64,000 nt of DNA from Tenacibaculum dicentrarchi. GTDB taxonomy: Bacteria; Bacteroidota; Bacteroidia; Flavobacteriales; Flavobacteriaceae. The stretch covers positions 124,001 to 188,000 of the forward strand of contig NZ_OESZ01000001.1 of NCBI RefSeq assembly GCF_900239345.1, read 5' to 3'. A program made the translations under genes and the position numbers. Below, one piece after another: positions 1-64,000 of the stretch. The notes under the pieces were generated by a model. The model was not told the origin of the DNA and searched no databases. It saw nothing but the letters and a program-made list of their open reading frames with translations. How positions within the stretch are numbered: the stretch's first letter is position 1; every line of letters starts with the position of its first letter.

Positions 1-34
1 ACAGTTATACTTTATACTCTAAAACAATGATATC

Positions 35-370
35 ATGAAAAAATTTGCATATAGTTTTCCTATATTAACAGATAAAATAGAAGAATGGTTAAATTTTGCA
101 AAAGAAGTAAATACAACTAGAAAATTAGAGTTTACAGAAATGCATGAGAGAATAGGTGTTACAAAAGAAAGTTGGTATCTACAAAAGACGACGGTTGGAT
201 ATGATGTAGTAATTTATACAGAAGCAAAAGATGAGCATTTTATGAAAAATTTCAAAAATGACAATTCTGAATTTTCTGAATGGTTTAGATATAAGGTAGC
301 TGATATTCAAGAAATAAACTTAAATACCAAAATAACAATGCCAAAGCTAATTCTTGACTGGACTGATTAA
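35..370 (+). CDS. Small hypothetical protein (DUF6176-like)
   Basis: This is a 111-residue soluble protein with no signal peptide or membrane segment. The middle holds a Trp-Tyr-Leu-Gln stretch followed by a Gly-Tyr-Asp-Val-Val-Ile strand, and the C-terminal half is rich in Phe and charged residues. The pattern recalls the small dimeric alpha-beta barrel-like proteins grouped as DUF6176, but that is a memory-based guess. It starts 34 bases into the window, so its upstream context is mostly missing. An 80-base gap separates it from the exonuclease gene on the same strand. No function can be assigned. Confidence 0.6.
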   Translation: MKKFAYSFPILTDKIEEWLNFAKEVNTTRKLEFTEMHERIGVTKESWYLQKTTVGYDVVIYTEAKDEHFMKNFKNDNSEFSEWFRYKVADIQEINLNTKITMPKLILDWTD

Positions 371-449
371 TAATCATATATACCCCATATAATATACAAA
401 CAACATAAGTGTTTTAACCAAAAATAACGCTCGCTTTTAATCGAAAAAA

Positions 450-1169
450 ATGTTACATAAAATAGCCTTACAAAACATCTTATTTTTAGATATTGAAACT
501 GTTCCTGAAACTGAATTTTTTTCTGATTTATCCGAAGAAAAACAAGAACTTTACGCTTTAAAAACCGATTATAAACGAAAAGATGATGGTATTGATGCCA
601 AAGATTTTTATCACAAAGCAGGAATTTGGGCTGAATTTGGTAAAATAATTTGTATTTCCGTAGGGTATTTAACCAATAAAACTTCCGAAAACCAGCTTAG
701 AATCACCTCTTTTTCTGGGGATGATGAAGCTCGTATTTTAACTGATTTTAAAAATTTATTAGACACGCATTTTAGCCAAGATAAATATCTATTATGTGCT
801 CATAATGGAAAAGAGTTTGACTTTCCGTACATTGCTCGTCGCATGATTATAAACCGAATTGACTTGCCTAAAAAACTAAATTTATTTGGAAAAAAGCCAT
901 GGGAAATACCACATTTAGACACCTTAGAATTATGGAAGTTTGGCGATTATAAACATTATACTTCCTTAAAATTATTAACTGCTATTTTAGATATTCCTTC
1001 GCCAAAGCAAGATATTGACGGCAGTGAAGTAGCCCAAGTGTATTATCAAGAAAAAAATATGCCTCGCATTGTTGAATATTGTGAACGTGATACTGTTGCA
1101 GTAGCTCAACTTATTTTGCGTTTTTTAAATAAACCTTTACTTGAAAAATCGGATATTATAAAAGTGTAA
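450..1169 (+). CDS. Predicted 3'-5' exonuclease, DnaQ-like (PolB-type exonuclease fold)
   Basis: A 239-residue soluble protein with the three exonuclease motifs of the DEDDy class. Exo I is D14-x-E16 in FLDIETVPE, Exo II is around N119 to D124 (HNGKEFDF), and Exo III is Y210-x3-D214. These acidic residues bind two metal ions for 3'-5' hydrolysis of DNA or RNA. The family is the stand-alone exonuclease related to the proofreading domain of family B polymerases; the substrate is unknown. It has its own terminator and is convergent with uup. The ATG at 450 follows an A-rich stretch, as is usual for this phylum. Confidence 0.85.
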   Translation: MLHKIALQNILFLDIETVPETEFFSDLSEEKQELYALKTDYKRKDDGIDAKDFYHKAGIWAEFGKIICISVGYLTNKTSENQLRITSFSGDDEARILTDFKNLLDTHFSQDKYLLCAHNGKEFDFPYIARRMIINRIDLPKKLNLFGKKPWEIPHLDTLELWKFGDYKHYTSLKLLTAILDIPSPKQDIDGSEVAQVYYQEKNMPRIVEYCERDTVAVAQLILRFLNKPLLEKSDIIKV

Positions 1170-1188
1170 AGTATCTAATAAATTAACT

Positions 1189-1226
1189 AAAAACCACGTT
1201 TAAAATATTTTTAAACGTGGTTTTTT
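1189..1226. terminator. Bidirectional intrinsic terminator
   Basis: A long inverted repeat (AAAACCACGTTTAAA and its complement, short AT loop) is flanked by A-runs and T-runs. It lies between the convergent exonuclease and uup genes and can serve both. Confidence 0.85.
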
Positions 1227-1255
1227 ACTGTTTCTAAACAACTATTCTTTTAAAA

Positions 1256-3130
1256 TTATTCCCCTTCCATTTTCATTGAAAGCTCAAACCAACGTTCTTC
1301 TTTAGTTTCTAGAGTCTCTATAATTTCTTGAAGTTCTTTTGATTTATCGTTAATTTCATCTGTAGAAAATTCTACGTTCATAAACTTTGTTTCAATAACT
1401 TGTTTCTTTTTCTGAAGTTTTTCAATATCTTTTTCTAACAATCCCCATTCTCGTTTTTCATCAAAACTTAATACTGCTTTTTTAGTTGTTTTAGCGGAAG
1501 TTGCAACTACTTTTTTCACATCATTTTTTACCTCTCTAGCTTCTTTTACTTTAGAATCTTCATAAGCTCTAAAATCAGAATAATTACCAGGGAAATTATC
1601 AATAACTCCTTCGCCTCTAAATACAAATAAGTTATCTACAATTTTATCCATAAAGTAACGGTCGTGAGAAACTACCATTAAATTACCTGGATAATCTAAC
1701 AAGAAATTTTCTAATACATTTAAGGTAACAACATCTAAATCGTTGGTAGGTTCATCTAAAATTAAAAAGTTTGGGTTCTGAATTAAAATTGCACATAAAT
1801 ACAATCGCTTTTGTTCTCCACCACTCAATTTTTCTACAAAATCGTGTTGTTTTTTTCTATCAAAAAGAAAGCGTTCTAATAATTGACCTGCAGATATTTT
1901 ACGTCCTTTTGATAACGGAATATATTCTCCAAATTCTTTAACAACGTCAATTACTTTTTGCCCTGGTTTTATAACAATTCCGTTTTGGGTATAATATCCA
2001 AATTTAACGGTTTCACCAATAGTCACTTTTCCACCATCTAATTCAATTCCGCCAGTAAGCATATTTAAAAAAGATGATTTTCCTGTACCATTTTTACCGA
2101 TAATTCCGATGCGTTCACCACGTTTAAAAACATAATCGAAACCGTTTAAAATTACTTTATCATCAAAGGATTTGTGCATTTTATGAAGCTCTAAAATTTT
2201 ACTTCCTAAGCGTTCCATATTAATTTCTAACTGAACTTCGTGTTCGTTACGTCGTTTGTGTGCTTTTTCTTTGATTTCATAAAAATCATCGGTACGAGAT
2301 TTCGATTTTGTAGTACGTGCCTTTGGTTGACGACGCATCCAATCTAATTCTTTTTTGAATAAACTTTTTGCCTTCCCTAAATTAGTTGCTTCAAGGGCTA
2401 AACGTTCTTCTTTATTTTGTAAATAATACGAGTAATTTCCTTTGTATTTATATAATTTTCCGTTATCTAATTCGATAATTTCATTACACACACGTTCTAA
2501 AAAATAACGGTCGTGTGTAACCATAAATAAGGTAATTTTTTCTTTGGCGAAAAAAGCTTCTAACCATTCAATCATTTCTAAATCTAAATGATTTGTTGGC
2601 TCATCTAAAATTAATAAATCGGGTTTTTTGATTAGTACGATTGCCAATGCCAAACGCTTTTTTTGCCCTCCAGATAACTTTCCTACTTTTAATTGTAAGT
2701 TATCTAATTTTAATTTTGATAAAATTTGTGTGTATTGCGTTTCAAAATCCCACGCATTGTGCTGCTCCATTAATTCAAAAGCTTCTTGAAAAGCATCTAC
2801 ATTGTCAGGATTTTGTACCGCTTTTTCATATTGTTTAATTACTGATAAAACTTTATTATCGGTTGAAAAAATAGTTTCTTCAATAGTAAAATCAGGGTTT
2901 AAATTATCGGCTTGAGATAAATAAGCAATGTCAATATCTTTTCGGCTAACAACTTGTCCAGTATCAGCGGTGTCAACTCCTGCTACAATATTTAAAATAG
3001 ACGTTTTACCGCTACCATTTTTAGCAACAAAAGCTATTTTTTGATCTTTATTAATTCCGAAAGAAATGTCTTCAAATAACACTTTTTCTCCATATGCTTT
3101 TGCAATGCCTTCAACTGATAGGTAATTCAT
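1256..3130 (-). CDS. uup: ABC-F family ATPase Uup
   Basis: A soluble twin-ATPase with no membrane segments. The first nucleotide-binding domain has Walker A (AKNGSGKTS, residues 36-44), an LSGGQKKR signature and a LILDEPTNHLD Walker B. The second has GKNGTGKSS, LSGGEQKR and LILDEPTNDLD. The inter-domain linker WMRRQPKARTTKSKSR and a Lys/Glu-rich coiled-coil C-terminal domain starting with LSFDEKREWGLLE are typical of Uup, the ABC-F protein linked to ribosome-associated and DNA transactions. I place the start at the ATG of MNYLSVEG. A nine-codon upstream extension is open but does not fit the family and would run toward the terminator of the preceding gene. Confidence 0.93.
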   Translation of the reverse strand: MNYLSVEGIAKAYGEKVLFEDISFGINKDQKIAFVAKNGSGKTSILNIVAGVDTADTGQVVSRKDIDIAYLSQADNLNPDFTIEETIFSTDNKVLSVIKQYEKAVQNPDNVDAFQEAFELMEQHNAWDFETQYTQILSKLKLDNLQLKVGKLSGGQKKRLALAIVLIKKPDLLILDEPTNHLDLEMIEWLEAFFAKEKITLFMVTHDRYFLERVCNEIIELDNGKLYKYKGNYSYYLQNKEERLALEATNLGKAKSLFKKELDWMRRQPKARTTKSKSRTDDFYEIKEKAHKRRNEHEVQLEINMERLGSKILELHKMHKSFDDKVILNGFDYVFKRGERIGIIGKNGTGKSSFLNMLTGGIELDGGKVTIGETVKFGYYTQNGIVIKPGQKVIDVVKEFGEYIPLSKGRKISAGQLLERFLFDRKKQHDFVEKLSGGEQKRLYLCAILIQNPNFLILDEPTNDLDVVTLNVLENFLLDYPGNLMVVSHDRYFMDKIVDNLFVFRGEGVIDNFPGNYSDFRAYEDSKVKEAREVKNDVKKVVATSAKTTKKAVLSFDEKREWGLLEKDIEKLQKKKQVIETKFMNVEFSTDEINDKSKELQEIIETLETKEERWFELSMKMEGE

Positions 3131-3160
3131 ATTGTATATTTTAATGCAAAGAAACAAAAA

Positions 3161-3180
3161 ACCCGAGCAAATGCTCGGGT
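3161..3180 (-). terminator. Intrinsic terminator of the M4 protease gene
   Basis: A perfect GC-rich hairpin (ACCCGAGCA and its complement) is followed on the minus strand by a run of six T. It lies between the M4 stop and the uup start, so uup needs its own promoter, which I could not place. Confidence 0.85.
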
Positions 3181-3206
3181 TTTATTTATTTAATAAGAAA
3201 GGCTTC

Positions 3207-6200
3207 TTATTTTTTCAATAATTTTGTTGTTAGTACTTTTTGCCCATCATAAACTTCTAAAATATACATTCCTGAACTAAGGTTTGTAACATTTAATTTA
3301 GCAGTATTTAAACGACCTTTTTGCACAATACTTCCTGTTATATTTATAATTTTATAGCTAGTATTTTTTGCTTTTGAAGCTAAATTTACATTTACAAAAT
3401 TTACTGATGGATTTGGATATATCGATAAGTTTGATGCTTCTTGAGTTTTAATATTTTCTCCTGAAACACTCATTGTTGCTACTGTATTTATAACTGATGT
3501 AGCAATTATATTAACGGTATAATCTTCTACTTCTCCATCTCTAAAAGTTCCACATGAAGTTGATGCTGAATTATATTTCATTGAAACACGCATTCTTGTT
3601 TTTCCTAATTTAGCATTTTCAGGAATTACAATATTTGCAACTCTGTTTGTTGCACTAGATGAATTTCCCGTTGTAACTTGTTCGCCTGCATCTGAAAAAT
3701 CACCATCTTTATTGTAATCAATCCAAACAGTAAAATATTCGTTGTATGTACTAGTTGCAAAACCTGCACTTAATACTAATTGATTTGTAGTTCCTTGTAC
3801 AACTGTTGCTACTTTTGATGTAAAATCGCCATATCCACTATTTGCACCTGTTGTATTAGTCATACCTCCAAATGCAACATAATCAATCCATTCATAACTA
3901 ACTTTTGTTCCTTTTGATTCACAATAAGAAACTGGAATAGCCAATGTAGTTACATTTAAGATAGCACTTGATACCGATATATTTGCTTCTTCATCTGTTG
4001 CTTTTACTGAAAAAGCATAGTTTGTTTCTGAAGTTAAACCTGTAATAGTTGCTGTTGTTGTATTAGTAGAAGCAACTTTTGTTGCTCCCTGATATACATC
4101 ATAACCTGTTACCGCTACATTATCTGTAGCTGCTGTCCAATTTAAAATTAAGCTTGTTTGTGTTATATTTGATGCTAATAAATTACTTGGTGCTGTTGGA
4201 GCAGTAGTATCTGATTGAGATGATTCTATTACAACTGTATAATCTTCAACTTCTCCATATTGAATATTTGTTTCACAAGCTGTTGGCGTTGCATTGTATT
4301 TTAACACAACACGCATTCTTGTAGCTCCGTTTAAAGCTGATTCTGGTATAGTAAAAGTTCCGTTAATAGGTGTTGTTTTAGATTTTGCTTTTGTAAAAAC
4401 AGTTTCTCCTGCATCATCAAAATCTCCATCTTTATTATAATCTATCCAAACACCATATCCTTCAGTATAGACTGTTCCATTCCATTTAGGAGTAATAGTA
4501 ATTGTATTTGATTCACCTTTAATTAAACTAGTCGAAATTGATGTATAATCAGAATATCCATTTCCACCAGTAGAACTATTATTAATTGTTCCTAAAACAA
4601 CTTTCTGAATATACTCATCACTAGCATTATTTGCTTTTGATACACAGTAATTTAATGGGATTTCTCCTGTTGTTGTAATTAATTTACTTGTGATTGTACC
4701 ACTTTCTCCCGACACACAATTTGCGGCTACACTACAGTTGTAAATTGTACCTGAAACTAACCCTGTAATTACTTTTGAAGTATCAGTTACTACACTTGTT
4801 ATTTCATTTATTGTCACTGTATAAGATACTGCTTCTGAAACAGCAGACCATGTTACAGTAAATCCATTATCATTAATATTAGTGGCATTAAGATTAGATG
4901 GAGCTACTAAGTCACAATCTTCAACATAAGCTTGCCCTACTCCTACTGCATGCCATGCGTTTGTTACCGATTGTACTTCGATACTATTTGCACCGTATAA
5001 ATCTTCGGCAGCTGTTATAGAGCCTACTCTTGCATCTTCAAATGTTGAATTTGCTGATAAATAATTTGCTTCTAAACGATATGATATTTTGGCTGATTTT
5101 TCCATACCAATAGCATCTACATTAAACACATTATTTATATCATTTGTTCCTGAACCACCTACTGTTAGTAAGTAAAACCAATAGTTTAAGACTCCTGAAT
5201 TTGTATGTACTCCACAATAATCATTCGATCTTCTTGGTGTACCACAGTTAGGTTCTTTCCAATTTACTCCACCATAAGTATCAGGTTGATTTCTTTCATT
5301 AGGATTACTCATAGAACGCAGAGCTGAAGAGCCGTTACGTCTATCTATTTCATCTCCAATTAACCAAATTGAAGCATCAGGTGCTAAATCATTTCCGTTT
5401 CCTTTTGCAAAGTGTTCTACAGCTGCTCCCCAAATATCAGAAAAACCTTCATTCATTGCTCCTGACTCTCTTTGATACGCTAAATTTGCTGTGTTAGAGC
5501 AAACAGCATGCCCTATTTCATGTGCTGCAACATCTATTGAAGTTAAGGCATCAAAATAACCATTTCCTTCATTTCCATTTGATGAGCCATCTCCATAAGT
5601 CATTACTGATCCATTCCAAAAAGCATTATCATAACCAGTACCTCCAGCTACATTATCATAATGTACGTAACTATTAATTGCAGCTCCTGAGCCATTATAA
5701 CTATTTCGGCTATGTTTATTTTGAAAATAATCATAAGTCATTTCAGCACCCCAGTGTGCATCTAAAGCAGCATTATCTTTTGCTGAATTATTAAATTCGG
5801 CTGCAGTCCAATTATTATCTGAATCTGTAAAATCTGTTGTAGAATAACTAGGTTGCGCTCCACTATTATAAGTATTAATACCTCCACCTCTAGTATTATC
5901 TCTTAAAACATAACTATTACCAACCAACCTTGTAATTATCGATTTTGTACCGCTATATCTAGTATCTGCATTACCAGTTGCTAATGTTGCTGTCAATTTT
6001 TCAGCCAAAGCATTAACAGCACCTAAATTTTTTGAAGAATGTGCATGTTCGCCTAAATGTTTAATTGTAGCATTAAAAAATAATGCTTCACCTGTATGTG
6101 CATCTATATATAAATCACCTCTACTTAAAGGTTTTGTTGTATAGATATCAAATTTATAAGCTAATCTTGCTGATTTTGTTCCTATAACTTCTCTTGGAAG

Positions 6201-6686
6201 AATTAATAATTCTCCTGTTGGTTTTTTATAATTTCCTAAATTTTTTGCTTCTTTTGGTTGTTCCCAAAGATATTTTTGAGCTCCAGTATGAGCAATTGCT
6301 TTTTTAAAAGCAGCTTCTTTAGATAATTTTGGTCTAATATTTACTTTTCCTACATCATATAACTCACCATCCATAGTTCTTAATGTACTATTTTTCGCAT
6401 GTGCTGTGTAAGTTCCGAATTCAACTTTTACGCCTTTAAATTTTTGTTGAAATTTTTCATGAATAAACCCTAAATTATCAACTTCTGATTTAATTTTTTG
6501 TAAGTTATCATTAGATGTTAATTTTAATTTTGACCTAATTAAATCGGGTGCCTTTTGTAAAGGCATTTTTGAAGATTTTTCGAGTTTAATTTGTTTTAAT
6601 TCTCTACTTTCTTGAGCTGTCATAGATGTTAATCCTGCCAATAAAAAGGAAGATAAAAACATCGTTTTTAAATAATTTTGATTCAT
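3207..6686 (-). CDS. Secreted M4 (thermolysin-like) metalloprotease with GEVED/FN3 modules and T9SS sorting domain
   Basis: A 1159-residue exported protein: signal peptide (1-24), FTP/PepSY-type propeptide (about 30-215), M4 catalytic domain (about 230-590), fibronectin III (595-675), GEVED (680-820), fibronectin III (828-915), GEVED (920-1060) and a type A T9SS sorting domain (about 1085-1159, starting YPNPSVNFVNV and ending TTKLLKK). Zinc ligands H389 and H393, catalytic E390 (HEIGH), third ligand E413 (GAMNEGFSD) and the H494 region are intact, so it should be active outside the cell as an endopeptidase. It sits next to an M43 protease with the same accessory domains. The last roughly 60 codons of the two genes are nearly identical in DNA. 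Confidence 0.95.
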   Translation of the reverse strand: MNQNYLKTMFLSSFLLAGLTSMTAQESRELKQIKLEKSSKMPLQKAPDLIRSKLKLTSNDNLQKIKSEVDNLGFIHEKFQQKFKGVKVEFGTYTAHAKNSTLRTMDGELYDVGKVNIRPKLSKEAAFKKAIAHTGAQKYLWEQPKEAKNLGNYKKPTGELLILPREVIGTKSARLAYKFDIYTTKPLSRGDLYIDAHTGEALFFNATIKHLGEHAHSSKNLGAVNALAEKLTATLATGNADTRYSGTKSIITRLVGNSYVLRDNTRGGGINTYNSGAQPSYSTTDFTDSDNNWTAAEFNNSAKDNAALDAHWGAEMTYDYFQNKHSRNSYNGSGAAINSYVHYDNVAGGTGYDNAFWNGSVMTYGDGSSNGNEGNGYFDALTSIDVAAHEIGHAVCSNTANLAYQRESGAMNEGFSDIWGAAVEHFAKGNGNDLAPDASIWLIGDEIDRRNGSSALRSMSNPNERNQPDTYGGVNWKEPNCGTPRRSNDYCGVHTNSGVLNYWFYLLTVGGSGTNDINNVFNVDAIGMEKSAKISYRLEANYLSANSTFEDARVGSITAAEDLYGANSIEVQSVTNAWHAVGVGQAYVEDCDLVAPSNLNATNINDNGFTVTWSAVSEAVSYTVTINEITSVVTDTSKVITGLVSGTIYNCSVAANCVSGESGTITSKLITTTGEIPLNYCVSKANNASDEYIQKVVLGTINNSSTGGNGYSDYTSISTSLIKGESNTITITPKWNGTVYTEGYGVWIDYNKDGDFDDAGETVFTKAKSKTTPINGTFTIPESALNGATRMRVVLKYNATPTACETNIQYGEVEDYTVVIESSQSDTTAPTAPSNLLASNITQTSLILNWTAATDNVAVTGYDVYQGATKVASTNTTTATITGLTSETNYAFSVKATDEEANISVSSAILNVTTLAIPVSYCESKGTKVSYEWIDYVAFGGMTNTTGANSGYGDFTSKVATVVQGTTNQLVLSAGFATSTYNEYFTVWIDYNKDGDFSDAGEQVTTGNSSSATNRVANIVIPENAKLGKTRMRVSMKYNSASTSCGTFRDGEVEDYTVNIIATSVINTVATMSVSGENIKTQEASNLSIYPNPSVNFVNVNLASKAKNTSYKIINITGSIVQKGRLNTAKLNVTNLSSGMYILEVYDGQKVLTTKLLKK

Positions 6687-6761
6687 TTTTTTGAAGAGTT
6701 TAAATGAGTTATTCTAAGTAATATTTCTACCAAACATGATAAAATAACATTACCTACATAA

Positions 6762-6792
6762 CAAATGTATCTAAAAAATAATAGATTATCAA
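6762..6792 (-). promoter_or_regulatory. Bacteroidota-type promoter of the M4 protease gene
   Basis: On the minus strand a TTG (-33) is followed after 20 bp by TACATTTG, a perfect TAnnTTTG -7 box. The predicted leader is about 70 nt and ends in AAACTCTTCAA near the ATG. Confidence 0.65.
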
Positions 6793-6834
6793 TAAAAAAG
6801 ACTTAATTAAATGAATTTAATAAAAAAAACAAAA

Positions 6835-6875
6835 AACCCCTTTAAAACAATTAAATTATTGTATTTAAAGGGGTT
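6835..6875 (-). terminator. Intrinsic terminator of the M43 protease gene
   Basis: Arms AACCCCTTTAAA and TTTAAAGGGGTT close on an AT loop and are followed by a T-run on the minus strand. The site lies between the M43 stop and the M4 promoter. Confidence 0.8.
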
Positions 6876-6896
6876 ATAAAAAAACTTATAGATTTG

Positions 6897-9335
6897 TTAT
6901 TTTTTTAATAATTTTGTTGTTAGTACTTTTTGCCCATCATAAACTTCTAAAATATACATTCCTGAACTAAGGTTTGTAACATTTAATTTAGTATTATTTA
7001 AACGACCTTTTTGCACAATACTTCCTGTTATATTTATAATTTTATAGCTAATGTTTTTTGCTTTTGAAGCTAAATTGACATGTATGAAATTTACTGCAGG
7101 GTTTGGATATACTTGCAATGCTGTACTTGGTTCATTTACTAATCTATTACCACTTAGTAAAGCTTCTTTTGTAGTTGTAGCTGTTATATTTACTGTATAA
7201 TCTTCAACTTCACCATCTTTAAATGTTTCACAAGCAGTTTGACTCGAATTATACTTCATTGAAACACGCATTCTTGTTTGCCCTAAAAGTGCTGAAGCAG
7301 GAACTTCAAATGTAGATGTTAAATATTTATCACTTGATGATGAACCTTTTACTACTTTTTCTGAAGTATCAAATATTCCGTTTTGATTAAAATCTATCCA
7401 GACAGCCCAATGTTCTGTATATGCCGTATTTTTAAAACCTGCACTTAGAGTTATTTCGTTTGAACTTCCTTGTCCTAAAGTAGCTATTTTTGAAGTAAAA
7501 TCAGCATACCCTCCATTACTAGCAGATGTATTTGCCATTCCTCCTAAAGAAACAGCATCAATCCATTCATAAGATGAATTAGTTCCTTTTGATTCACAAT
7601 AAACAAGTTGATTTGCTAGCGTTGTTACATTTATTACATTGCTTGCTTCTGATTCATTTGCTACTGCATCAATTGCTTTTACTGAAAAAGTATAGCTTGT
7701 TGCTGGACTTAAACCAGTAATATCAGTGCTTGTATTTATAGTTGTTCCTAATTTAGTAGCTCCTTGATATACATTATATCCTGTTACTGCTACGTTATCT
7801 GTAGCTGCTGACCAATTTAAAGTTACACTTGTTTTATCAACATTTGACACCGCTAAATTTGCTGGTACTGTTGGAGCTGTTGTATCGGCGTTATCTTCTC
7901 CAATAACAACGGTATAATCTTCTACTTCTCCGTATTTAATACTTGTTTCACATGCTTTTGGTGTCTTATTATATTTTAAAACAACACGCATTCTTGTAGC
8001 GCCATTTATTGCTGATGAAGGTACTGTAAAAGTTCCTGTTACTGTTGTTTCTTTTGATGGTGCTTTTGTAAAAACATTTTCTCCTGCATCGTCAAAATCT
8101 CCATCTTTATTATAATCTATCCAAACACCATATCCTTCCTTATAAACTGTACCTGACCATTTTGGTGTAATAGTAATTATATTTGATTCACCTTTTGTTA
8201 AATCAGTTGAAATTGAAGTATAATCAGTATAACCAGTATCAAGTGTTGAAGTATTATTAATTGCTCCTAACGTTACTTTTTGAATAGATTCATCAGTTAT
8301 GTTTTTTCCTTTTGATACACAATAAGAAACAGGAACAACCACTACTTCTCCAAATTTATCAGAAGTAGCCAAGGCATGTCTAGCACCTCCTTTAACCAAG
8401 TATGTATGCATTCTATTTCTTTGACCTAAAGTAAATAAATTCATACAAGAATCATCTGAATAATCCATATAGTTTTCTATCATATCTTCAGAACCGCATG
8501 ATACATGATTTACTTTACATCCATAATTTTTATCATCTGACTCTGGTGTATCTGCTACAAAATCATCAACACCACAAGCTCCATCACCCCAAATATGACG
8601 TAAACCAAAATAATGCCCTACTTCATGAGTTGTTGTTCTACCTCCATCAAATGGAGCTGAAGCAGTACCTGATGTACCAAAGTATTGATCTGCCATTACA
8701 ACACCATCTGTAGTTGCATCAGTATCCCAAGGAAACTGTGCATATCCTAATATAGTATCGCCATTTGGTTTTTCGATATTATCAACAACCCACATATTTA
8801 AATATAGTGCAGTATCCCAAGGATTAACACCTCCATCTTTAGCTCTTTTCATATTATCTAAACCTGATAACCATGTAGAGGTAGCAACTCTTGTTCGAGT
8901 AATACCAGTAGTAACATTACCACTAGGATCAATAGTTGCTAATTTAAATTCAATCTGAGTATCAGCTGCTTGAGCCCATTTATCAGTTCTATCTGCATTT
9001 GTTCTACGAAAATCGGCATTTAAAACATCTAATTGTGATTGAATTTGTTCTAAACTGATATTATTTGTAGCATTCGTGTGTAATATATGTACAACTACTG
9101 GAATTTGATAAATACCATCATCAGAAATTCTAGAAGAATGTTTAGATAAATTACTTATTCTTGCCTGAGTAAACGATTCTATTTTATTCATCCTAGTAAG
9201 AATTTCAGGATTTTTTGCCATTTTATCTTTTAAAAATTCGGCAGCATCACAAGTACGTTTTATTACTTGTTTTTTTTGAGCAAAAGATACACTTGCTACT
9301 AATAAGTACATAAGTACTAGGGTAATTTTTTTCAT
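6897..9335 (-). CDS. Secreted M43 (pappalysin-like) metalloprotease with GEVED/FN3 modules and T9SS sorting domain
   Basis: An 812-residue exported metzincin: signal peptide (1-19), prodomain, M43 catalytic domain (about 75-318), GEVED (about 337-480), fibronectin III (490-575), GEVED (580-725) and a T9SS type A sorting domain (738-812). The extended zinc motif HEVGHYFGLRH (H237, E238, H241, H247) and a downstream Met-turn (MDYS, M290) are present, so it should be catalytic. A Cys-containing loop follows the zinc site, as in M43B enzymes. The accessory and sorting domains match those of the neighbouring M4 protease closely, which points to module duplication or recombination between the two genes. 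Transcription is probably separate, because a terminator and promoter lie between them. Confidence 0.95.
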   Translation of the reverse strand: MKKITLVLMYLLVASVSFAQKKQVIKRTCDAAEFLKDKMAKNPEILTRMNKIESFTQARISNLSKHSSRISDDGIYQIPVVVHILHTNATNNISLEQIQSQLDVLNADFRRTNADRTDKWAQAADTQIEFKLATIDPSGNVTTGITRTRVATSTWLSGLDNMKRAKDGGVNPWDTALYLNMWVVDNIEKPNGDTILGYAQFPWDTDATTDGVVMADQYFGTSGTASAPFDGGRTTTHEVGHYFGLRHIWGDGACGVDDFVADTPESDDKNYGCKVNHVSCGSEDMIENYMDYSDDSCMNLFTLGQRNRMHTYLVKGGARHALATSDKFGEVVVVPVSYCVSKGKNITDESIQKVTLGAINNTSTLDTGYTDYTSISTDLTKGESNIITITPKWSGTVYKEGYGVWIDYNKDGDFDDAGENVFTKAPSKETTVTGTFTVPSSAINGATRMRVVLKYNKTPKACETSIKYGEVEDYTVVIGEDNADTTAPTVPANLAVSNVDKTSVTLNWSAATDNVAVTGYNVYQGATKLGTTINTSTDITGLSPATSYTFSVKAIDAVANESEASNVINVTTLANQLVYCESKGTNSSYEWIDAVSLGGMANTSASNGGYADFTSKIATLGQGSSNEITLSAGFKNTAYTEHWAVWIDFNQNGIFDTSEKVVKGSSSSDKYLTSTFEVPASALLGQTRMRVSMKYNSSQTACETFKDGEVEDYTVNITATTTKEALLSGNRLVNEPSTALQVYPNPAVNFIHVNLASKAKNISYKIINITGSIVQKGRLNNTKLNVTNLSSGMYILEVYDGQKVLTTKLLKK

Positions 9336-9640
9336 TATTGAAGAGTTTTAAAAAATTAATTTATGAATTAAAAAATAACTATTTAACGTATTATATTTTT
9401 GATAAAAAAACAATAAAAAGCTACTATTCAAGTAGCAAATATATAAAAAAATAGACTATACCATGATTTTAATTCAAAAAAAACAATAATTCATTAAACA
9501 AAACACATAAAAAATACTTTAAATATATAGAAATAATGGATTCTTCATTTACAAGGCTACATTAAACAATTTGAATTATGACTACGTTTTAAAAAAGAAA
9601 TTGAAAAATATTAATCGTATTTTTATTAAAATTTTACAAA
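9336..9640. other. Divergent intergenic region (305 bp)
   Basis: This AT-rich spacer lies between the M43 gene (minus) and the ABC ATPase gene (plus). It contains a TATATTTG -7 box for the M43 gene and an adjoining hairpin, listed separately. I found no convincing promoter for the ABC gene and no small gene. Confidence 0.6.
9420..9443 (-). promoter_or_regulatory. -7 box and 5'-terminal hairpin of the M43 protease gene
   Basis: TATATTTG (9436-9443, minus strand) matches the -7 consensus. No TTG is seen at the right distance. It runs straight into the inverted repeat GCTACT-ATTCA-AGTAGC (9420-9436), so the mRNA would begin in or near a 6-bp hairpin, about 95 nt before the ATG. Confidence 0.4.
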
Positions 9641-11302
9641 ATGCTACAGGTAAAAAATTTAGAAATAAGTTTTAAAAATACTCCTCCCGTTATTCAAAAT
9701 ATTTCTTTTGATGTAAAACAAACCCAAATACTAGGTATAGTAGGCGAAAGTGGTAGCGGAAAATCAATAACATCTTTAGCTATTTTGGGCTTATTACCCA
9801 AATACGCTACAATAACAGGCAAAATTTTATTTAAAGAACAAAATATTTTAAATTATAATAATAGTGATTTTCAAAAAATTAGAGGTAGTCAAATAGCCAT
9901 GATTTTTCAAGAACCTATGAGCTCTTTAAACCCAACATTAACCTGTGGTTTTCAAGTTACTGAGGTGTTAGAATTACATACTAACTTATCTAAAAAAGAA
10001 ATAAAAAAAGCCGTAATTTCACTTTTTAAAAAGGTTAAATTACCAAGAGCAAGTGCTATTTTTAATGCCTATCCGCATCAAATTAGCGGCGGACAAAAAC
10101 AACGTGTCATGATTGCGATGGCAATTGCCTGTAAACCCAAAATTTTAATTGCTGATGAGCCTACAACAGCTTTAGATGTTACGGTTCAGAAAGAAATAAT
10201 TGCACTTTTAAAAGAACTACAACAGGAATATAAAATGGGCATTATTTTTATTTCTCATGATTTAGGGCTGGTATCAGAAATTGCAGATACCGTAGTGGTT
10301 ATGCACAAAGGAAAAGTAGTCGAACAAGGCACAGCAAATGCACTTTTTTTACATCCGAAGGAAAATTATACAAAAGCCTTAATAAATTCAAAACCAACTC
10401 TAAAAAAACGCTTTAAAATATTACCAACTGTTATTGATTTTATCAAAAACACCGTAAAAACCGAATTATATACTGATGAAGAACGCAAGAATTTTCATCA
10501 GAAAGTATACAAACAAACACCTCTTTTAGAAATTAAAAATTTACACAAAGAATATGTATCAAAAGTGGGTTGGTTTTCAAAAACAACTGTTGTAAAGGCA
10601 GTAAATGATGTTTCTTTTAACATTTACCAAGGCGAAACTGTTGGGTTGGTTGGCGAAAGTGGTTGTGGAAAAACAACACTTGGCAGTACTATTTTACAGT
10701 TAGAAAAAGCAACTTCAGGGCAAATAATTTATAAAGGAGAAGATATTACAAGGCTTTCTAAAAAATCCTTAAAAAAACTGCGAAAAGATATTCAAATTAT
10801 ATTTCAAGATCCTTTTTCATCGTTAAACCCACGAATTACCGTAGGAAATGCAATTGTCGAACCAATGAAAGTACATAATATTTTAAATTCCTTTAAAGAA
10901 CGTAAAGAATATGTACTCAATTTATTAAAAAAAGTAGGCTTAGAAAAAGCGCATTTTTATAGGTATCCACATGAATTTTCTGGCGGACAGCGACAACGAA
11001 TCGGAATTGCCAGAACAATCGCTTTACAACCAAAATTAATTATTTGTGATGAATCAGTTTCTGCCTTAGATGTCTCGGTACAAGCACAAGTTTTAAACTT
11101 ATTAAACGAATTAAAAGCTGAATTTAATTTTACATACCTATTTATTTCTCATGATTTATCGGTGGTAAAATATATGTCAGATCAGTTAATTGTTATGAAC
11201 AAAGGAAAAATAGAAGAAATTGCAGATGCCGATGAAATTTACAACAATCCAAAAACAAGCTATACAAAAACATTAATTACAGCAATACCAAAAGCTTTGT
11301 AA
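9641..11302 (+). CDS. Fused oligopeptide/dipeptide-type ABC transporter ATP-binding protein
   Basis: A 553-residue protein in which two ATPase halves (DppD-like and DppF-like) are joined, as in YejF. Walker A motifs are GESGSGKS (residues about 35-42) and GESGCGKT (about 341-348). Signatures are SGGQKQR and SGGQRQR, and Walker B motifs are ILIADEPTTALD and LIICDESVSALD. The second Walker B has Ser after the catalytic Glu where Pro is usual, which is seen in this subfamily. It would energise import of peptides or related solutes, but no permease or binding-protein gene is adjacent, so the partner subunits must lie elsewhere. It is probably monocistronic, being 54 bases from the next gene. Confidence 0.9.
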   Translation: MLQVKNLEISFKNTPPVIQNISFDVKQTQILGIVGESGSGKSITSLAILGLLPKYATITGKILFKEQNILNYNNSDFQKIRGSQIAMIFQEPMSSLNPTLTCGFQVTEVLELHTNLSKKEIKKAVISLFKKVKLPRASAIFNAYPHQISGGQKQRVMIAMAIACKPKILIADEPTTALDVTVQKEIIALLKELQQEYKMGIIFISHDLGLVSEIADTVVVMHKGKVVEQGTANALFLHPKENYTKALINSKPTLKKRFKILPTVIDFIKNTVKTELYTDEERKNFHQKVYKQTPLLEIKNLHKEYVSKVGWFSKTTVVKAVNDVSFNIYQGETVGLVGESGCGKTTLGSTILQLEKATSGQIIYKGEDITRLSKKSLKKLRKDIQIIFQDPFSSLNPRITVGNAIVEPMKVHNILNSFKERKEYVLNLLKKVGLEKAHFYRYPHEFSGGQRQRIGIARTIALQPKLIICDESVSALDVSVQAQVLNLLNELKAEFNFTYLFISHDLSVVKYMSDQLIVMNKGKIEEIADADEIYNNPKTSYTKTLITAIPKAL

Positions 11303-11356
11303 CTTTTTTCAAACCTATATTAATGGTATATTGCAGCGTTAAAAAAACAAAAAAAT

Positions 11357-12373
11357 ATGAAAATTATAGTTCCAATGGCAGGAATCGGGTCACGTTTAAG
11401 ACCTCATAGTTTAACAACTCCAAAACCATTAACCGTTATTGCAGGTAAACCAATTGTACAACGTTTAGTAGAAGATATTACAGCAGTTGTAAACCAACCA
11501 ATTGATGAAATTGCCTTTATTATTGGAAGTACTGCAAAGGGTTTTCCTTCGGATACTAAAGATAAATTAATAGCCATTGCCCAAAGCTTAGGCGCTAAAG
11601 GTTCTGTATTTGTTCAAGAAGAAGCCTTAGGAACTGCACACGCTATTTATTGTGCTAAAGAAGCCTTAAACGGTTCGTGTGTGGTAGCTTTTGCTGATAC
11701 TTTATTTAAAGCAGATTTTACTTTAGATGCCAATGCTGATGGTGCTATTTGGGTAAAACAAGTAGAAGACCCAAGCGCTTTTGGTGTGGTAAAATTAAAC
11801 GATGGTTTTATTACCGATTTTGTTGAAAAACCAAAAGAATTTGTTTCTGATTTAGCAATTATAGGAATTTATTATTTTAAAGATGGTGATAAACTTCGTG
11901 AAGAAATTAAACATTTAATTGATAATGATATCAGACCTACTGGTGAATTTCAATTAACAGAAGTTTTAGAATCTTTAAAACAACAAGGAGCTAAATTTAT
12001 CCCTGGAAAAGTAACAACTTGGATGGACTGCGGTAGAAAAGACCCAACGGTTGACACCAACAAACAAGTGTTAGGTTTTGAACAAGCCGATGGTAATAAT
12101 TTAGTTTCTGATGATGTTATTTTAGAAAATTCAGAAATTATTCAGCCTTGTTATGTAGGTAAAAATGTAATTTTAAAAAACACAAAAATAGGACCTTATG
12201 TTTCTATTGGTGAAAATAGTATTGTTGAAAATTCAACCATTACAAATTCATTAATTCAAACAAATGTTCGCATTCAAAATGCAAAATTAGACAATGCAAT
12301 GATTGGTAATCATGCCAAATATAATGCTAATTATACATCAGTAAGTATAGGTGATTATACAGATCTTACATAA
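11357..12373 (+). CDS. Sugar-phosphate nucleotidyltransferase
   Basis: A 338-residue cytosolic enzyme. The N-terminal nucleotidyltransferase domain (1-240) has the signature MAGIGSRLRPHSLTTPKPL, with the GxGxRLRP loop and the PKPL Lys that contacts the NTP phosphates, and AFADTLF as the metal-binding Asp segment. The C-terminal part (about 255-335) reads as a left-handed beta-helix with hexapeptide-like repeats, as in glucose-1-phosphate thymidylyl/uridylyltransferases. It probably makes an NDP-sugar for envelope polysaccharide; the exact sugar cannot be told from sequence. It lies upstream of a cell-envelope gene group. Confidence 0.87.
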   Translation: MKIIVPMAGIGSRLRPHSLTTPKPLTVIAGKPIVQRLVEDITAVVNQPIDEIAFIIGSTAKGFPSDTKDKLIAIAQSLGAKGSVFVQEEALGTAHAIYCAKEALNGSCVVAFADTLFKADFTLDANADGAIWVKQVEDPSAFGVVKLNDGFITDFVEKPKEFVSDLAIIGIYYFKDGDKLREEIKHLIDNDIRPTGEFQLTEVLESLKQQGAKFIPGKVTTWMDCGRKDPTVDTNKQVLGFEQADGNNLVSDDVILENSEIIQPCYVGKNVILKNTKIGPYVSIGENSIVENSTITNSLIQTNVRIQNAKLDNAMIGNHAKYNANYTSVSIGDYTDLT

Positions 12374-12404
12374 AAAAAGTAAGCCAAAAAAAGGAAAGAC
12401 AATA

Positions 12405-13349
12405 GTGCAACATGTGCTATTGCCTTTTTTCTTGTTGCTATTTTCTTTCATTTTAAATGCTCAAAATAATGTTGCTCCTATAATAAATATAAGTGAAAAA
12501 GATAATATTCAATTTCAAAATGTTTTTTTTAAATCACTTTCTCAAAAAGCACTTTTTAATCATAAAAAAGCCATTGAGTATTTAGAAAAATGCAATAAAT
12601 TACTACCTAATAATGAAGCAGTGTTTTTTGAACTTTCTAAAAACAACCTAAAGTTAGGTAGATACATTGAGGCTTTAGAATACATTGAATTAGGCCTACA
12701 TATAGCACCCGATAACTTATGGATGCTAACACATAAAGTTACTATTTTTAAAAAAATGGCTGATTTTGAAAATGCCATTGATATACAGGAAAAAATTGCA
12801 AAAACACATCCGAATAAAAAACAAGAATTAGTATATCTGCATTTAAAAAATAGCGATATTTTGGGTGCAAAAAGAGTTTTATTAGAGTTAAAAGAGGCTA
12901 AATTATTAAACTCAAGGTTACAGAAAATTTTAAAAAGGCTCGAAGAAAATCAAAAAAATGATAAAACAACAATTAAAAAACAACCTAAAAAATTAGCAAA
13001 CACTACTATCAGAGCTATTTTTGAAAAAGAAAAATCATTTAAAAACTTACGACCTTTATTACTGAAATTAGCAACAAATAAACACATCGATTTATTAAAA
13101 TACAGTACTCAGGGTGTAGCCTTATTTCCTGCACAGCCTTTTGTTTATTTAATGAATGGAAAGGCGTTAAATAACAATAAAAAACATAAAAAAGCATTAC
13201 AAAGTTTGCAAAATGGCATTGATTTTGTAATTGATAATCCTCAAATTAAAGCAAAATTATATTTAGAAATGGCAAGGGCTTATAAAAGTTTGAAGCAATT
13301 AAAAAAAGCTGCTGATTTTAAAAATAAAGCAATTAAAATTTTAAAATAA
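12405..13349 (+). CDS. Exported TPR-repeat protein
   Basis: A secreted or periplasmic protein with a hydrophobic signal segment (LLPFFLLLFSFILNAQ) followed by several tetratricopeptide-like helical pairs at about 50-150 and 225-310 (from the start used here). The reading frame is open from a GTG at 12351, inside the preceding gene, but no ATG lies near. The GTG at 12405 has an AAAGGAAAG stretch just upstream and gives a more normal signal peptide, so I prefer it. The order nucleotidyltransferase, TPR protein, DUF4292 lipoprotein, M23-type protein is one I recall from other Flavobacteriaceae and suggests a shared envelope role. Confidence 0.8.
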   Translation: MQHVLLPFFLLLFSFILNAQNNVAPIINISEKDNIQFQNVFFKSLSQKALFNHKKAIEYLEKCNKLLPNNEAVFFELSKNNLKLGRYIEALEYIELGLHIAPDNLWMLTHKVTIFKKMADFENAIDIQEKIAKTHPNKKQELVYLHLKNSDILGAKRVLLELKEAKLLNSRLQKILKRLEENQKNDKTTIKKQPKKLANTTIRAIFEKEKSFKNLRPLLLKLATNKHIDLLKYSTQGVALFPAQPFVYLMNGKALNNNKKHKKALQSLQNGIDFVIDNPQIKAKLYLEMARAYKSLKQLKKAADFKNKAIKILK

Positions 13350-13373
13350 TTTTTCTTCCGAATTATAACACTT

Positions 13374-14144
13374 ATGAAATACCTTGTAGCACTTAGTTTC
13401 TTATTTTTAAGTTTTACAGCTTGTAAATCAAGTAAAAATTTAACAAATAACTCAACAACAATTAAAGAAATATCCGCAAGAAAAGTAGCTAAAAAACATA
13501 TTGCAGCTAATTTTAATGAAAAAACAATTGATGCTCGCCTAAAAGTAAACTACAGCACAACAAAAGAAAAAGTAGGACTTTCTGTTCGAATGAAAATAGA
13601 AAAAGGGAATGTTATATGGCTAAAAGGTATTAAATTTATCACTGTTTTTAAAGCTAAAATTACCCCTACAAGAGTCCAATTTTATTCGCCATTTTATAAA
13701 AATTATTTTGATGGAGATTTTAAAATGCTTGAAAAATTATTAGGAACAGCTATTAATTTTGAACAATTGCAAAATATGTTATTAGGGCAGTCGTTATTAA
13801 ACGTAAAAGATAAAAGGCAAAAAATTGTGATTGCTAATAAAGCGTATCAACTTTCGCCTAAAAAACAATCAAAATTATTTGATATATTCTTTTTTATAAA
13901 CCCAGTACATTATAAACTAAACAAACAATCGATTGTAAATACTGCCCAAAAACAACGTTTAGATATTAAATATCCTGCTTATTCAACAAATAATGGTGTT
14001 TTATTTCCTAAGAAAATAATCATAAATGCTAAACAAAACCAAGCGCTTACTGCAATTGATATTACTACACGTTCGGTAAATTTTAACACCAAACTAAATA
14101 TTAATTTTAGCATGCCAAAAGGCTATAAAGAAATTAAATTATAA
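13374..14144 (+). CDS. DUF4292-type outer-membrane lipoprotein
   Basis: A 256-residue protein with a lipoprotein signal (FLFLSFTACKSSKN; the lipobox Cys is residue 17) and a beta-rich body resembling a LolA/LolB-like half-barrel, the fold family to which DUF4292 proteins belong. It is likely anchored in a membrane facing the periplasm. The stop codon overlaps the start of the next gene by one base, so translation is probably coupled with the EnvC-like protein. The precise role is unknown. Confidence 0.82.
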   Translation: MKYLVALSFLFLSFTACKSSKNLTNNSTTIKEISARKVAKKHIAANFNEKTIDARLKVNYSTTKEKVGLSVRMKIEKGNVIWLKGIKFITVFKAKITPTRVQFYSPFYKNYFDGDFKMLEKLLGTAINFEQLQNMLLGQSLLNVKDKRQKIVIANKAYQLSPKKQSKLFDIFFFINPVHYKLNKQSIVNTAQKQRLDIKYPAYSTNNGVLFPKKIIINAKQNQALTAIDITTRSVNFNTKLNINFSMPKGYKEIKL

Positions 14145-15568
14145 TGAAAAAAACTGTTTTATATCTTTCCTCTTTATGCTTCGTTTTATGGAGTTTTTCT
14201 TCGTTTAGCCAAGAAAGGAAAACACTTGAAAGAAAGCACAAGAAGTTAAAAAATGAAATTAAACAGATTAATCATTTATTATTTGAAACCAAAAAAGAAA
14301 AAGGAAATGCTTTAGATGATTTAAAAGATTTAACACAAAAAATTGATACTAGAGCTCAATTAATTAAAGTAATTGAATTAGAATCTCAGAAAATTTCTAA
14401 AGAAATAAACAGCAATCAAAAGCAGCTAGATACTTATAGTAAACAACTAACAAATTTAAAAGAAGAATACACAAATATGGTTGTAAAAACCTATAAAAGT
14501 AGGTCTTTACAGAGTAAAACTATGTTTTTATTATCTTCTGAAAGCTTCTATCAGGCATATAAACGCTTAAAATATATGCAACAATATAATGAGTATCGAA
14601 AAAATCAAGGACTTGCAATTGTTGTAAAATTAAATGAAATTAAGAAAATTAATAACATATTAATTAAAAAGAAAAAGAAAAAAGAAATATTAATTTCTGA
14701 TGAAAAATTAGAGAAATCAGCCATTGAAACCGATAAAAAAAATCAAGAAACCTTAGTTACTAAAATTAAAGGAGCTGAAAAAAAATACAAGCAAAATTTA
14801 CGCAATAAAATAAAAGAAGAGAAACAAATTACAGCACGTATTGATAAATTAATTTTACGTGAAATTGCGAAAGCTAATGAAAAAAAACGAGCAATAGCCA
14901 AAGCAAAAGCACTTGCAAAAGCCAGAAAAAGAAAAAAAGAAAGACTCAAAGCAATTGCTGATGCAAGAAAAAAAGCAAACGAACTTGCTGATAAAAAAGA
15001 AAGAGAAATTGCGCTTCAAAAAGCAAAAGAACTTGCCGAAACAACAAAAAAAGAAATTGCAGTTTCAAAGAAAAAAGCAGAGAAAAAAGAACTAGATAGA
15101 AAAAATAAAAAAACAGCAAATAGCTTTGTTTTAGATGCTGATGAAAAGAAATTATTACACAACTTCGAACAAAATAAAGGAAATTTACCTTGGCCTGTAA
15201 AAGGAATTATCACACGAAAATATGGTGTACAACCACATCCAACATTTTCAGGAATTAATATTAATAGCCCTGGTTTACACATTGTAACCAAGGTAAATAC
15301 AGATGCTAAAAGTATTTTTAATGGTAAAGTACTTGCTATACAATCACAATCTGGTGGTAAAAAATCGGTATTAATACAGCATGCTAATTATATATCGGCT
15401 TATAACAATCTTGAAAAAGTGTATGTAACAAAAGGTACGCTCATAAAAACTGGCGATAAAATAGGTAGGGTTTTTACCAATAAAATTTCAGGAAAAACCA
15501 AGTTACTTTTTGTTTTATTTAAAGATACCGCAAAATTAAACCCCGCAAAATGGATTCGCAAAAAATAA
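14144..15568 (+). CDS. EnvC-like M23 (LytM) domain protein, probably catalytically inactive
   Basis: A 474-residue protein: signal peptide (1-22), a long coiled coil (about 24-330) very rich in Lys, Glu, Ala and Arg, then a C-terminal LytM fold (about 345-470) starting LPWPVKGIITRKYG. Active LytM enzymes need His/Asp in the first motif and an HxH near the end. Here those places read FSGINI and LLFVLF, so the zinc site is lost. This matches EnvC-type activators that switch on periplasmic amidases at the division septum rather than cutting peptidoglycan. The Lys-rich coil produces several spurious open frames in other phases. Confidence 0.88.
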   Translation: MKKTVLYLSSLCFVLWSFSSFSQERKTLERKHKKLKNEIKQINHLLFETKKEKGNALDDLKDLTQKIDTRAQLIKVIELESQKISKEINSNQKQLDTYSKQLTNLKEEYTNMVVKTYKSRSLQSKTMFLLSSESFYQAYKRLKYMQQYNEYRKNQGLAIVVKLNEIKKINNILIKKKKKKEILISDEKLEKSAIETDKKNQETLVTKIKGAEKKYKQNLRNKIKEEKQITARIDKLILREIAKANEKKRAIAKAKALAKARKRKKERLKAIADARKKANELADKKEREIALQKAKELAETTKKEIAVSKKKAEKKELDRKNKKTANSFVLDADEKKLLHNFEQNKGNLPWPVKGIITRKYGVQPHPTFSGININSPGLHIVTKVNTDAKSIFNGKVLAIQSQSGGKKSVLIQHANYISAYNNLEKVYVTKGTLIKTGDKIGRVFTNKISGKTKLLFVLFKDTAKLNPAKWIRKK

Positions 15569-15577
15569 AATACATAC

Positions 15578-16612
15578 ATGAAAAATTCAGCAAATTTTAT
15601 CATCATAATTAGTGTTATTATTACCACTTTAGTTATTGGTAAAGGAATTATAATTCCATTTATTTTTGCCTTAATTTTTTGGTTTCTAACTCGTGAAATT
15701 CGTAAAAACATCTATAAAATACCCTTTGCTAAAAAATTCATCCCTATTTGGTTGAGTAATATTTTTGTTTTTAGTTTTATTATTTTGAGTTTTAGTTTTA
15801 TGTCTGAAATTATTACCAATAGTATTGTTAATTTATCTACTTCCTATTCAAAATATGAACCAAATATTGATGTTGTTATAAAAAACTTAAATACCTATTT
15901 TCATATTGATATTATCAAATCGGCAAAATTAATTGTTGGTGACTTTAACTACGGAGCTGTTTTAGCAGAAACAGCAAACGCTATTAGTAGCTTGCTTGGT
16001 GATACTTTTATGATTATAATTTATGCCTTATTTATGTTTTTAGAAGAAAGTAGCTTCAAGAAGAAACTTCATAAGCTATTTAACGGAAAAGAAACTAAAA
16101 ATACTAGCATACAATTTATTTTGTCTAAAATTGAAGTTTCTATATCAAATTATCTTCGATTAAAAACTTATGTAAGTTTGCTTACTGGTATTTTAAGTTA
16201 CTTTATTTTACTATTAGTAGGTATTGATAGTGCTCCTTTTTGGGCTTTTTTAATTTTTTTATTAAACTATATTCCAACTATTGGCTCATTAATTGCCACC
16301 ATTTTCCCAGCCGTATTTAGCTTAATTCAATTTGGAGAACTTTCGCCATTTTTAATTGTATTAATTGCCGTTGGGGCGGTTCAGGTAGTTGTTGGTAACT
16401 TTATAGAACCTAAAGTTTTTGGGAAATCGTTAAATTTAAGCCCTTTGGTAACCATTTTGTCTTTAGCTATTTGGGGTAAAATATGGGGTGTTACAGGTAT
16501 GGTTTTAAGTGTGCCAATTACCGTAATTATGATTATTGTTTTCTCTCAATTTGAAAGAACAAAAACAGTAGCTATCTTTTTATCTGAAAACGGAGAAATT
16601 GATACAATATAA
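15578..16612 (+). CDS. AI-2E family permease
   Basis: A 344-residue inner-membrane protein with about eight hydrophobic helices, two near the N-terminus (residues 4-30 and 45-70) and a dense cluster from about 195 to 330. The motifs ALIFLLNYIPTIGS-like (here FLLNYIPTIGSLIA) and GNFIEPKVFGKSLNLSPL are the conserved signature of the AI-2E/UPF0118 family. Members include exporters of autoinducer-2 and Na+/H+ antiporters; the substrate here is unknown. It follows the EnvC-like gene by 9 bases and so probably belongs to the same transcript. Confidence 0.9.
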   Translation: MKNSANFIIIISVIITTLVIGKGIIIPFIFALIFWFLTREIRKNIYKIPFAKKFIPIWLSNIFVFSFIILSFSFMSEIITNSIVNLSTSYSKYEPNIDVVIKNLNTYFHIDIIKSAKLIVGDFNYGAVLAETANAISSLLGDTFMIIIYALFMFLEESSFKKKLHKLFNGKETKNTSIQFILSKIEVSISNYLRLKTYVSLLTGILSYFILLLVGIDSAPFWAFLIFLLNYIPTIGSLIATIFPAVFSLIQFGELSPFLIVLIAVGAVQVVVGNFIEPKVFGKSLNLSPLVTILSLAIWGKIWGVTGMVLSVPITVIMIIVFSQFERTKTVAIFLSENGEIDTI

Positions 16613-16657
16613 AAAACATTAGCCTGATTAAAATTTTTAAACAGGCTAATGTTTTTT
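16611..16657. terminator. Bidirectional intrinsic terminator
   Basis: Inverted repeat AAACATTAGCCTG with its complement around an AT loop, flanked by A- and T-runs, between convergent genes. The inner part (CCTGATTAAAA / TTTTTAAACAGG) resembles the ends of the MITE-like element described below. Confidence 0.85.
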
Positions 16658-16682
16658 ATAATTATCATAAAATTTCACAAAG

Positions 16683-17204
16683 CTATTCTTCTTTACCTAA
16701 AAATAATGCCTTTAATTCGGTAGCTTCTTTCGGATCTAATTTCCCTGCTAAAACCAAGCTTAATTGTTTTCGACGTAAAGCCCCTTCAAAACGCTTTTTT
16801 TCTAAATCAGTTTCTGGAAAAATAGGTGCTACAGGTACAGGTCTTCCTGTTTCATCTACTGCAACAAAAGTATAAATTCCTTCATTTACCTTTGTTTTTA
16901 CACCTGATTGACGGTCTTCCGTCCAAACATCTACATAAATTTCCATAGATGATTTAAAGGCTCTTGAAACTTTTGCTTCTACAGTAACAACGCTTCCCAC
17001 AGGTACTGCTTTTGAAAAAGCTACATGATTTACCGAAGCTGTAACCACAATTCTTCTTGAATGACGGCGCGCCGCAATACTACAAGCTCTGTCCATACGA
17101 GCTAATAATTCTCCTCCAAAAAGATTGTCTAAATAATTTGTTTCTCCTGGTAAAACAAGGTCGGTTAATACAGTTAATGATTCTATAGGTGTTTTAGCTG
17201 TCAT
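16683..17204 (-). CDS. Acyl-CoA thioesterase, hotdog fold
   Basis: A 173-residue cytosolic protein of the YciA/BACH acyl-CoA hydrolase group. The conserved N-terminal segment (GETNYLDNLFGGELLARMD) contains the Asn-x2-Gly-Gly motif of the hotdog active site, and VNHVAFSKAVPVGSVV follows. It would hydrolyse medium- or long-chain acyl-CoA to free acid and CoA. The ATG at 17204 is the likely start; a TTG immediately upstream is in frame. A TATCTTTG -7 box lies at 17221-17228, just upstream on the minus strand. Confidence 0.88.
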   Translation of the reverse strand: MTAKTPIESLTVLTDLVLPGETNYLDNLFGGELLARMDRACSIAARRHSRRIVVTASVNHVAFSKAVPVGSVVTVEAKVSRAFKSSMEIYVDVWTEDRQSGVKTKVNEGIYTFVAVDETGRPVPVAPIFPETDLEKKRFEGALRRKQLSLVLAGKLDPKEATELKALFLGKEE

Positions 17205-17347
17205 CAATTAAATTTTTATACAAAGATATACATAATGCTAAAAAATAGATTATTTTAACTATTGATTATTTACCTGCTTTATAACGACTGATTTACAAAT
17301 AGATGCAACTTTGCTGTTTTTTATTTAAAACTAATCTAAATAAATTT

Positions 17348-17377
17348 TTGAAATTTGATTTCTAGTTAATACTTTTG
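17348..17377 (+). promoter_or_regulatory. Promoter of the siderophore receptor gene
   Basis: TTG at 17348-17350, 19 bp, then TACTTTTG at 17370-17377: a full match to the Bacteroidota consensus. The predicted leader to the TTG start codon is about 30 nt. An iron-responsive operator would be expected here, but I cannot identify one with confidence. Confidence 0.65.
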
Positions 17378-17411
17378 CTAAAGTAAAGTTTATTAAATCT
17401 AAATAATCAAA

Positions 17412-20081
17412 TTGAATAAAATTATAATAGCGTTTTTTATATTATTAGCTGGAATAATAAATACAGTAGCGCAAGGAAATAGCATTAGTGGTCATGTATT
17501 AAATAATAATAACGAACCTTTAGTTGGTGTTAATATCTTATTAAAAGAAAAAAATATAGGAGCAGAAACAGGTTTTGATGGAAGTTTTGAAATTAAAACA
17601 TCAAAAGGAAAATTCACCTTAATCGTATCATATATTGGTTTTAAAACCAGAGAAATTTTAGTAAATGCACCTGTAAACCTTTCTAATATCATATTATATG
17701 AAGGAAATGAATTGCTTCAAGAGGTTCTTTTAACCAGCAGAAACAACAAATTTTCTCGTAAAAAAACAGCTTATGTATCTAAATTACCTTTAAAAGATAT
17801 AGAAAATTCTCAAGTATATACTACGGTTACTTCGGAAATGCTAGAATCTCAAGTTGTAACTAATTTAGATGAAGCAATGGCGAATGCTACAGGGGTTTAC
17901 AAACTTTGGGAAGCTACAGGAAGAGGTCCTGGAAATGGAACTTCTTTTTTTTCTACTAGAGGATTTTCTGTACAACCAAGACTTATTGATGGTATTGCTG
18001 GTGTTACTTTTAGCGCCATAGATCCTTCTTATATCGAACGTATTGAGGTTATAAAAGGACCTGCTGCTACGCTGTTTGGTAGTACTGAAACTTCTTTAGG
18101 TGGTTTAATTAATATCGTAACTAAAAAACCTTACCAAGGTACTGGTGGAAGTATTTCGTACACCGCAGGTTCTTTTGGGCTTCATAGAGCATCGGTTGAT
18201 TATAATACAAGTTTAGACGCTTCTAAAAAAGCGTTCTTTAGAGTTAATGCTTCGTTTTTAACGCAGGGTAGTTTTCAGGATGCTGGTTTTAAAGACACTT
18301 ATTTTATAGCGCCTTCGCTTTCTTTAAGAGTAAATAACCGATTAAATATATCGGCAGGGTTAGAGTTTTCTAAAACAAAACAAACCAATCCTTCAATGCT
18401 ATTTTTACGTAGAGGACTGCCTTTAATATCTAAAAACATTAAAGAAATGGGAGTCGATCCTAAAAAATCTTTTACCAATAACGACATTAATTTAACCAAT
18501 CCGACATTTAATACAAGAGCTATTGCTGATTATAAACTATCGGATACTTGGACTTCTCAAACAGTATTTTCGAGTAGTTACGCCCAAACTAAAGGCTATT
18601 ATCAATATCAATTTGATGGTGGTGTTGCAGCACTTTTACAAATAAACCAAGTATATAATCAATTAGAAAATGCGAAAAAAAATGGTTTAATAACAGCGCC
18701 TCAACTTGCTTTTATTAACGCCAACATAAACCCGTTTACTACTCAAATAACAACCGAAGCAGGAAAAATGTTAGCTACTGATTCTTTTGTTAGAACTTAC
18801 AGTAAAAGAGATGCCAACGAAACAAGGTTTAATTTACAGCAAAATTTTACAGGAAATTTCAATATTGGTCAATTGCGTAACAGGCTTGTTTTTGGTGTTG
18901 ATTATGTTTCTAATAATCGAAATAATCGAAATAAAAATGGAAATCCAAATTTAACCAAGCAAAGCCAGTTTCCTCAATTAATTGGAACTTTAAACGCCTT
19001 AGGTTTAAATGCCGTTTCTGATGGAATAACCGCTAGCTTTTTCAGATTTCCATATATTGATGCCTTTTTAAATGGTAATGGAACAATCGCGAATAATTCA
19101 TTTACACCTACCGCAAATTACAGCCCTGATAAAGCTCAGTTAGATGCTGATTTTAAAAAAATACCCGCTTTTAAAAATCAAACAAAACAACAAACACTAG
19201 CAGCCTATGTTTCTGATGTAATAAATATTACACCTGAATTAATTGTTAATGTTGGTTTGCGTTTAGATCATTTTATTCAAGACGGACAGTTATCTAGAAA
19301 AGAAGACGACTATACCAAAACTACCTTATCACCTAATTTTGGAGTGTCGTATCAGGCATTAAAAAATAAATTATCGGTATTTACCAACTATCAGACTGGT
19401 TTTGTAAACGTAAATCCTGTTGTAAATGCTTCGGGAACTGTTGATGTTTTTCAACCACAAAAAGCCAAGCAATTTGAAGGAGGAATAAAAACTAATTTCT
19501 TTAACAATAAATTAAATATAGGTGCTAGTTATTACAATATAACCGTTAAAGATTTTACAACCTCCGATCCAACAATACCTTTATTTCCTAAAACAATTGA
19601 TATTGCAGAGGTGGTAAGTAAAGGATTCGAATTCGAATTAAATGCAAACCCTATTAATGGGCTAAATTTAAGAGGTTCTTACTCTTTTAACGATATGAAA
19701 TATACTAATGTCTATAGCCAAAAAGCAAAAAGAGAGGTTACCGAATTTAAAAACAGAAGACCTGAAGCTGCAGGACCAAAAGGATTGTATAATTTTTGGG
19801 CTGATTATGCTTTTCAAGAAGATAGCTTTGCTAAAAACTTTGGTTTAGGATTTGGTTTTAATGGAGCTTCTGAAAACCTAACAGTAAACAATAAAACATC
19901 AGGAACTTTTACCCTACCTAGCTATACTATTTTAAATGCTTCGGCTTATTATAATCTTAAAAAAATTCGAGTAGGTTTTAAAGTAAACAACCTAACAAAC
20001 AAAACATATTATACTGGTTGGACTACAATTAATGCACAACCTTCAAGAGCCTTTTTAGGAAGTGTTTCTTATAACTTTTAA
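17412..20081 (+). CDS. TonB-dependent siderophore receptor
   Basis: An 889-residue outer-membrane receptor: signal peptide (1-20), CarboxypepD-reg-like N-terminal domain (about 22-100, GHVLNNNNEPLVGVNILL), plug (about 130-235, with GPAATLFGSTETSLGGLINI) and a 22-strand barrel ending in an aromatic residue (GSVSYNF). It would import a ferric chelate using TonB energy. The start codon is TTG at 17412: an in-frame stop lies 12 bases upstream, no ATG is available, and the signal peptide begins exactly here. The downstream small membrane proteins, PepSY protein and flavodoxin support a role in iron limitation. The ligand cannot be told from sequence. Confidence 0.93.
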   Translation: MNKIIIAFFILLAGIINTVAQGNSISGHVLNNNNEPLVGVNILLKEKNIGAETGFDGSFEIKTSKGKFTLIVSYIGFKTREILVNAPVNLSNIILYEGNELLQEVLLTSRNNKFSRKKTAYVSKLPLKDIENSQVYTTVTSEMLESQVVTNLDEAMANATGVYKLWEATGRGPGNGTSFFSTRGFSVQPRLIDGIAGVTFSAIDPSYIERIEVIKGPAATLFGSTETSLGGLINIVTKKPYQGTGGSISYTAGSFGLHRASVDYNTSLDASKKAFFRVNASFLTQGSFQDAGFKDTYFIAPSLSLRVNNRLNISAGLEFSKTKQTNPSMLFLRRGLPLISKNIKEMGVDPKKSFTNNDINLTNPTFNTRAIADYKLSDTWTSQTVFSSSYAQTKGYYQYQFDGGVAALLQINQVYNQLENAKKNGLITAPQLAFINANINPFTTQITTEAGKMLATDSFVRTYSKRDANETRFNLQQNFTGNFNIGQLRNRLVFGVDYVSNNRNNRNKNGNPNLTKQSQFPQLIGTLNALGLNAVSDGITASFFRFPYIDAFLNGNGTIANNSFTPTANYSPDKAQLDADFKKIPAFKNQTKQQTLAAYVSDVINITPELIVNVGLRLDHFIQDGQLSRKEDDYTKTTLSPNFGVSYQALKNKLSVFTNYQTGFVNVNPVVNASGTVDVFQPQKAKQFEGGIKTNFFNNKLNIGASYYNITVKDFTTSDPTIPLFPKTIDIAEVVSKGFEFELNANPINGLNLRGSYSFNDMKYTNVYSQKAKREVTEFKNRRPEAAGPKGLYNFWADYAFQEDSFAKNFGLGFGFNGASENLTVNNKTSGTFTLPSYTILNASAYYNLKKIRVGFKVNNLTNKTYYTGWTTINAQPSRAFLGSVSYNF

Positions 20082-20114
20082 TATAAAGTTCCCCCTACTT
20101 TATATTTTATTGTG

Positions 20115-20183
20115 TTGAATTATTTTGAATTATTTTATCTTTAAATGCAGCACAGTCCATAGTTCTCATGCTTTGGGCTGTGT
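20115..20183 (+). promoter_or_regulatory. Possible secondary promoter and leader hairpin
   Basis: TTG (20115), 18 bp, TATCTTTA (20136-20143) is a near-consensus promoter. It is followed by a 9-bp stem (GCACAGTCC with GGGCTGTGT, 20150-20183) and a short T-rich tail. The element could attenuate read-through from the receptor gene, or it could form the 5' leader of the next genes. Confidence 0.35.
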
Positions 20184-20203
20184 TATTTTAAAAGCAAAAA
20201 AGA

Positions 20204-20533
20204 ATGAATATTATAGCTATATTTTTAAACATTATAGGTTTTATTTTCTTACTAAACACCTCTAAAAAAGCCATTTTAAATAGTAGTTTTTTAGAAAAAT
20301 GGATGCAACAAAATAATTTTATCTCTAAAATAATCGGAAGTATTTTTCTACTAATTTCTTTTTACATATCTATAAAAACAAACGGAACTACGGCGGGTAT
20401 TCTATTTAATTTACTAGCTATAACCTTAGCAGGAAGTTTGCTTATTTTAATAAATCCTTTAAAAAAAATATTTTATACAAGTGTTTTAATTATTTTGATA
20501 ATCATAACTGCTTTAGAATTTTTAATTCAATAA
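20204..20533 (+). CDS. Small membrane protein of iron-uptake locus (DUF3325-like)
   Basis: A 109-residue very hydrophobic protein with three to four predicted membrane helices (about 3-20, 42-58, 65-82 and 88-107). Sequence similarity by eye is weak. Position is the main evidence: siderophore receptor loci often carry a DUF3325 protein, a DUF3649 protein and a PepSY membrane protein together. It ends two bases before the next start, so the two are probably translated together. Its function is unknown and the DUF assignment is an inference. Confidence 0.6.
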   Translation: MNIIAIFLNIIGFIFLLNTSKKAILNSSFLEKWMQQNNFISKIIGSIFLLISFYISIKTNGTTAGILFNLLAITLAGSLLILINPLKKIFYTSVLIILIIITALEFLIQ

Positions 20534-20535
20534 TT

Positions 20536-20838
20536 ATGCCTGCAAATACAAAATATTTAACAACATCTACCTGGCAAAAAGCTATTAAAATTATTTCAGG
20601 AATACTAGGAGGCTATATAATAAGTGCCTTACTACATTTGGCTTTAACACTGTTTTTACCGTATCAAAAAGAACTATTAATTACCTCGATATATACCTTA
20701 TTTATTATATGGGTAACCCTAATTATTGTTCCTTTTTTATTTAAAAATGCCTGGAAAGTATTTTTACTTTATAGCTTAGTAATACTCGTATTATTTAGCA
20801 TTGTTTACTACGGAAAAATACACTACCCTCTTGTTTAA
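20536..20838 (+). CDS. Small membrane protein of iron-uptake locus (DUF3649-like)
   Basis: A 100-residue protein with a short polar N-terminus and three membrane helices (about 15-37, 45-66 and 72-90). The segment RIISGILGGYIISALLHLALT-like (here IKIISGILGGYIIS) and a following TLFIIWVTLII helix fit the DUF3649 pattern found with ferric siderophore receptors and PepSY proteins. It lies 11 bases upstream of the PepSY gene. The role is unknown; a part in reductive iron release or receptor energisation is inference only. Confidence 0.65.
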   Translation: MPANTKYLTTSTWQKAIKIISGILGGYIISALLHLALTLFLPYQKELLITSIYTLFIIWVTLIIVPFLFKNAWKVFLLYSLVILVLFSIVYYGKIHYPLV

Positions 20839-20849
20839 AAAACCACACT

Positions 20850-22910
20850 ATGAGTAAACGAAATTACAATGTTTTTTTTAACACCCATACCGTAAGTGGT
20901 ATTGTTATTAGTGTTGCCTTGTATGTTATTTTTTTTGCAGGCGCTTTTTCTTTTTTTAAAGAAGAAATAATTAACTGGGAAAAAGGAACTTTTGTAAAGC
21001 AAACATCTAAAGAAAATGTTAATTATGACGGCATTTTAAACGCCTTAAAAAACGAATATCAATTAGAAGGTAGGGATATTCTTTTCAGGCTTCAAAAAAA
21101 AGGTGAAGAAACGTTTATATCTCTTAGCCCTTCTAAAGATTCACTCGCTTCTAAAAAAGCTAAAACAGCTGCTTATTTTTCGTTAAACACCAATACCTAC
21201 GAGCGAAAATCATATACTGAATTTTATTCGTTAGGCGAATTTATTTACCGACTTCATTTTTTTTCGCAATTACCCTATATCGGCATTTATTTAGCAGGGC
21301 TTGTTTCGGTATTTTTTCTGTTTGCCATTGTTACAGGAATTATTGTTCATTGGAAAAAAATAGTCTCAAATTTTTACACATTTAATCCCAAGCTAATTTT
21401 AAAACGAGTTTGGGCTGATGCACATACTGCTTTAGGCGTTATTGGTTTGCCTTTTCAATTGATATACGCACTAACAGGTGCTTACTTCGGATTAAGTATT
21501 TTAGTCCTACTACCTGCTAATTTTTTATACAATAATAATCAAGATAAACTACTAGAAGATTTAAGACCACAATTAAAAACCTATCCTTGGGTTGCTAAAA
21601 CTACCCAACAAATACCAAGTGCAAATGATTTTGTGGTAAAAAATGCCCAAAGATGGAAAAATACTAAGATAAAACGATTTACCATTAAAAATTATGGCGG
21701 TACAAATATGAAGTATCAATTGATGGTAAATCAATCAGAAAAAATACATTTTTTAGCACAAGGTCGAATTACTATAGATGCTTTTACCAATAAAATAGAA
21801 GACATAAAAGCACCTGAAAAAGAAGTCTATCTTGAAAACATTCAGGTATCTATCGGAAAACTACACTTTGGGCATTACGGTGGTATTGGCTTAAAAATCA
21901 TTTATTTTATCCTGGCTTTAATTACTTGTTTTGTTATTATTACAGGCGTACTTATTTGGCTCGAAGCAAGAAATAAAAAAAGCATTCCTTTATCAAAAAG
22001 ACTATACACCAACAAAGTAGGACATATATATATGGCTATCTGTTTGTCGCTTTTTCCTGTAATAGCCCTATCCTTTATTTTTGTAAAATTACTTCCACAA
22101 GCGTATAATAATGACAGGAAATCGCTGATTTATTATTTCTTTTTTATCAGTTGGCTTATTGCAATTATTATTTTACGATATGTTCGAAATAATTATAAAA
22201 CAAACAAATACACCCTATGGACAGGCGGTATTTTAGGATTATTAATCCCTTTAATAAACGGATTTGTAACCAACAATTGGATTTGGAAAACCTACAAAGC
22301 CCAACAATACGATATACTAACTATTGATTTACTTTGGATATTTTTAGCAATAACCGCTATTATTTTTGCCGTAAAATTAAAGCCAGCTGTTCAAGAAAAA
22401 AGTTCACTGGCTAAAAACCCCATTAATTACAACGAAATTAAAGCCTTAAAAAAGCAAAATATTATAAAAGAGCAAGCTCTTGTAGCCCATCAAAACAACA
22501 ATCAACTACCTATGAAAACAAAAATTATTAGCCTTTGGATGCTTATTATCTTCGGATATATTTTTCATCATATTTACGGATTAGCAACCGTATTTTTTAA
22601 TCAAACCGTGTTTATTGAAGGGTCAACAGGTGAAACCCCATTTTGGGCGCATCAATGGCGTATTTTAATGGAAGGAACAGTCTTTTTATTCGCTTTATTA
22701 ACCATTCAATTATCAAAAAAATGGTTTAAAATAACCTCGTTAATTTGGGGGGTAATTGTTGCAATTTTTAACTGTTATCATGTTATTGAAGAAGCAATAG
22801 GACACCCTGATGAACTTTCAAAAATATGGATATTATTACTTACCGCTATTGCTAGTATTCTTTTAGTTATTAACCTAAATCAATGGAGAAAACAAGCTGT
22901 TAATATCTAA
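20850..22910 (+). CDS. PepSY-associated transmembrane protein (iron-regulated, PiuB/FsrB-like)
   Basis: A 686-residue inner-membrane protein. The N-terminal 380 residues have the PepSY-TM plan: a helix at about 15-36, a periplasmic PepSY domain, helices near 145-165 and 195-225, a second periplasmic part and a helix near 350-370. Conserved His residues in NTHTVSG, RLHFFSQ, DAHTALG and LHFGHYGG are candidate heme or metal ligands. A C-terminal extension adds about eight more helices. Relatives are thought to reduce ferric siderophores or heme at the inner membrane. Its place after a siderophore receptor and before a flavodoxin fits such a role, which remains inference. Confidence 0.85.
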   Translation: MSKRNYNVFFNTHTVSGIVISVALYVIFFAGAFSFFKEEIINWEKGTFVKQTSKENVNYDGILNALKNEYQLEGRDILFRLQKKGEETFISLSPSKDSLASKKAKTAAYFSLNTNTYERKSYTEFYSLGEFIYRLHFFSQLPYIGIYLAGLVSVFFLFAIVTGIIVHWKKIVSNFYTFNPKLILKRVWADAHTALGVIGLPFQLIYALTGAYFGLSILVLLPANFLYNNNQDKLLEDLRPQLKTYPWVAKTTQQIPSANDFVVKNAQRWKNTKIKRFTIKNYGGTNMKYQLMVNQSEKIHFLAQGRITIDAFTNKIEDIKAPEKEVYLENIQVSIGKLHFGHYGGIGLKIIYFILALITCFVIITGVLIWLEARNKKSIPLSKRLYTNKVGHIYMAICLSLFPVIALSFIFVKLLPQAYNNDRKSLIYYFFFISWLIAIIILRYVRNNYKTNKYTLWTGGILGLLIPLINGFVTNNWIWKTYKAQQYDILTIDLLWIFLAITAIIFAVKLKPAVQEKSSLAKNPINYNEIKALKKQNIIKEQALVAHQNNNQLPMKTKIISLWMLIIFGYIFHHIYGLATVFFNQTVFIEGSTGETPFWAHQWRILMEGTVFLFALLTIQLSKKWFKITSLIWGVIVAIFNCYHVIEEAIGHPDELSKIWILLLTAIASILLVINLNQWRKQAVNI

Positions 22911-22985
22911 AAAAGCAAAATATTTTTGACCAAAGAAGAAAATAATCATAAAAAATATACATTAGTAACCTTAAAAAAATAAGCA

Positions 22986-23501
22986 ATGAAAAAAGTAGGT
23001 TTAATTTACGGTTCAGACACAGGAATGACCGAAGAAGTTACCCATACAATTGTTGATCAATGGACACTTTCAGAACTAGAAGTTATAGAAGTTAGTAATG
23101 TAAGCCCTGCCGATTTTGAGCGGTTTGATTTTATCATTTTAGGACTTTCTACCTGGTATGATGGCGATTTACAAAGTGATTGGGAAGATTATTTTGACGA
23201 GTTTAAAACCATTAATTTCACCCATAAAACCATTGCTCTTTTTGGTTTAGGCGATCAATACGGGTATGGTGAATATTTTATAGATGGCGTAGGAATGCTT
23301 GCTGAAGTAGTTTTAAAAAATGGTGGAAAAATAATTGGAAAATGGCCCACTAAAGACTACGATTTTTCAGAATCAAAAGCCTTAATATCCCCTGGAGACT
23401 TATTTTATGGTTTAGCTCTCGATGAAGATAATGAAGCTGATTTAACACAAAATCGTGTGCATCAATGGATACATCAGCTTCAAAAAGAGCTTTTAGGTTA
23501 A
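22986..23501 (+). CDS. fldA: Flavodoxin
   Basis: A 171-residue long-chain flavodoxin. The FMN phosphate loop is GSDTGMTEEV (residues 9-18), the 50s-loop segment is STWYDGDLQSDW with a Trp and Tyr-rich flank for isoalloxazine stacking, and GLGDQYGYGEYF forms the 90s loop. It carries single electrons in place of ferredoxin when iron is short. Its position directly after the siderophore uptake genes, 75 bases downstream on the same strand, supports induction under iron limitation. It converges on the FNT gene with only eight bases between stops and no clear terminator. Confidence 0.93.
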   Translation: MKKVGLIYGSDTGMTEEVTHTIVDQWTLSELEVIEVSNVSPADFERFDFIILGLSTWYDGDLQSDWEDYFDEFKTINFTHKTIALFGLGDQYGYGEYFIDGVGMLAEVVLKNGGKIIGKWPTKDYDFSESKALISPGDLFYGLALDEDNEADLTQNRVHQWIHQLQKELLG

Positions 23502-23509
23502 CGATTAAT

Positions 23510-24322
23510 TTAGGCTGTTTTTTTGTTGTTTAAAAATATCAAATGATACATTAATCCAATAAAAACACTTCCTCCAATTATGTTTCCTAAAATAACAGGA
23601 ATCAGGTTTTTTATCATCCCTGAAATACTTAAAAACGACGTAGTAATTTGAATATCGCTAAAAGTTTTAATCAGTAAACCTAGCGGAATAATAAATAAAT
23701 TAGCAATACTGTGTTCAAAACCTGCGGCTACAAATAAGGTTATCGGAAAGACTATTGCCAATATTTTATCGGTAATTGTTTTTCCGCCCATTGCCATCCA
23801 AACTCCTAAACAGACTAAAATATTACATAATATTCCTCTAAAAAATGCAGTCATAAAAGGCAAATTACATTTTGCATCTGCCATTTTTAAATAAGTTTCG
23901 GCTATTGCTCCGTTATTCATATCAAGGTGTCCTGAAAAATAAACCATAACCGCTAAACTTATAGCACCAATCATATTGCTAAAAAAAATAATGCCCCAAT
24001 TACGCATCATTTGTTTAGTAGAAACCTTTTTTTCTGCCCAAGCAATTGCAATTAAATTATTTCCTGTAAATAATTCAGCACCTGCAATTATCACCAAAAT
24101 TAATCCTAAAGAAAATACAAAGCCTCCCAAAATTTGCTTGGTAGCAAAGCTATAGGTTTGGTCAGCTTTTACAACAGTGTAAAATAAAGCTCCTAAACCA
24201 ATAAAAGAACCTGCTAATATTCCTAATAACAAACTGGTTAAAAATGATTTTTCAACTTTTTTAACGCTTGAGTTTAATGTTTGATTTACAATTTCTTCGG
24301 GACTAAATACTTTTGTTGACAT
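23510..24322 (-). CDS. Formate/nitrite transporter (FNT) family channel
   Basis: A 270-residue inner-membrane protein with six main hydrophobic helices and the FNT fold: FLTSLLLGILAGSFIGLGALF at the N-terminus, GAELFTGNNLI (the conserved loop of helix 2) and FLRGILCNILVCLGVWMA-like (here FFRGILCNILVCLGVWMA) for the central filter region, then FEHSIANLF with the conserved pore His. Members pass formate, nitrite or hydrosulfide. It is the last gene of the reductase-hydroxylase-ferredoxin run, 14 bases after the ferredoxin gene. The substrate is not determinable here. Confidence 0.9.
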   Translation of the reverse strand: MSTKVFSPEEIVNQTLNSSVKKVEKSFLTSLLLGILAGSFIGLGALFYTVVKADQTYSFATKQILGGFVFSLGLILVIIAGAELFTGNNLIAIAWAEKKVSTKQMMRNWGIIFFSNMIGAISLAVMVYFSGHLDMNNGAIAETYLKMADAKCNLPFMTAFFRGILCNILVCLGVWMAMGGKTITDKILAIVFPITLFVAAGFEHSIANLFIIPLGLLIKTFSDIQITTSFLSISGMIKNLIPVILGNIIGGSVFIGLMYHLIFLNNKKTA

Positions 24323-24336
24323 CTAAATTTTATTTT

Positions 24337-24672
24337 TTAACTCTCAGGAGCTAATTCGATTTCTAAACCATCCATTTCAGGTTTTATTTGTAACTGACAC
24401 CCTAAACGGCTGTTATCTTCTACATAAAAAGCTTCGGCTAACATAGCATCTTCATCATCGCCCATTTCAGGCAATTCATGTGCTGATTTTACATAGCACT
24501 GGCAAGAAGCACACATTGCCATTCCGCCACAAATTCCAATAGTTCCCTCAGGAGCTAGCTCGTATGAACGTACAAGCTCCATTAAATTCATTGCCATATC
24601 GGTTGGTGCAACAACTTCGTGTAATACTCCTTCTCGGTCTGTTATATTTATCGTTATATCTTGTACTTCCAT
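24337..24672 (-). CDS. [2Fe-2S] ferredoxin, adrenodoxin/plant-type
   Basis: A 111-residue soluble electron carrier. Cluster ligands are seen as C-x5-C-x2-C in GICGGMAMCASCQC plus a distal Cys in SRLGCQL. An acidic stretch near residues 73-85 (MGDDEDAMLAEAF) would be the partner-binding face. It is followed downstream by the FNT gene and preceded by the membrane hydroxylase, with one base between hydroxylase stop and ferredoxin start region. The most economical reading is that it carries electrons from the reductase gene upstream to that hydroxylase. Confidence 0.92.
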   Translation of the reverse strand: MEVQDITINITDREGVLHEVVAPTDMAMNLMELVRSYELAPEGTIGICGGMAMCASCQCYVKSAHELPEMGDDEDAMLAEAFYVEDNSRLGCQLQIKPEMDGLEIELAPES

Positions 24673-24673
24673 T

Positions 24674-25570
24674 TTATAAATTCATTTTTTTACGTAACGT
24701 TTTCGCTCGATGATCTTCACCATCGTGTGACCAACCAGGTGAATTAAATATATAATTTAATTTGTCTGAAAACTTATTGGCGCGTTTAACATCTTTCCAA
24801 ATAGCAACATATTCGTGTGTTGCTACTGTTATCGGATTTTTAGTTTCAATATTTACTGTTAACCCATAAACAGGTTTTTCAACAGCTTTTAATTCTTTTG
24901 AAAAAGTACCAAAAAGTCGATCCCAAATAATTAAAATACCTGCATGATTACAATCTAAATATCGAATATTAGAGGCATGATGCACTCTGTGATGTGAGGG
25001 TGTGTTAAATATAAATTCGATTGGTTTAGGTAGTTTATCAATCAATTCTGTATGTACAAAAAATTGATATATCAAACTAATTCCCATCACGGTAAACATC
25101 ATTAATGGATCAAAACCCAATAACGGTATCCACAACCAAAAAAAGAATTTATGAATTCGCTCACCTACACCTTGGCGCAATGCTGTTCCTAAATTCATAT
25201 ATATTGATGAATGATGCGGTACATGTCCTGCCCAAAATAACCGCACTTCATGGTTTAAGCGATGAAACCAATAGTACGAAATATCATCGGCAAACAGCAA
25301 TAAAATCCAAGCCCACCATTGACGTTGAACAACATCTTTAAATGGGCTGATTTCATATATATATACAAATACAATAAAAGCTAAAACCTTTGGAATAAAT
25401 TCTATAATAGCCGAAAAAACCATCATTAATAGCGATATTCCAGTATCTTTTAGCTGGTATTTTTCTTTTGCGAATTGATATTCAACAAACATGCTTATAA
25501 AAAATATAGGCAGGGCAAAATACAAGAGTTTATCTTCTGATAATTGCGCTATATATTCTATAAAAATCAT
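24674..25570 (-). CDS. Sterol desaturase/fatty acid hydroxylase family membrane protein
   Basis: A 298-residue integral membrane di-iron enzyme with about five helices. The histidine boxes are H103-x3-H107 (HRLNH), H116-x2-HH120 (HVPHH) and HH194-x2-HH198 (HHRVHH), with extra His at 173 and 209. These are the metal ligands of the family, which uses O2 and two electrons to hydroxylate or desaturate lipids. The flanking genes encode a ferredoxin and a ferredoxin reductase, so its electron supply seems to be encoded with it. The substrate is unknown; a membrane lipid acyl or long-chain base is plausible. Confidence 0.9.
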   Translation of the reverse strand: MIFIEYIAQLSEDKLLYFALPIFFISMFVEYQFAKEKYQLKDTGISLLMMVFSAIIEFIPKVLAFIVFVYIYEISPFKDVVQRQWWAWILLLFADDISYYWFHRLNHEVRLFWAGHVPHHSSIYMNLGTALRQGVGERIHKFFFWLWIPLLGFDPLMMFTVMGISLIYQFFVHTELIDKLPKPIEFIFNTPSHHRVHHASNIRYLDCNHAGILIIWDRLFGTFSKELKAVEKPVYGLTVNIETKNPITVATHEYVAIWKDVKRANKFSDKLNYIFNSPGWSHDGEDHRAKTLRKKMNL

Positions 25571-25583
25571 GTTTAAAAAATGT

Positions 25584-26639
25584 TTATTCTATTTTTTTAA
25601 TCACCGCCTTTGGAGCTTCTTTTCGAGTTCCATCAAAACCGTCAACACCGCCTACTGTGGTGTATTTCATTACGTATTTTTTATCAGGATAAATGATTTT
25701 AAAAGCACTTTGACACATTAAAGTTGCTTCGTGAAAACCACATAAAATCAATTTTAATTTCCCAGGATAGGTATTTACATCGCCAATGGCATAAATTCCT
25801 GGAATATTTGTTTGATAATCTAAGGCATTATTTACTTTGATAGCATTTTTTTCAATTTCTAAGCCCCAATTTCCAATAGGTCCTAATTTAGGTGATAAAC
25901 CAAAAAGAGGTATAAAATGATCACAGTTTAACGTGTATTCTTCTTTATCTTTTTCAGAAATTACAACACCTTCCACATGATTTTGCCCAACAATTCCTTT
26001 AATTTCTGCAGGTGTTATTAAGTTAATTTTTCCTGCATTTTTCAATTCTTGTACTTTTTCTACGGAATCTAAAGCGCCACGAAATTCATTTCTTCGGTGT
26101 ACTAAAGTAACCGATTTTGCAACATCAGTTAAAAAAATTGACCAATCTAAAGCAGAGTCTCCTCCACCAGCAATTACCACGTTTTTATTGCGATATAATT
26201 CTGGCTCTTTAATCATGTATTCCACACCTTTATCTTCAAAATCGGCGATGTTTGGAATGGGTGGTTTTCGTGGTTCAAAACTTCCTAAACCTCCTGCAAT
26301 TGCTACTACAGGTGCTTGGTGTTTTGTTCCTTTATTGGTGGTTACCACAAAACTTCCGTCTTCTTGTTTTTCGATAGTTTCAGCACGTTCTCCTAAGGTA
26401 AATCCTGGTTCAAATTGCTTAATTTGTTCCATTAATTTATGAGTTAAATCGCCCGCTAAAATTTCTGGATATGCAGGAATATCATAAATCGGTTTCTTTG
26501 GATAAATTTCCGAGCACTGCCCACCTTGTTGTGGCAATGCGTCAATTAAATGACAGCGTAATTTTAACAGTCCTGCTTCAAAAACAGTAAATAATCCTGT
26601 TGGACCTGCTCCTATTATTAAGATATCTGTTGTAATCAT
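25584..26639 (-). CDS. Ferredoxin--NADP+ reductase, thioredoxin reductase-like type
   Basis: A 351-residue FAD enzyme: the FAD dinucleotide-binding loop is IIGAGPTGLFTVFEAG (residues 7-22) and the NADPH loop is VIAGGGDSALDWSIFL (about 155-170), followed by HRRNEFRG, whose Arg residues bind the 2'-phosphate of NADPH. The redox-active CxxC of thioredoxin reductase is absent, as expected for this FNR class. IYAIGDVNTYPGKLKLI is the C-terminal FAD segment. It lies first in the run FNR, hydroxylase, ferredoxin, FNT on the minus strand, 13 bases before the hydroxylase. An 11-bp hairpin lies 14 bases before its ATG. Confidence 0.92.
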   Translation of the reverse strand: MITTDILIIGAGPTGLFTVFEAGLLKLRCHLIDALPQQGGQCSEIYPKKPIYDIPAYPEILAGDLTHKLMEQIKQFEPGFTLGERAETIEKQEDGSFVVTTNKGTKHQAPVVAIAGGLGSFEPRKPPIPNIADFEDKGVEYMIKEPELYRNKNVVIAGGGDSALDWSIFLTDVAKSVTLVHRRNEFRGALDSVEKVQELKNAGKINLITPAEIKGIVGQNHVEGVVISEKDKEEYTLNCDHFIPLFGLSPKLGPIGNWGLEIEKNAIKVNNALDYQTNIPGIYAIGDVNTYPGKLKLILCGFHEATLMCQSAFKIIYPDKKYVMKYTTVGGVDGFDGTRKEAPKAVIKKIE

Positions 26640-26653
26640 TTGTTGTTGTTTTA

Positions 26654-26683
26654 AATCTCACAGACTTTAAATTCTGTGAGATT
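26654..26683 (-). promoter_or_regulatory. Hairpin in the leader of the ferredoxin reductase gene
   Basis: A perfect 11-bp inverted repeat (AATCTCACAGA, 8-base loop) lies 14 bases upstream of the reductase ATG. On the minus strand its T-run is weak. On the plus strand a strong T-run follows, but no plus-strand gene precedes it. It may stop nfu transcription or shape the leader. Confidence 0.5.
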
Positions 26684-26703
26684 TTATTTTTTGGTAACTA
26701 TTG

Positions 26704-26797
26704 AATGCGTTAGTGATTGAGCGGTTTGTTTGAGCTCTTTTTTAAATTTTTTCTATTTAAAAAAAGCGAGTAGCGAAAGCACGCCCGAACGCCCAAA
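26704..26797 (+). repeat. Dispersed structured repeat family A, divergent copy 1
   Basis: Shares the core TTTGTTTGAGCTCTTTTTT, an A/T spacer, then AAAAAAAGCGAGT and GCGAAAGC with the copies at 32954, 50879 and 57854. The outer parts differ: ATGCGTTAGTGATTGAGCGG at the start and CACGCCCGAACGCCC at the end. It lies between nfu and the reductase gene. Confidence 0.7.
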
Positions 26798-26841
26798 AAT
26801 AATACGTTTATAGGACTCTAAAAATGATAAAAATCAGCTTT

Positions 26842-27078
26842 TTAAGCCACATTAATTACTTGTTCAATAACTGGTGCGTACTTTTTTATAGTTGCTTCAA
26901 CACCATTTTTTAAGGTCATTTGGTTTACAGAACAACCGCTGCAAGCTCCTTCTAATTGAACTTTTACAATATTATTTTCTATAGATAAAAGCTTAATATT
27001 TCCGCCATCGCTTATTAAAAAAGGACGGATTTCTTCTAAAGCTTTCTCTACATTATGCTGTATTTCTGTTGCTGTCAT
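26842..27078 (-). CDS. NifU C-terminal (Nfu) domain Fe-S carrier
   Basis: A 78-residue protein that is a single Nfu domain. The CxxC motif (ACSGCSVNQMTLKNGVE) binds a [4Fe-4S] cluster between two monomers for delivery to target proteins. The length is at the short end for the family, with no extra N-terminal domain. It follows mrp by 21 bases on the same strand, so the two form an Fe-S cluster assembly pair. Its targets could include the ferredoxin encoded further downstream, although that one holds a [2Fe-2S] cluster. Confidence 0.93.
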   Translation of the reverse strand: MTATEIQHNVEKALEEIRPFLISDGGNIKLLSIENNIVKVQLEGACSGCSVNQMTLKNGVEATIKKYAPVIEQVINVA

Positions 27079-27099
27079 ACTCTTGCTTTTGAATTATTA

Positions 27100-28230
27100 T
27101 TATTTAGTGCTACAACCACTCATAGTGGTTATACGAACCACTTCGGTAGCTGGTAAATTTTCATTTCTTTTTAACAATTCGGCAACCATTGATTTTGTTA
27201 CCTCTTTAAAGGCATTTTCCAACGGCGTGTTTTCTTGCAAGGCTACTGGATGACCTACGTCACCTGCTTCACGGATGCTTTGTACTAATGGTATTTCGCC
27301 TAAGAAACTTGTTTTAATATCTTCTGCTAAATTTTTAGCTCCGCCTTGACCGAAAATGTAATATTTATTGTCTGGTAATTCGGCTGGTGTAAAATATGCC
27401 ATGTTTTCAACAATTCCTAAAACAGGTACATTAATGCTTTCTTGTTGAAACATTGCAACTCCTTTTTTAGCATCTGCTAAGGCGATGTTTTGTGGGGTGC
27501 TTACCACTACGGCTCCATTGATTGGCACTGCTTGTACGATTGATAAATGTACGTCTCCTGTTCCTGGAGGTAAGTCGATTAATAAGAAATCTAATTCGCC
27601 CCAATCTGCATCAAAAATTAATTGATTTAATGCTTTTGATGCCATTGGTCCTCGCCAAATTACTGCCTGATTAGGGTCGGTAAAGAAACCTAATGATAAT
27701 AATTTCACGCCGTAGTTTTCAATAGGTTTCATTTTTGAACGCCCATCTACTTTTACTGACAATGGTTTTTCAGTAGCCACATCAAACATTAAATGTTGTG
27801 ATGGTCCGTAAACATCGGCATCTAAAACACCTACTTTAAAGCCCATTTTAGCTAAAGAAACTGCCATATTAGAGGTTATGGTCGATTTTCCTACACCTCC
27901 TTTTCCTGAAGCGATTGCTATAATGTTTTTGATATTAGGAATTACTTTTCCTTTAATTTCGTTCGGGTTTTCTTTTTGAACAACCTCCACTTTTACATTC
28001 ACTTTTACATCAATAGTGGCATCAACGTTTGTGTGAATTGCTTTGGTTATTTCTACCTCAGCTTTCTTTTTTGCTTGTAAAGATGGGTTTGAAATGGTTA
28101 CATCAACAATTACTTCTTTACCAAAAGTAACGACGTTTTTTATGTTTTCGCTTTCTACTAAACTTTTACCTTCTCCTGGAGCTGTAATTGTTTCTAAAGC
28201 TTTGTATATATCTTGTTTTTTAAAACTCAT
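27100..28230 (-). CDS. Mrp/ApbC family Fe-S cluster carrier ATPase
   Basis: A 376-residue protein with an N-terminal MIP18/DUF59-type domain (about 1-95) and a P-loop NTPase with the deviant Walker A SGKGGVGKST. The conserved DVYGPSQ and LPPGTGDVHLS segments are present. The usual CxxC near the C-terminus is represented by an isolated TMSGCSTK end, so cluster binding may be atypical. I start it at the ATG of MSFKKQDIYK: the frame is open 14 codons further, but a TATCTTTG -7 box (28262-28269) overlaps that extension, so translation there is unlikely. It forms an operon with nfu. Confidence 0.93.
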   Translation of the reverse strand: MSFKKQDIYKALETITAPGEGKSLVESENIKNVVTFGKEVIVDVTISNPSLQAKKKAEVEITKAIHTNVDATIDVKVNVKVEVVQKENPNEIKGKVIPNIKNIIAIASGKGGVGKSTITSNMAVSLAKMGFKVGVLDADVYGPSQHLMFDVATEKPLSVKVDGRSKMKPIENYGVKLLSLGFFTDPNQAVIWRGPMASKALNQLIFDADWGELDFLLIDLPPGTGDVHLSIVQAVPINGAVVVSTPQNIALADAKKGVAMFQQESINVPVLGIVENMAYFTPAELPDNKYYIFGQGGAKNLAEDIKTSFLGEIPLVQSIREAGDVGHPVALQENTPLENAFKEVTKSMVAELLKRNENLPATEVVRITTMSGCSTK

Positions 28231-28428
28231 TTGAGTATTTAATTTAATTAATGCTAAGTTACAAAGATACATTTTAGCCCGCAGAAAATAAAGGCTTTAG
28301 ATTGTGAAAATTTATGATGCAATAATTCTATTTTATAGTTTATTATTAAATATAATAGAAGCAATACTGTTAAAAATTATTTGGTTTGGTCATTATTTGC
28401 TTATTTTGTGATATCTAATAAATAAAAT

Positions 28429-29958
28429 ATGAAACAAAAAGACTTTTTAAAATTATTATTTTCAGTAGCCATTAGTGTATCTTCTTTTAGTGCTACCTAC
28501 GGACAACATACTTGGACTGGGGCAACTAATAATGATTGGGATACCAATACAAACTGGAGTAATAATATTGTTCCTCCAAATTCAACGGATGTAATTATTC
28601 CTAGTGGTTTAACAAATTACCCTACAAAATCAAGTGGTTTTATCTTTCTTAATAGCCTTATTTTTGAATCAGGAAGTTCTATATTGCTTGAAGGTGGTAA
28701 TATTTTTAGTGATATTACTTACAAACGAAATCTTACTTCTAACTGGCATTTAATAGCATCTCCTATAAAAGATCATACTTTTGAAGCACTTATTGCTGAT
28801 AACGATTTTGCCACAGGAACAGGAACGAATATTGGTATTGGTTTACATGACAATAGTCTTGCTACCCCTTGGCAATACAAAAGTGAAATCGCTACTGGAG
28901 CAATAGATAATAAGTTAGGAATGGCGGTTAAGTTAAAGCCAAATTCTTCTACTATTGTTTTTAAAGGAAAAGCATTTAATGATATAGCTGTAACCAAACC
29001 TGTTGACGGAATTACTGATTTTACCTTAATTGGAAACCCATATTTAGCCTACTTAGATTCAAATCTTTTTTTTAGCAATATGGATAATTCACTTCTTCTT
29101 AAAGAAAAAACAATTTGGCTATGGAATGGTACTGAGTATATTACAAAAAACTTAGCAGAGCCGATTAAAGTAGCGCCAACTCAAGGTTTTTTTGTTAGAG
29201 CTATAGGGTCTATAAATGTTTATCCAGCGATGTTATCTCATCAAACAACAGATACTTTTTTAAGACAAGCGCCTACGCCTTCTTTTGAATTATCTGTGGC
29301 TAATAATAAAGCTAAAAAATCGACTAAAGTATTTTTTATCGATAATAAAACTACAGGATTTGATAATGGTTATGATAGTAGTATGTTTAGTGGTGTTAAA
29401 AATAAGTTTGCTGTTTTTACCCAATTAGTTTCAGATAGTAAAGGAGAAAAATTAGCAATTCAAACTTTACCCAATGCAAATTACCAAAACACGGTTATAC
29501 CTGTTGGTTTAATTGCTAAAGCTAAAGAAGAAATCACCTTTGCTGTTAATTCTAAAAACCTACCTACAGATGTTACTATCTATTTAGAAGATAGAAAAAA
29601 TAAGACCTTTATTAATCTTTCTAAAAATGAACATACTATTTCTTTAGATGAAAAAAGTAATGGTATTGGGCAATTTTACATACATACTCAGGCTAAAAAA
29701 TTAAATACTGATACTATTTTAAATGATTTAAATAATATCAGTATTTACAATTCTGATGATAAAGAAATAAGTATTTCAGGATTACAAGGAAAAGCTGTTG
29801 TTAAAGTATATAGTACTTTAGGAAAAGAATTAGTTCAAACACAAATTAACTCTAATGGTATTAATCAGGTTTTACTTCCTCATTTATCAGCAGGAATTTA
29901 TATTGTTAAATTAAATACAGACTTAGGTTCTATCACAAAGAAAATTGTTTTAAAATAA
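28429..29958 (+). CDS. Secreted protein with T9SS type A sorting domain
   Basis: A 509-residue exported protein: signal peptide (1-25), then an N-terminal segment WTGATNNDWDTNTNWSNN typical of the beta-helical starts of many Bacteroidota surface proteins, a central beta-rich body without recognisable catalytic motif, and a type A sorting domain (about 430-509, ending GSITKKIVLK). It should pass the outer membrane by type IX secretion and be attached or released. No function can be given. It stands alone, with its own terminator downstream. Confidence 0.85.
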   Translation: MKQKDFLKLLFSVAISVSSFSATYGQHTWTGATNNDWDTNTNWSNNIVPPNSTDVIIPSGLTNYPTKSSGFIFLNSLIFESGSSILLEGGNIFSDITYKRNLTSNWHLIASPIKDHTFEALIADNDFATGTGTNIGIGLHDNSLATPWQYKSEIATGAIDNKLGMAVKLKPNSSTIVFKGKAFNDIAVTKPVDGITDFTLIGNPYLAYLDSNLFFSNMDNSLLLKEKTIWLWNGTEYITKNLAEPIKVAPTQGFFVRAIGSINVYPAMLSHQTTDTFLRQAPTPSFELSVANNKAKKSTKVFFIDNKTTGFDNGYDSSMFSGVKNKFAVFTQLVSDSKGEKLAIQTLPNANYQNTVIPVGLIAKAKEEITFAVNSKNLPTDVTIYLEDRKNKTFINLSKNEHTISLDEKSNGIGQFYIHTQAKKLNTDTILNDLNNISIYNSDDKEISISGLQGKAVVKVYSTLGKELVQTQINSNGINQVLLPHLSAGIYIVKLNTDLGSITKKIVLK

Positions 29959-29983
29959 GCACTTAATTATTCTTATAAAAACA

Positions 29984-30022
29984 AAAATAGGATTAAATCA
30001 TTATTGATTTAATCCTATTTTT
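29984..30022 (+). terminator. Intrinsic terminator
   Basis: A near-perfect inverted repeat, AAAAATAGGATTAAATCA with its complement around a 4-base loop, ends in a T-run, just after the T9SS cargo gene. Confidence 0.85.
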
Positions 30023-30061
30023 ATATCATTTATATTCTTTTGAGCTTTAAGTAAAAGCCGC

Positions 30062-30388
30062 TTACAATTCATCTGTTGGATTCCAAAAAACAGTTTCGAA
30101 ATTTTGTATTTGATTGTCAATAACAATAACTCCTTCGCTTTCTAATAATTGCTGCATCAGGTTTGTTCCATCAAAATGATGTTTTCCTGTCAACAAACCA
30201 ACTCGATTTACAACTCTGTGTGCAGGAACATCTTTGGTATGTGAATTATTCATTGCCCAACCTACCATTCGTGCAGATTTGGCTGCTCCTAAATACCTTG
30301 CAATAGCACCATAACTTGTTACTCTTCCATAAGGAATTAACCTTGATACTTGGTAAACTCTTTCGAAAAAATTTTGATTACTACTCAC
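30062..30388 (-). CDS. Alkyltransferase-like (ATL) DNA-lesion binding protein
   Basis: A 108-residue protein homologous to the C-terminal domain of O6-methylguanine-DNA methyltransferase. The helix-turn-helix and Arg finger (SARMVGWAMNNS) are kept, but the PCHRV active site reads PAHRV (Ala56 in place of the acceptor Cys). ATL proteins bind O6-alkylguanine without repairing it and recruit nucleotide excision repair. The start is GTG at 30388. It is last in the run DUF6341-like, trmB, atl, ten bases after trmB. Confidence 0.9.
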   Translation of the reverse strand: MSSNQNFFERVYQVSRLIPYGRVTSYGAIARYLGAAKSARMVGWAMNNSHTKDVPAHRVVNRVGLLTGKHHFDGTNLMQQLLESEGVIVIDNQIQNFETVFWNPTDEL

Positions 30389-30398
30389 GCAAATAAAG

Positions 30399-31070
30399 TT
30401 AATACTTTAACTTAAAACGGATATAAGTAATAGGTTTCCCTTTTTCTAAATATTGTTTTTCGTAAAAAGTTTGCGTAGAAGTTACTTCTTCTGGTGCCCC
30501 TTCATTTACGTAAACGTTATGATTTGCATGTAAAATTTCGTGTTTTTCACCATGTAATAAACCTAAGGTGTAACCGTGCATAAACTCGCTGTCGGTTTTT
30601 AAGTTCATGATACCGTCTTGTTTTAAAATATGATTGTATCTTTTTAAGAATGCGGTATTAGTCATTCTATGTTTTGTACGTTGATATTTTATTTGTGGAT
30701 CGGGAAAAGTTATCCAAATTTCATCAACTTCATTTTCAGCAAAAATGTGGTCAACTAATTCTATTTGGGTTCTAATAAAAGCAACATTTTGCATATCGTT
30801 TTCGATAGCTGTTTTAGCACCACGCCAAAAACGAGCCCCTTTAATATCAATACCTATAAAATTTTTATTTGGATTTTTTTCTGCTAAGGCAATGGTATAT
30901 TCTCCTTTACCACAACCAAGTTCTAAAACTATAGGGTTGTCGTTTTTAAAGAATGTATTCCATTTTCCTTTTAAAGAAAAATTTCCTATTACTTCTTCTC
31001 TCGTAGGTTGAAGTACGTTTTCAAACGTTTCATTTTCTTTGAAACGTTTCAGTTTATTTTTGCTTCCCAA
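30399..31070 (-). CDS. trmB: tRNA (guanine-N7-)-methyltransferase TrmB
   Basis: A 223-residue Rossmann-fold methyltransferase. The SAM-binding motif is LELGCGKGEYT, followed by GIDIKGARFWRGA, and the conserved PDPQIK and RMTN (here KHRMTN) segments of the tRNA-binding and catalytic region are present. It methylates G46 in the variable loop of tRNA. The start appears to be TTG at 31070 (MGSKNKLKRFKENE), since no ATG is near and the N-terminus fits the family. It follows the small membrane protein gene by 12 bases. Confidence 0.94.
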   Translation of the reverse strand: MGSKNKLKRFKENETFENVLQPTREEVIGNFSLKGKWNTFFKNDNPIVLELGCGKGEYTIALAEKNPNKNFIGIDIKGARFWRGAKTAIENDMQNVAFIRTQIELVDHIFAENEVDEIWITFPDPQIKYQRTKHRMTNTAFLKRYNHILKQDGIMNLKTDSEFMHGYTLGLLHGEKHEILHANHNVYVNEGAPEEVTSTQTFYEKQYLEKGKPITYIRFKLKY

Positions 31071-31082
31071 TGTGTCTGTAAA

Positions 31083-31301
31083 TTAAGCTTTATCTTCAGT
31101 TCCTTCTTTCAAGAAAGTAGCTGATTGCCACATCCAGTATCCGAATAATAGTATTAAAATAAAAACAAACACCCAGTTTACGGCATTTGAAGTCCACCAA
31201 CCTAAATCACCTTTTGCAACTTCTAATCGCAACCATTTGAAAGGTTGTAATATAAAAGTAAATAAATCTGCAATTAATCTGAAAATATTTAATCCTAACA
31301 T
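31083..31301 (-). CDS. Small single-helix membrane protein (DUF6341-like)
   Basis: A 72-residue protein with an amphipathic N-terminal helix and one membrane helix (about 42-62, AVNWVFVFILILLFGYWMW). The Trp-rich pattern WWTSNAVNWVF resembles a small family I recall near trmB in Flavobacteriia (DUF6341). It is first in a three-gene run driven by a full-consensus promoter. Function unknown. Confidence 0.75.
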   Translation of the reverse strand: MLGLNIFRLIADLFTFILQPFKWLRLEVAKGDLGWWTSNAVNWVFVFILILLFGYWMWQSATFLKEGTEDKA

Positions 31302-31315
31302 AACTTGATTATCTT

Positions 31316-31354
31316 TATGTTTGCAAAAGTATAAAAAGAAACTATGTTAGCCAA
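31316..31354. promoter_or_regulatory. Back-to-back divergent promoters
   Basis: On the minus strand, TTG (31352-31354), 20 bp, TACTTTTG (31324-31331) fits the promoter of the trmB run. Directly abutting it on the plus strand is TATGTTTG (31316-31323), a -7 box for the gene starting at 31344, without a clear TTG. The two -7 boxes touch, and the minus -33 element lies inside the plus-strand coding sequence. Confidence 0.55.
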
Positions 31355-32246
31355 TTTTTTCGGTAAATCAAAACCTGTTAATTTTATGGTGCTTTTCGCA
31401 CTGTTTTTAAGTTACTTTTCATTTAACTTAGTAACCAAAGATGTTTCCTTAGAAACAGCAAAAGAACTACTAGGTATCTTGCTTGTTTTTAGTGTTTTTA
31501 ATTTTATAATTACTAAAAATAAATTAACCTTTGATAACTCTTACGCCTTTTTATTTTTTGTATTACTTACTGGTTTTTTTCCTGAAATTATTCACCTTGA
31601 TAAAACTTTTTTAGCAAGTTTCAGTATCTTACTTTTTTTACGAAAAGTTTACAGCTTACAATCTGCTAAAAACAGCTTATTTAAACTATTTGACGGTGGG
31701 TTATGGCTTGGTATTTCTTTTTTAATAGAACCTTATTCACTACTTTTTGCAGTGTTATTATACACCGCTATTTACCTATACGAGCACTTTAATTATCAAA
31801 CATTATTAATTCCTTTTATAGGCTTTACAAGTGTTATTTTTTTATTTTTCAGCTATTGTTTTTGGAATAATGAAATGCCCCTTTTTTACCAATTATTTGA
31901 TTGGGATTTATCGTATAATATTGATTTTTATTTAACTACAAAGCATTTATTTTCAATATTATTTATCGCTATTTTAGTCTTTTATGCACTAATTTTGAAA
32001 ACACCAAAAGCATTATCGGTACTAAACACCTTTAGAAAAAATTGGATTTTAACTTGTATTCACTTATTTATTGCTTTAATTACTATACTTTTAATACCAC
32101 ATAAAACAGGCACCGAATTGTTATTTATTTTTTTTCCGATAGCCATTATTTTAGCCAATGGAATAGAATTATTTCAAAAAAGTTGGATTTCCGATGCCCT
32201 ATTATTGTTGTTTTTTAGCTGTTCAATAATCGCTAATTTTTTATAA
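31344..32246 (+). CDS. Integral membrane protein (DUF6427-like)
   Basis: A 300-residue membrane protein with about nine to ten hydrophobic helices spread over the whole length, short loops and few charged residues. The start MLANFFGKSKPVNF followed by a helix, and the position opposite trmB and next to upp, match what I recall for DUF6427 proteins of Flavobacteriia. The topology recalls mannosyltransferase or polymerase-like membrane proteins, but no catalytic motif is visible. It ends two bases from the convergent upp stop, with no terminator between. Confidence 0.7.
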   Translation: MLANFFGKSKPVNFMVLFALFLSYFSFNLVTKDVSLETAKELLGILLVFSVFNFIITKNKLTFDNSYAFLFFVLLTGFFPEIIHLDKTFLASFSILLFLRKVYSLQSAKNSLFKLFDGGLWLGISFLIEPYSLLFAVLLYTAIYLYEHFNYQTLLIPFIGFTSVIFLFFSYCFWNNEMPLFYQLFDWDLSYNIDFYLTTKHLFSILFIAILVFYALILKTPKALSVLNTFRKNWILTCIHLFIALITILLIPHKTGTELLFIFFPIAIILANGIELFQKSWISDALLLLFFSCSIIANFL

Positions 32247-32248
32247 TG

Positions 32249-32902
32249 TTACATTTTTGTACCAAAAGCTAAATCGCCAGCATCGCCTAAACCTGGTACA
32301 ATATATCCTTTATCGTCCAATTCATTATCGATATCGGCAATCCATAAATGGGTGTTTTCAGGAAAAAATTTACTAATATATTCTACCCCTTCCGATGAAC
32401 CAAGAACCGATACTATTTGAATTTCTTTTGGTGTTCCATATTTTTTTATAGCATCGTAAACCGCTACTAACGAACGCCCCGAAGCAAGCATAGGATCGAC
32501 CAATAACAAGGTTTTTCCTTCAATTGATGGCGAGGCAAAATACTCTACTACAATTTCAAATTCGTCATCGTTATTCGGGTGATGACGGTATGCCGATATA
32601 AAAGCATTTTCGGCATCATCAAAATAATTTAACAATCCGTTATGCAAAGGCAATCCTGCTCTTAAAATAGAGCATAAAATAATGTCGTTAACAGGTGTTT
32701 CTATTTCTTTTACGCCTAAAGGTGTTGTAACTTGATTGGTTTTAGTGGCTAATTTTTTACTCAATTCATAGCCTAATATTTCACCAATTCGTTCAATATT
32801 TCTACGAAAACGCATGGAATCTTTTTGAATTTCAACGCTTCTTATTTCTGTTAAAAATTTATTTAAAATTGAAGTTTCTTTGGCTAAGTGATCAATGTGC
32901 AT
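32249..32902 (-). CDS. upp: Uracil phosphoribosyltransferase
   Basis: A 217-residue cytosolic type I phosphoribosyltransferase. The PRPP loop is LLLVDPMLASGRSLVAV, the N-terminal substrate loop has CSILRAGLPLHNGLL, and the C-terminal uracil-binding segment is YIVPGLGDAGDLAFGT. It converts uracil and PRPP to UMP for pyrimidine salvage. Upstream (minus strand) lies a family A repeat and the alpha/beta hydrolase gene. Confidence 0.95.
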   Translation of the reverse strand: MHIDHLAKETSILNKFLTEIRSVEIQKDSMRFRRNIERIGEILGYELSKKLATKTNQVTTPLGVKEIETPVNDIILCSILRAGLPLHNGLLNYFDDAENAFISAYRHHPNNDDEFEIVVEYFASPSIEGKTLLLVDPMLASGRSLVAVYDAIKKYGTPKEIQIVSVLGSSEGVEYISKFFPENTHLWIADIDNELDDKGYIVPGLGDAGDLAFGTKM

Positions 32903-32953
32903 GTTTAAAATAGTTTGATGCTAATTTACAAAATCTACTATAAAATAAAGCAC

Positions 32954-33056
32954 AATGCCTAGCCCCGATTGCAGCATTTGTTTGAGCTCTTTTTTGTTTT
33001 TCCTTTTAAAAAACAAAAAAAGCGAGTGCGTAAAGCGGGAAATTGCTTCAAAAAAA
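32954..33056 (+). repeat. Dispersed structured repeat family A, copy 2
   Basis: Begins AATGCCTAGCCCCGATTG, has the GAGCTC plus T-run and A-run plus GCGAGTGCG core, and ends AGCGGGAAATTGCTTCAAAA, almost as in the copy at 57854. It ends two bases from the stop codon of the alpha/beta hydrolase gene and faces it. Confidence 0.85.
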
Positions 33057-33057
33057 C

Positions 33058-33837
33058 TTAATCTGTAATAAATTTATGAAGGATTTTTAACAAGTTTTTT
33101 TTATTATCGATATGACTCATATGCCCGCCACTAAGCTCATATAAAGGCGTATTTGTGCGCTTTGCCTGTTCGCTAATTTCTTTAAAATTTAATATTGCAT
33201 CGTTTTTTCCTGCAATAATTAAACGATTTTCAATGCGTTGTAAAACGGCTTCGGTATTTGCTCGTAAGCGCATTCCTTGGCTTGCCGAAATATAACTTTG
33301 AGCCGTAATTTTGAAGGCTTCTTTTTTTGTTTGTGCTATTTCTACTGGAAATTCCGCCTTATTTTTTGCTGTAAATAAATTAGAAATAGACATTTTCAGC
33401 AAACTTTCATAATTTGTTTTTGCCATTTTATAAGCTCTTTCACGCAACTTTTTTCTGTTTTGATCATCGGCTGATGCGCTTGAATTTAACAAGCATATTC
33501 CTTTTATTTTCTTCGGATATTTTTCAGCCAACGCCAATGCCACATAACCTCCCATAGAATGACCAACTATATGAAATTGCTCAATATTTAAGGTTTTTAA
33601 AACGGCTTTTACCGCCAAAGTCATTGCTTGCATTGTATGAATTTCGGCAAGAGAATCGGTTTTTCCATGCCCCAATAAATCAATGCAAATTACCCGATTT
33701 GTTTTTGATAAATTACAAACCACATCTTCCCACATTTTGGAACTTTCTAAGAAACCATGCAATAAAACAAGGGGGTTTCCTTTACCTGATTCGGTATAAA
33801 AAATTTTAATATTTTTATAAATTATATAATTTTCCAT
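33058..33837 (-). CDS. Alpha/beta hydrolase
   Basis: A 259-residue soluble hydrolase. The oxyanion motif is LLHGFLES, the nucleophile elbow GHSMGG (Ser94), the acid lies in IIAGKNDAIL and the catalytic His in GGHMSHID near the end, giving a complete Ser-Asp-His triad. The fold and length fit the broad esterase/menaquinone-type (MenH-like) group, but the substrate cannot be inferred. It is probably monocistronic and is divergent from brnQ. Confidence 0.88.
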   Translation of the reverse strand: MENYIIYKNIKIFYTESGKGNPLVLLHGFLESSKMWEDVVCNLSKTNRVICIDLLGHGKTDSLAEIHTMQAMTLAVKAVLKTLNIEQFHIVGHSMGGYVALALAEKYPKKIKGICLLNSSASADDQNRKKLRERAYKMAKTNYESLLKMSISNLFTAKNKAEFPVEIAQTKKEAFKITAQSYISASQGMRLRANTEAVLQRIENRLIIAGKNDAILNFKEISEQAKRTNTPLYELSGGHMSHIDNKKNLLKILHKFITD

Positions 33838-33885
33838 AAATTTTAAAATACTACTATTTTAGGGTGTTTTATATAAAAAAAAGCA

Positions 33886-33914
33886 TTGTTTTTTGAAGAG
33901 TTTTAATACTTTTG
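33886..33914 (+). promoter_or_regulatory. Promoter of brnQ
   Basis: TTG (33886-33888), 18 bp, TACTTTTG (33907-33914). The predicted leader is about 65 nt and ends in an A-rich stretch before the ATG. Confidence 0.6.
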
Positions 33915-33984
33915 AACCCCTTTAATTTTTAATTGATTTTAGGTTTAATTTCACCCTTATTTATATTTATAAAAGTACTTAAAA

Positions 33985-35265
33985 ATGAACAAAACGAAAG
34001 ATATATACGTTACAGGTTTCGCTTTATTTTCTATGTTTTTTGGCGCAGGAAATTTAATATTACCTCCTTATTTAGGAAAAAATGCCGCTGATTTATGGAG
34101 TTTGGTAACTCTTGGTTTTTTTATTACCGCCGTTTTTATTCCTATTTTAGGAATTTTAGCCCACGCAAAACTACAAGGAACCATGTACGATTTTGGTAAA
34201 AAAGTATCGCCTATTTTTAGTAGCGCTTACTGCCTAATTGTCTATGCTATTGCGGTGGCTTTACCCTCACCAAGAACCGCTTCGGTTACTCACGAAATGG
34301 CAATTGCTCCTTATTTTGAAAGCAGTTCTTTAATAACAAGTTTACTATATTTCAGCTTGGTTTTTATTTTTGTAATGAACAGAAATAAAGTCTTAGATTT
34401 ATTAGGAAAGTTTTTAACTCCTCTAATTATATTTATATTATTAGCCATTATTATTGTGGGTATATTTACCACGCCAAGCGCTATGAACCCCTCAATATTC
34501 GATGCGCCTTTTGTAAGTGGTTTGCTTGAAGGCTATCAAACTTTTGACGCTATTGGTGCCGTGGTTGTTGGTGGCGTGCTGGTTGTTTCGATGAATTTTA
34601 ATAAAAATACCTCTTTCGAGGTTAAAAAAGATTTAATTACCAAAGCAGGTTTTATAGCAGGTTTAGGGCTTTTAGTTATTTATGCTGGGCTTATTTATAA
34701 CGGCGCATTATTTAACACTGTTTTTGCCGATGACGCCACTCGTTCAGAGGTTTTAAGCACTTTGAGTTCGCAAACTTTAGGAAATATTGGAACCTTATTT
34801 TTAGGTGTTTTAGTTGCCTTGGCATGTTTTACCACAGCGGTTGGGCTTATTACAGGAACAGCAGATTATATAAAAGGGATTTGCAAAAATTCAGATAAAG
34901 CCTATATGGCAACCGCTATTTTTGCTTGTGTTGTAGGTATTTTAGTTGGGCAGTTTGACGTAAAATATATTATAAATATTGCCCTACCTGCCTTGATGCT
35001 TGTTTATCCGACCACTATTGTTTTAATTATTTTAAACTTATTGGCTGATAAATATGCTTCAGGAATTGTTTTTAAAGCAGTAGTTTATATTACCTTAATT
35101 TTCAGTATTCCTGATGTTTTAGATTTTATTATTGATAAAGAACATTTAGCGCCTATCAAAAATTTTATTCCACTAGCAACCCATAATTTAGGATGGGTTT
35201 TACCAGCAATTATCAGTTTTATTATTGCGAATATTTTTCAGATGAAAAAGCAAAAAAGCGCTTAA
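33985..35265 (+). CDS. brnQ: Branched-chain amino acid transport system II carrier protein
   Basis: A 426-residue inner-membrane symporter with about twelve helices. The N-terminal signature GFALFSMFFGAGNLILPPYLG is diagnostic of the LIVCS family (BrnQ), and the central segment GYQTFDAIGAVVVGGV also matches. It imports leucine, isoleucine and valine with Na+ or H+. It is monocistronic with its own promoter and terminator. Confidence 0.95.
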   Translation: MNKTKDIYVTGFALFSMFFGAGNLILPPYLGKNAADLWSLVTLGFFITAVFIPILGILAHAKLQGTMYDFGKKVSPIFSSAYCLIVYAIAVALPSPRTASVTHEMAIAPYFESSSLITSLLYFSLVFIFVMNRNKVLDLLGKFLTPLIIFILLAIIIVGIFTTPSAMNPSIFDAPFVSGLLEGYQTFDAIGAVVVGGVLVVSMNFNKNTSFEVKKDLITKAGFIAGLGLLVIYAGLIYNGALFNTVFADDATRSEVLSTLSSQTLGNIGTLFLGVLVALACFTTAVGLITGTADYIKGICKNSDKAYMATAIFACVVGILVGQFDVKYIINIALPALMLVYPTTIVLIILNLLADKYASGIVFKAVVYITLIFSIPDVLDFIIDKEHLAPIKNFIPLATHNLGWVLPAIISFIIANIFQMKKQKSA

Positions 35266-35290
35266 AAAAAGACTTTTACCACTAGAAATA

Positions 35291-35336
35291 AAAACCCCGA
35301 TATACATCTTTCAAAAGATGTATATCGGGGTTTTTA
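35291..35336. terminator. Bidirectional intrinsic terminator
   Basis: A long inverted repeat (AAAAACCCCGATATACATCTT and complement, 6-base loop) lies between the convergent brnQ and the DUF3575-like gene. Confidence 0.9.
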
Positions 35337-35380
35337 TTTAACTTTCTATTGTTGATTTTTTATCAAAAAAGATACAATTC

Positions 35381-35890
35381 CTAAAATCTATATCCTAAAT
35401 TGATACCAACTCTAGGCACAACAACTGGCGATTTTGAGGTAAACATATTTCTTCCTAAACCTGCATAAACATCAAGTATAAAACCACCTGATGACACATA
35501 TTTAGATCCAATTGCCAAACCTAAAGCACCATCGGTATATTTTTCTTCTATGTTTTCAACAACTCCCGCTGTTTCAACTTTTTTGTCTTTTTCGCCACCG
35601 TTAATTCCCATAAAAACCTCTCCAAAATAATTCCAATTGCTATTATCTGTAAAATAATGACGGAAATAAGGCGTAATCATCCAGTTTTCATTATATCTAA
35701 AATCTTTGGATTTTTTTTCAAAATTAATCAATGTTGAAAGCCCTACTGATGAACGTTCGGTAGTGTAATATTCATAAGAAACTTCTACTGTTTTAAGCGC
35801 CAAAGCATCTAAAAGATCTACCTTAACTTCTTGTTGTGCCTGTGCAAATGAACCGATAAAAAGGACCGCTATTAAAAGTGTTTTTTTCAT
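35381..35890 (-). CDS. Exported DUF3575-like outer-membrane beta-barrel protein
   Basis: A 169-residue protein with a signal peptide (1-18, ending AQAQ) and alternating hydrophobic strands ending in RVGINLGYRF, with a terminal aromatic residue as in outer-membrane barrels. The segment VEVSYEYYTTERSSVGLS is typical of the DUF3575 group. It is probably an eight-stranded barrel; the function is unknown. It is downstream of the feo genes on the same strand, but it has its own consensus promoter. Confidence 0.72.
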   Translation of the reverse strand: MKKTLLIAVLFIGSFAQAQQEVKVDLLDALALKTVEVSYEYYTTERSSVGLSTLINFEKKSKDFRYNENWMITPYFRHYFTDNSNWNYFGEVFMGINGGEKDKKVETAGVVENIEEKYTDGALGLAIGSKYVSSGGFILDVYAGLGRNMFTSKSPVVVPRVGINLGYRF

Positions 35891-35942
35891 GTTTTAATTT
35901 TAAATGAATTGTATTTTAACTAAATAGTCAATTATAATACCA

Positions 35943-35974
35943 CAAAAATACATTAATTGTTTATTTCAAAACAA
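35943..35974 (-). promoter_or_regulatory. Promoter of the DUF3575-like gene
   Basis: On the minus strand TTG (35972-35974), 21 bp, TATTTTTG (35943-35950). A second TTG lies 16 bp away. The leader is about 50 nt. Confidence 0.55.
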
Positions 35975-35990
35975 AATTAGACACTCTTTT

Positions 35991-36110
35991 CTATGAAGAA
36001 CAATCGCAATTCGTAGCGCAGCCTTTTTGCTGTTTATCTTTAATAAAAAATTTATTTACTAAAAACAATACTGCAAAACCAACAGCTATATACGTTATAA
36101 TTTCTTGCAT
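35991..36110 (-). CDS. FeoB-associated Cys-rich membrane protein
   Basis: A 39-residue protein, too short for usual gene cut-offs. It starts MQEIITYIAVGFAVLFLVN, a single membrane helix, then a short Lys-rich linker and a C-terminal CATNCDCSS tail with three cysteines. This is the plan of the FeoB-associated Cys-rich proteins found directly after feoB. It begins three bases after the feoB stop on the same strand, with an ATG. It may act as a partner or pore gate for FeoB, comparable in position to FeoC. The reading frame and position are seen directly; the function is family knowledge and inference. Confidence 0.85.
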   Translation of the reverse strand: MQEIITYIAVGFAVLFLVNKFFIKDKQQKGCATNCDCSS

Positions 36111-36113
36111 TAT

Positions 36114-38219
36114 CTATCGTAGTATTTGATAGGCTAAAAAAGCCGATAAATATGCCAAAGATCCCATTCCAAAAAGTTGTAGCATTGGCCATTTCCAACT
36201 TTTAGTTTCTCTTTTAACAATTGCTAAAGTTCCCATACATTGCATTGCGAAAGCATAAAACAATAATAATGACATTCCTGTAGCAAAATTGAAGCGTTTT
36301 TCTCCCGTTTCTTCGTTTATTTCAGAGGCCATTTTTGCTTTAATCGTAGCGATATTATCATCATTATTTTCAACGCTATAAATAGTTGCCAAGGTTCCGA
36401 TAAAAACCTCTCTTGCTGCAAAAGAAGCAATTAATCCGATACCTATTTTCCAATCATAACCAAGCGGTTTTACAATTGGTTCAATTGCTTTCCCTGCCAT
36501 TCCGATGTAGGAATTTTCTAATTTTATAGAAGCTATTTTTTGCGACAATTCTTGTTTTGATAACTGCTTATTTGCTGTATTTTCTGTAACATTTTTTTCG
36601 GCATTTTTAAAATTTGAAGCTCCGTTAGATGCTAAAAACCACAATACAATTGAAATCGCTAAAATAATTTTCCCTGCATCAAAAACAAAGGCTTTGGTTT
36701 TTTCCAATACATCAAAAAATACATTTTTTACTGATGGAATTTTATAATTAGGCATTTCCATTACAAAAAATGAGGTGTTTTTTATCTTTAATGTTTTATG
36801 TAAAATATACGCACCAATAATTGCCGAACCAAAACCAAGCGCATATAATCCTAACAAAGTTAAACCCTGTAAACCTATAAAACCAAACAATTTAGTATCA
36901 GGAATTATCAAGGCAATTAAAATAGCATATACCGGCAAACGTGCCGCACAGGTGGTAAATGGTGTTACTAAAATGGTTATTAAACGCTCTTTCCAACTGG
37001 TAATTGTTCGGGTTGCCATAATTGCAGGAATTGCACAGGCTGTTCCCGAAATTAATGGAAAAACACTTTTACCACTCATTCCAAAACGACGCATAATTTT
37101 ATCCATTAAAAAAACCACCCGACTCATATAGCCTGTTTCTTCTAAAATGGCGATAAAAAAAAATAAAATAACTATTTGCGGAATAAAAATAAGCACTCCG
37201 CCTATTCCAGGGATAATTCCTTCGGATAACAAATCGGTAAACATTCCTGCTGGTAAATTCGATTTGGCAAGGTCTGAAATACTCGCAAATAAACCGTCAA
37301 TAAAATCCATCGGAGCATATGCCCACTCAAAAACCGATTGAAATATCAATAATAATAATCCGAAGAAAATGAAATATCCGAATATTTTATGGGTAAAAAT
37401 AGTATCTAATTTTGAACGAATATCTGTTGCTTTTGAAGCGTCAATTTGATAGGTTTTCTTTAAAGTATCATTTATTTTCTGATAGCGATAAATGGTTTCT
37501 TTGTGCTGGTATTTTTTTTGTTTAGATACATCATGGCTAAACAATTCTAAGGCATTTTTTTCAGTTGAGCAAAGTAAAGAGCTATGCTGTTTTGTAAGCA
37601 TCATCCATAATTCATAGACTGAAAATTTAGTGCTTTTTTGAGCTAATTCTTCAAAATAATCAGCATCAATTTTAGTGGTGATTTCCTTAAAATTAGAATA
37701 TACTTCTAAATTATCATACTTTTCTATTGCTTGTTTTAAAACATCAATTCCTTGATTTTTTCTAGCAGATATTAAAACCACTTTGGTATGTAATTCTTTT
37801 TCTAAATTTTCAATATCAATAGAAATCCCTTTAGTTTTCATTTGATCCGCCATATTTAAGGCTAAAATAATTGGAATTTCTAAATCCTGAATTTGAGAAA
37901 AAAGCAATAAGTTTCGCTTTAAATTTTCAACATCGGCAACAATTACAATTACATCTGGTTTTTCGTCTTCATTTGAATTTAGCAAACTTTTTAAAACAAT
38001 GCTTTCATCCATCGAAGTTGGATTAATACTGTAAGTTCCTGGTAAATCGGTAATAATTGCTGTGCTATTTTCTGATAATTGGCAAGTTCCTGATTTTTTA
38101 TCAACTGTAACCCCAGGATAATTTCCTACTTTTTGAGTTAAGCCTGTTAATTGATTAAATAAAGAAGTTTTTCCTGTGTTCGGGTTTCCTATTAATGCTA
38201 CTTTTATACGTTTACTCAT
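36114..38219 (-). CDS. feoB: Ferrous iron transport protein B
   Basis: A 701-residue inner-membrane transporter: N-terminal G-protein domain with G1 GNPNTGKT (11-18), G3 DLPG and G4 ALNMADQ (NxxD), a helical guanine-dissociation-inhibitor-like domain (about 165-270), and a C-terminal domain with about nine helices including two Gate motifs (FIPQIVILFFFIAILEETGYMSR-type start and RLPVYAILIALII). Cys residues in SGTACAIPAIMA are the conserved metal path. It imports Fe2+. It follows feoA by 12 bases and precedes the small Cys-rich protein, so the three form one operon. Confidence 0.96.
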   Translation of the reverse strand: MSKRIKVALIGNPNTGKTSLFNQLTGLTQKVGNYPGVTVDKKSGTCQLSENSTAIITDLPGTYSINPTSMDESIVLKSLLNSNEDEKPDVIVIVADVENLKRNLLLFSQIQDLEIPIILALNMADQMKTKGISIDIENLEKELHTKVVLISARKNQGIDVLKQAIEKYDNLEVYSNFKEITTKIDADYFEELAQKSTKFSVYELWMMLTKQHSSLLCSTEKNALELFSHDVSKQKKYQHKETIYRYQKINDTLKKTYQIDASKATDIRSKLDTIFTHKIFGYFIFFGLLLLIFQSVFEWAYAPMDFIDGLFASISDLAKSNLPAGMFTDLLSEGIIPGIGGVLIFIPQIVILFFFIAILEETGYMSRVVFLMDKIMRRFGMSGKSVFPLISGTACAIPAIMATRTITSWKERLITILVTPFTTCAARLPVYAILIALIIPDTKLFGFIGLQGLTLLGLYALGFGSAIIGAYILHKTLKIKNTSFFVMEMPNYKIPSVKNVFFDVLEKTKAFVFDAGKIILAISIVLWFLASNGASNFKNAEKNVTENTANKQLSKQELSQKIASIKLENSYIGMAGKAIEPIVKPLGYDWKIGIGLIASFAAREVFIGTLATIYSVENNDDNIATIKAKMASEINEETGEKRFNFATGMSLLLFYAFAMQCMGTLAIVKRETKSWKWPMLQLFGMGSLAYLSAFLAYQILR

Positions 38220-38231
38220 TGATTATATCCG

Positions 38232-38456
38232 TTAAATTTTGGTAATTAAAATTTGGCTCGCCATCTCTTTTCGAATTGCTAAATGGCTTCCGTTTACGCA
38301 GATATATATCGGATCTTTTAAGGGTGCAATTTGCAGTAATTCGACTTCTGTTCCAGGCAAACAGCCCATTTCTAATAATTTTAAAGGAATAACATCTAAT
38401 GATTCTTCGGATATAATTCCACTCTCACCAATTTGTAAACTTGCAATTGAACTCAA
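38232..38456 (-). CDS. feoA: Ferrous iron transport protein A
   Basis: A 74-residue SH3-like protein containing the FeoA signature LKLLEMGCLPGTEVELL and the C-terminal HLAIRKEMASQI. It regulates FeoB. No ATG is present. The frame is open back to a TTG at 38483, but that codon lies inside a consensus -7 box (38481-38488), so it cannot be translated from this promoter. The TTG at 38456 gives MSSIASLQIGESG, which fits the family N-terminus, and I use it; an ATT start close by cannot be excluded. Confidence 0.85.
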   Translation of the reverse strand: MSSIASLQIGESGIISEESLDVIPLKLLEMGCLPGTEVELLQIAPLKDPIYICVNGSHLAIRKEMASQILITKI

Positions 38457-38480
38457 AATAATACGTATAATATTGACTAA

Positions 38481-38512
38481 CAAAGATACTAAAATAGAAC
38501 GATTCTAAACAA
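38481..38512 (-). promoter_or_regulatory. Promoter of the feoA-feoB operon
   Basis: On the minus strand TTG (38510-38512), 21 bp, TATCTTTG (38481-38488), a full consensus match. Transcription would start near 38475, leaving a leader of about 20 nt before the TTG at 38456. Confidence 0.65.
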
Positions 38513-38560
38513 TTAGCCTGTAACAATCTTGCTATTTCTTTTTATTGATTGCTTGGTGTA

Positions 38561-38589
38561 TTGTGCTATTATTTGAAATCTTATATTTG
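38561..38589 (+). promoter_or_regulatory. Promoter of holB
   Basis: TTG (38561-38563), 18 bp, TATATTTG (38582-38589). The predicted transcription start falls at or within a few bases of the ATG at 38594, so the mRNA may be leaderless. Confidence 0.55.
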
Positions 38590-38593
38590 TTGC

Positions 38594-39739
38594 ATGACTT
38601 TCGATAAAATTATAGGGCAAGAACATATTAAAAAACATTTACAGCAATCCGCGGATAACAACCGAATACCTCACGCACAACTTTTTGTTGGTAAAGAGGG
38701 TTCAGGAACGCTGCCCATGGCAATTGCCTACGCCCAGTATTTGCTATGTAATTCGTCAAATAATGCGGATGCTTGCAATTTAAAATGCAACAAATTACAA
38801 CATCCTGATTTGCATTTTGCCTTTCCTGTAACCACCAACGATGCGGTAAAAAAACACCCTGTTAGTAATTTATTTTTAGCCGATTGGCGTTCTTTTATTG
38901 AAAAACAACCCTACGGAAGTCTTTTTAATTGGTCACAACAAATTGGGGTTGAAAATAAACAAGGTCAAATTGGAGTTGATGAAGCTTTTGATATTGTTAA
39001 AAAACTGCAATTAAAATCATACGAAGGTGGTTTTAAAGTGATGATAATTTGGATGGCAGAAAAAATGAATATCGCTTCGGCAAACAAATTATTAAAACTT
39101 ATTGAAGAACCGCCCGAAAAAACAGTTTTTATACTGATAACCGAAGATGAAGAGCAAATTATAAACACCATAAAATCGCGCTGTCAGGCATTAAATTTCC
39201 CTGCTTTAAGCGAAGCTGATATTGCCAACGCCTTGGTTAAAAACAAACAGGTATCAGAAAATGAAGCCATTAAAATAGCGCATCAATCCGAAGGAAATTA
39301 CAACAAAGCACTGCATATTTTAAACAATAATTCGAACGATTTAATTTTTGAACAATGGTTTATTACTTGGATTCGTGCCGCTTTTAAAGCCAAAGGAAAT
39401 GCGGCTGTTATTCAAGATTTAATAGACTGGTCGGAAACCATTGCAAAAACAGGACGAGAAACACAAAAACAGTTTTTACAATATTGCTTACAATTTTTTA
39501 GACAGGCATTATTGTTAAATTATGGCGCAAATGATTTGGTCTTTTTAGAAACAAAAACGCCTAATTTTCAATTAGCAAAATTTGCTCCTTTTATACATAG
39601 CAGAAATATTTTAATTATTGATAAAGAACTAAATGATGCGCAATATCATATTGAGAGAAACGGTAATCCTAAAATTATTTTGTTAGATTTATCAATTAAA
39701 TTAACCCGACTTTTACATAGTAAGGAAGAAAAAGCGTAA
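38594..39739 (+). CDS. holB: DNA polymerase III subunit delta'
   Basis: A 381-residue clamp-loader subunit. The start MTFDKIIGQEHIKKHL is typical. The P-loop place reads GKEGSGTLPMAIA, degenerate as in other delta' subunits that do not hydrolyse ATP. A zinc module with Cys in NADACNLKCNKL follows, and NKLLKLIEEPPEKTVFILIT and IKSRCQAL (SRC motif) are conserved. A longer upstream reading frame (to 38549) contains a Cys/Tyr-rich stretch unlike the family and overlaps the promoter, so I use the ATG at 38594. A histidine kinase gene follows after 19 bases. Confidence 0.93.
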   Translation: MTFDKIIGQEHIKKHLQQSADNNRIPHAQLFVGKEGSGTLPMAIAYAQYLLCNSSNNADACNLKCNKLQHPDLHFAFPVTTNDAVKKHPVSNLFLADWRSFIEKQPYGSLFNWSQQIGVENKQGQIGVDEAFDIVKKLQLKSYEGGFKVMIIWMAEKMNIASANKLLKLIEEPPEKTVFILITEDEEQIINTIKSRCQALNFPALSEADIANALVKNKQVSENEAIKIAHQSEGNYNKALHILNNNSNDLIFEQWFITWIRAAFKAKGNAAVIQDLIDWSETIAKTGRETQKQFLQYCLQFFRQALLLNYGANDLVFLETKTPNFQLAKFAPFIHSRNILIIDKELNDAQYHIERNGNPKIILLDLSIKLTRLLHSKEEKA

Positions 39740-39758
39740 ACCCTAAAAACCACACAAT

Positions 39759-41219
39759 TTGCTAAAAATCAATAACATATCACTACAGATTAGAATTTTC
39801 CTTTCCATGATATTATTGGTATTATTGGCATCGGTTTTAATTGTTACAGTAACCATAATTCAATACGGCGAACAAACCCAAGACTATAATATTCAGCGAT
39901 TTAACCGAAAAGAAAGCGCCACAAAACACGATATAGAAATTGAGTTAAAACGCAAAACAACCTACCCGATTACCACCGATAATTTAGCCAAAATATTTCA
40001 AGACCGAATTTACGATATCGCCTATGTTCATAAATTAACCGTGTCAATGTACGACATGAATGGGCGGCTTTTAAAATCGTCAATTCCCTATAATTTTGAT
40101 CAAAAAAAAGCACCCAATTTAACCACAGAAATTGTTACTGAACTGGCTAATAATTCCAATCATAAAATTTTAAAAAGCCGAAATAATAAAGGAATTACTT
40201 ATCAATCATCATATACCTATATAAACGATACCCGCTTTAAACGAATTGGACTTTTAGAGCTGCAAATAGCCCAAGATAACGAAGAGCAAAAGCAGGAATT
40301 ACGAGAATTTATATCACGTTTATTGCTTGTCTATTTACTGATGTTTGTTATTGCTATTGCATTGGCATATTTTTTATCGAGCTATATTACACGCTCTATT
40401 CAAACGATTTCTGAAAAAATTAAAGAAACACGTTTAAATCAACGAAACGAAAAAATCACTTTAAATTCGGCAAGTTCAGAAATAAATTCTTTAGTTGATT
40501 CGTATAATAATATGATTGACCAATTAGAAGAAAGTGCCGTAAAACTTGCCCGAAGCGAACGAGAACAAGCTTGGCGAGAAATGGCTAAACAAGTGGCTCA
40601 TGAAATTAAAAATCCGCTAACACCGATGCGTCTTTCAGTACAAAGTTTTGAACGAAGATTTAATCCTGAAGACCCAAAAATTAAAGTAAAATTAGCCGAA
40701 TACAGCGAAACACTTATTCAACAAATTGATGTAATGAGCGCTATTGCTTCTGCATTTTCTGATTTTGCAAAAATGCCCACACAGCGTCGTGAAAAACTCG
40801 ATGTCGTAGATGTTGTAAAACATTCGTTAGATATTTTTACCGAAGATTACATTTATTTTGTTCCCAAAGAACCCGAATTATTTGCCTATTTAGATAAAAC
40901 ACAATTAATTAGAGTTTTAACAAACTTAGTTAAAAACGCTACACAAGCAATTAAAGAAGATGAAAAAAATCCGAGAATTGAAGTAAAAGTAACATCCGAA
41001 GGAAATAACGTAAAAATTACCGTTTCTGATAACGGAAAAGGTATTACAACTAAAAATAAAGAGTTAATTTTTGAACCTAAATTTACCACAAAAACAAGTG
41101 GAATGGGCTTAGGTTTAGCCATGATAAAAAATATAATTGAAGCCTATGATGGTTCTATTAACTTCACATCAACAGAAGGAATTGGAACTGTTTTCACTGT
41201 AATTTTACCAAAAACTTAA
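39759..41219 (+). CDS. NtrY-like sensor histidine kinase
   Basis: A 486-residue membrane kinase: helix 1 (about 11-34), a periplasmic sensor region (35-185), helix 2 (about 188-210), HAMP (211-262), a HisKA dimerisation domain with phospho-acceptor H281 in QVAHEIKNPLTPMR, and an HATPase_c domain with N box LTNLVKNATQAI and GMGLGLAMIKNI. The HEIKNPLTPM form is typical of NtrY. No response regulator gene is adjacent. It starts with TTG at 39759 and ends four bases before the crotonase start, so the two are probably co-transcribed. Confidence 0.9.
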   Translation: MLKINNISLQIRIFLSMILLVLLASVLIVTVTIIQYGEQTQDYNIQRFNRKESATKHDIEIELKRKTTYPITTDNLAKIFQDRIYDIAYVHKLTVSMYDMNGRLLKSSIPYNFDQKKAPNLTTEIVTELANNSNHKILKSRNNKGITYQSSYTYINDTRFKRIGLLELQIAQDNEEQKQELREFISRLLLVYLLMFVIAIALAYFLSSYITRSIQTISEKIKETRLNQRNEKITLNSASSEINSLVDSYNNMIDQLEESAVKLARSEREQAWREMAKQVAHEIKNPLTPMRLSVQSFERRFNPEDPKIKVKLAEYSETLIQQIDVMSAIASAFSDFAKMPTQRREKLDVVDVVKHSLDIFTEDYIYFVPKEPELFAYLDKTQLIRVLTNLVKNATQAIKEDEKNPRIEVKVTSEGNNVKITVSDNGKGITTKNKELIFEPKFTTKTSGMGLGLAMIKNIIEAYDGSINFTSTEGIGTVFTVILPKT

Positions 41220-41223
41220 TCAT

Positions 41224-42006
41224 ATGAATTTCGAAAACATCTTAGTAAAAACCACTAACGGATTAGCAACAATTACCATTAACAGACCTAAAAAGTTAAA
41301 TGCTTTAAACAGCGCTACCATTAACGAATTAAGTACTGTTTTTGAAAATTTAGAAGATGATACTAGCGTAAAAACAATCATTATTACTGGAAGCGGAGAA
41401 AAAGCCTTTGTAGCGGGTGCAGATATTTCAGAATTTGCAAATTTTACTACAGAAGAAGGTGAAAGATTAGCTAAATTTGGGCAGGAATCGTTATTTGATT
41501 TAGTTGAAAATTTATCAACCCCTGTAATTGCAGTTATTAATGGTTTTGCCTTAGGTGGCGGATTAGAATTGGCAATGGCTTGTCATTTTAGAATTGCTTC
41601 TGACAATGCAAAAATGGGCTTACCTGAAGTTTCTTTAGGGGTAATTCCTGGCTACGGAGGCACACAACGCTTGCCTCAATTAGTTGGTAAAGGAAAAGCA
41701 ATGGAATTAATTATGACCGCAGCTATGATTTCTGCTGAACAAGCAAAAAATTGGGGCTTGGTAAATTATGTAGTTCCTCAAGAGGAATTATTACCCTTGG
41801 CAGAAAAATTAGCAGGTAAAATAATGCGCAATTCATCGGTAGCAATTAGCGCTGCAATTAGAGCTGTTAACGATAATTTTAAAGACGGAATTAATGGCTA
41901 CGAAACTGAAATTGCCGAGTTTGGTGACTCTTTTTCTACAGCTGATTTTAAAGAAGGAACAACAGCATTTTTAGAAAAAAGAAAACCTAATTTTCCAGGA
42001 GAATAA
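41224..42006 (+). CDS. Enoyl-CoA hydratase/crotonase family protein
   Basis: A 260-residue crotonase. The oxyanion-hole segments are AFVAGADISEF and FALGGGLELAMACHF, and both catalytic Glu positions are present (Glu in GGGLELAM and in LPEVSLGVIPGYGGTQRL), so it should be a true hydratase. It hydrates trans-2-enoyl-CoA in fatty acid or related degradation, or butyrate-type pathways. It is unusual to find it four bases behind a sensor kinase gene. A terminator follows. Confidence 0.92.
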   Translation: MNFENILVKTTNGLATITINRPKKLNALNSATINELSTVFENLEDDTSVKTIIITGSGEKAFVAGADISEFANFTTEEGERLAKFGQESLFDLVENLSTPVIAVINGFALGGGLELAMACHFRIASDNAKMGLPEVSLGVIPGYGGTQRLPQLVGKGKAMELIMTAAMISAEQAKNWGLVNYVVPQEELLPLAEKLAGKIMRNSSVAISAAIRAVNDNFKDGINGYETEIAEFGDSFSTADFKEGTTAFLEKRKPNFPGE

Positions 42007-42025
42007 GAACCTGTTTAATTTTTAA

Positions 42026-42055
42026 AAAGCAGCTAGTTTTCTAGCTGCTTTTTTA
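42026..42055 (+). terminator. Intrinsic terminator
   Basis: AAAGCAGCTAG, a 4-base loop, CTAGCTGCTTT and a T-run lie just after the crotonase gene. The bases before it (AACCTGTTTAATTTTT at 42008) match the end of the MITE-like element. Confidence 0.85.
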
Positions 42056-42076
42056 TATTCTAATAAGCTCTAAAAA

Positions 42077-42742
42077 TTACAATACACCATTAATTTCAGC
42101 ATCAAATTGAGTTAAAAAATCCTGCATATATTCATGCCTAGCAAGGGCAATTTTTTTAGCTGTTTTAGTATTCATTTTATCTTTTAAAAGCAATAGTTTT
42201 TCATAAAAATGATTAATTGTTGGAGCTGTTGAATTTTTATATTCGGCTTTTGTCATCTTTAAATTTACAGGTATTTCAGGGTCGTACAAACCACGGTTTT
42301 TAAAGCCGCCGTAATTAAAACAACGGGCAATTCCGATAGCGCCAATTGCATCTAACCTATCGGCATCTTGAATTACCGCCAATTCTGGGGAGCTAAATTT
42401 TTGAGCTGATGACAACTTATCTAAGCTACTTTTAAAAGAAATATGTTTAATAATATTTTCTATATGAAGAATTATTGATTCATTTAATTGCTGATTTTCT
42501 AAAAATTGACGCGCCATTTTAGGAGCAATTGTTTCATCGCCATTATAAAATTTAGCATCGGCAATATCGTGTAATAAAGCACCTAACGATACTATAAAAA
42601 CATCCACCTTTTCATCCTTAGCAATTAACAACGCATTTTTATAAACACGTTCTATATGAAACCAATCATGCCCGGCTTCTGCCCCTTGCAAGTTTTTTTT
42701 TACAAAGGAAATCGTGTTTTCTATTATCTGATTTTCATTCAT
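42077..42742 (-). CDS. HD domain phosphohydrolase (YedJ-like)
   Basis: A 221-residue cytosolic protein. The HD motif is LLHDIADAKF with a preceding His in DWFHIERVYKNAL and a following Asp in VIQDADRLDAIGAIGIAR, the usual metal ligands of HD-superfamily phosphohydrolases. The substrate is unknown; relatives act on nucleotides or signalling molecules. It is probably monocistronic. Confidence 0.88.
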   Translation of the reverse strand: MNENQIIENTISFVKKNLQGAEAGHDWFHIERVYKNALLIAKDEKVDVFIVSLGALLHDIADAKFYNGDETIAPKMARQFLENQQLNESIILHIENIIKHISFKSSLDKLSSAQKFSSPELAVIQDADRLDAIGAIGIARCFNYGGFKNRGLYDPEIPVNLKMTKAEYKNSTAPTINHFYEKLLLLKDKMNTKTAKKIALARHEYMQDFLTQFDAEINGVL

Positions 42743-42758
42743 CTTTCAAAAATAAAAA

Positions 42759-42783
42759 AATCCTGTGCTATAAACACAGGATT
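42759..42783 (-). terminator. Intrinsic terminator of asd
   Basis: AATCCTGTG, a 7-base loop, CACAGGATT and a T-run on the minus strand (complement of AATAAAAAAA), between asd and the HD gene. Confidence 0.75.
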
Positions 42784-42841
42784 TTAACTATATATAAAAC
42801 AAGCGATAAAATTAATCAACCTATAAAATTATCTCTTAAAA

Positions 42842-43831
42842 CTAAAGTAACTTATTAGCCACTAAATATTCGGCAATTTGAATGGTGTTTGTGGCGGCTC
42901 CTTTTCGTAAATTATCAGCAACTATCCACATATTTAAGGTGTTTGGTTGCGATTCATCTCTTCGGATTCGTCCTACAAAAACTTCATCTTTATTATGTGC
43001 CAAAATTGGCATCGGATATACATTATTTTGCACATCATCTTGTACAATTATACCGTCGGTTTTACCTAAAATTTCACGTACAGTTGCTAAGTCGAAATCA
43101 TTTTCAAACTGCACATTTACAGCTTCTGAATGTCCGCCTGCCGTAGGAATTCGAACTGCGGTTGCTGTTACAGAAAAAGAATCATCGCCTAAAATCTTTT
43201 TTGGTTCTTTGACTAATTTCATTTCTTCTTTGGTATAACCGTTTTCTAAAAACACATCGCAATGTGGCAAGGCATTTCTTCCAATTGGATGTGGATATAC
43301 CATTTCGCCATCAATCCCTGCCTCTTCATTATCTAATTGCTGAACCGCTTTTACGCCCGTTCCTGAAACCGATTGATAGGTAGAAATAACCACACGTTTC
43401 ATCTTATATTTTTCATGTAAAGGTCCTAACGCCATCACTAATTGAATGGTCGAACAATTCGGGTTTGCTATTATTTTATCCTGAGCAGTTAAAACATTTC
43501 CGTTAATTTCAGGAACGACTAATTTCTTAGTATCATCCATTCTCCATGCCGATGAATTATCAATAACGGTTGTTCCTGCTTCGGCAAATTTAGGTGCCCA
43601 AATTAAAGAGGTTTCGCCTCCTGCTGAAAACAATGCTACATCGGGTTTCATAGCTACGGCTGTTTGCAAACCTACAACCGAATATTTTTTTCCTTTAAAT
43701 TCAATTTGATTTCCTACCGAACGTTCCGATGCAACAGGAATTAATTCTGTTACAGGAAAATTACGTTCTGCTAATATTTGTAACATTACATTACCGACCA
43801 TTCCTGTGGCTCCTACAACTGCTACTTTCAT
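42842..43831 (-). CDS. asd: Aspartate-semialdehyde dehydrogenase
   Basis: A 329-residue cytosolic enzyme that makes aspartate semialdehyde for lysine, diaminopimelate, threonine and methionine synthesis. The NADP loop is VVGATGMVGNVML, the catalytic Cys lies in NPNCSTIQLV, and the C-terminal acid-base His is in TAGGHSEAVNV. The ATG of MKVAVVGATG (43831) is the start; an 18-codon upstream extension is open but hydrophobic and unlike the family. It is divergent from trhO. Confidence 0.95.
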   Translation of the reverse strand: MKVAVVGATGMVGNVMLQILAERNFPVTELIPVASERSVGNQIEFKGKKYSVVGLQTAVAMKPDVALFSAGGETSLIWAPKFAEAGTTVIDNSSAWRMDDTKKLVVPEINGNVLTAQDKIIANPNCSTIQLVMALGPLHEKYKMKRVVISTYQSVSGTGVKAVQQLDNEEAGIDGEMVYPHPIGRNALPHCDVFLENGYTKEEMKLVKEPKKILGDDSFSVTATAVRIPTAGGHSEAVNVQFENDFDLATVREILGKTDGIIVQDDVQNNVYPMPILAHNKDEVFVGRIRRDESQPNTLNMWIVADNLRKGAATNTIQIAEYLVANKLL

Positions 43832-43986
43832 TTTTATTATTTTATAATAAGTTACTATTTTTATACAAAGATTTAAAAAAAACAAATCACTTTTAATAGT
43901 TTACTCTGATATTTTTAAAAAAACCTTAAAAAATATCAAATTACTTCAAAAAGTCTATTTTTAAACAGTAAAGTATAAAAAAATAG

Positions 43987-43994
43987 TACATTTG
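43987..43994 (+). promoter_or_regulatory. -7 box upstream of trhO
   Basis: TACATTTG matches TAnnTTTG. No TTG is seen at the right distance, only a T-run. It lies 55 bases upstream of the trhO ATG. Confidence 0.4.
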
Positions 43995-44049
43995 TATTGA
44001 TTTTTTATATAAATCATCACATTTTGTATCACTTAAAAACAAGTATAGC

Positions 44050-45081
44050 ATGCAACTGTACAATAAATTAAGCGCTAATGAGCGTGCTGCTTTAATCGAT
44101 GAAGCAGGGAAAGACCGTATTACTATTTCATTTTATCAGTATTATAAAATAGAAAACCCTCAACTTTTTAGAGATAAATTGTTCTTAGAATGGAACGAAT
44201 TAGATGTTTTAGGTAGAACCTACGTTTCTTACGAAGGAATTAACGCCCAAATATCTGTTGCTTCTGAAAATTTCTTAGCATTAAAAGAGCAATTAGATGC
44301 TATTTCATTTTTGAAAGATATTCGATTAAATGTAGCTGTTGAACATAACAATAAATCGTTTTTAAAACTAAAAGTAAAGGTTCGTAAAAAAATTGTTGCT
44401 GATGGTTTAAATGATGAAACTTTTGATGTAACCAACAAAGGTGTGCACTTAAATGCCAAAGATTTTAATGAAATGCTAGCAAACCCAAACACGGTTTGTG
44501 TAGATATGCGAAATCATTACGAAAGTGAAATTGGTCATTTTGACGGTGCAGTAACACCCGATGTTGATACTTTTAGAGATTCATTAGATATTATTGAACA
44601 AGATTTAAAAGATAACAAAGAAGATAAAAATCTATTGATGTATTGTACTGGTGGAATCCGTTGCGAAAAAGCATCGGCATATTACAAACACAAAGGTTTT
44701 AAAAATGTTTTTCAGCTAGAAGGCGGAATTATTGAATATACGCGTCAGGTAAAAGATGAGGGAATCGAAAATAAATTTATCGGTAAAAATTTTGTTTTTG
44801 ACCACAGAAGAGCTGAACGAATTACCGATGATGTAGTTTCTAATTGTCATCAATGTGGGAAATCTTGCGATAATCACACCAATTGTGCCAATGAAGGTTG
44901 TCATTTATTGTTTATTCAATGTGATGAATGTGCTGAAAAAACAGAAAATACCTGTTCAACCGATTGTCAGGAAATTATTCAATTATCTTGGGAAGAACAA
45001 AAAGCCTTGCGAAAAGGTACACATGCTAGTAATAAAATCTTCAAAAAAGGACGCTCTGAAGTGCTAAAATTCAAGAAATAA
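44050..45081 (+). CDS. trhO: tRNA uridine(34) hydroxylase TrhO (rhodanese family)
   Basis: A 343-residue protein with an N-terminal acylphosphatase-like domain (about 1-115), a rhodanese domain (about 130-235) with catalytic loop CTGGIRCE (C199, C205), and a C-terminal Cys-rich zinc-like domain (HQCGKSCDNHTNCANEGCH and following CDEC, CSTDC). TrhO uses O2 to form 5-hydroxyuridine at tRNA position 34. The stop codon overlaps the start of the U32 gene (shared A), so translation is coupled to a gene for what looks like the alternative pathway. Confidence 0.94.
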   Translation: MQLYNKLSANERAALIDEAGKDRITISFYQYYKIENPQLFRDKLFLEWNELDVLGRTYVSYEGINAQISVASENFLALKEQLDAISFLKDIRLNVAVEHNNKSFLKLKVKVRKKIVADGLNDETFDVTNKGVHLNAKDFNEMLANPNTVCVDMRNHYESEIGHFDGAVTPDVDTFRDSLDIIEQDLKDNKEDKNLLMYCTGGIRCEKASAYYKHKGFKNVFQLEGGIIEYTRQVKDEGIENKFIGKNFVFDHRRAERITDDVVSNCHQCGKSCDNHTNCANEGCHLLFIQCDECAEKTENTCSTDCQEIIQLSWEEQKALRKGTHASNKIFKKGRSEVLKFKK

Positions 45082-46328
45082 TGCAAAAAATAGAATTAAT
45101 GGCACCTGCTGGTAACTTCGAATCGTTACAGGCTGCCTTAGATAATGGTTGTGATTCTATCTATTTTGGGGTAGAGCAATTGAATATGCGCGCTAGAGCA
45201 ACCGTGAATTTTACCTTAGATGATTTAGACGAAATTTCAAAACGTTGTTCAGAAAAAGGAGTTAGAACCTATTTAACTTTAAATACTATTGTATATGACC
45301 ATGATTTATCAATTGTAAAAACCTTGATAAATAGTGCTAAAAAAGCAAATATTACAGCCGTAATCGCTATGGATCAAGCGGTAATTGCCATGGCAAGAAC
45401 TGCACAAATGGAAGTGCATATTTCAACACAAATTAATATTACAAACATTGAAACTGTGAAGTTTTACGCAATGTTTGCCGATACAATTGTATTGAGTAGA
45501 GAACTTAGTTTGCGTCAGGTAAAAAGTATTACTGAACAAATTGAAAAAGAAGCTATCAAAGGACCTGCAGGACGTTTACTCGAAGTTGAAATATTCGGAC
45601 ACGGTGCTTTATGCATGGCGGTTTCGGGTAAATGTTATATGAGTTTACATTCGCATAATTCATCAGCAAATAGAGGTGCTTGTAAACAAAACTGCCGTAA
45701 AAAATATACCGTAATTGACCAAGAATCTGGTTTCGAAATGGAATTAGATAACGAATATATTATGTCGCCAAAAGATTTATGTACTATTGATTTTCTTGAC
45801 CAAGTTGCCGATGCAGGAATTAAAGTCCTAAAAATTGAAGGACGAGGAAGAGCGCCTGAATATGTAGCGAAAGTGATTAAATGTTACCGAGAAGCAATTG
45901 ATGATATTGCCAAAGGAACTTACAGCAAAGAAAAAGTTATCGGCTGGATGCAAGAACTTGAAAAAGTATACAATCGTGGGTTTTGGAATGGCTATTATTT
46001 AGGGCAAAAATTAGGCGAATGGAGTAAAGAACCTGGTTCACATGCTACTCAGAAAAAAGTATATCTTGGTAAAGGAATGCACTATTTTTCAAAAGCTGAA
46101 ATTGGACAATTTAAAATTGAAGCCTACGACCTAACAATTGGCGATACCATTTTAATTACAGGACCTACTACAGGCGCTCAAGAAATGGAATTAAAAAGTA
46201 TGTTTGTTGATGATAAAGAAGCACAAACAGCCACTAAAGGAGATGAAGTTACCATGAAATTAGACTTCAAAATTCGTGCTTCGGATAAATTATATAAAAT
46301 TGTAAAAACTGAATTTGCTAAAAATTAA
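45081..46328 (+). CDS. trhP: U32 family protein, TrhP-like tRNA 5-hydroxyuridine synthase
   Basis: A 415-residue protein of the U32 family. The signature ExFxxG-type segment EIFGHGALCMAVSGKCYMS (C178, C185) and further Cys at 201, 205 and 234 are candidate Fe-S ligands; EGRGRAPEYVAKVIKCYREA is also typical. A small beta-barrel domain closes the C-terminus. In E. coli the relative TrhP makes ho5U34 using prephenate, without O2. The assignment to TrhP rather than RlhA or a protease-like member rests on its position directly after trhO and before a ferredoxin gene, so the symbol is likely but not certain. Confidence 0.88.
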   Translation: MQKIELMAPAGNFESLQAALDNGCDSIYFGVEQLNMRARATVNFTLDDLDEISKRCSEKGVRTYLTLNTIVYDHDLSIVKTLINSAKKANITAVIAMDQAVIAMARTAQMEVHISTQINITNIETVKFYAMFADTIVLSRELSLRQVKSITEQIEKEAIKGPAGRLLEVEIFGHGALCMAVSGKCYMSLHSHNSSANRGACKQNCRKKYTVIDQESGFEMELDNEYIMSPKDLCTIDFLDQVADAGIKVLKIEGRGRAPEYVAKVIKCYREAIDDIAKGTYSKEKVIGWMQELEKVYNRGFWNGYYLGQKLGEWSKEPGSHATQKKVYLGKGMHYFSKAEIGQFKIEAYDLTIGDTILITGPTTGAQEMELKSMFVDDKEAQTATKGDEVTMKLDFKIRASDKLYKIVKTEFAKN

Positions 46329-46371
46329 CAAGATAAATTTATATAATTTAAAGATAAAAAAAAGACAATAA

Positions 46372-46602
46372 ATGGTTGTAATTACATTGCAAAGAAAGAA
46401 ATGTATTGGTTGTAACTATTGTGTAGAAGTTGCACCTGCACAGTTTCAAATGTCTAAAAAAGATGGGAAATCAGTACTGTTACATTCTTTAGAAAAAAAA
46501 GGTTTTTTTACGATAAAAAATCCTGACGATAGTATTTTTGAAGCATCATTAGAAGCTAAAAAAGCTTGTCCTGTTAAAATTATTGAAGTAAAACAACGTT
46601 AA
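46372..46602 (+). CDS. Small [4Fe-4S] ferredoxin
   Basis: A 76-residue soluble ferredoxin. The cluster ligands read C-x2-C-x2-C in KCIGCNYCVE with a distal Cys-Pro in KKACPVKII, the plan of a single-cluster ferredoxin; the fourth near ligand of two-cluster types is absent. It lies 43 bases after the U32 gene on the same strand. It probably supplies electrons or cluster support to the tRNA hydroxylation reaction, by analogy with the need of U32 hydroxylases for Fe-S proteins. Immediately after its stop lies a truncated MITE-like element. Confidence 0.88.
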   Translation: MVVITLQRKKCIGCNYCVEVAPAQFQMSKKDGKSVLLHSLEKKGFFTIKNPDDSIFEASLEAKKACPVKIIEVKQR

Positions 46603-46608
46603 AATAAA

Positions 46609-46848
46609 AAATTGTATCGAGAACTTTTTTATCATCTAAATAAAGATAAAAGAATTGAAATTCTCGATACAATTTTAATTCCTTTTAGTCATTAAAATCA
46701 ATCAAATTGACAAGAGTTATCAAAAAAAAAGCTAAAAACTACGGCAAATCAGAATGTAAAAATTAAGCTAACTAAATTGAGTTTGACAGATTCGATTTCT
46801 TATTTTTTGTTACATTTTTTTTAAAATAAAATTTAAATAGACTCTTAA
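46609..46848 (-). repeat. MITE-like element family B, copy 1 (truncated)
   Basis: Matches the copies at 51041 and 56442 on the minus strand: a terminal TAAGAGTCTATTTAAATTTTA end, ATAAGAAATCGAATC, GACTAAAAGGAATTAAAATTG and the ATTGTATCGAGAA / TTCTCGATACAAT hairpin. The distal end with the second terminal repeat is missing on the side of the ferredoxin gene. Its intact end overlaps the stop codon of the histidine kinase gene. Confidence 0.85.
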
Positions 46849-48650
46849 TACAAAGGTATTTTTAAAGAAACTTTTGTGCCTTTTGCCTTACCATTTTCGT
46901 CTAGCAAATCAATATAAATTAACGAATAATCATTTTGAAATTGTGTGGAAAAGTTTTTCAATCGCTCTTTGGTTAAGTAAATTCCTATTGATTTTCTATT
47001 TAACGTTTTATTATTTTTAATTCTAAGCGCTTCTCTTCTACCAATACCATTATCTTCTATTTCAACTTTAATAAACTCTTCACCTATTTTAAAAATAGAT
47101 ATTTCTAATTTTTTACTTCCTTTTTTTGACGATAATCCATGCCAAATTGCATTTTCTAGAAAAGGTTGTAAGATTAATGGAGGAACTTTAATTCTATCTA
47201 AATTTACAGATTCGTTAATATTTTGAGTATATGTTATAGCATTTGAAAGTCTAATATTTTCAATACTCATATACAAATTCATTGTTTTGAGTTCTTCATT
47301 TAAAGTAACTTCTTTTATTATGGTCGACTCTAAAATGTTACGCATTAATTTTGAAAATTTATTCAAATAATACACCGCATTTTTTTGTTCGTTATTAATA
47401 ATATATAATTTAATCGAATTCAGGGCATTAAACACAAAGTGAGGATTCATTTGAATTCTTAACGTTTTTTGCTCTAACAGTAATATTTGTTTTTCATTTT
47501 TCAACAAACGCTGTCTGTATATTGAATATAATAAAAAGCCAAAAAAAGCAAGCAACATTAATACTATAATTAAAATATTTCTATTTCGAATGTGTTTTAT
47601 TTTAGCTATTTTATTTTCAATCGCTAATTTTTTTATTTTATTAGCACTTACTTCAACATCGTATTTATTAATAAGACTATTTACATACCGAATATTCTTA
47701 TCATTAAATGTTTTTTTTGCTATTTCTATTGATTTTTGATAATAATTTAGTGCTTGTTTATAATTTTCTGTTTGTTTATTTAATTCTGATAAATGCTCAT
47801 AACAACTTTCTAAAATTGATACGTTATTGTTTTTCAATCCTATTTCTAATGATTTATCTAAGTAATAATTAGCCTTTTTATATTTTTTTAATTTTAAAAA
47901 CACCCAACCTAAACTATTATATACTTTTGATAAAATATCACTATTAGCCAATTTTTCAGCAAGTGTTAAAGTTTCTATTAAACAAGTATGAGCTGCTTTA
48001 TATTTCCTTTTTAAAATTAAAACATTAGCTATACTATTATGACAAATTACTGTAATTAGCTTATCTTCATCCTCTGTATTATAGGCTAACGATTTTTTAA
48101 AATCAGCTAATGCTTTATCTAAATTTCCAATTTTTTGATATGTAACTCCTCGCTGTTGATAAGTGACTGCTAAACCACTAATATCTCCTATATTTTTTTG
48201 TATAGGAATCGATTGATTAAATAAATCTAAAGCTCTTTCATATTGTTTTAAAGATACATAAATGATAGCAATACTATTTATTGCAATACTAGTACTTCGT
48301 TTAACATCGCTGTTTTGATTTTTTGTGTTAGGTACAATATCTAACACTTGTTGATGATAATTTAAGGCTTCTCGAAGGTTATCTTGTTGGCTATAAAAAT
48401 TCCCTATCTGATTTAATATTTCAAGTCTTTTTGCATTATTTTTTGCTATTATAGCTTCTTTTAATGCTCTTTCAAGTCTTTCTATTTCTTCATATGTAAA
48501 TAGCTTATCTTTAAGGTATTTTTTAATTTTAAAAAAAGTGAGTTCTTTTTTATCTATAGTATTTGAAAGTATAGTGTCACTATTTTTTTCTGCGAAGCAA
48601 GTATATATTGTACACAGGAAAAAGAAAACTATAAAACCGATTATTTTCAT
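46845..48650 (-). CDS. TPR-containing sensor histidine kinase (LytS/YehU-like)
   Basis: A 601-residue kinase: signal peptide (1-20), about six to seven TPR units in the periplasm (70-340), one membrane helix (358-377), a short coiled coil, and a His_kinase domain with H404 in QMNPHFVFNALNSI, followed by an HATPase with PPLILQPFLENAIWHGL and GIGRREA. It pairs with the LytTR regulator encoded ten bases upstream. The stop codon TAA is part of the end of the adjacent repeat element, so the last residues may reflect an insertion at the gene end. Confidence 0.93.
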   Translation of the reverse strand: MKIIGFIVFFFLCTIYTCFAEKNSDTILSNTIDKKELTFFKIKKYLKDKLFTYEEIERLERALKEAIIAKNNAKRLEILNQIGNFYSQQDNLREALNYHQQVLDIVPNTKNQNSDVKRSTSIAINSIAIIYVSLKQYERALDLFNQSIPIQKNIGDISGLAVTYQQRGVTYQKIGNLDKALADFKKSLAYNTEDEDKLITVICHNSIANVLILKRKYKAAHTCLIETLTLAEKLANSDILSKVYNSLGWVFLKLKKYKKANYYLDKSLEIGLKNNNVSILESCYEHLSELNKQTENYKQALNYYQKSIEIAKKTFNDKNIRYVNSLINKYDVEVSANKIKKLAIENKIAKIKHIRNRNILIIVLMLLAFFGFLLYSIYRQRLLKNEKQILLLEQKTLRIQMNPHFVFNALNSIKLYIINNEQKNAVYYLNKFSKLMRNILESTIIKEVTLNEELKTMNLYMSIENIRLSNAITYTQNINESVNLDRIKVPPLILQPFLENAIWHGLSSKKGSKKLEISIFKIGEEFIKVEIEDNGIGRREALRIKNNKTLNRKSIGIYLTKERLKNFSTQFQNDYSLIYIDLLDENGKAKGTKVSLKIPLY

Positions 48651-48660
48651 AAAAGCAGTT

Positions 48661-49395
48661 CTAAAATTTTTCTAAAAAATCTGATTTCTTTTGACGAGAA
48701 ACAGGGATTCTATGGTTATCTTCTAAAATAACATATCCGTCCGATTTTATAAACTGTTTTAATTTATTTAAGTTGATAATAAATGAATTGTGAATTCTAA
48801 AAAAATGCTCTTCAGGAAGTAGTGCATTTATTTCTTTTAATTTTTTTGTTACTACAATTTTTCTATTATTAATAGTATGAATTGTGCAATAATTACCATC
48901 AGACTCTACAAACACAATTTCCGATTGTTTTAAAAAAATTAGTTTTCCATCGGTATTGATTGTAATTTTTCTTTTGTTGAACTTTTTATTAAAATTAGAA
49001 AGTATTTGTTCAATTTTTTCACTGCTATTACTTTTTTCATGGTAATTTTTAACCCTATTTAATGTTACCTCTAAATCATCAGAATCTATGGGTTTTAATA
49101 AATAATCAATTGCATCATTTTTTAAAGCCTTTATAGCATATTCACTATAAGCAGTTGTAATAACAATGGCAAAATCTTTTTTATCTAATTTTTCTAACAA
49201 TTGAAAACCGTCCATTGTTGGCATTTCAATATCTAAAAAAAGACAATCAATCGGATTATTGTTAATATATTTTATAGCTTGTTCTGCTTGAGTAAATGTT
49301 TGTATAATTTCTAAATCATCGTTAAAACTAGACAATTCCCACAAAAATCCTTCTATTGCCTTAGGCTCGTCATCAACAATTACAGCTCGTAACAT
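48661..49395 (-). CDS. LytTR family response regulator
   Basis: A 244-residue regulator: receiver domain (1-120) with acidic pocket D8-D9, phospho-acceptor D55 in LFLDIEMP, T81 and K101, and a C-terminal LytTR DNA-binding domain (about 140-244) with VESDGNYC, FFRIHNSFIINL and the RIPVSRQKK recognition segment. It should be phosphorylated by the TPR kinase downstream and bind paired direct repeats. A TATATTTG -7 box (49412-49419) lies just upstream with no clear TTG. Such repeats are found about 110 bases upstream, at 49507-49540. Confidence 0.94.
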   Translation of the reverse strand: MLRAVIVDDEPKAIEGFLWELSSFNDDLEIIQTFTQAEQAIKYINNNPIDCLFLDIEMPTMDGFQLLEKLDKKDFAIVITTAYSEYAIKALKNDAIDYLLKPIDSDDLEVTLNRVKNYHEKSNSSEKIEQILSNFNKKFNKRKITINTDGKLIFLKQSEIVFVESDGNYCTIHTINNRKIVVTKKLKEINALLPEEHFFRIHNSFIINLNKLKQFIKSDGYVILEDNHRIPVSRQKKSDFLEKF

Positions 49396-49506
49396 ACATC
49401 AAAATTTACCTCAAATATAATCGATATTAGGCTAAATAAAAACACAAAAAGCTGAAAAACACTATTTAAAAAAAGAGGTTGAGATAAAAATTAAAATAGA
49501 AACCAA

Positions 49507-49540
49507 TTATACATAAATTGATACCATTTATACATAAGTT
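49507..49540 (+). promoter_or_regulatory. Candidate LytTR regulator binding site (paired direct repeats)
   Basis: TTATACATAAATT (49507-49519) and TTATACATAAGTT (49528-49540) are direct repeats whose starts lie exactly 21 bp apart, two helical turns. LytTR regulators such as AgrA bind paired direct repeats with this phase. The site lies 112 bp from the LytTR gene and about 25 bp upstream of a plus-strand -7-like box. Confidence 0.45.
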
Positions 49541-49577
49541 CTTTTTTCTGATGTCTTTTTAAAAGATATTTGCGCCA

Positions 49578-49672
49578 CATATAATATACTTGAAAATCAA
49601 TTTTGATAAATTGGGGGATTAATCAAAAATGATAATAAATAAAAGCATCACTTTAGAGTGATGCTTTTTTAT
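49578..49672 (+). ncRNA. Candidate small RNA of about 95 nt
   Basis: A -7-like box GATATTTG (49565-49572, one mismatch) with a poor -33 region lies downstream of the paired repeats. The predicted RNA has a stem TTTTGAT/ATCAAAA closing a 14-base loop with GGGGG (about 49600-49627), then a strong terminator hairpin (49641-49670) with a T-run. No plus-strand gene lies upstream to need that terminator. The alternative is a second terminator for rpmA on the minus strand. Confidence 0.35.
49641..49672. terminator. Intrinsic terminator (plus strand; possibly bidirectional)
   Basis: AAAAGCATCACT, loop TTAG, AGTGATGCTTTT and a T-run. The plus strand has the longer T-run; the minus strand also has T-rich sequence (TTTTATTTATT). 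Confidence 0.8.
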
Positions 49673-49698
49673 GTAAAAAATTTTAAATTTAGCACATA

Positions 49699-49732
49699 AA
49701 AAAGCTCAAACAATAAATTGTTTGAGCTTTAA
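49699..49732 (-). terminator. Intrinsic terminator of rplU-rpmA
   Basis: AAAGCTCAAACAAT and its complement around a two-base centre, with a T-run on the minus strand, 20 bases after the rpmA stop. Confidence 0.8.
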
Positions 49733-49752
49733 TATATGTAATCAGAAATTTC

Positions 49753-50013
49753 TTAAGCCTCGAAAGGAACTATAGAAACGTATGATCTGTCATTTCTTTT
49801 CTTTCTAAAAGCAACAACACCATCAACTTTAGCGTGTAAAGTATGATCTTTCCCCATGTAAACATTTTTACCTGGATTGTGCGTTGTACCTCTTTGACGA
49901 ACAATAATATTACCTGCAATAGCAGCTTGTCCTCCAAAAATCTTTACTCCTAATCGTTTCGATTCTGATTCTCTACCATTCTTCGAACTACCGACACCTT
50001 TTTTATGAGCCAT
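49753..50013 (-). CDS. rpmA: 50S ribosomal protein L27
   Basis: An 86-residue ribosomal protein with the conserved N-terminus [18 protein letters not shown], which reaches the peptidyl-transferase centre, and [15 protein letters not shown] in the body. There is no Firmicute-type N-terminal cleavage extension. It follows rplU by 36 bases, the usual order. Confidence 0.97.
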
Positions 50014-50049
50014 CTTATTTTGATTTTTTTAGATTAAACTTGTACGAGA

Positions 50050-50685
50050 TTATTTTTCAATTCCTCCGTCTAACTTGTCTTGTAACACTTTTAATACATC
50101 CCACTCACCATCAGCAGCTAATTGTGCTTGTTTTGGCCAAGTAGTAGTAACTAAGTGAGATAAACGAGAACTAGCTTCTACTAAAATTTTACTTAATGTA
50201 GCTGGGTCTTGTTTTGCAACTTTCGCAAAAGTATCAATTCCTGCGTTCACTAAAGCTTGAGCAGCTTTAGGTCCAGCACCTTCAATCTTTGTTAAATCAT
50301 CAGCTTTAGAAGCTTTTTTTGCAGCTTTCTTTGGTGCAGCTTTAGCAGCCTTTGGAGCAGCTTTAGAAGTTCCAGAAGCAACGATAGATTCAACTTGAAT
50401 TTCAGTTAAATACTGTCTGTGTCCGTTTTTCTTTTTGTAACCTTTTCTTCTTTTCTTCTTGAAAACGATTACCTTATCACCTTTTAAGTGACGTAATACT
50501 TTTGCAGTTACTCCTGCACCTTTTATAGCTGGGGCGCCAATAGTTACGTTACCATTGTCTGCAATTAGCATAACGTTCTCAAATGTTACATTTGATCCTT
50601 CTGCGTCTTGTAAACGGTGTACGAATACTTTTTGGTCTTTTGCTACTTTAAATTGCTGCCCTGCTATCTCTACGATTGCGTACAT
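50050..50685 (-). CDS. rplU: 50S ribosomal protein L21 with C-terminal helix-hairpin-helix extension
   Basis: A 211-residue protein, about twice the usual L21 length. Residues 1-103 are a normal L21 ([33 protein letters not shown]-rich end). Then comes an Ala/Lys/Pro linker (about 107-130) and a compact domain (about 131-211) with [21 protein letters not shown], a helix-hairpin-helix form like those in DNA- or RNA-binding proteins. I recall this extension from other Bacteroidota. The gene leads the rplU-rpmA operon, with a full-consensus promoter and a hairpin at the predicted mRNA 5' end. Confidence 0.95.
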
Positions 50686-50717
50686 ACTTTTTGTTTTGCG
50701 TTATTAGTTTACATTTT

Positions 50718-50767
50718 CCTCATGAAAATGAGGCTGCAAATATACGTTGTATAAAAATAACAAACAA
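50718..50767 (-). promoter_or_regulatory. Promoter and 5'-terminal leader hairpin of rplU
   Basis: On the minus strand TTG (50765-50767), 20 bp, TATATTTG (50737-50744). A 6-bp hairpin CCTCAT-TTTC-ATGAGG (50718-50733) starts at about the predicted transcription start, so it would form the very 5' end of the roughly 45-nt leader. Confidence 0.6.
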
Positions 50768-50878
50768 TCTAAAGCTCAGAAAATTACTACTAATTTGCAT
50801 CAAAACAAGTATTTACTTCTTAAAAAAGTAATAATAACCTATCTATCAAAACATTTCAATTGATACTTACTTTTTGTT

Positions 50879-50969
50879 TGGAGCTATTTCCCGCTTTCCG
50901 CACTCGCTCTTTTTTGAAAAAAAATCAAAAAAGGAGCTCAAACAATTGCTACAATCGGGGCTAAGCATC
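50879..50969 (-). repeat. Dispersed structured repeat family A, copy 3
   Basis: Reverse orientation. Read on the minus strand it runs TAGCCCCGATTG, TTTGAGCTCC plus T-run, A-run plus GAGCGAGTGCGGAAAGCGGG, nearly as in the copy at 57854. The 3' end is slightly different (AAATAGCTCC in place of AAATTGCTTC). Confidence 0.85.
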
Positions 50970-51040
50970 ACCATCATATTTAAGATATTTCAACATTATT
51001 TTACAACTTTTAAAATCATTTTTCAACTTAAATAACCTAA

Positions 51041-51333
51041 TAACCTGTTTAATTTCATCTGAAAAAAATTGTAACAGAATAATAAGAAATCGCATCGGTC
51101 AACCTGAATTCATTTCAGGTTCGCATCCTGATTTGCCGTAGTTCTCCCCCTTTTTTTTTGATGATTCTTGTCAATTCGAGTGATTTTAATGACTAGAAGG
51201 AATTAAAATTGTATCGAGAATTTGAATTCTTTTATGTTAATGAATTTCATGCTAAAAAAGTTCTCAATACAATTTTTTTGAAGGAAAAAAATCACTCGAA
51301 CTCACAGTTCATTTAATTTTTAAACAGACTCTA
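51041..51333 (+). repeat. MITE-like element family B, copy 2 (most complete)
   Basis: About 293 bp. The ends AACCTGTTTAATTT and AATTTTTAAACAGACTCT are inverted repeats of each other. Inside are two nested inverted repeats: TTCGAGTGATTTT (51175-51187) with AAAATCACTCGAA (51288-51300), and ATTGTATCGAGAA (51208-51220) with TTCTCAATACAAT (51261-51273). The right half could therefore fold into a hairpin of about 126 nt. No open frame of useful length is inside. Confidence 0.85.
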
Positions 51334-51456
51334 ACATAAAAATCACAAAAAAATGTTAAAAAATAACCTTATTAAAATCTAGATATCATAATATGTAACA
51401 AACATCTTAACTTCACGTCCTATATAAAAATCAGTTAAAAACTAAAAAAAATATCC

Positions 51457-52770
51457 ATGAAAAAAAGTATGATAACTCTTTCAATGGCTTTACTTGTTGG
51501 CTTCTATGCTACTGCTCAAAAAGTCGAATTTAAAGAGTACGATTTAAGCAACGGAATGCACGTAATTTTGCATCAAGACAAGTCTGCTCCTGTAGTAACA
51601 ACAGCAGTAATGTATCATGTTGGCGCTAAAGATGAACAGCCAAACAGAACAGGAATGGCACATTTTTTCGAACACTTATTATTTGAAGGAACAAAAAACA
51701 TTAAAAAAGGAGACTGGTTTAAAATTGTTTCATCTAATGGAGGAAAAAACAACGCCAACACCACCGATGATAGAACTTATTATTACGAAGTATTTCCTTC
51801 AAACAACCTAGAATTAGGTTTATGGATGGAGTCGGAACGTTTATTACACCCTGTAATTAATCAAGGCGGTGTTGACACTCAAAACGAAGTTGTAAAAGAA
51901 GAAAAAAGATTACGTGTTGACAATCAGCCGTATGGAAGCTTCTTAGAAAATGTTAAAAAGAATATTTTTAAAAAGCATGCTTATAAAGGAACTACTATCG
52001 GAAAAATGAAGCATTTAGACGACGCTACTTTAGCGGAGTTTTTAGCCTTTAATAAAAAATTCTACGTTCCTAATAATGCTACTTTAGTTGTTGCTGGTGA
52101 TATCAATATCAAAAAAACTAAAAAATTGGTAGAAGCTTATTTTGGAAACATACCTAGAGGTGCCGAAGTAACAAGAAAATTTGTAAAAGAAGCCCCAATT
52201 ACCAAACAAATAAATGCCAAGGCGTATGATGCAAATATTCAAATTCCTGCAATTGTAAATGCCTACAGAACTCCTTCTATGAAAACTAGAGAAGCGAGAG
52301 TTTTAGACATGATTTCAACCTATTTAAGCGATGGAAAAAGCTCTATTTTATATAAAAAATTAGTCGATACTAAAAAAATGGCATTACAAGTAGGTGCTTT
52401 TAGTCTTAGCCAAGAAGATTACGGAACTTACGTGGTGTATGGGCTTCCTTTAGGAAAAACTTCTTTAACTGATTTAACCAAAGAAATTGATGAAGAAATT
52501 GTAAAAATACAAACCAATTTAATTTCAGAAAAAGCCTATCAAAAATTACAAAATAAATTTGAAAATGATTTTGTAAATGCTAACGCAAGTGTTGAAGGTG
52601 TTGCAAATTCTTTAGCTCGTTTTAACGTATTATATGGCGATACCAATTTAATAAATACCGAAATTGATATTTTTCGTTCTATTACTCGTGAAGAAATTAG
52701 AGCTGCTGCAAAAAAGTACCTAAACCCAAATCAACGATTAGTTTTAGAATATTTACCAAAAAAGAAATAA
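51457..52770 (+). CDS. M16 family zinc protease (catalytic subunit)
   Basis: A 437-residue exported protein with a signal peptide (1-20). The inverted zinc motif HFFEH (H69, E72, H73) and a distal Glu in NEVVKEEKRLRV are present, so this is the active half. The C-terminal half is the inactive-fold repeat with an Arg/Tyr-type loop. It would degrade peptides in the periplasm. It is followed after 21 bases by a second M16 gene lacking the zinc motif, and the two should form a heterodimer. Confidence 0.92.
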   Translation: MKKSMITLSMALLVGFYATAQKVEFKEYDLSNGMHVILHQDKSAPVVTTAVMYHVGAKDEQPNRTGMAHFFEHLLFEGTKNIKKGDWFKIVSSNGGKNNANTTDDRTYYYEVFPSNNLELGLWMESERLLHPVINQGGVDTQNEVVKEEKRLRVDNQPYGSFLENVKKNIFKKHAYKGTTIGKMKHLDDATLAEFLAFNKKFYVPNNATLVVAGDINIKKTKKLVEAYFGNIPRGAEVTRKFVKEAPITKQINAKAYDANIQIPAIVNAYRTPSMKTREARVLDMISTYLSDGKSSILYKKLVDTKKMALQVGAFSLSQEDYGTYVVYGLPLGKTSLTDLTKEIDEEIVKIQTNLISEKAYQKLQNKFENDFVNANASVEGVANSLARFNVLYGDTNLINTEIDIFRSITREEIRAAAKKYLNPNQRLVLEYLPKKK

Positions 52771-52791
52771 ATCAAAAGACATTAATATATT

Positions 52792-54840
52792 ATGAAAACA
52801 AAAATAGTATCACTTATCGCAATTTTAGCAATGTCTTTTGCTACCACTGCACAAATAGATAGAAGCGTACAACCAAAACCAGGACCAGCTCCAAAAGTAC
52901 GATTAGGTAAAGTGAAAAAATTTACACTACCTAATGGTTTACAGGTAATTATGGTTGAAAACCATAAATTACCAAGAGCATCTGCTAGCTTAACTATTGA
53001 TAATAAAGCCGTTTTTGAAGGTGAAAAAGCAGGTTTATCAAGTGTTATGGGAAGTTTGTTAGGACGTGGAACAGCAAACATTACCAAAGATGAATTTAAC
53101 GAAAAAGTAGATTATTTAGGTGCTTATGTTGACTTTTATAGCTCAGGTGCATCGGCAAGTTCATTAATTAAATACTTTCCTCAAGTATTAGAATTAATGG
53201 CTGATGGCGTTAAAAACTCAGCGTTTACTAAAGAAGAATTTGATAAAGAAATTGCCGTTACTTTAGACGGTTTAAAATCAAATGAAAAAAGTGTAACTGC
53301 TATAGCAAGAAGAGTTGAAAGTGCTTTAATCTATGGAAAAAAACATCCTTTCGGAGAGTTTACAACCAAAAAATCAATTGGTAATATTACCCTTGCTGAT
53401 GTTAAAAATAACTTCAATACTTATTACAAACCAAACAACGCTTATTTAGTTATTGTTGGAGATATTAACACTTCAAAAACTAAAAAAATGGTTACTAAAT
53501 TATTTAGTAATTGGAAAAAAGGAAACGTACCTGCTGTTGCTTTTGATAAACCAAAAAACGTAAATAAAACCGAAATTAACTTTATCAATATGCCTAATGC
53601 GGTACAATCGGAAATTGTAGTAGCAAATAATATCGATTTAAAATTAGGCGATAAAGATTACTACGCAGCAATATTAGCAAACACCATTCTTGGTGGTGGC
53701 GGAACGGCTCGTTTATTTTTAAATTTACGTGAAGACAAAGGCTATACTTATGGTTCATATTCTAGTATTAGACAAAGCAGAGATGCTGCTACCTTTAGAG
53801 CTAGCGCTAGTGTTCGTAACATTGTTACTGATAGTTCAGTAGTTGAAATTCAAAAAGAAATTCGCAAAATTAGAACACAAAAAGTATCTGATGAAGAATT
53901 GAAAAATGCCAAAGCAAAATATGTAGGTAATTTTGTAATGGAAGTTCAAAAACCTGTAACTGCTGCTCGTTATGCTTTAAATATTGCACGTTATAATTTA
54001 CCTACTGATTTTTATGAAAACTACTTAGAAAACATCAATTCAGTAACAATAACAGATATTCAAAATGCTGCTGTAAAATATTTTAAAGCAAACAATGCTA
54101 GAATTATAATTACAGGAAAAGCAACAGATGTTCTAGAAAACTTAGAAAAAAATAAAGAATATAGCATTCAATATTTTGATAAAGAAGGAAATGCTACTGT
54201 AAAACCTGCAATGAGTTTACCTATTCCTAAAGGTATTACTTCTACTTCGGTAATTGACAACTATTTTAAAGCCATTGGTGGTAAAGATAAAATTGCAAGT
54301 GTTAGAACATTAAAAACTACTTCAGAAGCTAAAGTTCAAGGAATGCAATTAACTTTAGTTAAAAAAAGTGCTGCACCTAACAAAACTTCAACAATTGTTT
54401 CAATGGCAGGAAATGTAATGCAAAAAGAAGTTTTTGATGGTGTAAATGGCTATCAAGAAGCTCGTGGGCAAAAGAAACAATTAAAAGGTAAGGAACTTGA
54501 AGATGCAAAAAATAATGCAGCTCCTTTTACTGATGCAGCCTATAAAAATGGTACTTTAAGCAGAATAGAACCTATTAACGGTAAAAATGCCTATGTAATT
54601 ATCTTCCATAAAAAAGAAATTTTTTATGATGTAAAATCAGGCTTAAAAGTGAAAGAAGTATCGGTAGCTAAAGGACCTCAAGGAGAGGTAAAAGTGCCTT
54701 TAGAATTCTCTGATTATAAAGAAGTAAACGGAATTAAATTTCCTCATTTAGTAATCCAATCAATGGGACCTATGAAAATGAACTTCAAATTAAAAGAAGT
54801 AAAAATAAACGAAGGTGTTTCTAATGCTGATTTTCAGTAA
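52792..54840 (+). CDS. M16 family protein, non-catalytic partner with C-terminal lipoprotein-like domain
   Basis: A 682-residue exported protein with a signal peptide (1-20). The M16 core (about 40-460) has no HxxEH (that place reads GLSSVMGSLLGRG) but keeps the substrate-binding LREDKGYTYGSYSS loop, so it is a substrate-binding partner of the preceding protease. Residues about 480-682 (from VIDNYFKAIGGKDKI) form an extra beta-rich domain like those in LolA-type or outer-membrane lipoprotein-sorting proteins. That fusion is characteristic of some Bacteroidota M16 proteins. A strong terminator follows. Confidence 0.9.
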   Translation: MKTKIVSLIAILAMSFATTAQIDRSVQPKPGPAPKVRLGKVKKFTLPNGLQVIMVENHKLPRASASLTIDNKAVFEGEKAGLSSVMGSLLGRGTANITKDEFNEKVDYLGAYVDFYSSGASASSLIKYFPQVLELMADGVKNSAFTKEEFDKEIAVTLDGLKSNEKSVTAIARRVESALIYGKKHPFGEFTTKKSIGNITLADVKNNFNTYYKPNNAYLVIVGDINTSKTKKMVTKLFSNWKKGNVPAVAFDKPKNVNKTEINFINMPNAVQSEIVVANNIDLKLGDKDYYAAILANTILGGGGTARLFLNLREDKGYTYGSYSSIRQSRDAATFRASASVRNIVTDSSVVEIQKEIRKIRTQKVSDEELKNAKAKYVGNFVMEVQKPVTAARYALNIARYNLPTDFYENYLENINSVTITDIQNAAVKYFKANNARIIITGKATDVLENLEKNKEYSIQYFDKEGNATVKPAMSLPIPKGITSTSVIDNYFKAIGGKDKIASVRTLKTTSEAKVQGMQLTLVKKSAAPNKTSTIVSMAGNVMQKEVFDGVNGYQEARGQKKQLKGKELEDAKNNAAPFTDAAYKNGTLSRIEPINGKNAYVIIFHKKEIFYDVKSGLKVKEVSVAKGPQGEVKVPLEFSDYKEVNGIKFPHLVIQSMGPMKMNFKLKEVKINEGVSNADFQ

Positions 54841-54863
54841 AAAGAGCTTTTAAAACTACTTTT

Positions 54864-54898
54864 AAAGAGTCAAAACAACCGTTTTGGCTCTTTTTTTA
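54864..54898 (+). terminator. Intrinsic terminator
   Basis: AAAGAGTCAAAAC, loop AACC, GTTTTGGCTCTTT and a long T-run after the M16 pair. Confidence 0.85.
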
Positions 54899-54920
54899 TG
54901 CGCTATTTTATACTCTTTTT

Positions 54921-55793
54921 TTATTTCGCCTTATTTACCAACCAAACACCGAATAAAATAATTCCACCAGCTGATAATTGAACTAAACTTAATTTTTCGC
55001 CATCAGCCACACCCCAAAAAACCGCCACAATCGGGATTAAATAAGTTACTGATGATGCAAAAATAGGAGTCGTTAAATGTACCATTTTATTATACAATAT
55101 TTTTGCAATTCCTGTTCCCAAAATAGCTAAAATAGTTATATACCCAAATGTCGTAGTCATTTGATCGTTTAATTCAAATAATGTGAAAAAATCAGAAAAA
55201 AATAACACTAAAGATGCAGGAATAATCAATACTAAAAAATTACCTGTTGTTATTGCCAAGGCGTCTAAATCTGATAAATACTTTTTGATTATATTTACGT
55301 TAAAAGCATATCCGATAGATGAAAAAACAACCAAAATAGCATACCAATAATTTTGATTAGGATTCAGTTCTGCACCTTTTAAAATTAGAATAAGTGTTCC
55401 TATTAAACCGACTAAAATACCTATAAATTGTTTTTTATTAAAGGCAAATCCAAAAATTAAAGCTCCTAAAATAAACGTATTAAAAGGTGTTAGCGAACTC
55501 AAAATAGCAGTAATAGCACTGTCGATACCTTTTACTGCAAAAGCATACATAAAAACAGGAAAAAAAGTTCCTAAAAAAGCAGTGTATAAAATATAAATTT
55601 GATGTTTTTTTTGAATTTTTTTAAGACTTTTAAAACCTATCAGTAATAAAAAAATAGCAGTAATTAAAATCCTTAAAGCTCCTAATTGTATTGGAGTTAC
55701 CCCAATTAATGCTTTTTTCATCAATATAAAAGAGCTTCCCCAAACAAGTGCAAGCACTATTAAATACAACCATTTAACTTGTTTACTATTCAT
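54921..55793 (-). CDS. EamA family (DMT superfamily) transporter
   Basis: A 290-residue membrane protein with ten hydrophobic helices arranged as two EamA repeats. The first repeat begins ALVWGSSFILMKKAL, and the second contains ILGTGIAKILYNKMV and YLIPIVAVFWGV. It likely exports metabolites or amino acids; the substrate is unknown. The ATG at 55793 is preferred over an in-frame TTG two codons upstream. It stands between convergent and divergent neighbours and is probably monocistronic. Confidence 0.9.
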   Translation of the reverse strand: MNSKQVKWLYLIVLALVWGSSFILMKKALIGVTPIQLGALRILITAIFLLLIGFKSLKKIQKKHQIYILYTAFLGTFFPVFMYAFAVKGIDSAITAILSSLTPFNTFILGALIFGFAFNKKQFIGILVGLIGTLILILKGAELNPNQNYWYAILVVFSSIGYAFNVNIIKKYLSDLDALAITTGNFLVLIIPASLVLFFSDFFTLFELNDQMTTTFGYITILAILGTGIAKILYNKMVHLTTPIFASSVTYLIPIVAVFWGVADGEKLSLVQLSAGGIILFGVWLVNKAK

Positions 55794-55885
55794 TTTCAAT
55801 TCATTTAACTACAAAATTCGATTATTAATCTCTATAAATTTAATTTTATTAATAACTTTGCTAAATAACCCTATAAATTAAAATT

Positions 55886-56422
55886 ATGAAATTTCAAAAA
55901 ATAGTATTTGCACTTGCTTTAGTTAGTTTTTTAGTCATCGGATGTAAAAATGAGGCAAAAAAAGATGCAAAAACAGAAACCATAACTCAAGAACAAAAAA
56001 AACCTAGAAAAATAAAAGAACTAGCTTTACATATTTCTGGAATGACCTGTGAAATAGGTTGTGCTAAAAAAATAGCATCAGATTTATCTAAAAAAGAAGG
56101 GGTTTTAAGAGTAAATGTTATATTTAAAGATAGTATGGCTACTGTAAAATATGATGAAAATAACACTAATAAAGCCGATTTAATTACTTTTATCGAAGCT
56201 ATTGGAAATGGAAAAATGTACAAAGCATCAGAAACAACTAAAAAAACTTGTAAAGAAGGATGTGAAAAAGCTTGTTGCGACAAAAGTGATGCTGAGAAAA
56301 AAACTTGTGCTTCAAAATGTAAAAAAGCATGTGATTCAAAAGTAAAAAGTGATAAAAAAGCATGTGCTACTGCTTGTGAAAAAAAATGTTGCACTAAAAT
56401 GGAAACTGAGAAAAAAGCCTAA
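55886..56422 (+). CDS. Lipoprotein with heavy-metal-associated domain and Cys-rich tail
   Basis: A 178-residue protein: lipoprotein signal (LVSFLVIGCKNEA, lipobox Cys near residue 20), a heavy-metal-associated domain (about 45-115) with GMTCEIGCAKKI, which is CxxxC rather than the usual CxxC, and a Lys/Glu-rich tail (about 120-178) with 11 Cys, including two Cys-Cys pairs, in roughly 60 residues. The tail resembles a metallothionein. It would sit in the periplasm or outer membrane and bind copper, zinc or similar ions. A TAACTTTG -7 box lies 25 bases upstream (55853-55860). Confidence 0.85.
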   Translation: MKFQKIVFALALVSFLVIGCKNEAKKDAKTETITQEQKKPRKIKELALHISGMTCEIGCAKKIASDLSKKEGVLRVNVIFKDSMATVKYDENNTNKADLITFIEAIGNGKMYKASETTKKTCKEGCEKACCDKSDAEKKTCASKCKKACDSKVKSDKKACATACEKKCCTKMETEKKA

Positions 56423-56441
56423 TGTTTTTTTAAAATATACT

Positions 56442-56735
56442 TAGAACCTGTTTAAATTTTATCTAAAAAAATTTTATATCAGAAAAATAAGAAATCGAAT
56501 TCGTTAAACTGAATTTAGCGTAAGTTTTACATCCTGATTTTCTCTTTTTTTTAGCTTTTTTTGATGATTATATATCAGAATAATTTTTATGACTAAAAGG
56601 GATTAAAATTGTATCGAGAATTTGAATTCTTTTATATTAATGAATTTTATATAAGAAAGTTCTCGATACCATTTTTTTTGAAAGAAAAAATTACTCGAAC
56701 AGACAGTTTATTTAATTTTTAAATAGGCTCTTAAA
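56442..56735 (+). repeat. MITE-like element family B, copy 3
   Basis: About 294 bp, the same layout as the copy at 51041. The ends are TTAGAACCTGTTTAAA and TTTAAATAGGCTCTTAA (inverted repeats), with the inner hairpin ATTGTATCGAGAA / TTCTCGATACCAT and a degraded outer arm. It lies between the lipoprotein stop and the terminator that probably belonged to that gene. Confidence 0.85.
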
Positions 56736-56737
56736 CG

Positions 56738-56764
56738 AAGCTTCTCATTTGAGAAGCTTTTTTT
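56738..56764 (+). terminator. Intrinsic terminator
   Basis: AAGCTTCTC, loop ATTT, GAGAAGCTT and a T-run, two bases after the repeat element. Confidence 0.8.
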
Positions 56765-56799
56765 ATGAGTTTACCTTATCTTTGTAAAAACTTTTTTTG

Positions 56800-57825
56800 A
56801 TGAAAAAACACTTTCCTCTCTTAGTAAAAATAGCATTAATTTCTGTATATATTATATTTTTAGCGGGTTCAGTAGTTCGTATGACAGGCTCAGGAATGGG
56901 CTGCCCTGATTGGCCAAAATGCTTTGGTTATTACATCCCTCCTACTTCGGAAGCTCAAATTACTTGGCATCCGAATACACAATATAAAAAAGGGATGATT
57001 ATTGTTAAAAATGAAGTACTTTTTGTTGCTGAAAAAAATTTAAAAACATCCGAAGAATTTGATACTAGTAATTGGGTAAAATATACAAAACACAGTTACG
57101 CAAAGTTTAATAAATTACATACTTGGACGGAATATATCAACCGATTATCGTCGGCATTAGCAGGAATTCCATTCTTGTTTTTAATTTTTGTTTCGCTTTC
57201 TTTTTGGAAAACAAACAAAAAAATTACACTTTTATCTTTTGGAGCTTTTTCTTTAATGCTTTTTGAAGCTTGGCTAGGTAAAACCGTAGTAGATTCTAAT
57301 TTAAAACCCACTATTATTACCATTCATATGGTAGCTGGTTTGGTTATTGTTGCCTTATTATTATGGCTTTTATTTATCGTTTCTGACCGTAAAAAAACAA
57401 CTTATAAATACAATTCATTATTTAATAAATTACTACTTTTTTCGGTAGTATTTTCATTGATTCAAATAGCGATGGGAACTCAGGTTCGTCAGTTTATTGA
57501 TGAGCAAGTAAAGCTTTTTGGTTTTGATAACAAACAATATAGTTTACTAAATCCTAGTTTTAAATTTTATTTTCATCGTTCGTTTACCATTGCTATTGTA
57601 TTGGTTAACTTAGGAATGTTTTACTTAAATCAACTCAAAGATTTAGGCTATAAATTAGTAAATTGGATTGTTGCTTTAATATTTTTAGAAACTATTACAG
57701 GTATTTTAATGTATTATGCCGAATTTCCGTTAGGAACACAAGCAATACATTTACTTTCGGGAGCTATTTTATTTGGATTACAGTTTTATTTATTGTTGCA
57801 ATCTCGTCGTGTAATAAATCAATAA
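56800..57825 (+). CDS. ctaA: Heme A synthase (COX15/CtaA family) with periplasmic insert
   Basis: A 341-residue inner-membrane protein with about eight helices. The start LAGSVVRMTGSGMGCPDWPKCFG is the family signature; His residues in TWTEYINRLSS-flanking, TIHMVAG, FHRSFTI and IHLLSG segments are the heme ligand candidates. It oxidises heme O to heme A for cytochrome oxidase. Between helix 1 and the EYINRL loop is an extra segment (about residues 48-98) with W56, YKKGM, LFVAEKN and W92 that reads like a small carbohydrate-binding module of type 5/12. The ATG at 56800 is chosen over a TTG one codon upstream. Confidence 0.9.
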   Translation: MKKHFPLLVKIALISVYIIFLAGSVVRMTGSGMGCPDWPKCFGYYIPPTSEAQITWHPNTQYKKGMIIVKNEVLFVAEKNLKTSEEFDTSNWVKYTKHSYAKFNKLHTWTEYINRLSSALAGIPFLFLIFVSLSFWKTNKKITLLSFGAFSLMLFEAWLGKTVVDSNLKPTIITIHMVAGLVIVALLLWLLFIVSDRKKTTYKYNSLFNKLLLFSVVFSLIQIAMGTQVRQFIDEQVKLFGFDNKQYSLLNPSFKFYFHRSFTIAIVLVNLGMFYLNQLKDLGYKLVNWIVALIFLETITGILMYYAEFPLGTQAIHLLSGAILFGLQFYLLLQSRRVINQ

Positions 57826-57853
57826 AATAAGTACTTTTTTAAAATTATGTAAA

Positions 57854-57954
57854 AATGCCTAGCCCCGATTGAAGCATTTGTTTGAGCTCCTTTTTTTGAT
57901 TTTTCTTCAAAAAAAGAGCGAGTGCGGAAAGCGGGAAATTGCTTCAAAAAAAAA
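57854..57954 (+). repeat. Dispersed structured repeat family A, copy 4
   Basis: About 100 bp: TAGCCCCGA, then TTGAAGCA (57869-57876) pairing with TGCTTCAA (57940-57947), enclosing an inner hairpin GCTCCTTTTTTTGA / TCAAAAAAAGAGC (57886-57919) and the conserved GAGTGCGGAAAGCGGG. It lies between ctaA and gldD and faces the gldD stop. Confidence 0.85.
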
Positions 57955-57971
57955 TATAAATTAAGATATAA

Positions 57972-58532
57972 TTAGTCTTCCCATTCTAAAGTTTCTAGCA
58001 TTTGAATCATGTCTTTTTTGATGTATTCAACGGCAGGTAAAATAGAATCGTAATTAGGTTTGCTATAAAAAAATAGTGAACCTTTTAAAAAATGATTCGT
58101 GCTATCGGTTACATGAAATTGTAGTTGTGATGCGGCATTTCCTGATATTTCACACATTTTTCCATATACTTTTTTATCGGAATTAGCATAATCTCTCCAC
58201 GAAATATGGTCTGCTTTTACGGTGTGTTCTAAAACCAATTTTTCAGATTCAATAAACAGTTCTCTCAGGTTATTTTTTACAGGTCGGTAGGTAATATCTA
58301 CAGATGCTTTTAAAGCTGGATATTTGATTTTTAACCAATTATTTTTTAAAATTTTAACGCTTGCGTTTTTTGCTACATCAAAACTATATGGAGTATTTTT
58401 GTTTAATTTTTGATATCCTAAGTTAGGATATTCTAACCTTAAATACGCTTTGGGTTTAGGCAAATTTTCGTTAATACAACTTGTTAAATTTAATAATAAT
58501 AAGGCTGATATTAGCCATAAAATTTTACGCAT
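57972..58532 (-). CDS. gldD: Gliding motility lipoprotein GldD
   Basis: A 186-residue lipoprotein with signal LLLLNLTSCINEN (lipobox Cys at residue 19) and the conserved KPKAYLRLEYPNLGY after it. GldD is needed for gliding and type IX secretion in Flavobacterium johnsoniae. The start overlaps the end of gldE by eight bases, so translation is coupled. The order gldE, gldD downstream of ssb and mutY is the standard one. Confidence 0.93.
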   Translation of the reverse strand: MRKILWLISALLLLNLTSCINENLPKPKAYLRLEYPNLGYQKLNKNTPYSFDVAKNASVKILKNNWLKIKYPALKASVDITYRPVKNNLRELFIESEKLVLEHTVKADHISWRDYANSDKKVYGKMCEISGNAASQLQFHVTDSTNHFLKGSLFFYSKPNYDSILPAVEYIKKDMIQMLETLEWED

Positions 58533-59823
58533 TTCGGGTTGTTTTTATTTGTTTTATACGTTTTTTATCTAAGGCTTCAATGGTAAATGTATAGTTCGTG
58601 AAATTTATTTTTTCGCCTTTTTTAGGAAATTTCCCTGATATTTCTAAAATAAAACCTGCTAGGGTTTCGCTTTCTCCTTTTAAGGTTTCAAATTTTTCAT
58701 CGTCATCATCTAAAACACGGCAGAAGTCTTTTATTGTTATTTTTCCTTCAAAAATATAATTGTGATCATCGATCTTTGAATAGGTTAAATCGTCATCGTC
58801 AAATTCGTCGTTTATATCGCCAACTATTTCTTCAATAACATCTTCTAGAGTTACTATTCCGCTAGTACCGCCATATTCATCAACAACAATGGCTAGGTGC
58901 ATTTTTTTTTCTTTAAACTCGGCTAATAAATCATCTAATTTTTTGTTTTCTGGTACAAAAAAAGGAGCTCTTATCAAATTTTGCCACTCAAAGGTTTTTT
59001 CATTCAAATATGCCAATAAATCTTTGGCATATAAAACGCCAATAATCGTATCAATATTTTCATTATAAACAGGATTTCTAGAATATCCATTTTTTAAAAT
59101 CATTTTTAAAACCTCTTCGTAAGAGGTATTATTGTCAATAGCACAAACATCAGTGCGGGGTTTCATTATTTGTACGGTTTCGGTATTTCCAAAATTTACA
59201 ATACCTTCTAAAATTTTTTGTTCGTCTTTGGTGGTGGCTCCGCTAGCAGTTAACTCTAGGGCTTCAGATAAACGTTCTACCGAAAAATTATGATTTTTAT
59301 TACCTAATTTATTTTCAACAATACTGGTTAATTTTATTAATGGTGTGCTTAATGGAGTTAAAATAATATTTAAAAACTGAATTGGTTTTGCCATAAAACT
59401 AGCAAATAAAAGCGATTTTCTGGTGGCATATACTTTTGGCAATACTTCGCCAAATAGTAAAATTAAAAAAGTAACAAAAACAACTTCTACTAAAAATTTT
59501 ACGCCTTCTGAGAGTTCACTAAAAAACACTTCTCCTAGGGAAGCGAATATCAATACGATTAAAATATTGATAAAATTATTAGTTATTAAAATGGTTGCTA
59601 ATAGTTTTTTTGGTTTTTCAAGAAGTAGTACAACATTATTTTTTTGTTTTGATGTTGTTGAAAGTTCACTTAATTGGGTTGGTGAAATTGAAAAAAAAGC
59701 AACTTCTGCTCCTGAAACTAATGCTGAAGATATTAATAAAGATAATAATACTAAACAGTTTATTATTGTTAACAAATCAATGTTTGATATAGCCAAAAAC
59801 AAGGAGTTGGGTTCTGTGTCCAA
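58525..59823 (-). CDS. gldE: Gliding motility-associated protein GldE
   Basis: A 432-residue membrane protein: a DUF21/CNNM domain with three to four helices (about 15-170), two CBS domains (about 215-340, including MKPRTDVCAID and VVDEYGGTSGIVTLED), and a CorC/HlyC transporter-associated domain (about 350-425). It supports GldD function in gliding. The start is TTG at 59823 (MDTEPNSLFLA), with no ATG near. It follows ssb by 25 bases. Confidence 0.92.
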   Translation of the reverse strand: MDTEPNSLFLAISNIDLLTIINCLVLLSLLISSALVSGAEVAFFSISPTQLSELSTTSKQKNNVVLLLEKPKKLLATILITNNFINILIVLIFASLGEVFFSELSEGVKFLVEVVFVTFLILLFGEVLPKVYATRKSLLFASFMAKPIQFLNIILTPLSTPLIKLTSIVENKLGNKNHNFSVERLSEALELTASGATTKDEQKILEGIVNFGNTETVQIMKPRTDVCAIDNNTSYEEVLKMILKNGYSRNPVYNENIDTIIGVLYAKDLLAYLNEKTFEWQNLIRAPFFVPENKKLDDLLAEFKEKKMHLAIVVDEYGGTSGIVTLEDVIEEIVGDINDEFDDDDLTYSKIDDHNYIFEGKITIKDFCRVLDDDDEKFETLKGESETLAGFILEISGKFPKKGEKINFTNYTFTIEALDKKRIKQIKTTRNA

Positions 59824-59848
59824 TTTTTAAATTTTAAGTAAAATGCTA

Positions 59849-60274
59849 TTATAAATTTGTATTATTTTGATATATTCCTTTTACTGTAGTGCTATTTTCT
59901 GTAGCTTTATTAGCTACAGGAGCTTTTACAGTAAGGTCTTTTTTTGTTGATAAAAAAGTCATTTCTTGTACTTGAATTTCAGTGGTATAACGTTTTTGCC
60001 CATCTGCTTCGTACTGACGGGTTTTTATGCGTCCTTCGCAATATACTTTATCGCCTTTTGATAAATATTTTTCACAAATTTCGGCTAATTTATTACGCAC
60101 AACAATATTATGCCACTCAATACTACTTATTTTCTCTCCTGTTTGACGGTTCGTATAATTTTCATTGGTTGCCAATGGAAATCGACCAACAGAATTTCCT
60201 CCTTCAAAATAATGCATTTTTAATTTATCACCTAAATGACCTATTAAAATAACTTTATTTACTGTTCCTGCCAT
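59849..60274 (-). CDS. ssb: Single-stranded DNA-binding protein
   Basis: A 141-residue OB-fold protein: NKVILIGHLGDKLKMHYFEGG, then SSIEWHNIVVRNKLAEICEKYLSKGDKVYCEGRI-type core segments (for example WHNIVVRNKLAE). The C-terminal tail lacks the acidic DDDIPF tip of the main replicative SSB, ending VKGIYQNNTNL, so it may be a secondary SSB. It follows mutY by 39 bases and has a TATATTTG box (60297-60304) in that gap. Confidence 0.9.
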   Translation of the reverse strand: MAGTVNKVILIGHLGDKLKMHYFEGGNSVGRFPLATNENYTNRQTGEKISSIEWHNIVVRNKLAEICEKYLSKGDKVYCEGRIKTRQYEADGQKRYTTEIQVQEMTFLSTKKDLTVKAPVANKATENSTTVKGIYQNNTNL

Positions 60275-60313
60275 GTGTTCATTATTTGTGTAAAATCAAA
60301 TATACGAAATTAA

Positions 60314-61354
60314 CTAAGCCTTCGTTAAAAATTCGTTTAAAAATTTATCAATTAGCACTGGCACAGGGTATTGCTTAATATCGTTCCATAAAATAGTTTT
60401 TTCGGAAGTATTTGTTGTTTTTACAATCCAAAATTTAGTCGATAAATGTTGATGTGATAATTTATGAACAATATCTTTTTGATTAAATAATGTTAATATA
60501 GTTTCTTTTGGAAAAAGCTTAGCAAATTCAGGCTGCTCAATTAATTGTGTTTCATTAATAGCTGTTGTTGTTTCAATTAATGGAAATTGATACAATCCTT
60601 GCCAAATCCCTTTACCAATTCGTTGTTCGATATTAGTTTTATTATCATCTGTAACAACAACTAAATAATTAAAATATCGCTTTTTAACTTTTATTTTCTT
60701 CTCTTTTACAGGAAGTTCTTTAATTAGTTTTTTATCTAAAGCCACACAACTTTCTGATAAGGGACAAGAGTCGCATAATGGGTTTTGAGGTTTGCATTGT
60801 AAAGCGCCAAAATCCATAATTGCTTGATTATACATTCCTGGTTGCGATACATCAATTAATGTTTGTGCTAATTCTTTAAATTCTTTAATTCCTTTAGATG
60901 AATTAATAGCAGTTTTTATACCGAAATAACGGGCTAAAACTCGGTACACGTTTCCGTCAACAACTGCCACAGGTTCGTCATAACAAACCGATGCAATTGC
61001 CGATGCAGTATAATCTCCAATTCCTTTTAATTTTAAGAGTTCTTTATAAGTATTCGGAAAAACACCATTAAAATCATTTGCCACTTGTTTTGCTGTAAAA
61101 TGTAGGTTTCTAGCTCTTGAATAGTAGCCTAATCCTTGCCATAATTTAAGTACCGTGGTTTGATCTGCTTTAGCTAAATCGAAAACAGTTTCAAAGTTTG
61201 TTGTAAAACTTATAAAATAGGGCAATCCTTGGGCTACTCTTGTTTGTTGTAGCATTATTTCGCTTAACCAAACTAAATAGGGGTCTTTAGTTTTACGCCA
61301 AGGTAAATCTCTTTTATTTTTTAAATACCAATATATAAGTTTGGAAGTAATCAT
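60314..61354 (-). CDS. mutY: A/G-specific adenine DNA glycosylase
   Basis: A 346-residue repair enzyme. Helix-hairpin-helix LKGIGDYTASAIAS, catalytic E32 (SEIMLQQTRV) and D133 (VVDGNVYRV), and [4Fe-4S] ligands C187-x6-C194-x2-C197-x5-C203 are all present. The C-terminal MutT-like domain (about 225-346) recognises 8-oxoguanine. It removes adenine opposite 8-oxoG. It is first in the mutY-ssb-gldE-gldD run. Confidence 0.96.
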   Translation of the reverse strand: MITSKLIYWYLKNKRDLPWRKTKDPYLVWLSEIMLQQTRVAQGLPYFISFTTNFETVFDLAKADQTTVLKLWQGLGYYSRARNLHFTAKQVANDFNGVFPNTYKELLKLKGIGDYTASAIASVCYDEPVAVVDGNVYRVLARYFGIKTAINSSKGIKEFKELAQTLIDVSQPGMYNQAIMDFGALQCKPQNPLCDSCPLSESCVALDKKLIKELPVKEKKIKVKKRYFNYLVVVTDDNKTNIEQRIGKGIWQGLYQFPLIETTTAINETQLIEQPEFAKLFPKETILTLFNQKDIVHKLSHQHLSTKFWIVKTTNTSEKTILWNDIKQYPVPVLIDKFLNEFLTKA

Positions 61355-61701
61355 TGGGGTTTTATTTTAAATTTTAAATAAACTATTTGGATTCTTTTTT
61401 AAGCATTTTTAAAGTCTTAAAAATTAATTAGCCACACATATATTCATAAAAAATCGTTAAAAATTAATTTTTTCATCTTCTAAAACAGTCATAAATATTT
61501 TAATTCAAACAAGCTAAAACACTTATAATCACTATTGTTAATTATCATATGATATCTATCATTTATTAATAAAATAATAAAAAGAGCCTAAATAAGCTAA
61601 AATTTTGTTAATATTGTATCTTTAATTTAACGTTTAGGAAAAGAACCCTTCAATTTTAATACTTTATTAATTCAAAATTACTAATTCAAATATTTAATTT
61701 T
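61355..61701. other. Divergent intergenic region between mutY and the SusC-like gene (347 bp)
   Basis: Very AT-rich. The only promoter-like site is TATCTTTA (61617-61624) on the plus strand, one mismatch from the -7 consensus, without a TTG at the right distance. No gene, hairpin or repeat copy was seen. The HU-like gene found next to mutY in some relatives is not here. Confidence 0.6.
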
Positions 61702-64000
61702 ATGCAACAAATTACAAAAACATTAATAGTGTTTTTTATCTTAACTTTTCAGCTCACCTATGGGCAAAAAATAACAACCTCAGGGGTTGTTTCCGACAAA
61801 TCAGGACCATTACCAGGTGTTACTATTTTAATCAAAGGTACTGCTTTTGGTACAGAAACAGATTTTGATGGACAATACACCATTAAAACAACAAAAAAAG
61901 ATGTACTTGTTTTTAGTTTTGTTGGAATGAAACCTGTTTCAAAAACAGTAAATTCAACGGCAGCTATCAATGTTGTTATGACTGAAGATGAAAATCTTTT
62001 AAACGAAATTGTGGTTACAGGTATTACTGTTACCGATAAAAGGTTATTTACAGGAGCTTCAACTTCTTTAAAGGCTGCGGATATCAAATTAGACGGTGTT
62101 CCTGAAATTAGTAGAGGTCTTGAAGGTAGAGCTGCTGGGGTTACGGTACAGAATGTATCGGGAACTTTTGGTGCTGCTCCAAGAATTAGAGTACGTGGTG
62201 CAACATCAATTTATGGAAATTCAAAACCTTTATGGGTAGTTGATGGTATTATTTTAGAAGATGCTATTGACGTTTCTGCTGGAGATTTATCATCAGGAGA
62301 TGCAAGTACCTTAATAAGTTCAGCAATTGCAGGTTTAAACTCTGACGATATTGAAAGTTTTGAGGTTTTAAAAGATGGTTCTGCTACTTCAATTTACGGT
62401 GCACGTGCTATGGCAGGTGTTATTGTAATTACCACTAAAAAAGGTAAAGCAGGTGTTAGTAATGTTAATTATACAAACTCAACTACCTTTAGAATGAGAC
62501 CTAGTTATAATGATTTTAACATCATGAATTCACAAGAACAGATGTCTGTTTATGAAGAAATGCGTGCTGGTGGATGGTTAAATTATAGTAAGGTTGCAAA
62601 TGCTAGAGAAAGCGGTGTATATGGTGAAATGTATCAATTATACGATAAATTAGATGCTAACGGAAATTTTATCGTTCGAAATACAGCACAATCTAGAGCA
62701 GCTTTTTTAAGAAAAGCAGAACTTAGAAACACCGACTGGTTTAAAGAATTATTTAATATTAATGCTTTACAAAGTCATGCAGTAAATGTATCTTCAGGTA
62801 CCGATAGAGCTACTTATTATGCTTCATTAAGTGCTATGGTAGATCCAGGATGGACAAAAGCTAGTAGCGTTAACAGATATACGGCTAATTTTAAATCAAT
62901 CTTTAAAATTTCTGATAAATTAACTTTAAGTAGTATTAGTAACGGTTCTTTTAGAAAACAAAAAGCACCAGGAACTTTATCGCAAGATACTGATTTGGTA
63001 ACAGGTACCGTAAAAAGAGATTTTGATATAAATCCTTTTTCTTACGCCCTTAATACTTCTAGAGTTTTAGACCCAACTAAAAATTATACTAGAAATTACA
63101 CTGATTTTAATATTTCTAAAGAATTAGAAGAAAATTATATTGATATTAATGTAGTTGACTTAAAATTTCAAAGTGAATTAAAATACAAAGTAAACTCTAA
63201 GATAAACCTTAGTGCATTAGGAGCTTTAAAATACCAAACCTCATCTTTAGAGCATAATACTACTGAGTTTTCTAATCAGGCAAATGCTTTTAGAGCCGAT
63301 TATAATGAAATTATTAGAAATGCCAACCCATTTTTATATACCGATCCTGACAATCAATACGCTACACCTATTAGTGTTTTACCAGAAGGAGGAATTTTTA
63401 GAAAAACTACACATAGTATGTTAGGCTATGATTTTAGAGGAACTTTTTCATATAAAGATGTTATTAACGATGACCATACGGTAAACTTTTACGCAGGGGC
63501 TGAGGCTAATTCTGCAGATAGAAAGAAAACCAATTTTACAGGATGGGGACTACAATACTCTTTAGGAGAAGTGCCTTTTTATGGCTATGAATTATTCAAA
63601 AAAAGTATTGAAGAAAACACCCTTTACTACGGTTTAAAAAATACAAAATACAGAAACTTAGCCTTTTTTGGAAACACTACATATTCTTGGAAAAGACGTT
63701 ATACTCTTAATGGTACTTTCCGTTATGAAGGATCAAATAAATTAGGAAAATCGAAAGCATCTAGATGGTTACCTACTTGGAATGTATCTGGTGCTTGGAA
63801 TGTACATGAAGAAGATTTCTTTCATCATTTAGCCCCTTTAGAAAGCCTTACTTTTAGAGCTTCATACAGTTTAACTGCCGATAGAGGTCCTGAAAACGTT
63901 TCAAACTCATTAGTTGATATTAGAAGTAAAAACCCTTGGAGACCCTCTGCAGGAAGTAAAGAAAGTGCTTTATACGTAAAAGGATTAGAAAATAGCGAAT
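61702..64000 (+). CDS. SusC/RagA family TonB-linked outer-membrane protein (3' end outside the window)
   Basis: The frame is open from the ATG to the window end, 766 codons. It has a signal peptide (1-22, ending LTYGQK), a CarboxypepD-reg-like domain (about 24-105, GVVSDKSGPLPGVTILIKG), a TonB box region near NEIVVTG, and a plug with LEGRAAGVTVQNVSG, IRVRGATSIYGN, LWVVDGI and SIYGARAMAGVIVITTKKG, the SusC signature. The barrel continues past the edge. SusC proteins import glycans or peptides with a SusD lipoprotein, whose gene would be expected just downstream. I saw no frameshift: the last codons in the window still read in frame (SLVDIRSKNPWRPS). Confidence 0.93.
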   Translation, partial: MQQITKTLIVFFILTFQLTYGQKITTSGVVSDKSGPLPGVTILIKGTAFGTETDFDGQYTIKTTKKDVLVFSFVGMKPVSKTVNSTAAINVVMTEDENLLNEIVVTGITVTDKRLFTGASTSLKAADIKLDGVPEISRGLEGRAAGVTVQNVSGTFGAAPRIRVRGATSIYGNSKPLWVVDGIILEDAIDVSAGDLSSGDASTLISSAIAGLNSDDIESFEVLKDGSATSIYGARAMAGVIVITTKKGKAGVSNVNYTNSTTFRMRPSYNDFNIMNSQEQMSVYEEMRAGGWLNYSKVANARESGVYGEMYQLYDKLDANGNFIVRNTAQSRAAFLRKAELRNTDWFKELFNINALQSHAVNVSSGTDRATYYASLSAMVDPGWTKASSVNRYTANFKSIFKISDKLTLSSISNGSFRKQKAPGTLSQDTDLVTGTVKRDFDINPFSYALNTSRVLDPTKNYTRNYTDFNISKELEENYIDINVVDLKFQSELKYKVNSKINLSALGALKYQTSSLEHNTTEFSNQANAFRADYNEIIRNANPFLYTDPDNQYATPISVLPEGGIFRKTTHSMLGYDFRGTFSYKDVINDDHTVNFYAGAEANSADRKKTNFTGWGLQYSLGEVPFYGYELFKKSIEENTLYYGLKNTKYRNLAFFGNTTYSWKRRYTLNGTFRYEGSNKLGKSKASRWLPTWNVSGAWNVHEEDFFHHLAPLESLTFRASYSLTADRGPENVSNSLVDIRSKNPWRPSAGSKESALYVKGLENSE

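Follow-up and report, generated by a model that had tools for sequence, protein, structure and literature searches.

A predicted LytTR-controlled small RNA with a G-rich hairpin loop in Tenacibaculum dicentrarchi and related flavobacteria

Which product, if any, is encoded between the LytTR response regulator gene and rpmA of Tenacibaculum dicentrarchi? Both genes lie on the minus strand, and no plus-strand ORF of at least 50 aa overlaps the gap between them. A first-pass annotation of the window, by which we mean the whole 64-kb stretch of DNA analysed, had proposed that a small RNA under LytTR control, transcribed divergently from the regulator gene, lies in this gap. To our knowledge, few trans-acting small RNAs of Bacteroidota have a known activator or target rule. 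In the open-licence literature we found no description of a LytTR-tied small RNA in Bacteroidota or flavobacteria, or of a small RNA like this one in Tenacibaculum.

The account that we propose is that of a LytTR-activated RNA gene whose G-loop silences mRNAs with C-runs in their leaders, and as a whole we hold it to be probable. Positions 49502-49670 would form a complete small-RNA gene (Table 1). The LytTR regulator, phosphorylated by the TPR kinase, would bind the two repeats, located between about -75 and -43, and would activate a promoter with a -7 box and without a -33 box. The RNA of about 94 nt would terminate at its own terminator and display GGGGG(AUU) in a hairpin loop, which would pair in trans with C-runs whose core is AAUCCCC and which lie a few bases ahead of start codons, and would thereby block translation. 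Its targets would be few, namely mRNAs that encode secreted or short proteins. We are highly confident that a LytTR-controlled non-coding RNA is encoded at this locus; pairing of the G-loop with C-runs as its mechanism appears to us about evenly balanced between right and wrong.

Table 1. Features of the locus, with positions in the window
Feature	Position	Strand	Basis
LytTR-type repeat 1, ACCAATTATACA	49502..49513	+	Consensus of 60 distinct loci; pair in 74/80 orthologues
LytTR-type repeat 2, ACCATTTATACA, 21 bp from repeat 1, start to start	49523..49534	+	Consensus of 60 distinct loci; pair in 74/80 orthologues
-7 box GATATTTG, starting at exactly +30 bp from repeat 2, -33 region without TTG	49565..49572	+	nAnnTTTG at this offset in 60/80 best orthologues
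Predicted small RNA, ~94 nt, inferred start	49577..49670	+	-7 box offset; covariance model R1
G-loop hairpin, GGGGG at 49613-49617	49596..49633	+	ViennaRNA fold; conserved G4+ loop in relatives
Intrinsic terminator, 12-bp stem (hairpin 49641-49668) and T-run to 49670	49641..49670	+	Sequence and fold
LytTR response regulator, presumed activator	48661..49395	-	Pfam Response_reg 2.2e-22, LytTR 1.4e-20
TPR sensor histidine kinase, presumed partner	46845..48650	-	Pfam TPR_12 3.2e-33, His_kinase 5e-19
rpmA	49753-50013	-	ORF list
rpmA terminator, separate from the RNA unit	49698..49730	-	Inverted repeat then minus-strand T-run, by eye

Phased repeats and the promoter

Relatives of the locus were collected in one profile scan, which gave at least 485 relatives of the regulator, and the analysis was made on the best 80 named loci. 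The first-pass annotation had pointed to direct repeats, TTATACATAAATT starting at 49507 and TTATACATAAGTT at 49528, with 21 bp between the starts. This spacing was confirmed: when 400 nt upstream were scanned, a pair of half-sites ACCANNTAYACA with at most two mismatches and a spacing of exactly 21 was present in 74/80 best named orthologues, and in 78/80 if up to three mismatches were allowed. At 19 other spacings (13 to 32) the pair was seen in 0-1/80, and base-composition shuffles gave 0.0. The half-site pair comprises 18 constrained positions and its motif was derived from the same sequences, so that the comparison of spacings is the fairer control. While the pair stood, its register did not, since the conserved half-site ACCANNTAYACA lies 5 nt further left and the TAA(A/G)TT tail of the original motif was not kept. 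Compared by eye with the general LytTR consensus, [TA][AC][CA]GTTN[AG][TG], ACCATTTAT differs solely at the G position. LytTR sites are described as 9-bp repeats with a 12-bp spacer, which makes 21 bp from start to start (PMC2766830). The same arrangement of LytTR-regulated promoters, repeats of about 9 bp and a 12-bp spacer, was found here in the 74/80 best orthologues at spacing 21.

The genome of the window contains one exact match to the repeat-pair pattern, at 49502/49523; 21 more sites with two or three mismatches to the pair are at control level (control 25). In 58 same-genus genomes the exact pair occurred 12 times and a control pattern once. Eleven of these 12 pairs adjoin a LytTR gene, and one (L041) adjoins a DUF4412-type gene elsewhere. 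As the exact pairs lie nearly all beside a LytTR gene, with one in the window genome, the regulator looks dedicated to the RNA output. From this linkage and from the conservation of the repeats we infer that they are bound by the adjacent LytTR regulator and that activation proceeds from them.

The promoter itself is phased to the repeats. The motif nAnnTTTG starts exactly 30 bp past the second half-site in 60/80 best orthologues, every other offset being used at most three times. No -33 TTG was present in the consensus over 60 loci, and the TTG frequency was at most 0.07 at each position from -42 to -15. The earlier reading of a -7-like box with a poor -33 was borne out by this combination of a box at +30 and no -33 TTG in 60/80 best orthologues. 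In F. psychrophilum, TAnnTTTG was mapped at -12 to -5 (PMC9723704), and on this basis the RNA start was placed at 49577. The fixed phasing of the -7 box to the repeats means that the plus-strand direction is set by the promoter and not by the position of the terminator alone. Spacing and promoter architecture are established by comparison among these loci, as are the RNA family, its G-loop and the sibling copies described below.

The RNA, its classes and its distribution

The hairpin consists of a 7-bp stem TTTTGAT/ATCAAAA (49601-49607/49622-49628) carrying a 14-base loop AAATTGGGGGATTA (49608-49621), to which ViennaRNA added weak pairs AAUU/GAUU within the loop and AUCA/UGAU outside the stem. 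The 7-bp stem, the 14-base GGGGG loop and the terminator with a plus-strand T-run were all where the first-pass annotation had put them. Comparison shows the loop to be the conserved element. A G4+ run in a hairpin loop at most 150 nt downstream of the -7 position was found at 48/80 best named loci, against 0.85 in base shuffles and 2/80 in a control region; in 46 of the 48 it lay in the initial 80 nt, and the -7 box at +30 was present as well in 40 of the 46. Across relatives the G-loop sits on unrelated stem sequences. The stem sequence of the terminator varies among species as well, its hairpin and T-run persisting.

We sorted the RNAs into sequence classes A, B and C, names that are our own. 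Class A (Tenacibaculum) reads UUGAU AAAUUGGGGGAUUA AUCAA. Class B (Psychroserpens, Gelidibacter, Winogradskyella and others) has AGUGAUCGUGGGGAUUCACU or a diverged form of it, and a second element with GCUAUUA. Class C (G115, G090, G103) has AUAUUGGGGAUUAUUCG. What classes A, B and C have in common is GGGGAUU in the loop. Polaribacter types carry GGGGG on unrelated hairpins, one or two per RNA, with two G-loops in L012, L065 and L095. The RNA of the window is without the first G-run of its relatives (AAGGGG there, TTGAAA here). The motif GCTATTA is present at a distance of up to 120 nt in 35 of the full set of best 80 loci; it was used to choose the class B loci, so that its invariance in their alignment (A6) is by construction. 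That alignment holds 31 of 39 hand-listed loci, five without GCTATTA and three others being left out. The GCUAUUA block of class B RNAs (L062-L123) lies in the second hairpin and may be a separate pairing site. At L371/L099 a G6-loop hairpin with a terminator is present near the LytTR locus, about 120 nt farther from the repeats, perhaps belonging to another RNA class.

Covariation was of limited help. In the class A alignment (A4), 90.3% of cells were paired in the hairpin, and covariation was not above shuffles, with little variation among the sequences. For class B, 19 double-change cells were counted against a shuffled mean of 8.3 (reached by 0/500 shuffles) and the covariation score was marginally above shuffles (23/500), values to be read with the warning of the tool that relatedness alone can exceed shuffles. 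Neither the two-sided-change pairs of class B (5, shuffled 5.2) nor its further pair types (22, shuffled 26) rose above shuffles.

By prediction, the unit has what is expected of an sRNA: its own promoter, an intrinsic terminator, a size within 50-500 nt and no conserved reading frame. Rfam release 15 gave no family at gathering score for this RNA in the window and 15 of the 80 named loci, and in a lax search of the gap the best score was 23.1 bits against a cut-off of 50. Among these 15 loci the sole match was Flavo-1, elsewhere in L046, whose regulator is 96% identical to that of the window; by this comparison the window appears close to T. finnmarkense. Identity with Flavo-1 or another Rfam family was therefore rejected, there being no match at gathering score, and the family is one not named before in the open-licence literature and Rfam searched. 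Flavo-1 RNA (RF01705) itself is present in three copies in the 64-kb window, with 45-51 bits, at 32957-33046 (+), 50883-50966 (-) and 57857-57942 (+). Related repeats with AATTGTATCGAGAA arms, one copy inverted, and a common CTACGGCAAATCAG stretch were seen by eye at about 46605-46760 and at 51090-51300; they resemble a small dispersed element close to a Flavo-1 copy.

A covariance model of class A (R1) recovered 32 places in 22/116 same-genus genomes, with four in G091 and five in G116; its strict filters may let weak copies escape. Of the 29/32 places with a core recognised by our script, the repeats are present in 28 (at most three mismatches) and the -7 box at +30 in 27. Two genomes contain unlinked sibling copies, seven in number and all away from the regulator. 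Repeats and -7 box are intact in four (L156, L162, L167, L174). In L173 the repeats are perfect and the box at +30 is absent, L422 has three repeat mismatches and no box, and L423 has four mismatches with the box present. That four of the unlinked copies keep the same promoter intact indicates that it is the RNA, rather than the regulator or rpmA, to which the repeats belong. Together with the phasing of repeats and -7 box, this strongly supports the proposed small RNA under LytTR control and divergent from its regulator. In L162 (G091) and L156 (G116) the unlinked copy lies directly downstream of a lipocalin-like gene that is itself a candidate target. The gene next to the L162/L156 RNA copy presumably resembles glyceraldehyde-3-phosphate dehydrogenase.

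Retention of repeats and G-loop in relatives, on which the first-pass annotation had made its proposal depend, was seen in seven same-genus genomes with regulators 79-95% identical, and is not universal, the exceptions being T. skagerrakense-type, several Polaribacter and Kordia loci. The T. skagerrakense-type loci (L098, L103, L111) have repeats near the regulator start and no adjacent RNA. At several Polaribacter and Kordia loci the repeats precede a secreted-protein gene in place of the RNA. In L013 (2461-3714) the promoter drives a DUF4412 secreted protein (Pfam), L014-L017 being similar by eye, and in Kordia L097 the repeats precede an FGE-sulfatase-like secreted protein (PF03781, 2.6e-12). 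The predicted output of the regulator is swapped between RNA and secreted protein in some loci. For Kordia L097, L100, L102, L113 and L114, the gene behind the repeats encodes a protein with a secreted-like beginning. A LytTR-type promoter also stands before the DUF4412-type gene of L041 (G011), with no regulator within the 3-kb locus, and L352 has a DUF4412-type output as well.

C-run leaders and rival readings of the RNA

The RNA had further been supposed to pair with C-rich mRNA targets. We searched three genomes for the loop complement TTAATCCCCCAA, and one match led to a lipocalin-like gene with the leader AACCCCTAAATCCCCCAAAAATG. Among 112 genomes searched for this gene, 26 loci were tried, of which 18 were strong (E <=4e-26), two weak and six without alignment. 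All 18 strong orthologues have CCCC at most 30 nt before the ATG, and 15/18 have two runs, while the surroundings of the C-runs in the leader diverge. The weak matches (L224, L230) have no C-runs. Genomes with a strong orthologue belong in 16/18 cases to the 22 R1-positive ones; no strong match was found in 6/22 R1-positive genomes, the window's own included.

A pattern search for two C-runs before the ATG over 18 genomes gave a total count at control level. Ten of 20 hand-chosen matches fell in three unrelated recurrent gene families, namely a CAP-domain lipoprotein (four genomes), a 41-aa protein (four) and a 94-aa protein (two). For the 41-aa gene, 30 loci were examined out of 46 genomes matched: CCCC was present in the last 30 nt in 17/19 R1-positive and 8/11 R1-negative genomes, and two C-runs in 9/19 versus 0/11. 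For the 94-aa gene, where 28/29 loci were used and a broken copy (L335) was left out, CCCC was present in 8/8 closest homologues (two runs in seven) and in 10/20 more distant ones. The background for CCCC in the last 30 nt before an ATG was 2/356 genes of the named loci and 1/35 window genes, and for double C-runs 0/391 genes, starts being taken as the first ATG of the frame and some therefore misplaced. Because the families were picked for their C-runs, only orthologues found later by protein search count as independent. That C-runs precede the ATG of unrelated small genes suggests that the G-loop pairs with C-run leaders of mRNAs.

As a prediction open to failure, repeat-pair sites (at most two mismatches) were looked for in 16 genomes, of which 12 were R1-negative and had C3+ leaders. 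In G115, G090 and G103 this search retrieved an unlinked repeat pair, a promoter box and an RNA with UUGGGGAUUA, and in G072 a weaker RNA candidate. No G-loop RNA was found by it in G001, G005, G025, G105 and G124, all with C4+ leaders.

In the window's own genome the signal is mixed. Protein searches there gave no lipocalin, 41-aa or 94-aa gene. Near matches to the loop complement lay within leaders in 5/16 cases, as compared to 2/16 in G017 and 0/20 in G091, where 1.8% of the own-genome matches would be expected from area and about 4% from C5-block controls; at two mismatches, in a 464-kb sample of the own genome, 0/24 near matches lay in leaders. The five leaders belong to a TonB_C protein, a WG-repeat protein, an LpxD-like protein and the secreted L377 and L378, the latter two having no Pfam match within the first 70 residues. 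Duplex energy for the L378 leader was below that of all 387 background leaders, and the other four candidates were equalled by 12-21/387. In duplex energy, the leaders of the 41-aa and CAP genes of G017 ranked first, as did one leader of the own genome; the lipocalin leader did not, 7/130 background leaders being as low. We treat the own-genome candidates as leads only. Support for C-rich targets is independent yet incomplete: conserved C-run leaders in relatives speak for them, and this mixed signal, together with C-runs in genomes where no G-loop RNA was found, speaks against them. In L401 (G017), TTAATCCCCAAAAA stands immediately before a possible target gene, which we take to be GldL-like gliding motility.

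Conservation of the loop might also be understood if the RNA were a decoy titrating a protein that recognises GGGGA(U) hairpin loops, like CsrB/RsmZ on CsrA. Such a role, which we consider improbable, would fit the retention of the loop on unrelated stems, at times with two G-loops per RNA (L012, L065, L095), as well as the several gene copies. It leaves, however, the conserved C-runs before start codons unexplained. CsrA (PF02599) was detected in 0/20 genomes, the own one included, with control genomes positive (3/14), and a CsrB/RsmZ-type decoy of CsrA, which requires CsrA/RsmA, was rejected on this count.

We see very little chance that the repeats serve only the minus-strand promoter of the regulator, the plus-strand hairpins terminating rpmA or convergent transcription. 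The repeats do lie in a divergent gap, and L098, L103 and L111 have them near the regulator start without an RNA; yet the -7 box on the plus strand is phased at a fixed 30 bp, repeats, promoter and G-loop RNA also occur at loci without the regulator, and rpmA has a separate hairpin (49698-49730). A second rpmA terminator, the alternative given by the first-pass annotation, fails because the G-loop RNA and its terminator are kept in L006, L007, L012 and L019, where no rpmA lies within about 1.5 kb, and because rpmA has a hairpin of its own. A conserved tiny peptide is harder still to credit, and we give it next to no weight. A frame TTG ATA AAT TGG GGG ATT AAT CAA TAA can be read by eye in the alignment of many class A copies, but a one-base deletion in L006, L007 and L058 and more changes in L061 break it with the hairpin retained, and classes B and C have only the loop in common.

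Known systems and the wider proposal

The G-loop RNA, with its predicted LytTR control, has counterparts in other phyla. In the agr system of Staphylococcus aureus, the AgrA LytTR pair controls the divergent P3-RNAIII promoter, with paired repeats and a poor upstream promoter element. RNAIII is about 514 nt long, encodes delta-haemolysin and pairs through C-rich loops with G-rich Shine-Dalgarno sites near start codons. The likeness lies in a LytTR pair with a divergent regulatory RNA and a loop directed against the translation start, the pairing here being predicted. The present RNA differs in that it is non-coding and only 94 nt long, that its G-loop would face C-runs, that it belongs to Bacteroidota and that it has unlinked siblings in some genomes. 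In FasBCA-FasX of Streptococcus pyogenes, as here, a small RNA gene adjoins a LytTR-type system; compared by description, FasBCA-FasX differs in phylum and in target chemistry. In vibrios, LuxO-Qrr comprises several near-identical unlinked small RNAs under one response regulator, a sigma-54 activator, and is Hfq-dependent. It shares the unlinked sibling copies, whereas the RNA described here has LytTR-type repeats and a housekeeping-like -7 box.

Closer in phylogeny is Rfp18 of Flavobacterium psychrophilum, described as a trans-acting small RNA that has a stem-loop as predicted pairing region and affects secreted proteases (PMC9723704). By description the two are alike as flavobacterial small RNAs with a stem-loop as pairing region; the main text on Rfp18 contains 0 occurrences of 'LytTR' (PMC9723704). 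Flavo-1 RNA (Rfam RF01705) is likewise a small structured flavobacterial RNA, but has no match to the G-loop RNA.

We tentatively extend the proposal to the family, with somewhat less than even confidence. Within Flavobacteriaceae, regulator and kinase would make up a dedicated two-component system, and its conserved output would be sibling G-loop RNAs silencing mRNAs with one or two C-runs immediately ahead of the start codon. The code, a GGGGAUU loop against an AAUCCCC leader, would persist through the turnover of RNA stems, of gene positions and of target sets, and direct protein output would have taken its place in some lineages. If true, the GGGGAUU/AAUCCCC code would suit bacteria in which translation does not depend on Shine-Dalgarno pairing.

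If the proposed account of a LytTR-activated, C-run-silencing RNA is right, a regulator would be known together with its promoter code, its RNA family and a simple mark by which targets are predicted, and the system would be a case of translation block at start codons without Shine-Dalgarno pairing. It would also provide a handle on the control of secreted proteins in marine, fish-associated Tenacibaculum.
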